NCBI GenBank assembly: GCA_017882905.1
Contig: JADGOO010000061.1
Location: forward strand, 1 to 40,790
Direction of reading: 5' to 3'
DNA from: Acidimicrobiia bacterium
Lineage (GTDB): Bacteria > Actinomycetota > Acidimicrobiia > IMCC26256 > PALSA-610
DNA length: 40,790 bases
The notes below the pieces were generated by a model. It was not told the DNA's origin. It saw only the letters and a program-made list of their open reading frames with translations, and searched no databases. How positions within the stretch are numbered: the first letter of the stretch is position 1; every line of letters begins with the position of its first letter. Shown here one piece after another: positions 1 through 40,790 of this stretch. Made by a program: the position numbers and the translations under genes.

Positions 1-258
1 CACCACTCGGGACGGTCCGCTGATGCGCAGCGTCGCGAACCCGCACTCCACTCGGTGCACGAAGCCGAGCTCGTCGAGCTGGTCGAGGAACGACGACCCG
101 TCGTGCGCGCGCCACGATTCCGGGAGCACGAGCACGTCGGCCCGGCGCAGCTCGTCGGGCAGCACGCCCACCACGTCGAAGGCCGCGCCCCGTTCGACGC
201 CGCGCACGCGCGCCACACCCCAGTGCACGTTCCATTCGCCAACCGTCAGCTCGGTCAC
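1..258 (-). CDS. Endonuclease/exonuclease/phosphatase-like protein, N-terminal part
   Basis: Only the first 86 codons are inside the window; the gene continues past the left edge. The GTG at 258 is the first possible start, because an in-frame TGA lies two codons upstream (262-264). The protein opens with a strand containing EWNVHWG, followed about 35 residues later by ADVLVLPESWR. This pattern, WN-x-H near the N-terminus and D-V-x-x-L-x-E on the next strand, is typical of the EEP (DNase I-like) fold, where the Asn and Glu help bind metal. The gene follows two acyl-CoA dehydrogenase genes on the same strand after 75 bases, so it may be the tail of that operon or independent. The substrate cannot be judged from the fragment. 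A different hydrolase with a similar N-terminus is possible. Confidence 0.5.
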   Translation of the reverse strand, partial: MTELTVGEWNVHWGVARVRGVERGAAFDVVGVLPDELRRADVLVLPESWRAHDGSSFLDQLDELGFVHRVECGFATLRISGPSRVV

Positions 259-333
259 CGCTCAGGCCCGCGTCGAGGTAGCGACCGCAACGGCCGTCTC
301 GTTCGGACGCAGTGCCGGGGCGGGCGACGCGAG

Positions 334-1464
334 CTAGATGCCGATGCGCTGGGCGAGGAGCTCACGGTGGTACGTGGCGTCACCGAGGTAGATCTCAGAG
401 CTCTTGGCGCGCTTGAAGTAGAGGTGCGCGTCGTGCTCCCAGGTGAAGCCGATGCCGCCGTGGATCTGGATGTTCTCCGCGGCGCAGTGGAAGTACGCGT
501 CGGAGATGTACGCCTTCGCCAGCGCGGCCACCACGGGCAGCTCGTCGTTGTCCTCCGCCGCGCACCATGCCGCGTAGTACGCCGCGCTCTTGCCGCTCTC
601 CACCTCGAGCAGCATGTCGGCGCACTTGTGCTTGATCGCCTGGAAAGAACCGATGGGGCGGCCGAACTGCACGCGCACCTTGGCGTACTCCACGCTCATG
701 TCGAGCACGCACTGCGCGCCGCCGATCATCTCGTTGGCAAGCGCCACCGCAGCCTGATCGAGAGTCTTGGAGAACGCCGCGAAGCCCTGGCCCGGCTCAC
801 CGAGCGGCGTGGCCTTCACGCCGGCGAAGTCGAGCTTGGCCTGCTTGCGTGTCTGGTCCATCGTCGCGAGGGGCGTGCGCGTGAGGCCCGCAGCATCGCC
901 GGCAACGGTGAAGAGCGCGATGCCGTCGGTGTTGCTCGTGCCTGCGACTCGGGCGACCACCACGATCAGGTTCGCGGTGTGGCCGTCGATCACGAAGCTC
1001 TTCGTGCCGTCGAGCACCCACTCGCCGCCCTTGTTCGTGGCCTCGAGGGTGATGCCCGCCGCGTCCCACTTGCCGTTGGGCTCGGTGAAGGCGAGGGCCG
1101 CGATCGTCTCACCCGCGGCGATCCCCGGAAGCAGCGCCTTCTTCTCGGCGTCGTTACCGGCGTTGAGGATCGCGTTGGTGGCGAGCACCACAGTGGAGAA
1201 GTACGGCGCGCACAGCAGCACGCGGCCCATCTCCTCGAGCGCGATGCCGAGCTCGACGAACGAGTAACCCTGGCCGCCGTACTCCTCGGGGATCGTGAGG
1301 CTCTGCAGCCCGAGCTGCTCGGCCATCTGCGACCACACGGCCGAGTCGTAGCCCTCGGTGGTCTCCATCAGGCGGCGCACCTCGCTCGAAGGCGACTTCG
1401 CCTCGAGGAACTGCCGGATGATGCGACGAAGCTCTTCCTGCTCGTCGGAGAAGGCGAAGTTCAC
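334..1464 (-). CDS. Acyl-CoA dehydrogenase (short partner, 376 aa)
   Basis: This is an FAD-dependent acyl-CoA dehydrogenase that would oxidise an acyl-CoA to the 2-enoyl-CoA. I start it at GTG 1464 (VNFAFSDEQEELRR), which has AGGGAG six bases upstream; longer frames extend into the neighbouring gene without support. The family order is visible: helical N-domain, middle beta domain with LAFTEPNG and the WVLDGTKSFVIDG segment, then the C-terminal helical domain with VQFGRPIGSFQAIKHKCAD and IQIHGGIGFTWEHDAHLY. The YEGT catalytic-base motif of many family members is not seen; a Glu is present in the TWEHD segment. It lies 29 bases downstream of a second, different acyl-CoA dehydrogenase, an arrangement known for heteromeric FadE pairs of actinobacterial steroid degradation. 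Substrate is unknown. Confidence 0.9.
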   Translation of the reverse strand: MNFAFSDEQEELRRIIRQFLEAKSPSSEVRRLMETTEGYDSAVWSQMAEQLGLQSLTIPEEYGGQGYSFVELGIALEEMGRVLLCAPYFSTVVLATNAILNAGNDAEKKALLPGIAAGETIAALAFTEPNGKWDAAGITLEATNKGGEWVLDGTKSFVIDGHTANLIVVVARVAGTSNTDGIALFTVAGDAAGLTRTPLATMDQTRKQAKLDFAGVKATPLGEPGQGFAAFSKTLDQAAVALANEMIGGAQCVLDMSVEYAKVRVQFGRPIGSFQAIKHKCADMLLEVESGKSAAYYAAWCAAEDNDELPVVAALAKAYISDAYFHCAAENIQIHGGIGFTWEHDAHLYFKRAKSSEIYLGDATYHRELLAQRIGI

Positions 1465-1493
1465 GTGCAGCTCCCTTGAGTCATCGTGTCGTC

Positions 1494-2675
1494 TTATCGG
1501 GGTTCGCGCGGGAGCCCGAGCACCCGCTCGCCGATGATGTTGCGTTGGATCTCGCTGGCGCCCGCGTAGATGGTCTCCGCGCGACTCCCCATGAACGTGA
1601 GGTGCAGCGCGTCGAGCTCGTACGGAGCGTCGTTGCGGATGGTGAGCCCGTCGGTGCCGAGCACCTGCACGGCGGTCTCGCCGAACGCGCGGTGCCACGT
1701 GCTCCAGTAGAGCTTGCCGATGCTGGCTTCGGGGCCGACGGCGCCCGTGCGCGACATCTGCGTCAGCATCCGTTGGCCGTTGTACTGCATGATCTTGACG
1801 CCGACGTAGTGGCCGGCGAGCTTGTTGCGCAGGAGCGGGTCGCGTGCCGCGCCGTTCTTCTGGGCCGCGTCGATCAGGTCTTGCATCTCGCGCTGGAAGG
1901 CGAGCTGGCGAGACAGGAACGCGGTGCCCCGCTCGAACCCGAGGGTGGCCATCGCCACGCTCCAGCCCTCACCGACCGGACCGAGCACGTGGTCGGCCGG
2001 CGTGCGCGCGCCGTCGAAGAACACCTCGTTGAACTCGGCGCTGCCGGTCATCTGGCGCAGCGGGCGAATCTCGATGCCCGGCTGGTGCATGTCGACGAGC
2101 AGGAACGACAAGCCCTTGTGGCCCTGGGATCCCTCAACGGTTCGCGTCACGACGAAGCACCAGTCGGCGCGGTGCGCGAGCGTGGTCCACACCTTCTGGC
2201 CGTTGATCACCCACTCGTCGCCGTCGAGGACCGCGCGGGTCTGCACGTTGGCGAGATCGGAACCGGCGTTGGGCTCGCTGAATCCCTGGCACCACAGCTC
2301 GTCGACCGACTGGATCTTGGGCAGGTAGCGCCGCTTCTGCTCGTCGGTGCCGAACTGGATCAGCGTGGGCGCGAACAAGCCCTCGCCGAAGAACGAGACG
2401 CGCGCCGGCGCGTTGGCCCGCGCGTACTCCTCTTGGAAGATCACCTGCTCGGCGAAGGAGGCCGCGCGACCGCCGTGGTCCTTCGGCCACGACAGGCCCA
2501 CCCAACCGTGCGCGCCGAGCAGCCGCTCCCATTCACGGCGCACGTCCCAGCCGGTCTCGTCGGCCTCGCCGCCCACGCCACCCAACGCGGCGTACTCAGC
2601 CGTGAGGTGGTCGGCCAGCCAGCCGCGCACCTCGGCGCGGAAGGCCGCCTCGGCGGGCGAATCGTGGAAGTCCAT
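1494..2675 (-). CDS. Acyl-CoA dehydrogenase (long partner, 393 aa)
   Basis: Full-length acyl-CoA dehydrogenase starting at ATG 2675 (MDFHDSPAEAAFRAEVR). Visible landmarks are the N-terminal helical domain, LWCQGFSEPNAGSDLANVQT and WVINGQKVWTT in the FAD-binding middle domain, and the C-terminal IYAGASEIQRNIIGERVLGLPR. At the usual catalytic base position (YEGT) this protein has YAGA, so the Glu is missing there. That, together with the adjacent shorter paralogue, fits actinobacterial FadE-type heterotetramers in which the two subunits divide cofactor binding and catalysis. It would be the first gene of the operon; a TACCGT box lies 12 bases upstream. A homomeric enzyme using a Glu elsewhere cannot be excluded. 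Substrate is unknown; short-chain or sterol side-chain acyl-CoA is an inference from the paired layout. Confidence 0.9.
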   Translation of the reverse strand: MDFHDSPAEAAFRAEVRGWLADHLTAEYAALGGVGGEADETGWDVRREWERLLGAHGWVGLSWPKDHGGRAASFAEQVIFQEEYARANAPARVSFFGEGLFAPTLIQFGTDEQKRRYLPKIQSVDELWCQGFSEPNAGSDLANVQTRAVLDGDEWVINGQKVWTTLAHRADWCFVVTRTVEGSQGHKGLSFLLVDMHQPGIEIRPLRQMTGSAEFNEVFFDGARTPADHVLGPVGEGWSVAMATLGFERGTAFLSRQLAFQREMQDLIDAAQKNGAARDPLLRNKLAGHYVGVKIMQYNGQRMLTQMSRTGAVGPEASIGKLYWSTWHRAFGETAVQVLGTDGLTIRNDAPYELDALHLTFMGSRAETIYAGASEIQRNIIGERVLGLPREPR

Positions 2676-2687
2676 GTGAGGCGCGCG

Positions 2688-2693
2688 ACGGTA
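2688..2693 (-). promoter_or_regulatory. Candidate -10 box for the acyl-CoA dehydrogenase operon
   Basis: TACCGT on the minus strand matches the actinobacterial TANNNT -10 pattern and ends 12 bases before ATG 2675. No convincing -35 box was seen. The same hexamer occurs at the two bidirectional promoters in this window. Confidence 0.4.
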
Positions 2694-2735
2694 CTTGACC
2701 GCTCGGTCCAGTCGCCAAAAAGGGCCGTGGGCGGG

Positions 2736-3314
2736 TCAGCTTGGCGTCGCGAAGCGCCGCCCCACAGCGCCCCCCAGCAGACGCTCCACGATCGGGGTGA
2801 CCCACCGGTCGGCGAGCGGCGCTCCGGCGATGACGACGGCGGCGCCGAACAGCAGCCCGGCCGCGGCGTCGCCGGGGTAGTGGGCGCCGACGTACACGCG
2901 CGTGAACGCCATCGCCAGGGCGCACGCGATGGCGACAATGCCGATCCGGCGCACGGCCAAGAACAGGCCGATGGCGACCGCGGCGGCCACGATCGAGTGG
3001 TCCGACATGAAGCTCGGATCGGTGGTCTTGTCGACCAGGACCAGGGCGCGGGGATGCGTCGCGTACGGACGGGCCCGGTCCACGAGGCTCGCGATCGGCT
3101 GGTTCAGCCCAAGCGCGATCAGCGCGCCGCCTGCAGCCCACACGGTGCGGGTGAGCACCCGGGCATCGGATCGGCGCAGGGCGAGCAGGCCCGCGATCGC
3201 GATCAAGACGGCGAACACGCCGACGCCGTAGTTGGCGTAGGCCTTGAAGAGGGGGTGCGCCCAATGCGTGTGCACGGAGAGGCGATTCACGGTGCGGAAC
3301 AACGACCAATCCAT
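2736..3314 (-). CDS. PAP2-family membrane phosphatase (192 aa)
   Basis: Type 2 phosphatidic acid phosphatase-like membrane protein, likely acting on a lipid phosphate or polyprenyl pyrophosphate at the outer face of the membrane. I choose ATG 3314 (MDWSLFRTVNRLS) because the upstream extension is unlike a protein and a TATCGT box lies nine bases upstream. Hydrophobic segments surround the three family motifs: SLVDRARPYATHP (motif 1), MSDHSIVAAAVAIG (motif 2, where PSGH is usual) and TRVYVGAHYPGD (motif 3 with the catalytic His). The conserved Lys seven residues before RP in motif 1 is Ala here, and the PSGH motif reads MSDH, a variation I associate with actinobacterial members. The substrate cannot be assigned. 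Confidence 0.85.
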   Translation of the reverse strand: MDWSLFRTVNRLSVHTHWAHPLFKAYANYGVGVFAVLIAIAGLLALRRSDARVLTRTVWAAGGALIALGLNQPIASLVDRARPYATHPRALVLVDKTTDPSFMSDHSIVAAAVAIGLFLAVRRIGIVAIACALAMAFTRVYVGAHYPGDAAAGLLFGAAVVIAGAPLADRWVTPIVERLLGGAVGRRFATPS

Positions 3315-3405
3315 TGGGCGGCCACGATAGAAGGCCGTCCGCCCGCGTCGCGCCACAGGACCGTGCTCGGGTGACGAAGGCCATACGCCGCGCGACAATG
3401 CTCAA

Positions 3406-4020
3406 GTGACTGCACCGCGACCCGCCCATCACGAGACCGCGACCTTGCGGGTCGACAAGGTGGTGGTGGGTCCGTACGAGAACAACGCCTACGTGGTGCG
3501 CTGCAAGCGGACCGGCGAGGCGGTGCTGATCGACGCCGCGAACGAGCACGAGCTGCTCATCCCGCTGTGCAGGTCGTTGGGCGTGCGGCGTGTCCTCACC
3601 ACCCACGGCCACTTCGATCACATCCAGGCCGTGACCGCCGCGCGGGACGCCGGACTCGACGTGGGCGTCGCGGCCGAGGACGCGGCGATGCTTCCGGCCT
3701 ACGACTTCGTCATCGCCGACGGCGATGTGTACGAGGTCGGCGATCTTCGCCTACGCACGATCCACAACCCGGGCCATACGCCGGGCTCAGTGTCGTTCGA
3801 GCTCGAGGGCACCCCGCTGCTGTTCACGGGCGACACGTTGTTCCCCGGCGGTCCGGGCACCACCAAGGCCGGCGGCGACTTCCCGACGATCATCGAGTCG
3901 ATCGAGTCGCGGCTGTTGACGCTGCCACCCGACACGATCGTCCTGCCCGGCCACGGCCTCGACACCACGATCGCCACGGAGCGGCCGCACCTGCAGGAGT
4001 GGATCGACCGCGGCTGGTGA
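3406..4020 (+). CDS. Metallo-beta-lactamase-fold hydrolase (GloB/ETHE1-like)
   Basis: A 204-residue metallo-beta-lactamase-fold enzyme. The metal ligands are clear: THGHFDH (H67, H69, D71, H72), NPGHTPG, FTGDTLF and LPGHG. The length and the GHTPGS and GDTLF signatures fit the glyoxalase II/ETHE1 group, which hydrolyses thioesters or oxidises persulfides. The start is GTG 3406, six bases after GACAAT, which resembles a -10 box and suggests a leaderless message; no Shine-Dalgarno is present. It converges with a rhodanese gene that ends three bases away on the other strand. Rhodanese and ETHE1-like enzymes cooperate in persulfide metabolism in other bacteria, but the genes here are not co-transcribed, so that link is weak. 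Confidence 0.88.
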   Translation: MTAPRPAHHETATLRVDKVVVGPYENNAYVVRCKRTGEAVLIDAANEHELLIPLCRSLGVRRVLTTHGHFDHIQAVTAARDAGLDVGVAAEDAAMLPAYDFVIADGDVYEVGDLRLRTIHNPGHTPGSVSFELEGTPLLFTGDTLFPGGPGTTKAGGDFPTIIESIESRLLTLPPDTIVLPGHGLDTTIATERPHLQEWIDRGW

Positions 4021-4023
4021 GCC

Positions 4024-4404
4024 TCAGTCGAGGGGTTGGACCGGCAGTCCGGCAGCGGCCCAGGCTTCGAAGCCACCGATCACGTCGGTCACGTCGGTGA
4101 GCCCGCAGTCGAGCAGCGTGGCAACCGCGAGGCTCGTCGCGTAGCCCTCCTGACAGCAGAGCACGACCGGTGGTGACCGGCGCGCTGCGTCAACGGCGAA
4201 CTCGCTCGTGGGATCGAGGCGCCATTCGAGGACGTTGCGCGGGATGACGATCGCCCCGGGGATCGTGCCGAACTGCCGGCGTTGCTCGATGGGCCGGATG
4301 TCGACGAGGAGCGCACCGGCATCGTGCGCGGCCCGAGCCGCTACCGGCGCGATGCGCCGGTAGCGGCTCCGAGCGGCGACGAGCAGGTCGTCGATGCGCG
4401 CCAT
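4024..4404 (-). CDS. Single-domain rhodanese-like protein (126 aa)
   Basis: One rhodanese domain covering nearly the whole protein. The active loop reads CCQEGYATS, giving the catalytic Cys of the CxxGxxS-type loop, and the family landmarks LVDIRP and GGFEAWAAAGLPV are present. It would carry a persulfide on the Cys and transfer sulfane sulfur; the acceptor is unknown. It starts at ATG 4404, nine bases after the stop of the osmoprotectant-binding protein gene, so it is probably the last gene of the transporter operon. A perfect 16-bp inverted repeat with a 3-base loop lies inside its codons 12-23 and may limit its expression relative to the upstream gene. Confidence 0.88.
   Translation of the reverse strand: MARIDDLLVAARSRYRRIAPVAARAAHDAGALLVDIRPIEQRRQFGTIPGAIVIPRNVLEWRLDPTSEFAVDAARRSPPVVLCCQEGYATSLAVATLLDCGLTDVTDVIGGFEAWAAAGLPVQPLD
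4335..4369. repeat. Perfect 16-bp inverted repeat inside the rhodanese gene
   Basis: GAGCCGCTACCGGCGC (4335-4350), a GAT spacer, then its exact reverse complement (4354-4369). In RNA this is a 16-bp GC-rich stem with a 3-nt loop, starting about 45 nt after the binding-protein stop codon. There is no U-run, so it is not a textbook intrinsic terminator. Confidence 0.9.
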
Positions 4405-4413
4405 CGCGTGGGG

Positions 4414-5370
4414 TCAGGCGAGCCCGTTGGCAGCCAGGAAGGCCTTGGCGACAGCCGACGGGTCCTGCTTGTCGTTGAAGATCCTCAGCGCCATCTCGTT
4501 GTACGCCGCAGTCGTGAGCTTGGCGTTCACGGCGGTGATCACTGCTTCGAGATTCGGGCTGTCGACCTTGGTGTTCCACACGGCGATCGCGTCGTCGGCC
4601 GGCTGCAGCCCCTGGTCGTCGGTGAGCAGCACGAAGTCGGAGTCGATGACGCTGCTTCCCGTGAAGAGGAGACCCACGTCGATGTCACCCTTCTTCAACG
4701 CGTCGTGGGTGATCGGACCGCCGGGGTCAAGCTTCTTCACCTGCTTGAAGTGGAAGCCGTAGAGCTGCTGCTCGGTGGTGCCGAGGCAGAGCGGTCGTTG
4801 CTCGCACTCGGGCGGCCCGCCGAAAACGAGCTTGCTCGCAACGGCCTTCAGGTCGGCCATCGTGGTGAGGTTGTACCTCGCGGCCGTGGCCTTGGTGACG
4901 TAGAAGCCGTTCACGTCGAGTGCGGTCGACGGCGACGACGCCTTCACGTTGTCGGCGGCAACCTTGGTCTGCAGCGCCGAGTTGACGGCGGCCGGGTCAC
5001 CGCTCGGGGTGCCCTTGAGGTACGTGAGCAACGTGCCCTGGTACTCGCCGTAGAGGTCGATCGTGCCGCTCTTCAGCGCCGGATACGTCTGTTCGGTCGG
5101 GCCGTTGTTCGTGTAGCTGACCTTGAAGCCCTTGGCGGCCAGTGCCTGACCGTAGAGCTGCGAGAGCAGCTGCGCGCCGCCGAAGTCCTTTTGGCCGACG
5201 ACGATCTTGGTGTCGGCGTTGTTGCCTGCGGTGGTGCTCGCGCCGCCGGCGGCGGTGGTGGGCGTGGCCTTGGTTCCTGTGCTGCCGCACGCGGCGGCGA
5301 CGAGACCCAGCGCGACGAACATCGCGCCGAGCGCGAGGCCCCGGTATCGCTGTCGTGGGTTCCGGCGCAT
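4414..5370 (-). CDS. Osmoprotectant/quaternary-amine ABC transporter substrate-binding lipoprotein
   Basis: A 318-residue binding protein of the OpuAC/ProX/OsmF type, which captures glycine betaine, choline or related compounds outside the membrane. ATG 5370 is chosen because AAGGAG lies upstream and the product then begins with an Arg-rich n-region, a hydrophobic stretch and a lipobox-like VAAACGS. A Thr/Ala-rich linker follows, then the domain beginning KIVVGQKDFGGAQLLSQLYG. DLYGEYQGTLLTYL and GPPECEQRPLCLG (with the paired cysteines) are family signatures. It is third in a minus-strand operon after two permeases (40-base gap) and before the rhodanese. The exact ligand cannot be read; aromatic-cage residues would need alignment. 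Confidence 0.9.
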   Translation of the reverse strand: MRRNPRQRYRGLALGAMFVALGLVAAACGSTGTKATPTTAAGGASTTAGNNADTKIVVGQKDFGGAQLLSQLYGQALAAKGFKVSYTNNGPTEQTYPALKSGTIDLYGEYQGTLLTYLKGTPSGDPAAVNSALQTKVAADNVKASSPSTALDVNGFYVTKATAARYNLTTMADLKAVASKLVFGGPPECEQRPLCLGTTEQQLYGFHFKQVKKLDPGGPITHDALKKGDIDVGLLFTGSSVIDSDFVLLTDDQGLQPADDAIAVWNTKVDSPNLEAVITAVNAKLTTAAYNEMALRIFNDKQDPSAVAKAFLAANGLA

Positions 5371-5410
5371 GAGATTGCTCCTTGCGATGCTGGTGTAGGT
5401 CGGCCGAACC

Positions 5411-6148
5411 CTAGGCGGCTGGTTGGGCGCGGACCCGGCGCGTGCGCCCTCCGGCGCGGAGTCCGGGCGAGACGACGGCGCGCTGCACGAGCGCGAGGAC
5501 GCTGTCGGCGAACACCGCAAGAAGTCCTACGAGCACGGCACCGCCGAACACGGCAACGTTGTCGCCGATCTTCAGACCTATGTAGATCGGCGTCGCGAGG
5601 GTGTCGTAGCCCGTGAACGACGCCAGCGTGGCCGTGGCGACGATGCCGACCATCGCGGTGCGAACGCCTGTGAGGATGAGGGGCAGCGCCACCGGGATCT
5701 CGACCCGGCGCAGGATGTCGCCCTCCGACAAGCCCATGCCGCGCGCGGCGTCGACGAGCTCGTCACCTGCGTCACGCACGCCCACGTACGTGTTCGTCAG
5801 CATGGGCGGGATGCCGAGCAGCACGAGCGGCAAGAACGCCGAGAAGGAGCCCGTCCAACCGAAACCGGTCGGATTGGAGATCCCGAACACCTGCACGCCG
5901 AGCACGAGCAGCGCATACACGGGGATCGCGCGGCCGACGTTGGCGACGTTGATGGCGACGACACCGCCCACGCGTCGGTGCCCGAGCCACGCGCCGAGGG
6001 GCACCGAGCAGAGGAACGCGACGAGCAAGGATGCGACCGAGACGCGTACGTGGTTGGCAAGCAGATGCGGCACGCCGTCTCCACCGTGCCATTGGTCGCT
6101 CGCAGTCAGCCAATGCCAGACGTTGACGAGGAAGTGCACGAAGTGCAT
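5411..6148 (-). CDS. Osmoprotectant ABC transporter permease (second, 245 aa)
   Basis: Inner-membrane permease of the OpuCB/OpuCD (ProW-like) family with about five or six hydrophobic segments. The cytoplasmic EAA-type coupling loop is seen as LVDAARGMGLSEGDILRRVEIPVALPLILTG (about residues 140-170), where the ATPase docks. ATG 6148 (MHFVHFLVNVWHWL) is chosen; a longer start would add an Arg-rich stretch overlapping the upstream permease. It begins 11 bases after that permease, so the two are probably translated from one message and form a heterodimeric channel. The membrane order VSVASLLVAFLCSVPLGAWLGHR is typical of the first core segment. Confidence 0.9.
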   Translation of the reverse strand: MHFVHFLVNVWHWLTASDQWHGGDGVPHLLANHVRVSVASLLVAFLCSVPLGAWLGHRRVGGVVAINVANVGRAIPVYALLVLGVQVFGISNPTGFGWTGSFSAFLPLVLLGIPPMLTNTYVGVRDAGDELVDAARGMGLSEGDILRRVEIPVALPLILTGVRTAMVGIVATATLASFTGYDTLATPIYIGLKIGDNVAVFGGAVLVGLLAVFADSVLALVQRAVVSPGLRAGGRTRRVRAQPAA

Positions 6149-6159
6149 GCGGCGTCGCC

Positions 6160-6834
6160 TCAGCGCGCCGCGCGGCGCCACGGTGTGACCGCGCGCTCCA
6201 CACCGACGAGAAGGAGATCGGCAGCCACGGCGAGCGCGACCGACAAGACGATGCCGACCACGAGCGGCGTGCGGAAGTCACGCTGATAGCCGTCTTGGAT
6301 GAAGCGACCGAGACCGCCTTGATCGACGATGAAGGTGACGGTCACGAGCCCGATCGTCGACACGGTCGCGAGCCGAACACCGGCGACGATCGCCGGGAGC
6401 GCGAGCGGGAGCTCCACACGGAGCAGCCGTCGCATCTTCGTGTAGCCCATGCCGTCGGCCGCGTCGAGCACGTCGGGGGGTACGCCGCGCAAGCCTTCCA
6501 ATGCATTGCGCACGAGGATCACGAGGCTGTACATCGTGAGCGCGATGACGGCGGGCCGTTCACCGAGCCCGGTGATGGGAAGCAGCAGGCCGAGCAGCGC
6601 AACCGAAGGGATCGTGTACATCGCGCTCACGATCGGCACGACCACCGCCGCGACCACTCGGCGGCGGGCGGCCATCACCGCCAACGGGAGCGCGATCACC
6701 GATCCCCACGCGACCGAGAGCCCCGTGAGCACCATGTGCTCTTTGAGGTTCGCGTAGATCTCGTGCTGATGATCGGGGATCCAAGCCCACCAGATCCACG
6801 AGTTGGCGTCGTTCGCCAGCACGGACACGGCCAA
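6160..6834 (-). CDS. Osmoprotectant ABC transporter permease (first, 224 aa)
   Basis: Partner permease of the same family, first gene of the minus-strand importer operon. The coupling loop reads DVLDAADGMGYTKMRRLLRVELPLALPAIVAG, and TIGLVTVTFIVDQGGLGRFIQDG is a typical OpuCB-type segment. The start is unusual: frame and promoter point to TTG 6834, eight bases after a TACCAT box with no Shine-Dalgarno; GTG 6828 is the alternative. Its start is only 26 bases from that of the divergent ATPase gene, so the whole importer is driven from one short shared promoter. Confidence 0.88.
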   Translation of the reverse strand: MAVSVLANDANSWIWWAWIPDHQHEIYANLKEHMVLTGLSVAWGSVIALPLAVMAARRRVVAAVVVPIVSAMYTIPSVALLGLLLPITGLGERPAVIALTMYSLVILVRNALEGLRGVPPDVLDAADGMGYTKMRRLLRVELPLALPAIVAGVRLATVSTIGLVTVTFIVDQGGLGRFIQDGYQRDFRTPLVVGIVLSVALAVAADLLLVGVERAVTPWRRAAR

Positions 6835-6842
6835 GGTCTGCG

Positions 6843-6852
6843 ATGGTACCGT
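6843..6852. promoter_or_regulatory. Symmetric bidirectional leaderless promoter (ABC importer)
   Basis: ATGGTACCGT holds two overlapping -10 boxes: TACCGT on plus (6847-6852) and TACCAT on minus (6848-6843), sharing the TA at 6847-6848. Each box lies exactly eight bases before a start codon, GTG 6861 on plus and TTG 6834 on minus. No Shine-Dalgarno is seen on either side. Confidence 0.65.
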
Positions 6853-6860
6853 CGCCGGCG

Positions 6861-7880
6861 GTGATCCGGCTCGAGTCGGTGCGCAAGCAATACGCGAACG
6901 GCCGCGTCGCCGTCGAGGAGTTGAGCCTCGATGTTCCCGACGGCGAGGTGTGCGTGCTCGTCGGGCCGTCAGGATGCGGCAAGACCACGATCTTGCGCAT
7001 GATCAACCGGCTCATCGAGCCGACATCAGGCACGATCCTCGTCGATGGCGACGACATCATGCGCGTCGACGCCGTCGAGCTGCGGCGCCGCATCGGCTAC
7101 GTGATCCAACAAGTGGGGCTGTTCCCGCATCAGACCGTGGCCGGCAACATCGCGACGGTGCCGCGGCTCCTCGGATGGGACCGGAACCGCATCCGAGCGC
7201 GCGTCGACGAGCTGTTGGTGCTCGTCGGCCTCGAGCCGGCCGACTACCGCGAGGTGTATCCCGCCGAGCTGAGCGGCGGCCAGCGTCAACGTGTGGGCGT
7301 GGCGCGCGCATTGGCCGCCGATCCACCGATCATGCTCATGGACGAACCGTTCGGAGCGATCGATCCGCTGACGCGGGCGCAGCTGCAGGACGAGTTCCTC
7401 CGCCTGCAGGCGACGATCCGCAAGACGATCGTCTTCGTCACGCACGACATCGATGAAGCCGTCAAGATGGGTGACCGGATCGCCATCCTCGAAGTCGGTG
7501 GCCGGCTCGCGCAGTACGACCCGCCGGAGCGCTTGCTCGGCGCTCCTTCGAACGACTTCGTCGCCGATTTCGTCGGACGTGACCGGGCGCTGAAGCGCTT
7601 GCGCATCGTTCCCATCGCCGACGCCCGCCTGCAGCCTGCCGGACCGGAACACGATCTCGACGTGCTGCCGCACGTCGAGCGCAGCCGCCCGCTCCAAGAG
7701 GCGCTGTCCGCCATGCTCGAGGCTCACACTGAGTGGGTGGCCGTCACCGAGGGAGGTCGCGTCGCCGGCGTGCTCGGCATGGCCGACATCTCGGGCGCAT
7801 CGTTCAGCGGCGGTTCATCCTCGGGCGCTTCGGCGACGAACGAGACGGGTAACCGAACCGCCGAGCGCGACCGTCCGTAA
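6861..7880 (+). CDS. Osmoprotectant ABC transporter ATP-binding protein with C-terminal CBS-like segment
   Basis: ATPase of an OpuCA/ProV-type importer (339 aa from GTG 6861; ATG 6843 is possible but would begin at the -10 box). All ABC motifs are intact: Walker A GPSGCGKTT, Q-loop VIQQVGLFPHQ, signature LSGGQRQRVG, Walker B IMLMDEPFGAID and switch His in FVTHDIDEA. After about residue 240 comes a region ending in a single CBS-like unit (PLQEALSAMLEAHTEWVAVTEGGRVAGVLGMADI). In OpuA-type ATPases tandem CBS domains sense ionic strength; only about one unit is recognisable here. A Ser/Gly-rich tail closes the protein. It is transcribed divergently from the permease and binding-protein genes, and together they make a complete importer. 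Confidence 0.92.
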   Translation: MIRLESVRKQYANGRVAVEELSLDVPDGEVCVLVGPSGCGKTTILRMINRLIEPTSGTILVDGDDIMRVDAVELRRRIGYVIQQVGLFPHQTVAGNIATVPRLLGWDRNRIRARVDELLVLVGLEPADYREVYPAELSGGQRQRVGVARALAADPPIMLMDEPFGAIDPLTRAQLQDEFLRLQATIRKTIVFVTHDIDEAVKMGDRIAILEVGGRLAQYDPPERLLGAPSNDFVADFVGRDRALKRLRIVPIADARLQPAGPEHDLDVLPHVERSRPLQEALSAMLEAHTEWVAVTEGGRVAGVLGMADISGASFSGGSSSGASATNETGNRTAERDRP

Positions 7881-7973
7881 CAAAGCCGCACGCGGCGCGC
7901 ACTGGACCGGGGGTAGACAGACCGAGCCCGTTCGACCGCGACCGGGTCCACCACCACGTTTGAAGGAGGCGCG

Positions 7974-8045
7974 ATGTCCTTGTCCATCTGGATCGCTCCT
8001 GTCCGCAACCTCGATTGGGTCGCCGCCCTTGTCGGGACGGCGTGA
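7974..8045 (+). CDS. 23-residue ORF coupled to egtB (possible leader peptide)
   Basis: ATG 7974 has the strongest ribosome-binding site in this stretch: AAGGAGG with four bases before the ATG. It encodes 23 residues (begins MSLSIWIAPVRNLDW), with its TGA two bases before the egtB ATG at 8048. egtB itself has no good Shine-Dalgarno, so it is probably translated by coupling to this ORF. The peptide contains no Cys or His and two Trp, so it is not an obvious attenuator for ergothioneine precursors. A weak inverted repeat TGGACC/GGTCCA (7903-7908 and 7945-7950) lies upstream. It could instead be a short host protein; I recognise no family. Confidence 0.55.
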   Translation: MSLSIWIAPVRNLDWVAALVGTA

Positions 8046-8047
8046 TC

Positions 8048-9367
8048 ATGACCGCGTCGACCGTCACCCTCGAGCGCGAGTCGCTGCTGACGCGCTATCG
8101 CCGTGTCCGCGATCTCACCGAGACGCTCTCCGAGCCGCTGTCCCACGAGGACCAGCAGGCGCAGTCGATGCCCGACGTCAGCCCGACGAAGTGGCACCGG
8201 GCCCACACCACTTGGTTCTTCGAGACGTTCATCCTCACGCCGGAGCTTCCCGGCTACCGCGTCGTCGACGAGCGTTACGCCTACTTGTTCAACTCGTACT
8301 ACGAGGCGGTGGGAGATCGTCACCCACGCGCCGAACGCGGCTTGATCACGAGGCCAACGTTTGAGCAGATCACGCGCTACCGCGCCGCGGTCGACGACGC
8401 GATGATCCGCTTGATCGCGGAGAGCGATCATGACCTCCTCGCGCGCGCCAGTGCGCGCATCGAGCTCGGGCTCCACCATGAGCAACAGCACCAAGAGCTG
8501 ATGTTGATGGACATCAAGCACGTGCTCGCTCGCGGCAGCTTCGACTCCGCGTACCGACACGGCCGCACCGGCGGGACCGCGAACGGCGCGTCGAGCCGCG
8601 CACCGGGTGCTCGACCGCTCTCGTGGACAACGTTCGACGGCGGCCTCTGCGACATCGGAACCGATGAAGCAACGCCCGAGTCATTCGCGTTCGACAACGA
8701 GAGCCCCGCCCACACGGTCCTGCTCGCGCCCTTCGCCCTCGCCGACCGGCTCGTCACGGTCGGCGAATGGAAGGCGTTCATCGCCGACGGCGGGTACCAG
8801 CGCGCCGAGCTCTGGCTGTCCGATGGTTGGGCCACCGTGCAACGAGAAGGCTGGGACGCACCGCTCTACTGGCAGACCGAAGGCGACGACGTCTCGGTGC
8901 TCACCCTCGACGGCCGGCGGCCCCTGCACGACGCTGAGCCCGTGGTGCACGTGAGCCACTACGAAGCCGACGCCTACGCGCACTGGGCGGGCGCACGCCT
9001 CCCCACGGAGTTCGAATGGGAGCACGCGGCAGGCGTCGCAGGTGCATCGCCCGACGACGCGAACGTGCTCCCCGATCGACTCGCCGATGCCGCACTGCAC
9101 CCGCGTGCCGCATCGGGAAGCGGGCTCCAACAGATGTTCGGCGACGTGTGGGAGTGGACCGCGTCGGCCTACCTTCCCTATCCGCGGTTCCGCATCGCCG
9201 ACGGCGCCATCGGTGAGTACAACGGGAAGTTCATGAGCAACCAGATGGTGCTGCGCGGCGGCGCGTGCGTCACGCCGACTGGGCACCTGCGCGCCACCTA
9301 TCGCAACTTCTTCTACCCGCACCAACGGTGGATGTTCTCCGGGGTGCGACTGGGACGTGACGTATGA
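8048..9367 (+). CDS. egtB: Ergothioneine biosynthesis sulfoxide synthase EgtB
   Basis: Non-haem iron enzyme that joins trimethylhistidine (hercynine) to a thiol substrate and oxidises the sulfur, the central step of ergothioneine synthesis. The N-terminal DinB-like domain carries the iron ligands: H53 in [11 protein letters not shown] and H144/H148 in HHEQQHQE. The [18 protein letters not shown] segment contains R94 and R97, which appear to match Arg residues that bind the thiol substrate in the mycobacterial enzyme. The C-terminal half is a formylglycine-generating-enzyme-type sulfatase-modifying fold ending in GDVWEWTAS and LRGGACVTP. Length (439 aa) is normal. It overlaps egtD by four bases (ATGA). 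No egtA, egtC or egtE is nearby, so whether it uses gamma-glutamylcysteine or cysteine is open. Confidence 0.95.
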
Positions 9368-10335
9368 GCTCCGTACGAGTCGATGTTCATCTCGCGCCCG
9401 ACGCCATGCACTCGGCACTGCGCGACGACGCACTGGAGGGCTTGAGCACAACACCCAAGACGATGCCGCCGAAGTGGTTCTACGACGAACACGGCTCGGA
9501 CCTGTTCGACGAGATCACGCGGCTCGACGAGTACTACCCCACGCGCTGCGAGCGGGCGATCCTCATCGAACGCGCCGCTGAGATCGCGCAGCAGACATCG
9601 GCCGACACGCTCGTCGAGCTCGGGTCGGGAACTTCGGAGAAGACCCGAACATTGCTCGACGCGCTTCGTGATGCCGGCACGCTGCGTCGGTTCGTTCCGT
9701 TCGATGTGAGCGAGCAGACGTTGCGCGACGCGGCCGCGGCGGTGCAGCGCGATTATCCCGGCGTCGAGGTTCACGCCGTCGTCGGCGACTTCGAGCGTCA
9801 TCTCGGCGCGCTGCCGCGAGACGGCCGCCGCTTGGTCGCGTTCCTCGGCGGCACGATCGGCAACCTCGTGCCCGAGGCGCGGAAACGGTTCCTGGCCGAT
9901 GTGGCGGCCACGCTCCGGCCGGGCGATCACTTCCTCCTCGGCACGGATCTGGTGAAGGCCGTGACCCGTCTCGAGGCGGCGTACGACGATGCGGCGGGCG
10001 TGACCGCCGCCTTCAACAAGAACGTCCTCTCGGTGATGAACCGAGAGCTCGACGCAGACTTCGATCTCGATGCCTTCGATCACGTGGCGCGCTGGGATCC
10101 CAAGCAGGAGTGGATCGAGATGCGCCTGCGCTCACGCCAGGCGCAGAAGGTCACGATCTCCGGGCTCGACATGGTTGTTGCGTTCGAGTCCGGCGAGGAG
10201 ATGCGCACTGAGATCAGCGCCAAGTTCCGTCAGGCCAAGGTGGCCGACGAGCTCGGCGGCGCGGGCATGCAGCTGGTCGACTGGTGGACCGATCCCGCCA
10301 ACGACTTCGCATTGTCCCTCTCGCGACTCTCCTGA
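9364..10335 (+). CDS. egtD: L-histidine N(alpha)-methyltransferase EgtD
   Basis: SAM-dependent enzyme that trimethylates histidine to hercynine, supplying EgtB. The 323-residue protein has the family N-terminus [20 protein letters not shown] followed by YYPTRCE, the SAM-binding [28 protein letters not shown], and the C-terminal MRTEISAKF segment that contributes to histidine binding in the characterised mycobacterial enzyme. Start ATG 9364 overlaps the egtB stop, so the two are translationally coupled. The two genes form a minimal egtBD cassette; any C-S lyase would have to be encoded elsewhere. Confidence 0.95.
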
Positions 10336-10367
10336 GCGGCCAAGAACGGCGAGCGGAGCAGCCGAGC

Positions 10368-10426
10368 CGAGCGAAGCGAGGGAGTCGGTGCGCAGTGAGC
10401 TCGCGCGGTAGGCGAAGCCGTCGCAA
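10368..10426 (+). repeat. Dispersed intergenic repeat, copy A (59 bp)
   Basis: Copy A matches the reverse complement of 18282-18341 with two substitutions and one 1-base indel. It contains GCGAAGC and GGCGAAGCC, sequences able to form very stable mini-hairpins. It lies between the convergent egtD and glucosidase genes. Confidence 0.85.
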
Positions 10427-10459
10427 TAGTCACGTAGGCGAAGCCGTCGCAAGAGTCAC
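10408..10459 (+). repeat. Tandem 26-bp duplication at the end of the intergenic repeat
   Basis: Units 10408-10433 and 10434-10459 differ at one base; each starts GTAGGCGAAGCCGTCGCAA and ends in GTCAC. The second unit includes the stop codon of the downstream minus-strand glucosidase gene, so the duplication reaches that coding sequence. Confidence 0.85.
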
Positions 10460-12588
10460 AGCGTGGAGGCGCGTGGTTCGTGCACGACCTTGAGGCCGTC
10501 GGGGACGGCGAGGGCGTGGAGTGCCTCGCCCTCCATCTCGATGGTCAGCTCGCCGCCCATGAGCGCGATGCGATCGAGTCGGAGGCGCCCGATCCAATCG
10601 GGAACGGCTGGGGCGAGATGCAGCGTGCCACTGCGGATGTCGGGCTCGAATCGCAGCATCGTGCGCAGGAACAGCAGTGGCGATGCCGCGGCCCATGCCT
10701 GCGGCGAGCAGCTCGTGGGGTAGCTCACGGGGAAGCGCATCGGTTCGCGATCGAAGCCGGCGAACAGCTCGGGGAGCAGATCGCCGAACCACGCCGACGC
10801 CTCGACCAGCCCCTCCATGACGCGGTGCGATTGCTCCACGAAGCCGTACCGCATCAGTCCCGCGGCAACGATCGCGTTGTCGTGCGGCCAGATGCTGCCG
10901 CAGTGATAGCTGATCGGGTTGAAGCCGTCGTTGTGACGGCCGAGCGTGCGCACCCCCCAGCCCGAGAACATGTCGGGGGCGAGCAGCGCACGGGCCACCG
11001 CGGGCGCCTTCTCCGGCTCCACGATCCCCGTCCAGAGGCAATGGCCCATGTTCGACGCCATGGCATCGATGCGCCGCTTGTCGCGATCGAGGCCGATAGC
11101 GAAGTAGCCCTCATCGTCGCCGGTCTGCACCCAGAAGTCTCGGTTGAAGCGGGTCCGCAGCTCGCGCGCCTCGTCACGCAGCTTCGTGGCGAGATCTTCG
11201 TCGCCGGCCTCCGTGGCGCAGTGTCCGCGGGCCACGAGCGCGGCGTACGCATAGCCCTGCACCTCGGCGAGCGCGATCGGTGCCTCGGCCAGACGACCGT
11301 CGGCGAAGCGCATCGAGTCCCAGCTGTCCTTCCAGCCCTGGTTGCGCAGGCCGCGGTCACTGGTGCGCTGATACTCGATGTAGCCGTCACCGTCCTTGTC
11401 GCCGAACGTGCGCATCCATTCGAGCGCGCGATCTGCAGCGGGAAGCAGCGCATCGACGGCCTCGCGTTGGTTGCCCCACCGGGAGAGCTCGCCGACGAGC
11501 ATCACGAAGAGCGGTGTCGCGTCGGCCGTGCCGTAGTAGGCGCGCCCGCCGCCGAGCATCAAGGCGGCGCTCTCGCCGAAGCGCATCTCGTGCAGGATGC
11601 GGCCGGGCTCTTCTTCGGTGATGGGATTCACGTCGGCGCCCTGGTAGCGCGCGAGCGTTTCGAGGGTTCCGAGCGCGAGGTCGGGGTCCACGAGCATCGC
11701 CATCCACGACGTGATCAACGAGTCGCGGCCGAAGAGCGTCATGAACCACGGCGCGCCGGCGGCCACGACGGCACGATCGGGGTAGTCGGGATCGAAGATG
11801 CGCAAGGCGGCGAGGTCTTCGGTGCTGCGGGCGAGCAGCGCGTCGAACTGCGGATCGTCGCATGACACGACCGGCAGGCGGCGGCGCCACTCCTCCAGTC
11901 GCTCGAGCGGTGCCGAGTGCTCGACAGGATCGCCGCACGCGTAGCGCGGTGTGAGCGGCTCACCGTCGACGATCGGCGTGACCTGGATACAGGTCGACCA
12001 CTGACCTCCGGCCGGCACGATCAGCTCGTATGTGGCATGACCCTCGCTGAGGCGCGGCCGCTCGGAGAACGCCACGTAGGCACCGCGCCGGAACGCGCCC
12101 CGCGAGTACGCGAACGTGAAGCCGTGCTCACCAACCTCTACGTCGAGGTTGCCGACCTTCTCGACCCGACCTTCTTTGACTTCGAACACGTCGGCGAAGT
12201 CGGCCTCGACATGGAGCTCGATCGCGCAGAACGCCGGCTCTTCTCCGTAGTTGTGCAGCGTGAGATCTTCCCGCATCCCCTGGCCCACGTAGCGGTGCCG
12301 GAAGATCACGAGGTTCGAGTCGGCGTGACCGCCGCGCGGCTGATCGCGCAACACGAAGCTCGCCGAGAACGGATCGCGGGCTGTGGCGGTGAGCGGCTCC
12401 GGCGACGCGCCGTTCACGCGCAGGCGCCACAGGGAGATGAAGCGCGTGTCGCGGAAGAACAGCCCTTGGGCAATGTGTGGCTGCATGTCGCCACTGCGGT
12501 CACTGATGCAGAAGGCAGCACCCTCGACGAGCGTCACCGCCGAGCCCGCCAGACTCGCGCTTGCGCTCGTGGTCCAAGGCTCCGGCAT
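10456..12588 (-). CDS. Amylo-alpha-1,6-glucosidase / glycogen-debranching-type enzyme
   Basis: A 710-residue protein with an N-terminal GDE_N_bis-type beta domain (about residues 15-210; FCISDRSGDMQPH, FFRDTRFISLWRL) and a C-terminal (alpha/alpha)6 glycoside-hydrolase domain (about 240-690; APWFMTLFGRDSLITSWMAML, NQGWKDSWDSMRF, GSIWPHDNAIVAAGL). The family is annotated as amylo-alpha-1,6-glucosidase and would act on branched alpha-glucans or related glucosides in the cytoplasm; no signal peptide is seen. The start ATG 12588 is nine bases after a TAGCGT box with no Shine-Dalgarno. It is divergent from a GT4 glycosyltransferase across a shared promoter, which suggests joint control of a glucan or glycoside pathway. 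The true substrate is not established for this family. Confidence 0.9.
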   Translation of the reverse strand: MPEPWTTSASASLAGSAVTLVEGAAFCISDRSGDMQPHIAQGLFFRDTRFISLWRLRVNGASPEPLTATARDPFSASFVLRDQPRGGHADSNLVIFRHRYVGQGMREDLTLHNYGEEPAFCAIELHVEADFADVFEVKEGRVEKVGNLDVEVGEHGFTFAYSRGAFRRGAYVAFSERPRLSEGHATYELIVPAGGQWSTCIQVTPIVDGEPLTPRYACGDPVEHSAPLERLEEWRRRLPVVSCDDPQFDALLARSTEDLAALRIFDPDYPDRAVVAAGAPWFMTLFGRDSLITSWMAMLVDPDLALGTLETLARYQGADVNPITEEEPGRILHEMRFGESAALMLGGGRAYYGTADATPLFVMLVGELSRWGNQREAVDALLPAADRALEWMRTFGDKDGDGYIEYQRTSDRGLRNQGWKDSWDSMRFADGRLAEAPIALAEVQGYAYAALVARGHCATEAGDEDLATKLRDEARELRTRFNRDFWVQTGDDEGYFAIGLDRDKRRIDAMASNMGHCLWTGIVEPEKAPAVARALLAPDMFSGWGVRTLGRHNDGFNPISYHCGSIWPHDNAIVAAGLMRYGFVEQSHRVMEGLVEASAWFGDLLPELFAGFDREPMRFPVSYPTSCSPQAWAAASPLLFLRTMLRFEPDIRSGTLHLAPAVPDWIGRLRLDRIALMGGELTIEMEGEALHALAVPDGLKVVHEPRASTL

Positions 12589-12597
12589 CGACGGCTC

Positions 12598-12607
12598 ACG
12601 CTACCGT
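12598..12607. promoter_or_regulatory. Symmetric bidirectional leaderless promoter (glucosidase/GT4)
   Basis: ACGCTACCGT carries TACCGT on plus (12602-12607) and TAGCGT on minus (12603-12598), sharing TA at 12602-12603. Plus start GTG 12615 is seven bases downstream; minus start ATG 12588 is nine. It has the same design as 6843-6852. Confidence 0.65.
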
Positions 12608-12614
12608 CGCGCCC

Positions 12615-13640
12615 GTGCGTGTCGCCCAAGTCGCTCCCGTGTGGTTTCCCGTGCCGCCGTCGGGCTACGGCGGCATCGAGCTCGTCGTGTCACTGCTCGC
12701 CGATGGTCTGGTGGCTCGCGGCCACGAGGTGACGCTGTTCGCCAGTGGTGGTTCCCGCAGCACAGCGCACATCGTCTCGCCGCTTGCGTCGCCGCCAGAC
12801 CCGAAGCTCCTCGGAAATCCCTGGTTCGACGCGTATCACGCGCTCGAGGCGTACTTGTACGACGGGGGCTTCGACGTGATCCACGACCACGCCGGCGTGG
12901 TCGGTCCGGTGGTCGGAGCGATCCTCTCGAAGTGCACTGGTGTCCCGGTCGTGCACACGATCCACGGTCCGTGGACGCCCGAGACGAAGATGCTCTACCG
13001 CACGGTGGCGCGCTACGTGCACTTGGTCGCGGTCAGCGACGCGCAGGCCGCGATGAGCGGAGGCATCCCGCACGCCGGGACGGTCTACAACGGCATCGAT
13101 CTCGCCGCGTATCCGTTCCGCGCCGACAAGGAGCCGCGGCTCGTGTACATCGGCCGATCGAACCCCGACAAGGGCCCGGCCGAGGCGATCCAGATCGCGC
13201 GGGGTGCCGGCTTGCCACTCACGATGATCCTCAAGCGGGGCGAGCTACCCGAGCGCGAGTACTTCGCGCAGGCCGTCGAGCCGCTGCTCGGCAGCGACAT
13301 CGAGCTCCTCGAGAACGTGTCGCACGAGCGCAAGGTCGCCGAGCTCGGGCGGGCTGCGGCATTCGTCTTCCCCATCCGGTGGCCGGAACCGTTCGGTCTG
13401 GTGATGACCGAGGCCATGGCCTGCGGCACACCGGTCGTGACCACGGGCTGGGGCGCCGCGCCCGAGCTCGTCGCCGAAGGGATCACCGGGTTCCGCCGGG
13501 ACACGACTGACGAGCTGATCGCCGCGATCGCTCGGGTGGGCGAGATCGACGCCGCCGCGTGCCGCGCCCGGGTCGAGGGCCGGTTCTCCGCCGAGGCGAT
13601 GGTCGCCGGCTACGAGGCGCTCTACGAGCGGCTCGCCTGA
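12615..13640 (+). CDS. GT4-family glycosyltransferase
   Basis: A 341-residue GT-B glycosyltransferase. The N-terminal half shows PVPPSGYGGIELVVSLLADGLVARGHEVTLF, the glycine-rich acceptor-side loop of family 4, and FDVIHDHAG. The C-terminal half has LVYIGRSNPDKGP and the EX7E motif within PEPFGLVMTEAMACGTPVV, where the nucleotide sugar binds. GTG 12615 (VRVAQVAPVWF) is chosen because TACCGT lies seven bases upstream and a longer start would cross the promoter. Donor and acceptor cannot be told. Its divergent partner is a glucan-hydrolysing enzyme, which hints at storage or compatible-solute carbohydrate metabolism. Confidence 0.92.
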   Translation: MRVAQVAPVWFPVPPSGYGGIELVVSLLADGLVARGHEVTLFASGGSRSTAHIVSPLASPPDPKLLGNPWFDAYHALEAYLYDGGFDVIHDHAGVVGPVVGAILSKCTGVPVVHTIHGPWTPETKMLYRTVARYVHLVAVSDAQAAMSGGIPHAGTVYNGIDLAAYPFRADKEPRLVYIGRSNPDKGPAEAIQIARGAGLPLTMILKRGELPEREYFAQAVEPLLGSDIELLENVSHERKVAELGRAAAFVFPIRWPEPFGLVMTEAMACGTPVVTTGWGAAPELVAEGITGFRRDTTDELIAAIARVGEIDAAACRARVEGRFSAEAMVAGYEALYERLA

Positions 13641-13645
13641 CCGCA

Positions 13646-13671
13646 ATTTCTACTACGGCCGTAGTGCTAAT
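13646..13671 (+). promoter_or_regulatory. 26-bp dyad operator at the sufC-sufS-sufU promoter
   Basis: The dyad reads ATT-N3-ACTAC-GGCC-GTAGT-N3-AAT; its core (13652-13665) is a perfect 14-bp palindrome. It abuts the -10 box at 13671. The same element with two compensated changes, ACTAT-CGCC-ATAGT, occurs at 22326-22351 in front of sufB. The layout (A/T-ended outer triplets, inner ACT/AGT arms, 25-26 bp) resembles Rrf2/IscR-type operators; the regulator itself is not in the window. Confidence 0.75.
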
Positions 13672-13676
13672 AGAAT
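13671..13676 (+). promoter_or_regulatory. -10 box of the sufCSU operon
   Basis: TAGAAT, with seven bases to ATG 13684 and no Shine-Dalgarno, so a leaderless message is likely. Its first base is the last base of the dyad operator, so a bound protein would block the promoter. Confidence 0.6.
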
Positions 13677-13683
13677 CCCTGCC

Positions 13684-14448
13684 ATGACGGACGACGTGCC
13701 CGCCCTCGAGGTGGTGAACCTCCACGCCAGCGTCGATGGACGCGAGATCCTGCGCGGGGTCGATCTCGCTGTGCCTGCAGGCCGGCTCCATGCCCTCATG
13801 GGCCCGAACGGCTCCGGCAAGAGCACCCTCGCCAACGTGCTGCTCGGCAATCCCGCCTACGAGGTGACCGACGGCGCCCTGAAGCTCCTCGGCGAGGACA
13901 TCACCGCACTCGACCCGGGCGACCGCGCCGGACGGGGCCTCTTCCTCGGGTTCCAGCACCCGGAGGAGATCCCGGGTGTCTCGGTCCTGAACTTCTTGCG
14001 GCAGGCGATCAGCATCCGTACGGGGATCAACGACTACTCGGTCCTCGAGACGCGTCTCAAGGTGATGGAGTGGACGAAGCGCCTCGGGATGGACAACCGC
14101 TTCCTCGACCGGTACCTCAACGAGGGCTTCTCGGGCGGTGAGCGCAAGCGCAACGAGCTGCTGCAGATGGCCCTGCTGCAACCGGTGGTGGCCGTGCTCG
14201 ACGAGACCGACTCGGGGCTCGACATCGACGCGCTCAAGGCCGTCGCCACGGGGGTCACGGAGATCCGCAACGAACGTCCCGACCTCGCCATCTTGCTCAT
14301 CACGCACTACCACCGCATCCTCGACCACCTGCCGCCCGACGTGGTGCACGTGCTCGTCGACGGCCGCGTCGTGCAGACAGGTGGTCCCGAGCTCGCGCTC
14401 GAAGTCGAGGCTCGCGGATTCGACGCGTTCCGATCGAAGGTCGCCTGA
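13684..14448 (+). CDS. sufC: Fe-S cluster assembly ATPase SufC (copy with sufSU)
   Basis: ABC-type ATPase that energises the SufB-SufD scaffold. The 254-residue protein has Walker A GPNGSGKST, FLGFQHPEEIPGVSVLNFLR (the SufC-specific Q-loop region), signature FSGGERKRNELLQ, Walker B VVAVLDETDSGLDIDALK, and LLITHYHRI with the switch His. It is the first gene of an operon with sufS (one-base gap) and sufU. A second, clearly different SufC is encoded at 18395-19225 beside sufB-sufD. Which of the two partners SufBD is not settled by sequence alone, though the other copy's operon position favours it. Confidence 0.95.
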   Translation: MTDDVPALEVVNLHASVDGREILRGVDLAVPAGRLHALMGPNGSGKSTLANVLLGNPAYEVTDGALKLLGEDITALDPGDRAGRGLFLGFQHPEEIPGVSVLNFLRQAISIRTGINDYSVLETRLKVMEWTKRLGMDNRFLDRYLNEGFSGGERKRNELLQMALLQPVVAVLDETDSGLDIDALKAVATGVTEIRNERPDLAILLITHYHRILDHLPPDVVHVLVDGRVVQTGGPELALEVEARGFDAFRSKVA

Positions 14449-14449
14449 C

Positions 14450-15694
14450 ATGACGATCACGACCCCGCTCGACGTCGAGCGCATCAAGCGCGACTTCGCG
14501 ATCCTGAGTCGCGACCTCGACGGCAAGCGCCTCGTGTTCCTCGACAGCGCGGCGTCGTCGCAGAAGCCCGAGTCGGTGCTCGCCGCGATGGACGACATGT
14601 ACCGACGCCACTACGCGAACGTGCACCGCGGCGTCTATCGGATCGCCGAGGAGGCAACCGCGGCGTTCGAGGGGGCACGGGCGAAGGTGGCGCGCTTCGT
14701 CGGCGCGAAGAGCTCAGCCGAGATCGTGTTCGTGCGCAACGCCACCGAAGCGATCAACCTCGTTGCCTACTCCTGGGCGCGCGCCAACCTGCATGCCGGC
14801 GATGCCATCGTGCTCACCCACATGGAGCACCACGCGAACGTGGTGCCGTGGCAGATGCTCGCCGCGGAACGCGACATCGAGATCCGCTGGATCCCGCTGA
14901 CACCCGACTACATGCTCGACCTCACCAAGCTCGACGAAACGCTCGAAGGCGCACGCCTGTTGAGCGTGAGCGCGATGAGCAACGTGCTCGGCACGATCAA
15001 CCCTGTGCGCCAGATGGTCGACGCCGCCCATGCGCACGATGCACTCGCACTGATCGACGCGTGCCAATTCGTGCCGCATGTGCGCACCGACGTCACCGAG
15101 TGGGATGCCGACTTCGTCGCCTTCTCGGCCCACAAGATGTGTGGCCCGAGCGGCATCGGCGCGCTCTGGGCCCGCCGTGAGCTACTCGAAGCGATGCCGC
15201 CCTTCCTCGGTGGTGGCGAGATGATCCGCGACGTTCGCCTCGACGGCTTCACCACCAACGACGTTCCGTGGAAGTTCGAGGCGGGCACGCCGCCCATCGT
15301 CGACGCGGTCGGCTTCGGCGCCGCCGTCGATTACCTCCAGTGCCTCGGCATGGACGCCGTGCGCGATCACGAGATGCGCCTCACGCGCTACGCGCTCGAC
15401 GCACTCACCGAGAGCTTCCCCGACACGCTGCGGATCTACGGTCCCCGCGACGTGTCGGTGCGCGGCGGCGCCGTGTCGTTCCTGTTCGACGGCATCCACG
15501 CACACGACATCAGCCAGGTGCTCGACGAACATGGTGTCTGCGTGCGCGCCGGGCACCACTGCGCAAAACCGCTGATGCGCCAGCTCGGGGTTCCGGCCAC
15601 GAGCCGGGCCAGCTTCTACGTGTACAACGACGAAGCCGACGTCGACGCGCTCGTCGCCGCGCTCGCGATGGCTGAGCAGTTCTTCGCTCATTAG
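14450..15694 (+). CDS. sufS: Cysteine desulfurase SufS
   Basis: PLP-dependent class V enzyme that removes sulfur from cysteine for Fe-S cluster building. Landmarks in the 414-residue protein are VFLDSAASSQKP near the N-terminus, the PLP Schiff-base lysine K229 in SAHKMCGPSG, and the persulfide cysteine C371 in RAGHHCAKPLM; that short, ordered loop is characteristic of SufS (type II) rather than IscS. The start ATG 14450 follows the sufC stop by one base. SufU encoded next is its expected sulfur acceptor. Confidence 0.96.
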   Translation: MTITTPLDVERIKRDFAILSRDLDGKRLVFLDSAASSQKPESVLAAMDDMYRRHYANVHRGVYRIAEEATAAFEGARAKVARFVGAKSSAEIVFVRNATEAINLVAYSWARANLHAGDAIVLTHMEHHANVVPWQMLAAERDIEIRWIPLTPDYMLDLTKLDETLEGARLLSVSAMSNVLGTINPVRQMVDAAHAHDALALIDACQFVPHVRTDVTEWDADFVAFSAHKMCGPSGIGALWARRELLEAMPPFLGGGEMIRDVRLDGFTTNDVPWKFEAGTPPIVDAVGFGAAVDYLQCLGMDAVRDHEMRLTRYALDALTESFPDTLRIYGPRDVSVRGGAVSFLFDGIHAHDISQVLDEHGVCVRAGHHCAKPLMRQLGVPATSRASFYVYNDEADVDALVAALAMAEQFFAH

Positions 15695-15703
15695 GCAAAG
15701 GCT

Positions 15704-15709
15704 TAGGAT
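15704..15709 (+). promoter_or_regulatory. Candidate internal -10 box before sufU
   Basis: TAGGAT with seven bases to ATG 15717. It could give sufU its own leaderless transcript in addition to read-through from sufC-sufS. Confidence 0.45.
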
Positions 15710-15716
15710 CCCGCCG

Positions 15717-16199
15717 ATGGCCGGTCTCGAAGACCTCTACCGAGAGATCATCCTCGATCACTACCGTTCGCCGCGCAATCGCGGCGAGCTCCCCACGCCG
15801 CCCGCGCACAAGACCGAGGGCTTCAACCCGCTGTGCGGCGACGAGGTGGTCGTCTACCTCGACGTCGACCCCGCCACCGACACCGTGCGCGACATCAAGA
15901 TCGCCGGCCAGGGCTGTTCGATCAGTCAGGCATCGACGTCGATGATGAGCGGCGCGGTGAAGGGCAAGACGGTCGACGAGGCGCGCCGGCTCATCCGCGC
16001 GTTCAAGGCGTTGATGTCGATCCACGAGAGCAAGCTCGAGGGCGAAGGCGACGGTGCCGACCTCGCCGCCGACCTCGAAGGCGTGCGCCTCGGCGATCTC
16101 GAGGCGCTCCAGGGCGTGGTGAAGTTCCCGGTGCGCATCAAGTGCGCCACCCTGGCATGGAACACGCTCCAGCAAGGTCTCGACGAGATCGCCGAATAG
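15717..16199 (+). CDS. sufU: SufU, zinc-dependent sulfur acceptor for SufS
   Basis: IscU-fold protein of 160 residues. Cys ligands C40 (NPLCGD), C67 (GQGCSIS) and C143 (RIKCATLAW), together with D42, match SufU zinc and sulfur-transfer residues. The long acidic insertion before the last Cys (SKLEGEGDGADLAADLEG) is typical of SufU and absent from IscU. SufU takes the persulfide from SufS and passes it to the SufBCD scaffold. It is the last gene of the operon; no sufT-like gene follows. Confidence 0.95.
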   Translation: MAGLEDLYREIILDHYRSPRNRGELPTPPAHKTEGFNPLCGDEVVVYLDVDPATDTVRDIKIAGQGCSISQASTSMMSGAVKGKTVDEARRLIRAFKALMSIHESKLEGEGDGADLAADLEGVRLGDLEALQGVVKFPVRIKCATLAWNTLQQGLDEIAE

Positions 16200-16350
16200 C
16201 CACGACTCCGAGCGGTTTGTCTAGTGGGAACGTGACCGTCGTCACCACGCCCGCGCCCGGAAGCCGACCGGTTCACAGAATCGACATCATTGCGTCGCAG
16301 AGCGCGTCGCGAGAGGGGCTACGGTGGGTGATATCGCACGAGGAGGCAGG

Positions 16351-16524
16351 ATGAACCAGGATCGCATCGTGGCCATGATCGACGAGTCACTCGAGCGCTT
16401 CGCGGCCCGAGAGCTCATCGCCGGTCACGAGATCGTCGATTTCCTGCTCGACCTGCGCATCGCCGCGCTCGACGACACCGAGCTGCGGCAGCTCCTCGAC
16501 GACGAACGACAGCCCACAGCCTGA
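16351..16524 (+). CDS. Small acidic helical protein of unknown function (57 aa)
   Basis: ATG 16351 has GAGGAGG upstream, which makes this short frame credible. The product (MNQDRIVAMIDESLERF...) looks wholly helical and acidic, with alternating hydrophobic residues and several Glu/Asp. No domain is recognised. It stands alone between sufU and an L,D-transpeptidase; a TACGGT box at about 16321 might be its promoter. Confidence 0.6.
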   Translation: MNQDRIVAMIDESLERFAARELIAGHEIVDFLLDLRIAALDDTELRQLLDDERQPTA

Positions 16525-16539
16525 GAAACGTCAGGCGCG

Positions 16540-16555
16540 GCGCGACACGTCGCGC
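16540..16555 (+). terminator. Short GC hairpin after the 57-residue gene
   Basis: GCGCGAC-AC-GTCGCGC is a perfect dyad 15 bases after the stop codon. It has no U-run; terminators lacking U-runs are common in high-GC actinobacteria, but function is unproven. Confidence 0.35.
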
Positions 16556-16569
16556 GCGCAAGGGCCCGG

Positions 16570-16601
16570 TACGCTGACGGCGTTCCGGGGGTGTAACGCC
16601 G
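16570..16601 (+). promoter_or_regulatory. Promoter -10 and leader hairpin of the L,D-transpeptidase gene
   Basis: TACGCT (16570-16575) fits a -10 box. A 7-bp perfect stem follows (CGGCGTT 16578-16584 and AACGCCG 16595-16601, 10-base loop), overlapping the expected transcription start. The leader to ATG 16631 is about 50 nt, too short for the known c-di-AMP riboswitch found before some cell-wall genes. Confidence 0.4.
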
Positions 16602-16630
16602 CCGCCGCTCCGTGGGTCCGAGGGTTTGAG

Positions 16631-17647
16631 ATGCGCACGTCGATTGGTCTGCGGTTGGCGATCGTTGCCATCGTGACCGCAGTGGTCGCCGGCACGAGCC
16701 TCGCAGCGTACGGCTACGTGTTCGGCTTCGATGATCCACGGGCAACGGCTGGACCGACCACCGCGGCGCCGCTCACGGTCGCGCGCACCACGGCACCTTC
16801 GACCACCACCACGACGGTGAAGGCCACCACCACGACCCGTCGTGTGCAGGGTGAACCGCCCATCGTGCAGATGCCGGCCGGCAACTACAGCGTGGGCTCG
16901 TCCGGTCCGGCGGTGCTCGCGTATCAGCAGCGCCTCGCCTCGTTGCACTTCGATCCCGGTGCCGTCGACGGCCACTTCGGCCAAGACACCCAGTACGCGA
17001 TCGAGACCGTGCAGAAGCTCTACGGCCTGCCGCGCACGGGCGTGATCGACAACGCCGTGCGCTTCGCGCTGAGCGTCTTCAAGTGGCCCAAGGAGCACGT
17101 CCCCGCCGCGACGGCCGAAGCGAACCGCGCCGAGCTCGATCTCGACACCCAAGTGCTCGTCGTGTACCAGAACTTTCAGGTTCGCCTGATCACGACGACG
17201 TCGACCGGCTCGGGGCACGCGTTCTGCGGCGGCGACCAGGGTTGCCAGTACGCGGTCACACCCGCCGGCAAGTACGCGTTCCAGTGGCACTACAACGGGT
17301 GGCGCACGAGCAAGCTCGGTCACCTGTGGAACCCGTACTACTTCAACGGCGGCATCGCCGTGCATGGTTACCCCGACGTGCCCGTGTACCCCGCGTCGCA
17401 CGGCTGTGCCCGCATCCCGATGGACATCGCCAACTACTTCGCGACCCTCGTGACACAGGGCGAGCCGATCTACGTGGTTGGCACGCCGGCGCCCGAGACC
17501 GGCACGCTGCCCGCGAACCCGCCGTCGACGTCATCGACCTCCACAGCACCGACCACGGCCCCGACGACGACGGTGCCGCACACCACCACCACCGTGCACG
17601 CGCCCAAGTCGACGACGACGACCACGCACCCGACCCCGACCACCTGA
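16631..17647 (+). CDS. L,D-transpeptidase with peptidoglycan-binding domain
   Basis: Secreted or membrane-anchored cell-wall enzyme that would form 3-3 cross-links or attach proteins to peptidoglycan. Residues 7-30 are a hydrophobic signal or anchor, 40-75 a Thr/Ala-rich linker, 86-147 a PG_binding_1 repeat (VGSSGPAVLAYQQRLASLHF...GHFGQDTQYAIETVQ), and 165-285 a YkuD catalytic domain with H245, H257, C259 and R261 in HGYPDVPVYPASHGCARIP. An unusual Ser/Thr/Pro-rich tail of about 50 residues follows the catalytic domain and could span the wall or be glycosylated. Length is 338 aa. The gene is monocistronic. Confidence 0.93.
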   Translation: MRTSIGLRLAIVAIVTAVVAGTSLAAYGYVFGFDDPRATAGPTTAAPLTVARTTAPSTTTTTVKATTTTRRVQGEPPIVQMPAGNYSVGSSGPAVLAYQQRLASLHFDPGAVDGHFGQDTQYAIETVQKLYGLPRTGVIDNAVRFALSVFKWPKEHVPAATAEANRAELDLDTQVLVVYQNFQVRLITTTSTGSGHAFCGGDQGCQYAVTPAGKYAFQWHYNGWRTSKLGHLWNPYYFNGGIAVHGYPDVPVYPASHGCARIPMDIANYFATLVTQGEPIYVVGTPAPETGTLPANPPSTSSTSTAPTTAPTTTVPHTTTTVHAPKSTTTTTHPTPTT

Positions 17648-17690
17648 CGCCTCGGCCCGGCCAGGCCAGGCCCGGCGACGAGCCTGGTGC

Positions 17691-18263
17691 TCACCCAACG
17701 GTCGGCGGCGCCGAGCTTCGACCGAGGCTCGCCCACGCCTCACGCGTGATCGCCCAGCGTTCGTGATCGCGCCACTGACCGCCCACGCGCAGGTACCGCG
17801 GCGAGAAGCCCTCGCAGCTGAACCCGCACCGGCGGGCCAGCGCACGCGACGGCGCGTTGTCGGGCTGGATGTTGGCTTCGACGCGGTGCAGATCGAGCGT
17901 GGTGAAGCACTCCCGCACGACGAGCTGGAGCACCTCCGTCATGTAGCCGTGGCCGGCGTGCGGCGCGAACCCGTAGTAGCCCACGAACGCCTGCTGGAGA
18001 TTGCCGCGGATGACGTCGTTCACGTTCACGATGCCGACGAGGGCGCCATCATCGAGGCGGCGTGCGTGGTAAGCGAACCGTTCGCGACCCCGCACGCGCC
18101 GGAGGTACGCAGACCACTCGCCGGCTGTGGCGGGCGGGTGCACCCACGGGTCATGGAGGGGCTGACTCCGGCGCACCGCGGCGAGGAACTCGTCGCGGTC
18201 GGCCGCGCGCGGGTGCGCCAACGCCACACGAGCCCCGAGCACGAGCGGCCGCCGTCCCGCCAC
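17691..18263 (-). CDS. GNAT acetyltransferase (RimJ/RimL-like)
   Basis: A 190-residue GNAT-fold acyltransferase of the RimJ group, which acetylates protein N-termini or small amines. The acetyl-CoA-binding region is around GYYGFAPHAGHGYMTEVLQLVV, and HRVEANIQPDNAPSRALARRCGFSCEG is a conserved family segment. GTG 18263 is chosen because TAGGTT lies six bases upstream (leaderless). The substrate is unknown. Copy B of the intergenic repeat begins just upstream of its promoter. Confidence 0.88.
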   Translation of the reverse strand: MAGRRPLVLGARVALAHPRAADRDEFLAAVRRSQPLHDPWVHPPATAGEWSAYLRRVRGRERFAYHARRLDDGALVGIVNVNDVIRGNLQQAFVGYYGFAPHAGHGYMTEVLQLVVRECFTTLDLHRVEANIQPDNAPSRALARRCGFSCEGFSPRYLRVGGQWRDHERWAITREAWASLGRSSAPPTVG

Positions 18264-18269
18264 GCGCCC

Positions 18270-18275
18270 AACCTA
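18270..18275 (-). promoter_or_regulatory. -10 box of the GNAT gene
   Basis: TAGGTT on the minus strand, six bases before GTG 18263 with no Shine-Dalgarno. Confidence 0.45.
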
Positions 18276-18281
18276 TTTTCT

Positions 18282-18341
18282 TTGTGACGGCTTCGCCTAC
18301 CGCGACGAGCTCACTGCGCACCGACTCGCTCGCTTCGCTCG
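18282..18341 (-). repeat. Dispersed intergenic repeat, copy B (60 bp, inverted relative to copy A)
   Basis: About 57 of 60 positions match 10368-10426 on the opposite strand. It sits between the GNAT promoter and the end of the suf operon, where its small hairpins could also protect or end the suf transcript. Confidence 0.85.
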
Positions 18342-18394
18342 CCGCCCGTGAGGCTGTCTTCCGCCTGTCGGCGCCCGTGAGCGCGGCTCGAGCG

Positions 18395-19225
18395 TCAGCC
18401 GGCGAAGGGGTTGGAAGCCGGCATGGTGTTGTCGAGGAACGGGTCCGGGGCGGCCTCGGGCGTCTCGACCGAGAGTGCTTCGATACCGAGCTCGGCCGCG
18501 AGACCTTCGTATCCCACCGCTTCGAGCCGGTCCGCGATCTCGGGCCCGCCGCTCGCCACGATCCGGCCGGCCATCATCACGTGGATCCGATCGGGTCGCA
18601 GCTCGGCGAGCAGCCGGGCGTAGTGCGTGATGGCGAGCACGCCGAGACCGGCCTCGGTCGTCATCGCCTCGACGCGGCGGGCGACATCACGCAGCGCGTC
18701 GACGTCGAGGCCGCTGTCGATCTCGTCGAGGATGGCGAACTTCGGCTGCAGCAACGCGAGCTGCAGCGTCTCGAGGCGCTTCTTCTCGCCGCCCGAGAAC
18801 TCATCGTTGACGCCCCGTTCGAGGAACTCGTCGCGTACCCCGAGCCGTTCGGCCTCGACCGCCACACGGGCGTCGAGCGCCGCGAGGTCATCGCCGTTGG
18901 CGCGAGCGCGCAGCGACGCGCCCACCAGATCGGCGACGCGTACGCCCGGGACCTCGACGGGATACTGCAGCGCCGCGAACAGACCAGCCTGCGCACGCTC
19001 CCACGTGGAGCGGCCCAGCAGCTCGACGCCGTCGATGGTGGCCGAGCCGGCCGTGACCGTGTAGTCGCGGTGGCCCATGAGGGTGTGCGTGAGCGTGCTC
19101 TTCCCCGAGCCGTTCGGGCCCATGACCACATGGACCTCGCCCGAGGAGAGCTCGAACGACACGCCGCGAAGGATCTCGGTGGTCCCGACCTTGGCGTGGA
19201 GATCGTCGACCCGCAGCGTGCTCAC
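18395..19225 (-). CDS. sufC: Fe-S cluster assembly ATPase SufC (copy with sufBD)
   Basis: Second SufC, 276 aa, last gene of sufB-sufD-Rieske-sufC. It has Walker A GPNGSGKST, the SufC-type AALQYPVEVPGVRV, signature FSGGEKKRLETLQ, Walker B AILDEIDSGLDVDALR and AITHYARL. Compared with the other copy it has a C-terminal extension of about 25 residues (VETPEAAPDPFLDNTMPASN...). GTG 19225 overlaps the Rieske gene stop by four bases (GTGA), so translation is coupled. Position next to sufB and sufD makes it the likely scaffold ATPase. Confidence 0.94.
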   Translation of the reverse strand: MSTLRVDDLHAKVGTTEILRGVSFELSSGEVHVVMGPNGSGKSTLTHTLMGHRDYTVTAGSATIDGVELLGRSTWERAQAGLFAALQYPVEVPGVRVADLVGASLRARANGDDLAALDARVAVEAERLGVRDEFLERGVNDEFSGGEKKRLETLQLALLQPKFAILDEIDSGLDVDALRDVARRVEAMTTEAGLGVLAITHYARLLAELRPDRIHVMMAGRIVASGGPEIADRLEAVGYEGLAAELGIEALSVETPEAAPDPFLDNTMPASNPFAG

Positions 19226-19536
19226 GACACCTCCAACATGATGTCGTCGCCTTCGACGAACACCTCATAGACGGGAACGGGGCGGATGGCCGGAAGTGTC
19301 TGCGGCTCGCCGTCGAGCAGCGAGAAGGTAGCGCCGTGCTTCGGGCACTCGATGGCGGTCTCGTCGGCCCAGACCTCGCCGTCGGAGAGGGAGAAGTCGG
19401 CGTGCGAGCATGTGTCGCCGATCGCGTAGACCTTGTCGCCGATGCGCACCACGCAGATCGCGCGGCCATCGAGGTCGAAGCGGCGAGCTTCGCCGTCGTT
19501 GATCGTCTCGAGCGGACCGAGGTTGTGACGTGTCAT
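19222..19536 (-). CDS. Rieske [2Fe-2S] ferredoxin of the suf operon
   Basis: A 104-residue stand-alone Rieske protein. The cluster ligands are C43/H45 in DTCSHADF and C64/H67 in IECPKHGATF. Small ferredoxins of this kind, annotated as non-haem iron oxygenase ferredoxin subunits, are regular members of actinobacterial suf operons; a role in electron supply for cluster assembly is plausible but unproven. It overlaps sufD by four bases (ATGA) upstream and sufC by four bases downstream. Confidence 0.93.
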   Translation of the reverse strand: MTRHNLGPLETINDGEARRFDLDGRAICVVRIGDKVYAIGDTCSHADFSLSDGEVWADETAIECPKHGATFSLLDGEPQTLPAIRPVPVYEVFVEGDDIMLEVS

Positions 19537-20870
19537 GACCGGCCCGCCGCCTGCTCACGGCCTCGCGACCGGCCACCCCGGTGCTCGATCTTGTCGATCA
19601 CCGTACGGCGCAACGACGCGACGAGACCACCGTGCGGCAGGCGCGAGAACACGTCGTCGAAGAACCCGAGCACGATGAGACGCTCGGCGTCGGCCGGCGG
19701 GATGCCGCGCGATTCCAAGTAGTAGAGCTGCTCGTCGTCGATCGGACCGACGGTGCTGCCGTGGCTGCACTTCACGTCGTTGGCGAGGATCTCGAGGTTC
19801 GGGATCGACTCGGCGCTGGCACCCTCGCTCAGCACGAGGTTGCGGTTGGTCTGGTAGGCCTCTGACTTCTGCGCGCCTTCCCGCAGGCGGATCAGACCGG
19901 AGTACACCGAGCTCGCGGCGTCTTCGACCGCGCCCTTGAAGAGCAGCGCACTGCGCGTGCGCGGCGCGTCGTGATCCTGCAACGTGCGGAAGTCGAGCAT
20001 CTGCTGGCCGTCGCCGAAATACGCGGCGACCATCTCGCTCTCGGCGCCCTCGCCCTGCAACAGGGCCTCGGCCCGCAACCGGGCGTAGTCGCCACCCAAC
20101 GCGACCGACGCGGTCTTGAGTGTGGCGTCACGACCGAGACGAGCGCGTTGGAGCCCGATGTGCCACGTACGCGGACCGTGCTCCTGCACCGACAGGTACC
20201 GCACGTGCGCGTCGGGGGCGGCGTCGATCTCCGTGACCGCGTCGACGAGATGATCGGTGTTCGGCGAGCCGTAGCGCTCGAGCACGGTCACCTCGGAACG
20301 GCGGCCGGCGCGTACCAACGTGCGCGGGAAGCTTGCCTGACCGTCGCCTTCGCACCAGTGGAGCACGAGGATCGGCGCGTCGATCACGACACCGTCGGGC
20401 ACGCTGATGAGCGCACCGCCCGGCAAGAACGCATCGTGCAACAGTGTGAACGCGTCGGTCGAGTCGCCGACCACCGCACCGAGCGACTCTCGCATCTCGT
20501 CGTCGACGCCGCACGTGGCGAGCTCGCACACGCGCACGCCGAGGGCCTCGAGCTCGGGATCGAGCTCGTGACGCACGACCCGCCCGTCGCGTACGACGAG
20601 CAGACCCGCGTGCGCGCCTGCTTCCATCGCCCACGGGCCGCCGCCCGGAGCCCGCTCATCGCCGGCGACGCCCAGGTCGGCGTCGGGTACAGGGCGGTAA
20701 CGGCTCAGGTCGAGCTCGTCGATGCGGCTGTACCGCCAGATCTCCTCCGCCGGAGTGGGCCAGGCAGTCGACTCGAGCTGTTCGGCTGCCGCGACGCGAC
20801 GCTCGACCAACCACTCGGGACCGCCGAGCGCGCGCGCGGCAGCAACGCTGAACGCAGGAAAGGCAACCAT
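19533..20870 (-). CDS. sufD: Fe-S cluster assembly protein SufD
   Basis: A 445-residue SufB/SufD-family beta-helix protein. The C-terminal core shows SALLFKGAVEDAASSVYSGLIRL, the Gln/Asn-rich EAYQTNRNLVLSEGASAESIPNLEILANDVKCSHGSTVGPID and YYLESRGIPPADAERLIVLGFF, all family signatures; the HGST region carries the conserved His. The more variable N-terminus (SRIDELDLSRYRP) identifies SufD rather than SufB. It forms the scaffold heterodimer with SufB and SufC. It follows sufB by 13 bases. Confidence 0.94.
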   Translation of the reverse strand: MVAFPAFSVAAARALGGPEWLVERRVAAAEQLESTAWPTPAEEIWRYSRIDELDLSRYRPVPDADLGVAGDERAPGGGPWAMEAGAHAGLLVVRDGRVVRHELDPELEALGVRVCELATCGVDDEMRESLGAVVGDSTDAFTLLHDAFLPGGALISVPDGVVIDAPILVLHWCEGDGQASFPRTLVRAGRRSEVTVLERYGSPNTDHLVDAVTEIDAAPDAHVRYLSVQEHGPRTWHIGLQRARLGRDATLKTASVALGGDYARLRAEALLQGEGAESEMVAAYFGDGQQMLDFRTLQDHDAPRTRSALLFKGAVEDAASSVYSGLIRLREGAQKSEAYQTNRNLVLSEGASAESIPNLEILANDVKCSHGSTVGPIDDEQLYYLESRGIPPADAERLIVLGFFDDVFSRLPHGGLVASLRRTVIDKIEHRGGRSRGREQAAGRS

Positions 20871-20883
20871 GGCGCGAGGGCGT

Positions 20884-22284
20884 CTAGCCCACCGCTCCTT
20901 CCATGTTGAGCTCGATCAGCCGAGACAGCTCCACCGCGTACTCCATCGGGAGCGTCTTGACGATCGGCTCGATGAAACCGTTGACGATCATCGCCGTCGC
21001 CTGCTGCTCCGAGAGACCACGCGACATCAAGTAGAAGAGCTGGTCTTCGCCGACCTTCGAGACCGTGGCCTCGTGGCCGATGCGGGCATCCTTCTCGTTG
21101 ATCTCCATGTACGGGTACGTGTCGCTGCGCGAGTCTTCGTCGAGGATCAGCGCGTCGCAGCGCACGTGCGCCTTGACGTTCTTGGCGCCCTCTTCCACGC
21201 GCACGAGCCCGCGGTAGGTGGTGCGCCCACCGTCCTTGCTGATCGACTTGCTCTCGATGATCGATGTGGTCTCCGACGCAGCGTGGGTCATCTTCGCCCC
21301 GGCGTCCTGGTGCTGGCCGGCGCCCGCGTAGGCCACCGACAACACCTCGCCGTGTGCCTTCGGACCGACGAGCACCACCGCGGGGTACTTCATCGTGAGC
21401 TTCGAGCCGAGGTTGCCGTCGATCCACTCGACGCGCGACTCGGCTTCGGCGCGGGCTCGCTTCGTGACGAGGTTGTAGACGTTCGGCGACCAGTTCTGGA
21501 TCGTGGTGTAGCGGATGTGCGAACCGGGCTTGGCGATCAGCTCGACGACCGCGCTGTGCAGTGAATCGCTCGAGTACACCGCCGCCGAGCAACCTTCCAC
21601 GTAGTGCACGCTCGCACCCTCGTCGGCGATGATCAGCGTGCGCTCGAACTGGCCGGCGTTCTCGGAGTTGATTCGGAAGTAGGCCTGCAACGGCTGGTCG
21701 ACGGTGACCCCCGGAGGCACGTAGACGAAGCTGCCGCCGCTCCACACCGCGCTGTTCAGCGCCGCGAACTTGTTGTCGCCCGGAGGGATGACGGTACCGA
21801 GGTACCGCTGGACGATGTCGAAGTGCTCGCGCACTGCCGTGTCCATGTCGCAGAAGATCACGCCGAGGCGGGCGAGGTCTTCGCGGTTGCGGTGATAGAC
21901 GACTTCGCTCTCGTACTGCGCGGTGACGCCGGCGAGGAAGTTGCGCTCCGCTTCGGGGATCCCGAGCTTCTCGTAGGTGGTGCGCACGTTCTCCGGCAGC
22001 ATGTCCCAGTCGGACACCTGCTCGTTCGACGGCTTGATGTAGTAGTAGATGTCGTTGAAATCGAGGTCGGGCATGTTCGCCGCGAACCACTCGAGCATCG
22101 GCTTCTTGGCGAAGCGCCGATACGAGTTCACCCGGAACTTCGTCATCCACTCGGGCTCGCTCTTGTGCGCCGAGATGGCACGAACGACCTGCTCGTCGAT
22201 GCCCTTCTCGGGCCGGTAGACGAACTCATCGCCGTCGTTCCAGCCGAGCTTGTAGCTACCGAGGTCCACATCGTGGACGGCCAT
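20884..22284 (-). CDS. sufB: Fe-S cluster assembly scaffold SufB
   Basis: A 466-residue scaffold protein on which the Fe-S cluster forms. Landmarks are YYYIKPSNEQVSDWDMLPENV near the N-terminus, KFAALNSAVWSGGSFVYVPPGV, YVEGCSAAVYSSDSLHSAVVEL (with the conserved Cys used for cluster assembly) and the C-terminal ARIGHEATVSKVGEDQLFYLMSRGLSE. ATG 22284 has GGAGG about ten bases upstream, so unlike many neighbours it has a normal ribosome-binding site. It leads the operon and its promoter contains the 26-bp dyad at 22326-22351. Confidence 0.97.
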   Translation of the reverse strand: MAVHDVDLGSYKLGWNDGDEFVYRPEKGIDEQVVRAISAHKSEPEWMTKFRVNSYRRFAKKPMLEWFAANMPDLDFNDIYYYIKPSNEQVSDWDMLPENVRTTYEKLGIPEAERNFLAGVTAQYESEVVYHRNREDLARLGVIFCDMDTAVREHFDIVQRYLGTVIPPGDNKFAALNSAVWSGGSFVYVPPGVTVDQPLQAYFRINSENAGQFERTLIIADEGASVHYVEGCSAAVYSSDSLHSAVVELIAKPGSHIRYTTIQNWSPNVYNLVTKRARAEAESRVEWIDGNLGSKLTMKYPAVVLVGPKAHGEVLSVAYAGAGQHQDAGAKMTHAASETTSIIESKSISKDGGRTTYRGLVRVEEGAKNVKAHVRCDALILDEDSRSDTYPYMEINEKDARIGHEATVSKVGEDQLFYLMSRGLSEQQATAMIVNGFIEPIVKTLPMEYAVELSRLIELNMEGAVG

Positions 22285-22325
22285 GGCGACACCCCTCCTG
22301 GGTCCGGCACCGCGGCGGCGCCGGT

Positions 22326-22351
22326 ATTTACACTATCGCCATAGTACTAAT
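22326..22351 (-). promoter_or_regulatory. 26-bp dyad operator at the sufB promoter
   Basis: ATT-N3-ACTAT-CGCC-ATAGT-N3-AAT (plus-strand reading) matches the operator at 13646-13671 in all arms, with C/T and G/A changes that keep the dyad paired. A TAGTGT -10 candidate on minus (22335-22330) lies inside it, leaving a leader of about 38 nt to sufB. Confidence 0.75.
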
Positions 22352-22388
22352 GCCGCGAGGGCGCTCCAACTCCGCCCGAGCGCCGCGC

Positions 22389-25300
22389 TCAGGTGGTGGC
22401 GGTGGTGGTGGTCGTGGTGGAGGACGACCCCGGGACCGTCGTGGTGGTCGTCCCAGGGGTCGTGGGGGTGGTCGAGCCGGGCGTCGTGGACTGGGCGGCG
22501 GTGAGCTGGTCGATCAGCTTCTGCGCGTTGGCGAGGTCTTGGCCGGCCTTGGCGAAGTCACCCGCGGCCGTGTCGCTCCGGTACGCAGCCAGGTACTGGC
22601 TGATCCTCTGCAGCTGCTGTTTGACCGTGCCCGAGACCGATGGGCCTCCGCCACCCGTGTTGCCGGTCGGTGGTGGCGTGGTGCCGCCGAAGAGCTGACT
22701 GAGACCGTCGGCCACCGCGCTCGTCGCCGTGCAGCCGTCGACCGCTTGGGGCACGCAGCCGAGCACCGCCTTGCTGGCGTCGGCCATGGCGAGGTACTTG
22801 AGCCGCGGGAAGTTGGTGTCGGTGGTCTTCACGTACACGGTGCGCGCGTAGATGATCGAGTTCCCGACAGGAAGCATCTGCACGTCGCCCAGCACGAGCG
22901 TCGAGCCGTTCTGGCGCAACAAGCTGAACTGCTTCGAGATGTTCGGATCCTGTTCGATCTGCCGGGCCGCGGCGACGGGCGACGGCGTGCTGTCGCTCAC
23001 ATCGAATGCCGTGAGCTTGCCGTAATCGGTCGGTTTGCCCGCGACGAAGCCGTCGTTGCGCGCGATCAAGAAAGCGGTGAGGTTGTTGTCGCGCGCACCG
23101 CTGCGGCTCACCGGCACGAACGGAACGCTGAGCACCATCCCCGGACTCGTGTCACCCGGTAACTGCAGCGTCTGGTAGATGGGCGCGACGCCGTCGGCCG
23201 CGCTGCGCAGTCGCGCGGAGCGGCCGCCGTTCTCGCCGGCGACCGGCGTGGTGTCCGCGGTGGTCGAACCGGCTCCTACCGCACCCGTGCTCGGCTTGGG
23301 CGCAACGGACCACTGGTCAGTGCCGTTGTAGAAGTCTTCGGGCTTGGTGATGTGGTACAGCTCGTACTGACGGGCCTGCACCTTGAACAGCTGCTCGGGG
23401 TACCGGAAGTGCGGGCCGAGCGCGGCGGGGATCTTGCTCGAGTCGGTGAAGAGGTCGGGGAAAGCCTTGCGATACGAGCGCACGAGCGGGTCGGTGGGAT
23501 CGACCACGTAGAAGTGCACCGTGCCGTCGTACGCGTCGACCGTCGCCTTCACCGAGTTGCGCACGTAGTTGAAGCCCGAACCGAGACCCGAGCCGGTGTC
23601 GACGTCGTTGCTGCCGACCGACTGTGAGTAGGGATACCGATCGGTGACGGTGTACGCATCGATGACCCACTCGAGATGCCCGTCGGGCTGGATCACGAGG
23701 TACGGGTCGGTGTCGAAGCGCAGGAAGGGCGCGGCCTTGGCGACACGGGCGCGGATGTCGCGCACGTAGAGCAGGCGCGACGAGTCGGTGACCTGGCTCG
23801 AGAGCAAGAGGTTCACGTCGGAGAAGCGCATCGCGAACGCGGCTCGGCGCAAGAAGCTCGACGTCTTCACGCCGCGCGTTCCCTGATAGTGCACGCTGCT
23901 GCGGCCGCCCTGCGCGTCCTTCAGCTCCACCTCGGCTTGCTTCGTGTCGACGATCGCGTAGTCGCCGGTGCCGTCGCCGAAGTAGACAGCCGGTTGCGTG
24001 ATCGACAGCGAGCCCGTGGGCGGAACGTCTTTGACTGCGTAGCTCGGCGCATCCGCCACGCTGTCGGACGCGGCCGCGACGACAGCCGCGACGCCGTGGG
24101 TGTACACGAGATGGCGGTTCGTCCACGTGTCGTTCGGAAGGCCGCTGAGGTCGAGATCGCGAGCCGAGACGAAGACCTGCTTGCCCTTCTGATCACCGAT
24201 CGTGTAGCGGTCGGAGCTCGGATTGCTCATCTGGTAGTAGGTCGCGAACTCCTGCAGCGCCTTGACCGGACCGGCAAGGGTGGCGCCGTCCCAGAGGCGC
24301 ACGTTCGCCAGCGTGTTCTGATCGGCCGTGTTGGCGACCGCATCGTTCGTGAGCTTGTTCGTGTACGCGTAGCGCACGGTTCCGACCGACTTCAGGTCGA
24401 ACGCCGATCGGGTTGCCTCGATATTTCGCCCGATGTACGTGCTCTCCCGTGCGAGCTCGTTGGGCTTCACGTTGAAGTTCTGCACATAGGCCGGGTACGC
24501 GGCACCGATCACGATCGAGATGAATGCCCACAACCCGACCGCGATGGCGGGAAGCGTCCAGCCTCGCTGCCAGATGTTCACGACGAACAGCACGGCGGCC
24601 ACGATCGAGATCAGCGCCAGGAACTCGAGCGCGGGCAGCTCCGCTTTGACGTCGGTGTACGTGGCGCCGTCGACCGCGCCGCGGTGCGAGAACACGAGCT
24701 CGTAGCGACCGAGCCAGTACTGCGCCGTCTTGGTGATCGCCATCAACGCGAGGATCACCGACAGGTGCGCCTTCACCTGCGGGGTCACGTGCTGGTAGGG
24801 CGCCTGGAACCGAATGCCACCGTTGAGGTAGTGGAACACCGCGGTCACCAACAGCACGACCAGCAGCACCACGAACAGCCATTGGAAGATGAAGCGCAAG
24901 AAGGGCAGCTGGAACACGTAGAACCCGATGTCCTTGTGGAACTGCGGGTCTTTCACGCCCCAGTGCACGCTGTTGCGCCAGAGGATCCACTGCTTCCACT
25001 GCGAGGACGCACCCACGCCCACCAACAATGCGAACACCGCGGCCACGAGCACGCGCACGCGTCCGGCATAGGGCGTGATGAACGTGCGGTACCGCTCGAC
25101 GATCTCGTCCTCGGGACCCATGTTGCGAAAACGCGGCGCGACGCGGTCGGCGACCGTGAGGCTCACGACCATCAACACGAACATCGCGGCCGTGAAGATC
25201 AGCGCCGGAACGATGTGGGCCACGAGCAGCGTGCTCCACGTGCTCCCGAAGCCAAGGTCGTCGAACCAGAGCTTGTCGGTGTAGAAGACCGCGAGCTGGC

Positions 25301-25415
25301 GGGCGCTCGCGATCAGCACGATCAGGACCACGACCGCGACGACGAGCGCGACGCGCGGCGCGAGGCGGCGACGCGCAGGAGGTTCAGGGGCCATCGGCGG
25401 GGGCGGCATGCGCAT
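22389..25415 (-). CDS. UPF0182 family large membrane protein (1008 aa)
   Basis: Member of the UPF0182/COG1615 family found across Actinobacteria, function unknown. About seven hydrophobic segments occupy the first third (VALVVAVVVLIVLIASARQLAVFYTDKLWFDDLGF, the family opening, then further segments to about residue 300). A large probably extracellular domain follows (PYLVIQPDGHLEWVIDAYT, VNYVRNSVKATVDAYDG-like region, PEQLFKVQARQYELYH). The last 90 residues are a helix followed by a Thr/Pro/Ser-rich tail. ATG 25415 lies nine bases after TAGCCT (25430-25425) with no Shine-Dalgarno. Confidence 0.95.
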   Translation of the reverse strand: MRMPPPPMAPEPPARRRLAPRVALVVAVVVLIVLIASARQLAVFYTDKLWFDDLGFGSTWSTLLVAHIVPALIFTAAMFVLMVVSLTVADRVAPRFRNMGPEDEIVERYRTFITPYAGRVRVLVAAVFALLVGVGASSQWKQWILWRNSVHWGVKDPQFHKDIGFYVFQLPFLRFIFQWLFVVLLVVLLVTAVFHYLNGGIRFQAPYQHVTPQVKAHLSVILALMAITKTAQYWLGRYELVFSHRGAVDGATYTDVKAELPALEFLALISIVAAVLFVVNIWQRGWTLPAIAVGLWAFISIVIGAAYPAYVQNFNVKPNELARESTYIGRNIEATRSAFDLKSVGTVRYAYTNKLTNDAVANTADQNTLANVRLWDGATLAGPVKALQEFATYYQMSNPSSDRYTIGDQKGKQVFVSARDLDLSGLPNDTWTNRHLVYTHGVAAVVAAASDSVADAPSYAVKDVPPTGSLSITQPAVYFGDGTGDYAIVDTKQAEVELKDAQGGRSSVHYQGTRGVKTSSFLRRAAFAMRFSDVNLLLSSQVTDSSRLLYVRDIRARVAKAAPFLRFDTDPYLVIQPDGHLEWVIDAYTVTDRYPYSQSVGSNDVDTGSGLGSGFNYVRNSVKATVDAYDGTVHFYVVDPTDPLVRSYRKAFPDLFTDSSKIPAALGPHFRYPEQLFKVQARQYELYHITKPEDFYNGTDQWSVAPKPSTGAVGAGSTTADTTPVAGENGGRSARLRSAADGVAPIYQTLQLPGDTSPGMVLSVPFVPVSRSGARDNNLTAFLIARNDGFVAGKPTDYGKLTAFDVSDSTPSPVAAARQIEQDPNISKQFSLLRQNGSTLVLGDVQMLPVGNSIIYARTVYVKTTDTNFPRLKYLAMADASKAVLGCVPQAVDGCTATSAVADGLSQLFGGTTPPPTGNTGGGGPSVSGTVKQQLQRISQYLAAYRSDTAAGDFAKAGQDLANAQKLIDQLTAAQSTTPGSTTPTTPGTTTTTVPGSSSTTTTTTATT

Positions 25416-25435
25416 CGGTTCGGCAGGCTAACGGT

Positions 25436-25458
25436 CCGGCGGCACAAGACACCGCCGG
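25436..25458 (-). terminator. GC hairpin after the DivIVA-like gene
   Basis: CCGGCGG, a 9-base loop and CCGCCGG form a perfect 7-bp stem, 24 bases past the stop codon of the gene ending at 25483 and just before the UPF0182 promoter. No U-run. Confidence 0.45.
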
Positions 25459-25482
25459 GGGGTCACCCGTGGCTGGAATCGC

Positions 25483-27390
25483 TCACGTCGAGGCGCTCAC
25501 GACCAGCGTGCATCGACACCCGGCGTGGGCGGGTGGATACGCGTGGCCCGTGGGGAACGATGATCCCTTGGCGGCCGGTTCGAGCGCGTTGTCGGCACAA
25601 TCGGCACAGCAACCCTGCGCCGCCAGAACCCACCGGAGCGTCGACTCGGACCCGGCCGACTCGTAGATGCCGCGAGCGTGCGCCGCACCGAGCACGTCGA
25701 GGACGGCGGCTTCGAGGTGCTGCGACTTCCATTCGCGGTACCTCGCGTTCACACGCTCGGCGATCCGGTCGTCGTCGCCACCGTCGATCGCCGTGGCGAC
25801 GCGTTCGCGCAGGGGCTCTACGAGGCTCGCGGCGAGCTCCACGCCCAGCGCGTCGGGTACGGCGCTCCCGCCACCGGCGGCGTACGCCTCGGCGACGCTC
25901 GGCGCGAGCGCGTCCGCCCAGGCCCGGCACTGTGCGTCGGCACCTGGGAGCACGACAGCCGCGACGGGCCGACCCTTCTGGCGGCGCAGCGCGTCGAGCA
26001 GCTCGTTCTGTTCGTCTTGCGCCGCGCGCTTGGCGCGCCTCGCCGCCGCGAGGAGCAGCCCTTGCAGCACGGCGTCGACCGCGCTCGGATCGTCGGGAGG
26101 CGCCGCGTCGGGGGTCCGGGCCGCTTGCGCATCGCCGCTCGCCGTGGGCGCCGGAGCTTCGTCGACCAGCGGGGCCGGGTCGCCCGCATCGGCCGCCTCG
26201 TGATCGGGCGCAACGGCTTCGGAGCTACCGGCCGTGTTCGCGGCCTGAGCGTCGACCGTGGCTTGCGCACGGATGCGCGCGAAGAGATCCTCGACATCCG
26301 GGGCGCCCCGCTCAGCCAGGTCGTCATCGGCCGGGTCGAGATCCGCGTCGTCGACTGCGGACCCGGCCTTGAGACCGTCGGCCGGAAGCACCGCGCCCTC
26401 AGCCGGAAGCACCGCGTCCTCAGCCGGAAGCACCGCGTCCTCAGCCGGAAGCACCGCGTCCTCAGCCGGAAGCGGGGCATCGGCCGGAAGCGGGGCATCG
26501 GGCTCGAGCGACTCGACCAGCTCCGGCGCCGCAACGTCGAGCGCGTCGTCGCGCAAGGCGGCTTCGATGGCCGCCGCGTCGAAGGTCTCCGGACGTGTCT
26601 GTTCGGCAGTGGTCTCCACCTGTGCGAGTGCCTCGGTCGCTTCGAGGAAGGTTCGCTTCACGGCTCGGTACGCATCGAGCAGGTGCTCGCGGCCGCTGCG
26701 CAGCTCGACGATCTGAGCCTGCAGCAGATCGCGGCGATGGGTGAGGTCGGCAAGCACTCGTTCGCGCACGGCGCGGGCTTGATCATGCAGCGCGCGACCG
26801 CGCGCCTTCGCCGTCTCGATCTCCTGGGCGGCGAGCTCGCCGGAGCGGTCACGGGTAGCCGCCGCGTCCCGATCGGCCGCGAGGCGCGTCTCGCTCGCGT
26901 ACTGATCGGCGGCGCTGCGCACGTCGGTGGCCTGCTCCTCGGCACGCGCCATGAGCGTGGCTACCGCAGCGTCGGCCTCGCGGGTGCGGACCTCGAGCAC
27001 GTCGGCGGCTTCGTCGCGCATGCGCTGGGCATCTTCTTGGGCCTCGGTGCGCAGCCGGGTCGCGGCCTCGTCGGCCTTGCCCCGAATGTCCTTGGCCGCC
27101 TCGCGGGCGCTGCGCAGGAGCTGCGCGGTCTCCTCGCCGAGGGCTTCGAGGAGCTCGCCCTCGTCGAGCGGCTTCGGATTGCGCAGCTTCTCGCGCAGCG
27201 CCTCGAGCTCTTCGCGCAGCTCCTGTTCGCGCTGCTGCGCGGCCTGCAGCTCGTCGGCGATGCGCCGCAAGAAGCTGCGTACCTCTTGTTCCGAGACACC
27301 ACGGAACGATGAGGAGAACGCGCGGCTCGCGACGTCTTCGGGCGACAGACGGGGCGGAGTCGAGCTCGCCGTGCGCCGCTCACCGATCAT
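25483..27390 (-). CDS. DivIVA-domain coiled-coil protein with a phage MuF-like C-terminus
   Basis: A 635-residue protein of composite build. Residues 10-60 match the DivIVA N-terminal membrane-curvature domain (LSPEDVASRAFSSSFRGVSEQEVRSFLRRIADEL). Residues 60-260 are a long Glu/Arg/Ala coiled coil. Residues 295-345 are tandem heptads (AEDAVLP) encoded by a 21-bp repeat. After an acidic disordered region, the last 130 residues resemble the MuF/SPP1 gp7 minor head protein family: RIAERVNARYREWKSQHLEAAV, then CCADCADNALEPAAKGSSF and YPPAHAGCRCTLV, giving a CxxC...H..CxC signature. ATG 27390 has AGGGAGG four bases upstream. No other phage gene is nearby. A role at the cell pole or septum is inferred from the DivIVA part only. 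Confidence 0.8.
   Translation of the reverse strand: MIGERRTASSTPPRLSPEDVASRAFSSSFRGVSEQEVRSFLRRIADELQAAQQREQELREELEALREKLRNPKPLDEGELLEALGEETAQLLRSAREAAKDIRGKADEAATRLRTEAQEDAQRMRDEAADVLEVRTREADAAVATLMARAEEQATDVRSAADQYASETRLAADRDAAATRDRSGELAAQEIETAKARGRALHDQARAVRERVLADLTHRRDLLQAQIVELRSGREHLLDAYRAVKRTFLEATEALAQVETTAEQTRPETFDAAAIEAALRDDALDVAAPELVESLEPDAPLPADAPLPAEDAVLPAEDAVLPAEDAVLPAEGAVLPADGLKAGSAVDDADLDPADDDLAERGAPDVEDLFARIRAQATVDAQAANTAGSSEAVAPDHEAADAGDPAPLVDEAPAPTASGDAQAARTPDAAPPDDPSAVDAVLQGLLLAAARRAKRAAQDEQNELLDALRRQKGRPVAAVVLPGADAQCRAWADALAPSVAEAYAAGGGSAVPDALGVELAASLVEPLRERVATAIDGGDDDRIAERVNARYREWKSQHLEAAVLDVLGAAHARGIYESAGSESTLRWVLAAQGCCADCADNALEPAAKGSSFPTGHAYPPAHAGCRCTLVVSAST
26381..26500 (-). 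repeat. In-frame tandem repeats, 21 bp x4 then 18 bp x2
   Basis: On the plus strand, four units beginning GCCGGAAGCACCGCG (26381-26464), with one C/T difference, are followed by two 18-bp units GCCGGAAGCGGGGCATCG. They are multiples of three and encode Ala/Glu/Asp/Leu/Pro heptads of the DivIVA-like protein. Confidence 0.92.
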
Positions 27391-27438
27391 CGCGCCTCCC
27401 TGCCCGGTTCGTGCGCAGTGATGCTAGTGGGGCGAGGG

Positions 27439-28677
27439 TCAAGCGTGCTTGCAGTCGAGGGGCTGGCCGCCGGCCTGCTCGAGTGCGCTCAACGCCTGGT
27501 CGAGCGTGCTGACGACGACGAACTTCATGCCCTTGGCCGCCGCCTGCGCGGCCTTCATGTCGTCGGAACCCGCCCCGACGACGAACAGCTTGGCGCCGGC
27601 ATGGCGGGCCGCGATCACCTTCTTCGGCGTACCGCCGATGCCGCCGACGGTGCCGTCGGGTGCGATCGTCCCCGTCACCGCGATCTTCTGGCCGCCCGTG
27701 AGATCGCACGGGCTCATCAGGTCGAGCAGCGTGAGGGTCATGGCGAGGCCGCCCGACGGTCCCGTGACGTCACCCGTGTCGATGTTGATGTTGACGGGAT
27801 AGTCGTATTGCACGTTGACACCGATCCCGATGATCGGTGCCGCACCCGCCGCGGCGCATTGGGGTGCCGTTGGGGCGAAGAGGCTCTGACCCTTGCTGTC
27901 GGTGCACGCGAGCTGCACGACGGCGGTCTGCTGGTGCCCGGCGCGCTTGTAGACGACGGTGACGCGCTCCCCGGGGCGGTGGGCCACGATCGCGTCGTGC
28001 AGATCGTTCCGCGACCGGGTCGCCTTGCCGTCGACCGACTCGATGATGTCGCCGCACGACAAGGTGCGTGCCGCGGGCACGTCACCGAGGATCTGCTCGA
28101 CCAGCACGCCGGGGCGCGGCGTGAGCGTGTAGCCGAGCTTGCGCAATGCCACGTACTTCGCAGTCGCCTGCGAGTCGGTCATGTCGCAGACGTTCTGTTG
28201 GTTCTCGTTCACCGGCGACGGGGGCGGGAGCGGCTCCTCGCTCACGTTCGAGTCGAACAGCTTCTCCTTCAAGTAGTGCAACACCGTGGGGTGATCGTCG
28301 ACGAAGACGGTGAGCAGCAAGAACGAGCCCGTGTGGCGGTAGGTGCGGGTGCCGTTGATCGTGACGCCGGCGGACAACGGCGTGGCGTCGCCGGGGCGTT
28401 CGAGGCGCTTGTCGAGGTGGTAGTTGAGCCCGACGACGATCGCGAGCGCGAGCACGACCGCGATCACGCTCGTGACGATGGCCCACGGGCCTGCCTTGTG
28501 GCGCGGCGGCGACCCGAACGGCGGCGGTGACCCGAAGGGAGGCGGCGCCTCCGGCGACGAGGAGCCGAACGAGAACGCGCCGGGCGAGGAAGGGCCGGGC
28601 GGCGGAGCCGCGGGATCGGCGGGATCGGACGCGATGGGCGCATCGGGGCCTGGTGTCAACGGATCGTCCGCGTCCAT
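27439..28677 (-). CDS. YlbL-like membrane-anchored PDZ/Lon-type serine protease
   Basis: A 412-residue protein: a Pro/Ser-rich cytoplasmic N-terminus (1-60), one membrane helix (about 64-85, WAIVTSVIAVVLALAIVVGL), a PDZ domain (about 185-260, GVLVEQILGDVPAARTLSCGDIIESVDGK), and a Lon-type S16 protease domain. The catalytic dyad is visible: Ser308 in GPSGGLAMTL and Lys352/353 in GGIGGTPKKVIAARHAGA. This architecture is the YlbL family of Gram-positive bacteria, which degrades extracytoplasmic proteins. CAGGCT lies seven bases before ATG 28677, possibly a -10 box. Confidence 0.93.
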   Translation of the reverse strand: MDADDPLTPGPDAPIASDPADPAAPPPGPSSPGAFSFGSSSPEAPPPFGSPPPFGSPPRHKAGPWAIVTSVIAVVLALAIVVGLNYHLDKRLERPGDATPLSAGVTINGTRTYRHTGSFLLLTVFVDDHPTVLHYLKEKLFDSNVSEEPLPPPSPVNENQQNVCDMTDSQATAKYVALRKLGYTLTPRPGVLVEQILGDVPAARTLSCGDIIESVDGKATRSRNDLHDAIVAHRPGERVTVVYKRAGHQQTAVVQLACTDSKGQSLFAPTAPQCAAAGAAPIIGIGVNVQYDYPVNINIDTGDVTGPSGGLAMTLTLLDLMSPCDLTGGQKIAVTGTIAPDGTVGGIGGTPKKVIAARHAGAKLFVVGAGSDDMKAAQAAAKGMKFVVVSTLDQALSALEQAGGQPLDCKHA

Positions 28678-28775
28678 CGCTGCCAGCCTGCCACGTGCCG
28701 GTCCAGATCCAGGATCGGGTCGCCATCGCGTCGGGCCCGCACCTGTGGAATGCGCTCAGGACGCGGGCGGTGCAC

Positions 28776-29501
28776 CTACGACGAGGCGACGAGCGTGGCG
28801 CGCGTGACGAGGCGCTCGCTCGAGGAACCGATCGGATGGCAGGTGAAGATCGTCATCTGGCTGCCCGGCAGCGGATCCTTGATCCACAGCGCCGTGTTCG
28901 GCACCACGAACTGCTGGTCCATCCGGTACGTGAACGTGGCGCCCGCGTTCGTGTGGACGATGATCAGATCGCCGGGATGCATGTTGGCGATCGCGTAGAA
29001 CGGATGCGTGTGCGTGGTGCGGTGCCCGGCGATGACCATGTTGCCCGGCGCGCCCGGAAGGGCCGTCCCCGGCCAGTACGTCGGGCCCGCGTCGATGAAG
29101 TACTGCGCGATGCCGTCGTAGAGGGGCTGATCGAGCCCGATCGACGGGATGTCGATGCGACCGATCGTGGCCAACCCGGGCTGCGGCGCCAGCGCCGCGC
29201 TCATCGAGCCGTCGGGCAGGGCGGCCGCTGCCGCCGTGGTGGGCGGCGCGCTCGACGCGACCGTGACCGCCTTCTCGAGGGGCAGCGAGGCAATGTGGTG
29301 CGGCGCGGCCACGACCACACGGCGCGAGATCGTGTGCGCCAACGCCACCGGGCGGGGATGACCAACGGCGTGCGGCGCAGGAGCCGTGGTGGTGGTGCCG
29401 GCCGACACGGCCCGACCGGCGGTCCAGACGCTCCCGGCGCCGGCGAGGCCGCAGGCGGCCAGAGCGACGGAGGCGATGCAGGCTTGACGGCGAAGTCTCA
29501 C
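28776..29501 (-). CDS. Class E-type sortase
   Basis: Cell-surface transpeptidase, 241 aa. A hydrophobic N-terminal signal (about 8-30) is followed by a low-complexity Ala/Thr/Pro linker, then the sortase beta-barrel (GRIDIPSIGLDQPLYDGI). The catalytic triad is H160 (IAGHRTTH), C221 (TIFTCHP) and R230 (SERLVTRA). Class E sortases are common in high-GC actinobacteria and usually recognise LAXTG-type signals. No sortase substrate or pilin gene is adjacent, so this would be a housekeeping enzyme with unlinked substrates. GTG 29501 is the first start giving an n-region of basic residues. Confidence 0.92.
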   Translation of the reverse strand: MRLRRQACIASVALAACGLAGAGSVWTAGRAVSAGTTTTAPAPHAVGHPRPVALAHTISRRVVVAAPHHIASLPLEKAVTVASSAPPTTAAAAALPDGSMSAALAPQPGLATIGRIDIPSIGLDQPLYDGIAQYFIDAGPTYWPGTALPGAPGNMVIAGHRTTHTHPFYAIANMHPGDLIIVHTNAGATFTYRMDQQFVVPNTALWIKDPLPGSQMTIFTCHPIGSSSERLVTRATLVASS

Positions 29502-29525
29502 CCCAATTCGATCGGCACAGGCCCT

Positions 29526-29550
29526 GGGGGCTGTAGCGCCGAACGCCCCC
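29526..29550. other. Inverted repeat in the sortase/HEAT intergenic region
   Basis: GGGGGC (29526-29531) and GCCCCC (29545-29550) with a 13-base spacer, in the 70-bp gap between divergent genes. No clear -10 box was found for either gene. Confidence 0.3.
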
Positions 29551-29571
29551 TAAAGGGCCCAAGTTGGTGCA

Positions 29572-30228
29572 ATGTTGTACATGCCCTTGCTCGACCTCGA
29601 CTCCCCGGACCCCACCCGGCGGGCCACCGCTGCGACCGCACTGGGGCTCGCGTCGAGCCGGTGGGCGCGCGGCACCACGGCCGCACTGCGCCGCCTCGTC
29701 GACGGCGATCCCGACGCTCGCGTGCGGCGTGCCGCCGTGGGCGCGCTCGTGCGCCGCGGGTCGGCTGCGACCGCGGCGCAGGCCTGGCAACAGGCCGCCG
29801 GTGACGTTGACGCGTCGGTCCGGCGCCGGGCCGCAGAGCTCGCCCCGACGGCCGCCGGCCCCGTCCCGACCGGGGCCGTGCTCCAGCTGCTCGCCGACGA
29901 CGAGCCGCTCGTGGCCGAAGCAGCAGCGTTCGCGCTCGGCGAGCGCCCGGCCGAAGCGGAGGTGGTGCAGGCGCTCGCGGCCGCCGTGACCGATCATGGC
30001 GATCCGCTGGTGCGCGAAGCCGCCGTCGCCGCGCTCGGCTCACTCGGCGACGAGCTCGGACTCCCGGCGATCTTGCGCGCGTGCCGCGACAAGCCGGCGA
30101 TCCGGCGCCGCGCGGTCTTGGCCTTGGCCTCGTTCGAGGGTGCCGAGGTCGACGCCGAGCTGCAACGCGCCCTCGAGGACAAGGACTGGCAGGTTCGCCA
30201 AGCCGCCGAGGATCTCCTCGAGCCCTAG
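29572..30228 (+). CDS. HEAT-repeat protein
   Basis: A 218-residue alpha-solenoid made of about six HEAT/PBS-lyase-type repeats, each about 31 residues, with recurring patterns such as DPDARVRRAAVGALVRRGS, DPLVREAAVAALGSLGDE and DWQVRQAAEDLL. Such proteins are protein-interaction scaffolds; no catalytic residues are apparent and the partner is unknown. The start may be ATG 29572 or ATG 29581. Its stop codon overlaps the stop of the convergent mreB-like gene in a shared CTAG (30225-30228). Confidence 0.88.
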   Translation: MLYMPLLDLDSPDPTRRATAATALGLASSRWARGTTAALRRLVDGDPDARVRRAAVGALVRRGSAATAAQAWQQAAGDVDASVRRRAAELAPTAAGPVPTGAVLQLLADDEPLVAEAAAFALGERPAEAEVVQALAAAVTDHGDPLVREAAVAALGSLGDELGLPAILRACRDKPAIRRRAVLALASFEGAEVDAELQRALEDKDWQVRQAAEDLLEP

Positions 30229-31247
30229 CGACTCGAGCGCATGTCGTCGCCGCGGCTGAGGAACATCTCGCGCAGCGAATCGAAGTTCTCGAGGCAACGC
30301 CCGGCGCCGACGACCACGCACTCGAGCGGAGCGTCGACGAGATGCACAGGCAGCTTGGTCTCCTCGGCGATGCGCCGATCGAGACCCTTCAGCATCCCGC
30401 CACCACCCACGAGGTGGATGCCGTTGAGGATGAGGTCTTGCGCGAGCTCCGGAGGCGTGCGGGCAAGGCATGAGATCACCGCGTCGCAGATCGAGCGCAC
30501 GACTTCCTCGATCGCGCCACGAACCTCTTCGGGGATGAGCATCACGGTCTTCGGAAGGCCGCTCATGAGGTCGCGGCCGCGCACCTCGGCCTTCCACTCG
30601 TCGGCCACCGGATACGCGGAACCGATCGCGAGCTTGATCTCCTCAGCAGTGCGCTCACCGATCGCGATGCCGTACTCCTTGCGCACGTAGCCCTGGATCG
30701 CGGCGTCGATGTCGAACGAACCAACCCGCACGGCTTCGAGCGCAACGATGCCGCCGAGCGAGATCACCGCCACCTCGGTCGTGCCACCGCCGACGTCGAT
30801 CACCATGTTGCCGAGCGGTTCGTGGATCGGTAACGACGCTCCGATCGCCGCGGCCATCGGCTGTTCGAGCAGGTGCGTCTCGACGGCTCCCGCACGTCGG
30901 GCGGCCTCCCGCACGGCGCGCTGTTCGACGGCGGTGATCGCCGACGGCACGCAGATCAACACGCGCGCTCGATAGAAGCGGTGCACGCCGACGCGCTGGA
31001 ACAGCAGGCGGATCATGCGTTGCGTGATGTCGAAGTCGGTGATGGCGCCACCGCGCAACGGGCGGACTGCGACGATGTAGCCGGGTGTGCGGCCGATCAT
31101 CTGCCACGCGTCGTGGCCCATGGCCAACACCTCTTGGGTGCGGCTGTTCAGCGCGATCACCGTGGGCTCGTTGAGGACGATGCCCTGTCCGCGCCCATAG
31201 ACGAGCGTGTTCGCGGTACCGAGGTCGATGGCGAGATCGCGAGCCAC
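30225..31247 (-). CDS. mreB: MreB-family actin-like protein
   Basis: Bacterial actin homologue, 340 aa, from GTG 31247 (VARDLAIDLGTANTLVYGRGQG). Phosphate-1 LAIDLGTANTLVY, phosphate-2 VIDVGGGTTEVAVISLGG and adenosine motif LVGGGGMLKGLDRRI are intact, so ATP-dependent polymerisation is expected. Classical MreB guides lateral wall synthesis, but there is no mreC, mreD, pbp2 or rodA here; the gene is the last of moaE, a small membrane protein, and mreB. It could be a stand-alone MreB-like protein with another role. The frame can be read further upstream, but that extension overlaps the small gene. Confidence 0.92.
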   Translation of the reverse strand: MARDLAIDLGTANTLVYGRGQGIVLNEPTVIALNSRTQEVLAMGHDAWQMIGRTPGYIVAVRPLRGGAITDFDITQRMIRLLFQRVGVHRFYRARVLICVPSAITAVEQRAVREAARRAGAVETHLLEQPMAAAIGASLPIHEPLGNMVIDVGGGTTEVAVISLGGIVALEAVRVGSFDIDAAIQGYVRKEYGIAIGERTAEEIKLAIGSAYPVADEWKAEVRGRDLMSGLPKTVMLIPEEVRGAIEEVVRSICDAVISCLARTPPELAQDLILNGIHLVGGGGMLKGLDRRIAEETKLPVHLVDAPLECVVVGAGRCLENFDSLREMFLSRGDDMRSSR

Positions 31248-31252
31248 GCGCG

Positions 31253-31429
31253 TCAGTCCCCGACGCGCGGACGCGCGCCACGTGGTGCGCCATCGCGCGG
31301 CGCGAGCGCGTCGAGGTTGCGCTCGAACTCGCGGATGCTCGCGTCCATCGAGCTTCGGGGCCGATGCCGCACGAGCACTGCGGCGATGCCCACCGTGCTC
31401 AACATGACGACTGCGAGCAGATACCACAT
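31253..31429 (-). CDS. Small single-pass membrane protein between moaE and mreB (58 aa)
   Basis: ATG 31429 lies one base after the moaE stop and the TGA is five bases before the mreB start, so the frame fills the gap exactly. The product begins MWYLLAVVMLSTVGIAAVLV, one membrane helix, then a basic stop-transfer RHRPR and a charged helix DASIREFERNLDAL. The membrane topology, tight packing and reading direction support a real gene, though I recognise no family. It could anchor or regulate the adjacent MreB filament; that is inference from position only. Confidence 0.7.
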   Translation of the reverse strand: MWYLLAVVMLSTVGIAAVLVRHRPRSSMDASIREFERNLDALAPRDGAPRGARPRVGD

Positions 31430-31430
31430 G

Positions 31431-31934
31431 TCAGCGGCCCGACTCGCTGCTCACCGACGCCGCGTCCCTGCCGACGGCTCGGATGTCGTGCGCGCCGAGC
31501 GCCCAGTCGGCGCCGCCGTCCCAGTGCTCCTGCTTCCAGATCGGCACCGCCGACTTCAACGTGTCGATGCAGAATCGCGCCGCTTCGAAGGCGTCGCCGC
31601 GGTGCGGCGCGGATGCCACCACCACGACCGATGCCTCGCTGAGGGCCAGCGGTCCGAGCCGGTGCAGCAGTGCCAGCCGCTCCACGCTCGGCCAGCGCCG
31701 GCGCGCCTCGGCCGCGATCTCGGTCAGCCGCTCCCGTGCGGGCCCCTCGTAGGCCTCGTAGGTCATCGAGGTGACGCCGTCCCGGCCCTCGGCGTGATCG
31801 CGCACCACACCGGCGAACGTGACGGTCGCGCCGGCACGCGGCGTGACGGCCCATCGCGCGGCTTGCGCCTCGGGCAGCGGATCGGTGGTGAGAGCGATCC
31901 AATCGCCGCCCGTCGCGGGCGCCTCGATCGGCAT
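31431..31934 (-). CDS. moaE: Molybdopterin synthase catalytic subunit MoaE
   Basis: Large subunit of molybdopterin synthase, which uses the MoaD thiocarboxylate to put sulfur into precursor Z. The 167-residue protein has VTFAGVVRDHAEGR, LTYEAYEG-type core (MTYEAYEGPARERL), ASAPHRGDAFEAARFCIDTLKSAVPIWKQE, with the conserved Lys residues of the active site. No moaD, moaA or moaC is nearby. ATG 31934 is six bases after TAGACT and lacks a Shine-Dalgarno, so it is probably leaderless. It heads a short operon leading into the small membrane protein and mreB. Confidence 0.94.
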   Translation of the reverse strand: MPIEAPATGGDWIALTTDPLPEAQAARWAVTPRAGATVTFAGVVRDHAEGRDGVTSMTYEAYEGPARERLTEIAAEARRRWPSVERLALLHRLGPLALSEASVVVVASAPHRGDAFEAARFCIDTLKSAVPIWKQEHWDGGADWALGAHDIRAVGRDAASVSSESGR

Positions 31935-31940
31935 CCCACC

Positions 31941-31946
31941 AGTCTA
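31941..31946 (-). promoter_or_regulatory. -10 box of the moaE operon
   Basis: TAGACT on minus, six bases before ATG 31934. Confidence 0.5.
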
Positions 31947-32029
31947 CGAAGCGCGTGCCATCCGGCCCCAAGGGCCTGCATCGACCTCCCCGGGCTGAGG
32001 GCCGCGGACAAGGGCGCGTTGACCTTCCG

Positions 32030-32035
32030 TACACT
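32030..32035 (+). promoter_or_regulatory. -10 box of the HtrA-like gene
   Basis: TACACT, giving a leader of about 36 nt to GTG 32078. A TTGACC lies only five bases upstream and is too close to be its -35. Confidence 0.4.
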
Positions 32036-32077
32036 CGCGCGGCTGATCCGACCGGATCGCGAAAGGCTTCAGCCGGA

Positions 32078-33301
32078 GTGCAGGATCCCACCCACCACGG
32101 CGACGCCGACGACGGCGAGCACGACGACCACGACGCCGACGTGCTGGGCTCCGGCGAGCGCGACCTCGACGATGCGGTGCCGGCCGGTGCCGCATCCCGG
32201 CGCGTTCCCGACCCGATGGACCGGGTCTGGCGCCACCCGTCGGAGATCGGCGCGGCGCGCCCACGTGCCGCCGCGCCGGCACCAAGAGGTGCCCGCGCCC
32301 GCTCCCGAGCCGGGGTCTGGCCGCTGACTCTCGTGGCCGCCGCCGCCGGATCGCTCGTCACGGTCGCGGTGCTCGCGGCCGCCGGCGCGATCGGCCACGA
32401 CACCCGGGCCACCGTCGCCGCGGCGGCGCGCCCCAACCCGGGCCCGAGTGACGCGAGCGTCGTGCGGGCCGCCGCCTCGGTGCAGCCCGCCGTCGTGGGG
32501 ATCCTGGCGCGCGACGCGACCGGCGCACGGCGGGGCTCGGGTGTGTGCATCCGCCACGGGGCCGAGATCGTGACCGCGGCCTCGGTGGTGGGGAGCGCAC
32601 GCACCGTGGTCGTGACGTCGCCCGACGGCACCACCGGCACGGGCACGGTCGTCGGTCGCGACCCGGCGAGCGGCGTGGCGCTCGTGCGCCTCACAGCGGA
32701 TCTCACGGTTGCCAGGCTGGCCGGGACTGTTCCGGCCACCGGAGCGAAGATCTCGATCGTGGCCGCGGGCTTCCTCGAGCTGAGCACAGTGACCGGGCAC
32801 GACGTCTGGCTCGCCGACGCATCGGGCGTCACCATGCGGGGGCTCATCGGGACCAGCGCGGTCGGATCGACGAGTACGGGCGGTGCCGTCGTCGACGACA
32901 CCGGCGCCGTCGCCGGCGTGATCGTCGCCGCCGACGGCACGGCGATCCCGATCGGCTACGCCGAAGACGTGCTCGAAGCGCTGCGCGTCGACGGTCGCGT
33001 CGACCACGGCTGGGTGGGCATCAGCGGCACCGACCGCGACGGCGAGGCGGTGGTCACCGGCGTCACACCGGCCAGCCCCGGGGCCGGCGCAGGGATCGCG
33101 CCCGGCGACGTGATCGCTCGGGCCGACAGCCACCCGGTTGCGAGCATGGCCGAGGTGATGGCCGCCGTGCGCTCCCGCTGGCCCGGCCAGACCGTGCGCC
33201 TCGAGGTGCAGCACGGTCAGACCGCCCGTGAGCTCGACGTGGTCGTGGCGAGCGAGCCGGAAGCCAGACCGCCCCACGTGCTCCTTGTGCACAACTTGTG
33301 A
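32078..33301 (+). CDS. HtrA-like membrane protein with degenerate catalytic triad and PDZ domain
   Basis: A 407-residue DegP/HtrA-type protein. An acidic His/Asp-rich cytoplasmic region ends in DRVWRHPSEIG, a motif common in actinobacterial members; one membrane helix follows (about 82-105), then a trypsin-like fold (125-300) and a PDZ domain (about 315-395, GVTPASPGAGAGIAPGDVIARADSHPVASM). All three catalytic positions are changed by my alignment to the HtrA consensus: His to Ser169 (IVTAASVV for ILTNAHVV), Asp to Gly199, Ser to Thr267 (STGGA for NSGGP). It is therefore probably a binding or sensing pseudoprotease. GTG 32078 is chosen, although ATG 32216 at the DRVWRHPSE motif is possible. 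Confidence 0.85.
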   Translation: MQDPTHHGDADDGEHDDHDADVLGSGERDLDDAVPAGAASRRVPDPMDRVWRHPSEIGAARPRAAAPAPRGARARSRAGVWPLTLVAAAAGSLVTVAVLAAAGAIGHDTRATVAAAARPNPGPSDASVVRAAASVQPAVVGILARDATGARRGSGVCIRHGAEIVTAASVVGSARTVVVTSPDGTTGTGTVVGRDPASGVALVRLTADLTVARLAGTVPATGAKISIVAAGFLELSTVTGHDVWLADASGVTMRGLIGTSAVGSTSTGGAVVDDTGAVAGVIVAADGTAIPIGYAEDVLEALRVDGRVDHGWVGISGTDRDGEAVVTGVTPASPGAGAGIAPGDVIARADSHPVASMAEVMAAVRSRWPGQTVRLEVQHGQTARELDVVVASEPEARPPHVLLVHNL

Positions 33302-33377
33302 CGTCGAGCCGGCACGCAATCGTGACGCTGCCCTGCACCGCGCGAACATGGCCGTCGACTCGGAGGAAGGTACGCCG

Positions 33378-34430
33378 GTGACAACCGAATCCACGCTCTC
33401 CGACGAAGACCGCGAGCTGCTCAACGCGTTGCAGTGGGACTTCCCGCTCGTCGCGGAGCCGTACGCGGCGCTCGCGGCTCGAATCGGGCTCACAGAGGCC
33501 GACGCGATCGCGCGCATCCGTAGCGTCAAGGACAGCGGCGTGCTGCGCCAGCTGTCGGCGATCTTCGACACGCGCGCGCTCGGCTACAGCTCTGCGCTCG
33601 TGGCCGCCAAGATCGATCCGGACCGCATCGACGACGCGGCGGCGATGATCAACGAGCATCCTGGCGTGTCGCACAACTACAAGCGCAACCACGACTACAA
33701 CCTCTGGTACACGCTCGCAGTGCCGCCCGGCGACGACTTCGACGCGCACCTCGACGTGTTGCACGCCGAATCGGGCGCCACCGTCACGCGCAAGCTCCCC
33801 ACGCTGCAGCTGTACAAGATCGGCGTGAAGCTCGACATGACGGGTCGCACCGCGGCCGACGCGAAGGCCACGGTCCTCGAGCACGAGAAGCCGGAGCGCA
33901 GCCCCGACATGGTCGCGCCGGTGCTGTCCGACATCGAGATCGCCACGATCCACATCGTGCAGGAAGATCTGCCGCTCGTGAGCCGTCCGTTCGACGCGCT
34001 CGGCGAACAGCTCGACGTGAGTGGCGACGACGTGCTGGCGATGATCGCGTCGTTCAAGGAGCGCAAGCTCATGCGACGCTTCGCGGCGGTGATGAACCAC
34101 CGCAGCGCCGGCTTCAAGGCGAACGCGATGGGCGTGTGGGCGGTGCCCGACGACAAGCTCGACGAAATCGGCCCGTACATGGCCGGCTTCGCGGCGGTGT
34201 CGCACTGCTACCGGCGGCCGACGTACGAAGACTGGCCGTACTCGGTGTTCACCATGGTGCACGGCCGCAGCGCGCGCGACTGCGAAGCGATCATCGAGGC
34301 GATCCGCAGCGAGACGGGCGTCGACGAGTACGCGCTGCTCTGGTCGGTCAAGGAGTACAAGAAGGTGCGCGTCCGCTACTTCACGCCGGAGTGGCAACAC
34401 TGGCGCGACGCCCACCTCCAGACCGCCTGA
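33378..34430 (+). CDS. Fused siroheme decarboxylase (AhbA-AhbB-like, two Lrp/AsnC domains)
   Basis: A 350-residue protein made of two related halves of the Lrp/AsnC-like AhbA/AhbB type. The first has QWDFPLVAEPYAALAARIG, LRQLSAIFDTRALGYSSALVAAKI and GVSHNYKRNHDYNLWYTL; the second has QEDLPLVSRPFDALGEQL, MRRFAAVMNHRSAGFKANAMGVW and VSHCYRRPTYEDWPYSVFTMVHG. These match siroheme decarboxylase subunits, which remove two carboxylates from siroheme to give didecarboxysiroheme in the alternative haem and haem d1 routes; automated annotation would often call it a transcriptional regulator. GTG 33378 is preceded by GGAGGAAGG at seven bases, better than ATG 33348. No ahbC or ahbD is in the window. Confidence 0.85.
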   Translation: MTTESTLSDEDRELLNALQWDFPLVAEPYAALAARIGLTEADAIARIRSVKDSGVLRQLSAIFDTRALGYSSALVAAKIDPDRIDDAAAMINEHPGVSHNYKRNHDYNLWYTLAVPPGDDFDAHLDVLHAESGATVTRKLPTLQLYKIGVKLDMTGRTAADAKATVLEHEKPERSPDMVAPVLSDIEIATIHIVQEDLPLVSRPFDALGEQLDVSGDDVLAMIASFKERKLMRRFAAVMNHRSAGFKANAMGVWAVPDDKLDEIGPYMAGFAAVSHCYRRPTYEDWPYSVFTMVHGRSARDCEAIIEAIRSETGVDEYALLWSVKEYKKVRVRYFTPEWQHWRDAHLQTA

Positions 34431-34459
34431 CGACGCGCGAGCGGGGGTAGTGACCTCTG

Positions 34460-35497
34460 CTAACGGCGCCGGCGGCGTGTCAGCCACCACGTCGCGCCGC
34501 CCGCGCCGGTGAGCAGCGCGGCGACGGCGGCGATCCACGGCAGCGGTCGCCGGCGCGCTTCGGGATCGCCGGCGAGCAGGATCGCCTCTTCGTTCGTGTG
34601 CTTCGGCGCCCAACCATGCGCTTTGAGCCGATCATTGGCGATCACCCAGCTGTGCACGAGATAGGGCAGCACCGAGGGCGGCGCATCTCCGACGCCCGTC
34701 GCCCACAAGGCCCGCAACGCGCGCTCGGCCACTTCCTCGGGCACGGCCGGCGGCCGTCGATGCGGCGCGACTGCGAGCGCTTCTTCGTGGCCGAGCCATC
34801 CGTCGGCCGCCACGTTGAACACGCCTTCGAGATCGTCGTTGACCGCGAGCACGAGTGCCGACGCAGCGTCGTCGACGTGCACCACCTGCAACGGCGGTGT
34901 GGCGCCCCGTACCGACGCAGGCGCGCGTCCAGCCGCGACTCGCGCCCACAGCGTGTGGGCACCGGCCCCGACGACCGGCGCGATGCGCAGCACGGTGGTG
35001 ACGCTGTCGGTCTGTGTCGCGTGCCAATCGGCAAGCAGTCGCTCGCATTCGGCATCGTGGGCGGCGGGCCAGAAGCCCGGGTTGGGTCGCAGCGGGGCGT
35101 CTTCGGTGATCGGCACGGGGTTGTTGGCCCACGCGCCGTAGACCGCCGCACTCGACGCGCGCACGATCTTGCGCACTCCGGCTGCGGTCGCAGCCTCGAG
35201 CAGCCGTCGGGTGCCGTCGACGTTGACGCGCCGGGCGAGGTCTTCGTCGGGCACCGGGCCGACGATCGCAGCGAGATGCACGACCGTCTCGACGCCGGCC
35301 AACACGCCGGCAAGGTCGGCGGTCGTGAGGTCGACCAGATGGAACTGGAGCGCGCGCGTGCGCCGCGGTGGTTCGCGCACGTCGATGCCGACAACGCGAG
35401 CCGGAGCGCCTTGCACGTCGAGGAGCGCCAACAGTCGTTGCCCGAGCAGCCCCGACACGCCGGTGATCGCGATGGCACCAGCGCGCGGGGTCGGCAT
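34460..35497 (-). CDS. NAD-dependent epimerase/dehydratase with C-terminal membrane anchor
   Basis: Extended short-chain dehydrogenase of 345 residues. The Rossmann motif is GVSGLLGQRLL near the N-terminus, followed by VVHLAAIVGP and an active-site region ASSAAVYGAW in which the usual YxxxK is not clear (YGAWANN follows the Ser strand; no second Tyr-Lys pair was identified). This suggests a nucleotide-binding or altered-catalysis member. A membrane helix (IAAVAALLTGAGGATWWL) and four Arg close the protein, so it is probably tethered at the membrane. ATG 35497 follows CAGACT by six bases. Substrate is unknown. Confidence 0.85.
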   Translation of the reverse strand: MPTPRAGAIAITGVSGLLGQRLLALLDVQGAPARVVGIDVREPPRRTRALQFHLVDLTTADLAGVLAGVETVVHLAAIVGPVPDEDLARRVNVDGTRRLLEAATAAGVRKIVRASSAAVYGAWANNPVPITEDAPLRPNPGFWPAAHDAECERLLADWHATQTDSVTTVLRIAPVVGAGAHTLWARVAAGRAPASVRGATPPLQVVHVDDAASALVLAVNDDLEGVFNVAADGWLGHEEALAVAPHRRPPAVPEEVAERALRALWATGVGDAPPSVLPYLVHSWVIANDRLKAHGWAPKHTNEEAILLAGDPEARRRPLPWIAAVAALLTGAGGATWWLTRRRRR

Positions 35498-35503
35498 CCC
35501 TCC

Positions 35504-35509
35504 AGTCTG
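35504..35509 (-). promoter_or_regulatory. -10-like box of the epimerase gene
   Basis: CAGACT on minus, six bases before ATG 35497; one mismatch to TANNNT. It has the same spacing and last four bases as the moaE box. Confidence 0.35.
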
Positions 35510-35554
35510 CCGCACGACGTGGCGAGCCCCGGAAGCCAGCCCGATTGCAGTCCG

Positions 35555-35560
35555 TACACT
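35555..35560 (+). promoter_or_regulatory. -10 box of the DUF2342 gene
   Basis: TACACT, six bases before GTG 35567, no Shine-Dalgarno; leaderless message likely. Confidence 0.5.
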
Positions 35561-35566
35561 GGCTCC

Positions 35567-36835
35567 GTGAGCGACCAGCCTCCCGATGGCCCCTTCGGCC
35601 AGTTCCCCTTCGGTCCCGGGGGCTTCGATCTCTCCGAGATCTTCCGCATGCTGCAGTCACCCGGTCCGGTGAACTGGGAGCTGGCCCGCGAGATCGCGCA
35701 GAACCTGGCCGCCGGCGATCCCGAGACGGGCGAGCCGCGCGACGACCCCGCGGTCGATGCCCAGCGCGCCGACTCGCTGATCGCGCTCGTGCGCGCCGCG
35801 CAGACGCACGTGGCGGGCGCGACCGGCCTCGCGGAAGCCGCGGCCGTGCCCGTGCAGGTGGTGACGCGCCGCGAATGGACCACGATCACGCTCGACGGTC
35901 TCCGGCCGGTGCTGGAGGCGTTGGCCACCACGATGGCGAAGCCGTTCGGCGCGCCGGGAGGCGGTCTCGACCAGCCCGCCGCGAATCCGTTCTCGGCCGG
36001 CGCCGACGCGCCCGATCTCCTGGCCGGCGTGATGGGCGCGCTCACACCGATGTTGTTCGGGGTGCAGGCCGGCTCGCTCGCAGGTCTGCTGTCGCAGCAC
36101 GCGCTCGGCCAGTTCGATCTGCCACTGCCCCTCGGAGGCGAACCCCGCCTCGCGTTCGTGCAGTCGAACATCGATGCGTTCACGAACGACTGGTCGCTCG
36201 CGCCGAACGACCTGATGTTCGCCCTCGCGCTGCGCGAAGTGGTGCACGCCGCGCAGCGATCAGTGCGCTGGGTACGTCAGCGGCTCGTTCGGCTCTGCAC
36301 CGATTACGTCACGAAGTACGAGCTCAATCCCGACGTGCTCATGGAGCGCATGCCGTTCCTCGATCAGCTCGAAGACTTCGATCCGATGGAGGCGTTGCAA
36401 CAAGGCGAGCTGCCGCAGATGCCGGCGATCGACGTGGATCCCGAGGCGCTCCTCGCGGGTATGCGCACGCCCGCGCAAGAACCGGTGTTGGCCGAGCTGG
36501 CACGCTTCGGCGCCGTGCTCGGCGGTTACGCCGACGCCGTGCTCGACGCACTCGAATCCAGCTTGCTGCCCGACGCCGCGCGCATCGAGGAAGCCCTGCG
36601 TCGCCATCGCGTCGAACGCGGCCAGGCCGCAGAGTTCGTCGACTCGATGCTCGGTCTCGAGATCGACCGGGAGCAGTACGAGCGCGGCCACGCGTTCTGC
36701 GGTGGTGTGATCGAGCGAGCCGGGCTCGTGGGGCTGAATCGCCTCTGGGAACGCGAGGCGCACGTTCCCACGGAAGCCGAGCTCGATGCACCCGGTCTGT
36801 GGATCGCGCGTGTCGAGCTCGACCTGCCCGACTGA
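35567..36835 (+). CDS. DUF2342 (zincin-like / F420-associated) protein
   Basis: A 422-residue protein of the actinobacterial DUF2342 family, annotated as zinc-dependent metalloprotease or coenzyme F420 biosynthesis-associated protein. It opens with a Gly/Phe/Pro-rich stretch (GPFGQFPFGPGGFDLSEIFRML). The centre has MGALTPMLFGVQAGSLAGLLSQHALGQFDLPLP, then VQSNIDAFTNDWSLAPNDLMFALALREVVHAAQRSVRWV. The position where an HExxH zinc motif would be expected reads REVVH, so the first His is absent; I cannot say whether this is usual for the subfamily. The C-terminal third is helical. GTG 35567 was chosen from the TACACT box. Confidence 0.8.
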   Translation: MSDQPPDGPFGQFPFGPGGFDLSEIFRMLQSPGPVNWELAREIAQNLAAGDPETGEPRDDPAVDAQRADSLIALVRAAQTHVAGATGLAEAAAVPVQVVTRREWTTITLDGLRPVLEALATTMAKPFGAPGGGLDQPAANPFSAGADAPDLLAGVMGALTPMLFGVQAGSLAGLLSQHALGQFDLPLPLGGEPRLAFVQSNIDAFTNDWSLAPNDLMFALALREVVHAAQRSVRWVRQRLVRLCTDYVTKYELNPDVLMERMPFLDQLEDFDPMEALQQGELPQMPAIDVDPEALLAGMRTPAQEPVLAELARFGAVLGGYADAVLDALESSLLPDAARIEEALRRHRVERGQAAEFVDSMLGLEIDREQYERGHAFCGGVIERAGLVGLNRLWEREAHVPTEAELDAPGLWIARVELDLPD

Positions 36836-36858
36836 CGCGGCGTCGATCGCGGCGCCCG

Positions 36859-37452
36859 CTAGCTCGACGTGGGGGTGGGGCCACCGAGCCCGTGCTCTTC
36901 GCGGCTGACGAGCCGGCGGATGTTGGCCGCGTGCCGCGCGATGATCAGCGCGGCGAGCACCGCGATCACCACCACTTCCCAGACGTCGTAGCGCAGGATC
37001 CCGACCGTCACCGGGAACGCGACGCAGATCAGCAGCGAGGCGATCGACGCTTTGCCGAGCACCTTGGCGATCAGCGCCCACACCACGGCGAGGCCCAACA
37101 CCACGAGCGGGAACAGCACCACGAGCATCCCGCCGGCGGCGGCCACGCCCTTGCCACCCTTGCGACCGAGCGGGAACGTGTGGCCGACGACGGCGGCCGC
37201 GCCGAGCAGGTAGGCGGCCCCGCGCCCGTCGATGGCGAGACCGAGACCCGACGCCGCGGCGCCCTTGGCGAAGTCGACGGCGAGGACCAGGGCTCCCATG
37301 CGCCAGCCGAGCAGCCGGGCCACGTTCGACGCGCCGGGGTTGCCCGACCCGGAGGCGGTGACGTCGAGGCCACGGGCCCGCGCGACGAGCACCGCGGTCG
37401 GGAACATCCCGAGGAGGTAGCCGACCGGCAACAGCACGAGCGCGAGCACCAT
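36859..37452 (-). CDS. plsY: Glycerol-3-phosphate acyltransferase PlsY
   Basis: Membrane enzyme that acylates glycerol-3-phosphate using acyl-phosphate, the first step of phospholipid synthesis. The 197-residue protein has the three PlsY signatures: SGSGNPGASNVARLLG, HTFPLGRKGGKGVA, and a third loop near ALIIARHAANIRRL. About five to six hydrophobic segments are visible. ATG 37452 (MVLALVLLPVGYLLGMFPTAVLVARARG) gives the normal start of the first helix; the longer frame is Arg-rich and unsupported. It is divergent from fmdB, with 173 bases between the starts, including the CIRCE element. Confidence 0.94.
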   Translation of the reverse strand: MVLALVLLPVGYLLGMFPTAVLVARARGLDVTASGSGNPGASNVARLLGWRMGALVLAVDFAKGAAASGLGLAIDGRGAAYLLGAAAVVGHTFPLGRKGGKGVAAAGGMLVVLFPLVVLGLAVVWALIAKVLGKASIASLLICVAFPVTVGILRYDVWEVVVIAVLAALIIARHAANIRRLVSREEHGLGGPTPTSS

Positions 37453-37551
37453 GGCGCCGCATCTTCGCAGCCGCGGGCGCACGGAAGCGGCCTCAGGGCG
37501 CATCGACTCGGATCGTGGCGCCGACTTGATCAAGCAGCCGGCCGATTGCGA

Positions 37552-37583
37552 TACGATTAGCACTCGCGCGCCGCGAGTGCCAG
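37552..37583 (+). promoter_or_regulatory. CIRCE (HrcA operator) overlapping a -10 box, upstream of fmdB-mtnP
   Basis: TTAGCACTC-N9-GAGTGCCAG at 37557-37583 matches the CIRCE consensus TTAGCACTC-N9-GAGTGCTAA in 15 of 18 arm bases with the exact 9-bp spacer; the inner dyad is a perfect 9-bp stem. TACGAT (37552-37557) is the likely -10 box and overlaps it by one base, the usual place for HrcA repression. No chaperone gene is in the window. Confidence 0.8.
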
Positions 37584-37625
37584 ACCGGGTCACACGAGCC
37601 GCCGGCGTCACAGGGAGCCCGCCAC

Positions 37626-37982
37626 ATGCCGACCTACGAATACCGGTGCAACAAGTGCGGCGAGCACTTCGACTTGTTCCAGACCTTCGCCGAGGAGCCC
37701 CTGAAGAAGCACCCCGGCAAGTGCGGCGGCAAGGTCGTCAAGGTCATGTCGCCGGCCGGCATCGTGTTCTCGGGCAGCGGCTTCTACAAGACCGACAACC
37801 GTCGCAGCAGTGGGGCGCGGTCGTCGAGCTCGGAATCCAAGAGCTCCGCGTCCGAGTCGAAGAGCTCCGAATCCAAGAGCTCCGGGTCCGAGTCGAAGAG
37901 CGGATCGGGCGAGACCAAGAGCTCCGAATCCAAGGGCTCCGAGTCGAAGAGCGGATCGGGCGAGACCAAGAAGAGCGCGTGA
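37626..37982 (+). CDS. FmdB-family zinc-ribbon protein with Ser/Lys/Glu-rich tail
   Basis: A 118-residue protein. The first 55 residues are the FmdB regulatory-protein zinc ribbon (MPTYEYRCNKCGEHFDLFQTF... CGGKVVKVMSPAGIVFSGSGFYKTD) with a CxxC pair and a later CGG; the second metal-ligand pair is incomplete. Residues 58-118 are an almost pure Ser/Glu/Lys/Gly tail that contains a 10-residue duplication. AGGGAG lies eight bases before ATG 37626. It is regulated in front by a CIRCE element and overlaps mtnP by four bases (GTGA). Function of the family is not firmly known. Confidence 0.9.
   Translation: MPTYEYRCNKCGEHFDLFQTFAEEPLKKHPGKCGGKVVKVMSPAGIVFSGSGFYKTDNRRSSGARSSSSESKSSASESKSSESKSSGSESKSGSGETKSSESKGSESKSGSGETKKSA
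37890..37970 (+). repeat. Duplicated 30-bp unit in the FmdB tail
   Basis: Identical 30-bp units at 37890-37919 and 37941-37970 (each starts GAGTCGAAGAGCGGATCGGG), in frame, separated by 21 bp of related sequence. Confidence 0.88.
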
Positions 37983-38818
37983 GCGACGCCGGTGCGCCCG
38001 GCGCCGACATCGGCATCTTCGGCGGATCGGGCTTCTACGAGCTGTTCGACGAAGCGGCCGGTGGCACGACCACTCTGGCGATCGACACGCCGTACGGCCC
38101 GCCCGCCGGCCCGGTCACCCTCGGACACATCGGCGGCGTGCGCGTCGCGTTTCTTCCTCGTCACGGCCCCGACCATCAGCACGTGCCGCACCAAGTTCCG
38201 GCGCGCGCCAACGTGTGGGCAATGGCGCGCCTCGGAGTGCAGCGCATCATCGGCCCGTGCGCAGCCGGCTCACTCGCCAACCACGTGCACCCGGGCGACT
38301 TCGTCGTGCTCGACCAGCTCGTCGACCGCACCTGGGGCCGACCCGACACGTTCTACGACGAGGGCGCCGCGCACCATGTGAGCTTCGCGGATCCGTACTG
38401 CCCGCAGCTGCGCAGCGCCGCGGTCGATGCCGCAGCACGCTGCGGCATCACGGCGCACGAGCGCGGCACGGTCGTGGTGATCAACGGTCCGCGCTTCGCG
38501 ACACGCGCGGAGTCGCGCTCGTACCGCGACCAAGGCTGGGAAGTGATCAACATGACGCAGTATCCCGAGGCGTACCTCGCCCGCGAGCTCGGAATCTGTT
38601 ACTGCGGCGTGGCCCTGATCACCGATTACGACACCGGCGTGGAACACGACCCGGGCATGGAGCCCGTGACCCAAGAACAGGTGTTCGCGTTCTTCGAGGA
38701 CAACCTGCACCGCGTGCGCGAGCTGCTGGCTGTGCTCGTGCCATCGCTGCGCTCCACGCGCAGCTGCGACTGCGCCGCGGCGCGCGGACCATTGGTCAAT
38801 CCGCCCCTTCCCGCTTAG
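37979..38818 (+). CDS. mtnP: S-methyl-5'-thioadenosine phosphorylase
   Basis: Phosphorolytic enzyme that splits methylthioadenosine, the by-product of polyamine synthesis and similar SAM reactions, into adenine and methylthioribose-1-phosphate. The 279-residue protein has IGIFGGSGFYEL, FLPRHGPDHQHVPHQVPARAN, GPCAAGSLANHVHPGDFVVLDQ, and VINMTQYPEAYLARELG, the purine/ribose-binding segment, followed by LITDYDTG. GTG 37979 overlaps the fmdB stop, so the two are translated together and share CIRCE control. The last 25 residues (SCDCAAARGPLVNPP...) look variable. Confidence 0.92.
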   Translation: MSDAGAPGADIGIFGGSGFYELFDEAAGGTTTLAIDTPYGPPAGPVTLGHIGGVRVAFLPRHGPDHQHVPHQVPARANVWAMARLGVQRIIGPCAAGSLANHVHPGDFVVLDQLVDRTWGRPDTFYDEGAAHHVSFADPYCPQLRSAAVDAAARCGITAHERGTVVVINGPRFATRAESRSYRDQGWEVINMTQYPEAYLARELGICYCGVALITDYDTGVEHDPGMEPVTQEQVFAFFEDNLHRVRELLAVLVPSLRSTRSCDCAAARGPLVNPPLPA

Positions 38819-38821
38819 GAT
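38793..38821 (+). promoter_or_regulatory. Candidate promoter for the SAF/uppP pair
   Basis: TTGGTC (38793-38798), 17-base spacer, TAGGAT (38816-38821). The -10 box overlaps the mtnP stop codon. It would give a leader of about 65 nt to GTG 38893. Confidence 0.45.
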
Positions 38822-38892
38822 CACTCCACTTCCCCCTGCAATCCGCTGGTTCCTCGCGGTTGCTCGCGGTATGCGAGCTTGGGAAGGTTGCC

Positions 38893-39573
38893 GTGATCCG
38901 TTCCCCACGCGCCTGGGCATGGCGTTCACTCGCCGTCGTCGTCGCGCTCATCACCGCCGTTGTCGTGAGCAGCGACCTGCGTGCGCTGCACGCGCACGCC
39001 CACGATCTCGGAGCGCCCCGTCAGGTCGTCGTCGCCCGACACGACCTCGTGCTCGGTCATCACGTCGCCGCCGCCGACCTCGACGTGGTCACGCGCTACT
39101 CGACACAGGTCGCCGCCGGCGCGCTCCGCAGCGCACGCGACGCTGTCGGGCGCACCGTCACGCTGTCGGTCGCCGCCGGCGCCCCTGTGCTCGGCCACAA
39201 CCTCGCGGCGACCGCAGGTGGCTACGGCGTGGTGCTCACGACCGACACGAGGGTCGTGCGCGTCCCCGACGTGCAGGGCCTCGACCCCGCGGTCGGAGCG
39301 GTCGTCGACGTGGTCGCCACGTACCGCAGCGACCAGCCGAGCGGCGGCCTGGCCACGATCGTCGCCCCCGGTGGCGTGGTCGTGGAGGCCGATCGGTCGC
39401 CCGCGGCCGCTCGGTCCGACTCTGCCGCGGCGGCGGCCGAACGGGGCACCGACCTCGCGGTCGCGCTCTTGGTGCGTCGGTCCGACGCGTTGCGAATAGC
39501 CTCCGCGCTTGCCAACGGCCAGGTCGTCCTGGCCCTCGCGCCTCCGGAGGAAGCCTGTTGCTCGCCGCATTGA
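38893..39573 (+). CDS. SAF-domain protein (CpaB/RcpC-like)
   Basis: A 226-residue secreted or membrane-anchored protein. A basic N-terminus and hydrophobic segment (about 10-30) precede a SAF domain beginning RQVVVARHDLVLGHHVAAADL and continuing VGRTVTLSVAAGAPVLGHNL; a second region DTRVVRVPDVQGLDPAVGAVVDVVATY resembles the RcpC/CpaB part of Flp pilus assembly proteins. No pilus genes are adjacent, so a pilus role is unsupported. GTG 38893 is preceded by GGGAAGG at about six bases. Its 3' end overlaps the start of uppP by 16 bases. Confidence 0.82.
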   Translation: MIRSPRAWAWRSLAVVVALITAVVVSSDLRALHAHAHDLGAPRQVVVARHDLVLGHHVAAADLDVVTRYSTQVAAGALRSARDAVGRTVTLSVAAGAPVLGHNLAATAGGYGVVLTTDTRVVRVPDVQGLDPAVGAVVDVVATYRSDQPSGGLATIVAPGGVVVEADRSPAAARSDSAAAAAERGTDLAVALLVRRSDALRIASALANGQVVLALAPPEEACCSPH

Positions 39574-40526
39574 GAACGCGTCGGAGCCACGCCGCAGCCG
39601 GCCTGCTGATCGTGGTGGTGCTGCTGTGGGGCGGGGCGTCCGCCGCCTTCGGATTCGCGCACACCACGGCGACCGCGCGTGCCGCACGCCACGAGCTGAG
39701 CGCCGGCAAGGCCGTCGTGTTGGGTGTGGTTGAGGGCATCACCGAGTACTTGCCCGTCAGCTCCACCGGACACCTCGAGATCGCCGAACGCCTGCTCCAC
39801 GTGGGTACCAAGAAGTCGACCAAGGATGCGGCCGACACGTACCTGATCGTGATCCAGGCCGGCGCGATCCTGGCCGTGTTCGTCCTCTACTGGCGTCGCG
39901 TCGTCGAGATCGTCCAAGGGCTGTTCGGCCGATCCGAGGAAGGCCGGCGCCTCCTCACCACGCTCGCCATCGCCTTCGTGCCCGCGGCCGTCGTCGGGAT
40001 CGTCGGTGAGAAGGCCATCAAGAGCCATCTCCTCAAACCGCTGCCGATCGCGGCCGCCTGGGTCGTCGGCGCCATCGCCATCCTCGCCATCGGCTCACGC
40101 CTGCATCGCAACGCGGCGAACACGGGTCGGCCCCTCGAAGCGCTCACGAACCACGACGCGCTCGTCATCGGCGCGGCGCAGGTGCTGGCGCTGTGGCCCG
40201 GAACGAGCCGCAGCCTCGTGACGATCCTGGCCGCGCTCGTGATCGGCCTGTCGCTGTCGGCCGCAGTCGAGTTCAGCTTCCTGCTCGGTCTCATCACGCT
40301 CGGCGCCGCCACCGTGTACGACAGCGCCAAGCACGGCAAGGAGATGATCGACACCTACGGAGTGGCCAACCCGCTGCTCGGCTTCGTGGTGGCGTTCGTG
40401 GCGGCGGTGATCGCGGTGCGCTGGATGGTCACCTACCTGCAGCGCCACGACCTGTCGGTCTTCGCCTGGTGGCGCATCCTCGCCGCGGTCATCGTGGTCA
40501 TCCTGCTCGCGGCAGGAACAATCTGA
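39558..40526 (+). CDS. uppP: Undecaprenyl-diphosphatase UppP (BacA)
   Basis: Integral membrane enzyme that regenerates undecaprenyl phosphate for peptidoglycan synthesis; overproduction gives bacitracin resistance in model bacteria. Signature loops are VVEGITEYLPVSSTGHLEIA (with the catalytic Glu/Ser/His) and ALWPGTSRSLVTILAALVIGLS. Seven or eight hydrophobic segments follow. The start TTG 39558 is supported by GGAGG seven bases upstream inside the preceding gene. The 322-residue protein carries an extra N-terminal hydrophobic segment (about 13-35) before the usual UppP start, making it about 50 residues longer than typical. Confidence 0.94.
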   Translation: MLAALRTRRSHAAAGLLIVVVLLWGGASAAFGFAHTTATARAARHELSAGKAVVLGVVEGITEYLPVSSTGHLEIAERLLHVGTKKSTKDAADTYLIVIQAGAILAVFVLYWRRVVEIVQGLFGRSEEGRRLLTTLAIAFVPAAVVGIVGEKAIKSHLLKPLPIAAAWVVGAIAILAIGSRLHRNAANTGRPLEALTNHDALVIGAAQVLALWPGTSRSLVTILAALVIGLSLSAAVEFSFLLGLITLGAATVYDSAKHGKEMIDTYGVANPLLGFVVAFVAAVIAVRWMVTYLQRHDLSVFAWWRILAAVIVVILLAAGTI

Positions 40527-40558
40527 TCGCGACGGCTCCTCGGGCGTGACCTCGACCG

Positions 40559-40790
40559 TCAGCTTCCGCTCATCGTCATGTCGGCGAGCAGCAGCGTCAC
40601 ACCGGCCGCTCCGCCCGGCAGGAACGTGAGATCGTCGCCGACGGCCACCACGTCGAGCAGCATGCGGGGCAACGTCGAGGCGATCGTGACCTCGCGCACC
40701 GGCTCGGCCAGCTCGCCGCCCCGCTTTTTTAATGATACGGCGACCACCGAGAAGTCTCCGCTGATCGGGTTCGTTCCCGAGTGGATGCCG
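40559..40790 (-). CDS. TldD/PmbA (TldE)-family protein, C-terminal part
   Basis: The last 77 codons of a metalloprotease-related TldD/TldE family protein; the 5' part is past the right edge. GIHSGTNPISGDFS, then GGELAEPVREVTIASTLPRMLLDVVAVGDDLTFLPGG and LLLADMTMSG are characteristic of the PmbA/TldE C-terminal domain. Between them, where the family reads roughly VGAxGLLIR, this sequence reads VVAVSLKKR, and the DNA here (40725-40752) is identical to the end of an Illumina adapter followed by an A-run on this strand. The frame is kept, but those residues are probably not biological. It converges with uppP, with 32 bases between stops. Confidence 0.85.
   Translation of the reverse strand, partial: GIHSGTNPISGDFSVVAVSLKKRGGELAEPVREVTIASTLPRMLLDVVAVGDDLTFLPGGAAGVTLLLADMTMSGS
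40725..40752 (-). other. Illumina P5 adapter sequence plus homopolymer: assembly artefact
   Basis: 40731-40752 begins AATGATACGGCGACCACC and is identical over 22 bases to the Illumina P5 flow-cell adapter. On the minus strand it is followed by AAAAAA, as when a read runs through the adapter end. It sits inside conserved coding sequence, 38 bases from the window end. Confidence 0.9.

Follow-up and report, generated by a model that had tools for sequence, protein, structure and literature searches.

The fmdB-mtnP locus

The window, by which we mean the whole 40,790-nucleotide stretch of contig JADGOO010000061.1 that was analysed, carries a two-gene unit, fmdB-mtnP, preceded by an inverted repeat and facing a divergent plsY gene that is probably outside the regulated unit. 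The features discussed below are:

36859..37452, reverse strand: plsY, glycerol-3-phosphate acyltransferase, divergent neighbour (PF02660, 130.8 bits; translation; conserved divergent order)
37552..37557, forward strand: predicted -10 box TACGAT (TAnnnT recurs at the equal position in 32 distinct sites of the order)
37557..37583, forward strand: predicted HrcA site (CIRCE operator), TTAGCACTC-N9-GAGTGCCAG (16 of 18 arm bases; arm conservation across the order)
37626..37982, forward strand: fmdB, a ruc homologue of 118 aa with a zinc-ribbon N-terminus and a Ser-rich disordered tail (TIGR02605, PF09723, alignment, AlphaFold)
37979..38818, forward strand: mtnP, S-methyl-5'-thioadenosine phosphorylase, with a GTG start at 37979 (NF005876, TIGR01694)

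The dyad ends 42 bases before the fmdB start, and the fmdB stop and mtnP start overlap by 4 bases. The mtnP product scores 338.5 bits against 306 for NF005876 and 278.7 against 274.85 for TIGR01694.

A CIRCE operator on a conserved promoter box

The full dyad reads TTAGCACTC-GCGCGCCGC-GAGTGCCAG. Compared with the CIRCE consensus arms, TTAGCACTC and GAGTGCTAA, both of its mismatches fall in the right arm. The first-pass annotation had described a CIRCE dyad at this place, overlapping the TACGAT box; the element is real, its spacer is exactly 9 bp and the last T of the box, at 37557, is indeed the first arm base, but the count of matching arm bases is 16 of 18 rather than 15. When the whole window was scanned, this dyad was the sole CIRCE match with three or fewer mismatches, and 100 dinucleotide-preserving shuffles of the window, used as a control for chance, gave none.

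A consensus promoter scan found no sigma-70 -35/-10 pair. The TAnnnT box and the conserved G that precedes it keep a fixed position ahead of the first arm throughout the order: counted from the dyad, the G stands at -7, a T at -5 and an A at -4. In the window the G in question is at 37550; as the extended -10 position it is conserved, recurring with TAnnnT in the 32 distinct sites. Judged from sequence, the conserved box fits an extended -10 promoter, the start site of which would be covered by a bound repressor. The arms of the 32 distinct ruc sites are near-invariant, at 1-2 bits for each position, while the spacer is free to vary (0.07-0.69 bits), as expected for an operator to which a protein binds.

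HrcA and its sites in the genome

The genome encodes one HrcA (PF01628, 154.9 bits against a cut-off of 22.2, E = 5.8e-45). A whole-genome pattern search, after which the downstream genes were read, located clear CIRCE sites before groEL (two in tandem, contig C73), groES (C214), hrcA-dnaJ (C164) and fmdB, together with one singleton (C244). In this genome dnaK is not preceded by any of the strong CIRCE sites that were read, and matches to the HAIR pattern of HspR were fewer in the genome than in the control.

The singleton, at C244:22553 (genome G000; L020:2554-2580), is a dyad matching 15 of 18 bases before a gene for a 171-aa protein of no known family, which is divergent from an enoyl-CoA hydratase-like gene. 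The dyad is missing before homologues of the 171-aa gene in five family members. Another dyad in the same genome, at C95:50539 (L021:2540-2564), with 2-3 mismatches, was rejected as an HrcA site given the TetR-family gene just downstream, and on its sequence context is most likely that gene's own operator.

Conservation and loss of the operator

The sample of the order comprised 58 genomes, with FmdB found in 49 and HrcA in 56. Of the 49 order-mates with fmdB, 36 have a dyad of at least 14 of 18 bases in the 200 bases preceding the gene, and its overlap with the predicted promoter and start is conserved in these relatives; the top dyad score among 1286 control windows from the same loci was 13. 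Five order-mates, each from a different family, gave 20 fetched sites in total: every genome had one before groES, one before groEL, one before hrcA and one before ruc. The attribution of the dyad to HrcA/CIRCE control in the first-pass annotation is thus well supported by the presence of hrcA, by the same operator before groEL (two sites), groES and hrcA, and by the recurrence of the element before fmdB in related genomes. Neither of the two outcomes that the annotation had named as refuting it, a genome lacking hrcA or loss of the dyad from close relatives, was obtained.

Beyond the order, an exact combined CIRCE-fmdB pattern was found in 31 of 395 genomes of the class, and the reversed-pattern control was found in none. 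In named genomes the combined pattern occurs in at least 116 stretches, mostly from Actinomycetota, and the Actinomycetota among the listed matches include Acidimicrobiia, Dietzia, Nocardioides, Nesterenkonia, Mycobacterium, Mycobacteroides and others. Single or few listed records are labelled Riflebacteria, Ignavibacteriales (Ignavibacteria), Bacteroidetes, Armatimonadota, Acidobacteriota and Erysipelotrichia, though taxon labels on metagenome bins can err, and the protein in the Acidobacteriota-labelled record looks actinobacterial. Control of ruc by HrcA, known from published work on M. tuberculosis, thus appears to be widespread; it recurs across classes of Actinomycetota and is probably old. 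This breadth supports regarding proteins with the common annotation "FmdB family" as protein-folding factors that are co-regulated with chaperonins.

The dyad is missing before fmdB in 13 of the 49 order-mates, which belong to families f6, f12, f11 and part of f10 (loci L028, L034, L036, L038, L043, L046-L049, L210, L213, L217 and L220). Twelve of the 13 have hrcA and other CIRCE sites, indicating that HrcA control of ruc can be lost; the remaining genome, G024, has neither.

Among the 32 distinct ruc sites, half have a left arm with GCAGTC instead of GCACTC (for example L027, L031, L041, L042, L044 and L050), and a symmetric GCAGTC/GACTGC form stands at some other sites (hrcA of G008, G018 and G019). 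The variant arm was considered as a mark specific to ruc and rejected, since it is present before hrcA too. These sequence variants suggest that within the order the specificity of HrcA has been altered or relaxed.

FmdB is a relative of Ruc

The N-terminal 52 residues of the window protein match the FmdB family model TIGR02605 above its cut-off (60.4 bits, cut-off 31.3), and PF09723 also matches. In the AlphaFold model, the zinc ribbon shows confident beta strands, and pLDDT is 86-89 for residues 1-40 and falls to 50-63 beyond; the hydrophilic C-terminal tail, rich in Ser, Gly, Lys and Glu, is without secondary structure and is predicted to be disordered. Two mycobacterial proteins, one from Mycobacteroides chelonae (L156) and the other from a Mycobacterium locus (L176), are 37-38% identical to the window protein, and in both CIRCE precedes fmdB. 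From these mycobacterial relatives, and from the published description, the window FmdB is a relative of M. tuberculosis Rv0991c (Ruc), a redox-regulated chaperone that HrcA represses and that is induced at 45 C (PMC7448276). The first-pass annotation had offered FmdB as an uncharacterised stress factor, a description that does not fit a relative of a published chaperone. Its assignment of fmdB to the heat-shock regulon is supported by the HrcA/CIRCE evidence but is not new, Rv0991c being already known from experiment as an HrcA target (PMC7448276). A literature search on FmdB and heat shock found nothing relevant.

In M. tuberculosis the HrcA operons are groEL2, groES-groEL1, rv0991c-rv0990c and hrcA-dnaJ2 (PMC8557902). 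The sites in the window's genome match this regulon operon for operon, with mtnP in place of rv0990c. The likeness of the two ruc loci extends to HrcA control (predicted here), the zinc ribbon with its disordered tail, and a regulon shared with groES, groEL and hrcA-dnaJ; they differ in that SigH is used as well in M. tuberculosis, whereas a vegetative-type -10 box is predicted here. For comparison, HrcA/CIRCE regulons of Bacillus and other bacteria (groESL, hrcA-dnaK) share the operator consensus, spacer and repressor family, but the window's genome adds ruc as a target and has dnaJ as the partner of hrcA.

Regulation of the fmdB-mtnP unit

We consider it highly probable that the dyad serves HrcA as the operator of the ruc (fmdB) operon, so that a Ruc-type chaperone is induced with the chaperonins and mtnP is carried as a passenger. 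It is very likely that the locus extends the known HrcA regulon to an uncultured lineage of Acidimicrobiia, HrcA control of the gene being already known in M. tuberculosis. The sequences themselves establish the dyad, the promoter geometry, the presence of hrcA, the make-up of the regulon, conservation and the protein family; for the lineage of the window we infer HrcA binding, heat induction, chaperone function and a redox switch. At normal temperature HrcA on CIRCE would cover the -10 box and the predicted start of a vegetative-type promoter, and fmdB-mtnP would be blocked. HrcA activity is lost once unfolded protein occupies GroEL. Its inactivation would induce fmdB-mtnP together with groES, groEL and hrcA-dnaJ. 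By analogy with M. tuberculosis Ruc, the FmdB zinc ribbon may release zinc on oxidation, and the disordered tail may hold unfolded proteins for DnaK. The mtnP gene would be co-transcribed and is likely to be translationally coupled; it is likely to be co-induced with fmdB, though it is probably a passenger.

The operator might instead exist for mtnP, with HrcA tying protein stress to methylthioadenosine and purine salvage and fmdB incidental. The four-base overlap of the two genes is in keeping with this, as is the presence of the dyad in all 20 of the order loci in which mtnP directly follows fmdB; the same gene order is found in at least 23 named loci, all of them Actinomycetota among the matches listed. 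However, of 20 order loci in which mtnP does not adjoin fmdB, 10 keep the dyad (nine more loci end too early to tell), CIRCE-fmdB stands without mtnP adjoining in most of the listed named matches from Actinomycetes, mycobacteria included, and the published HrcA target is Ruc. Because the dyad persists where adjacent mtnP is missing, it follows ruc and not mtnP; we regard this explanation as improbable, and the link from protein stress to purine and methionine salvage proposed in the first-pass annotation is correspondingly weak. A literature search on MTAP and HrcA found nothing relevant.

That the operator serves plsY, alone or jointly with fmdB, is a shade less probable again. The plsY start lies only about 100 bp away on the opposite strand, and the divergent order is kept in nearly all order-mates, but the dyad is fixed in position on the -10 box of the fmdB side and persists at loci with no plsY homologue found close by, within the order (L044) and within the class (L052-L065 and L068). 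Least credible of all is a dyad that arose by chance or that binds another repressor. The TetR gene at C95 with its similar-looking dyad indicates that CIRCE-like dyads of other regulators exist; against this, the shuffled windows gave no matches, the arms are conserved and the spacer free over many families, and the same motif precedes groES, groEL and hrcA.

A histidine in place of a zinc-binding cysteine

The zinc ligands of M. tuberculosis Ruc, from the mutants named, are C8, C11, C29 and C32, and changing either cysteine pair to serine abolishes zinc binding and leaves a protein that is active without oxidation (PMC7448276). The corresponding zinc-ribbon residues of the window protein are C8, C11, H29 and C33, only three of them cysteines, so that ligand 29 is His rather than Cys and the four-cysteine CxxC-N17-CxxC pattern of Ruc is not found. 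The FmdB model takes its name from two CxxC motifs, the second of which is H-x3-C here. Position 29 was scored in 51 rows (the 49 loci of the order plus two outgroup loci): His occupies it in 42 and Cys in nine, both outgroups among them. The state of this position changes at least three times on a weakly resolved PlsY tree, and all seven CCHC proteins among the listed named matches appear to belong to the order of the window.

With H29 in place of a zinc-binding cysteine, the window protein may not share the redox mechanism of Ruc from M. tuberculosis. A tentative possibility, to which we give well under even chances, is that the Ruc of this order, its third zinc ligand exchanged from Cys29 to His, can form no second internal disulfide, and that its switch is a single C8-C11 disulfide plus an odd cysteine, or is driven by heat or zinc and not by oxidation. 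If so, the His29 proteins would be a differently gated branch of Ruc that retains ancestral HrcA control, and a natural variant for testing the number of cysteines required by the Ruc switch. The second zinc-ligand motif also departs from CxxC in two proteins of family f4 (L219 and L221), in which it is rearranged with an insertion, C-SQIG-C-VAPGKPG.
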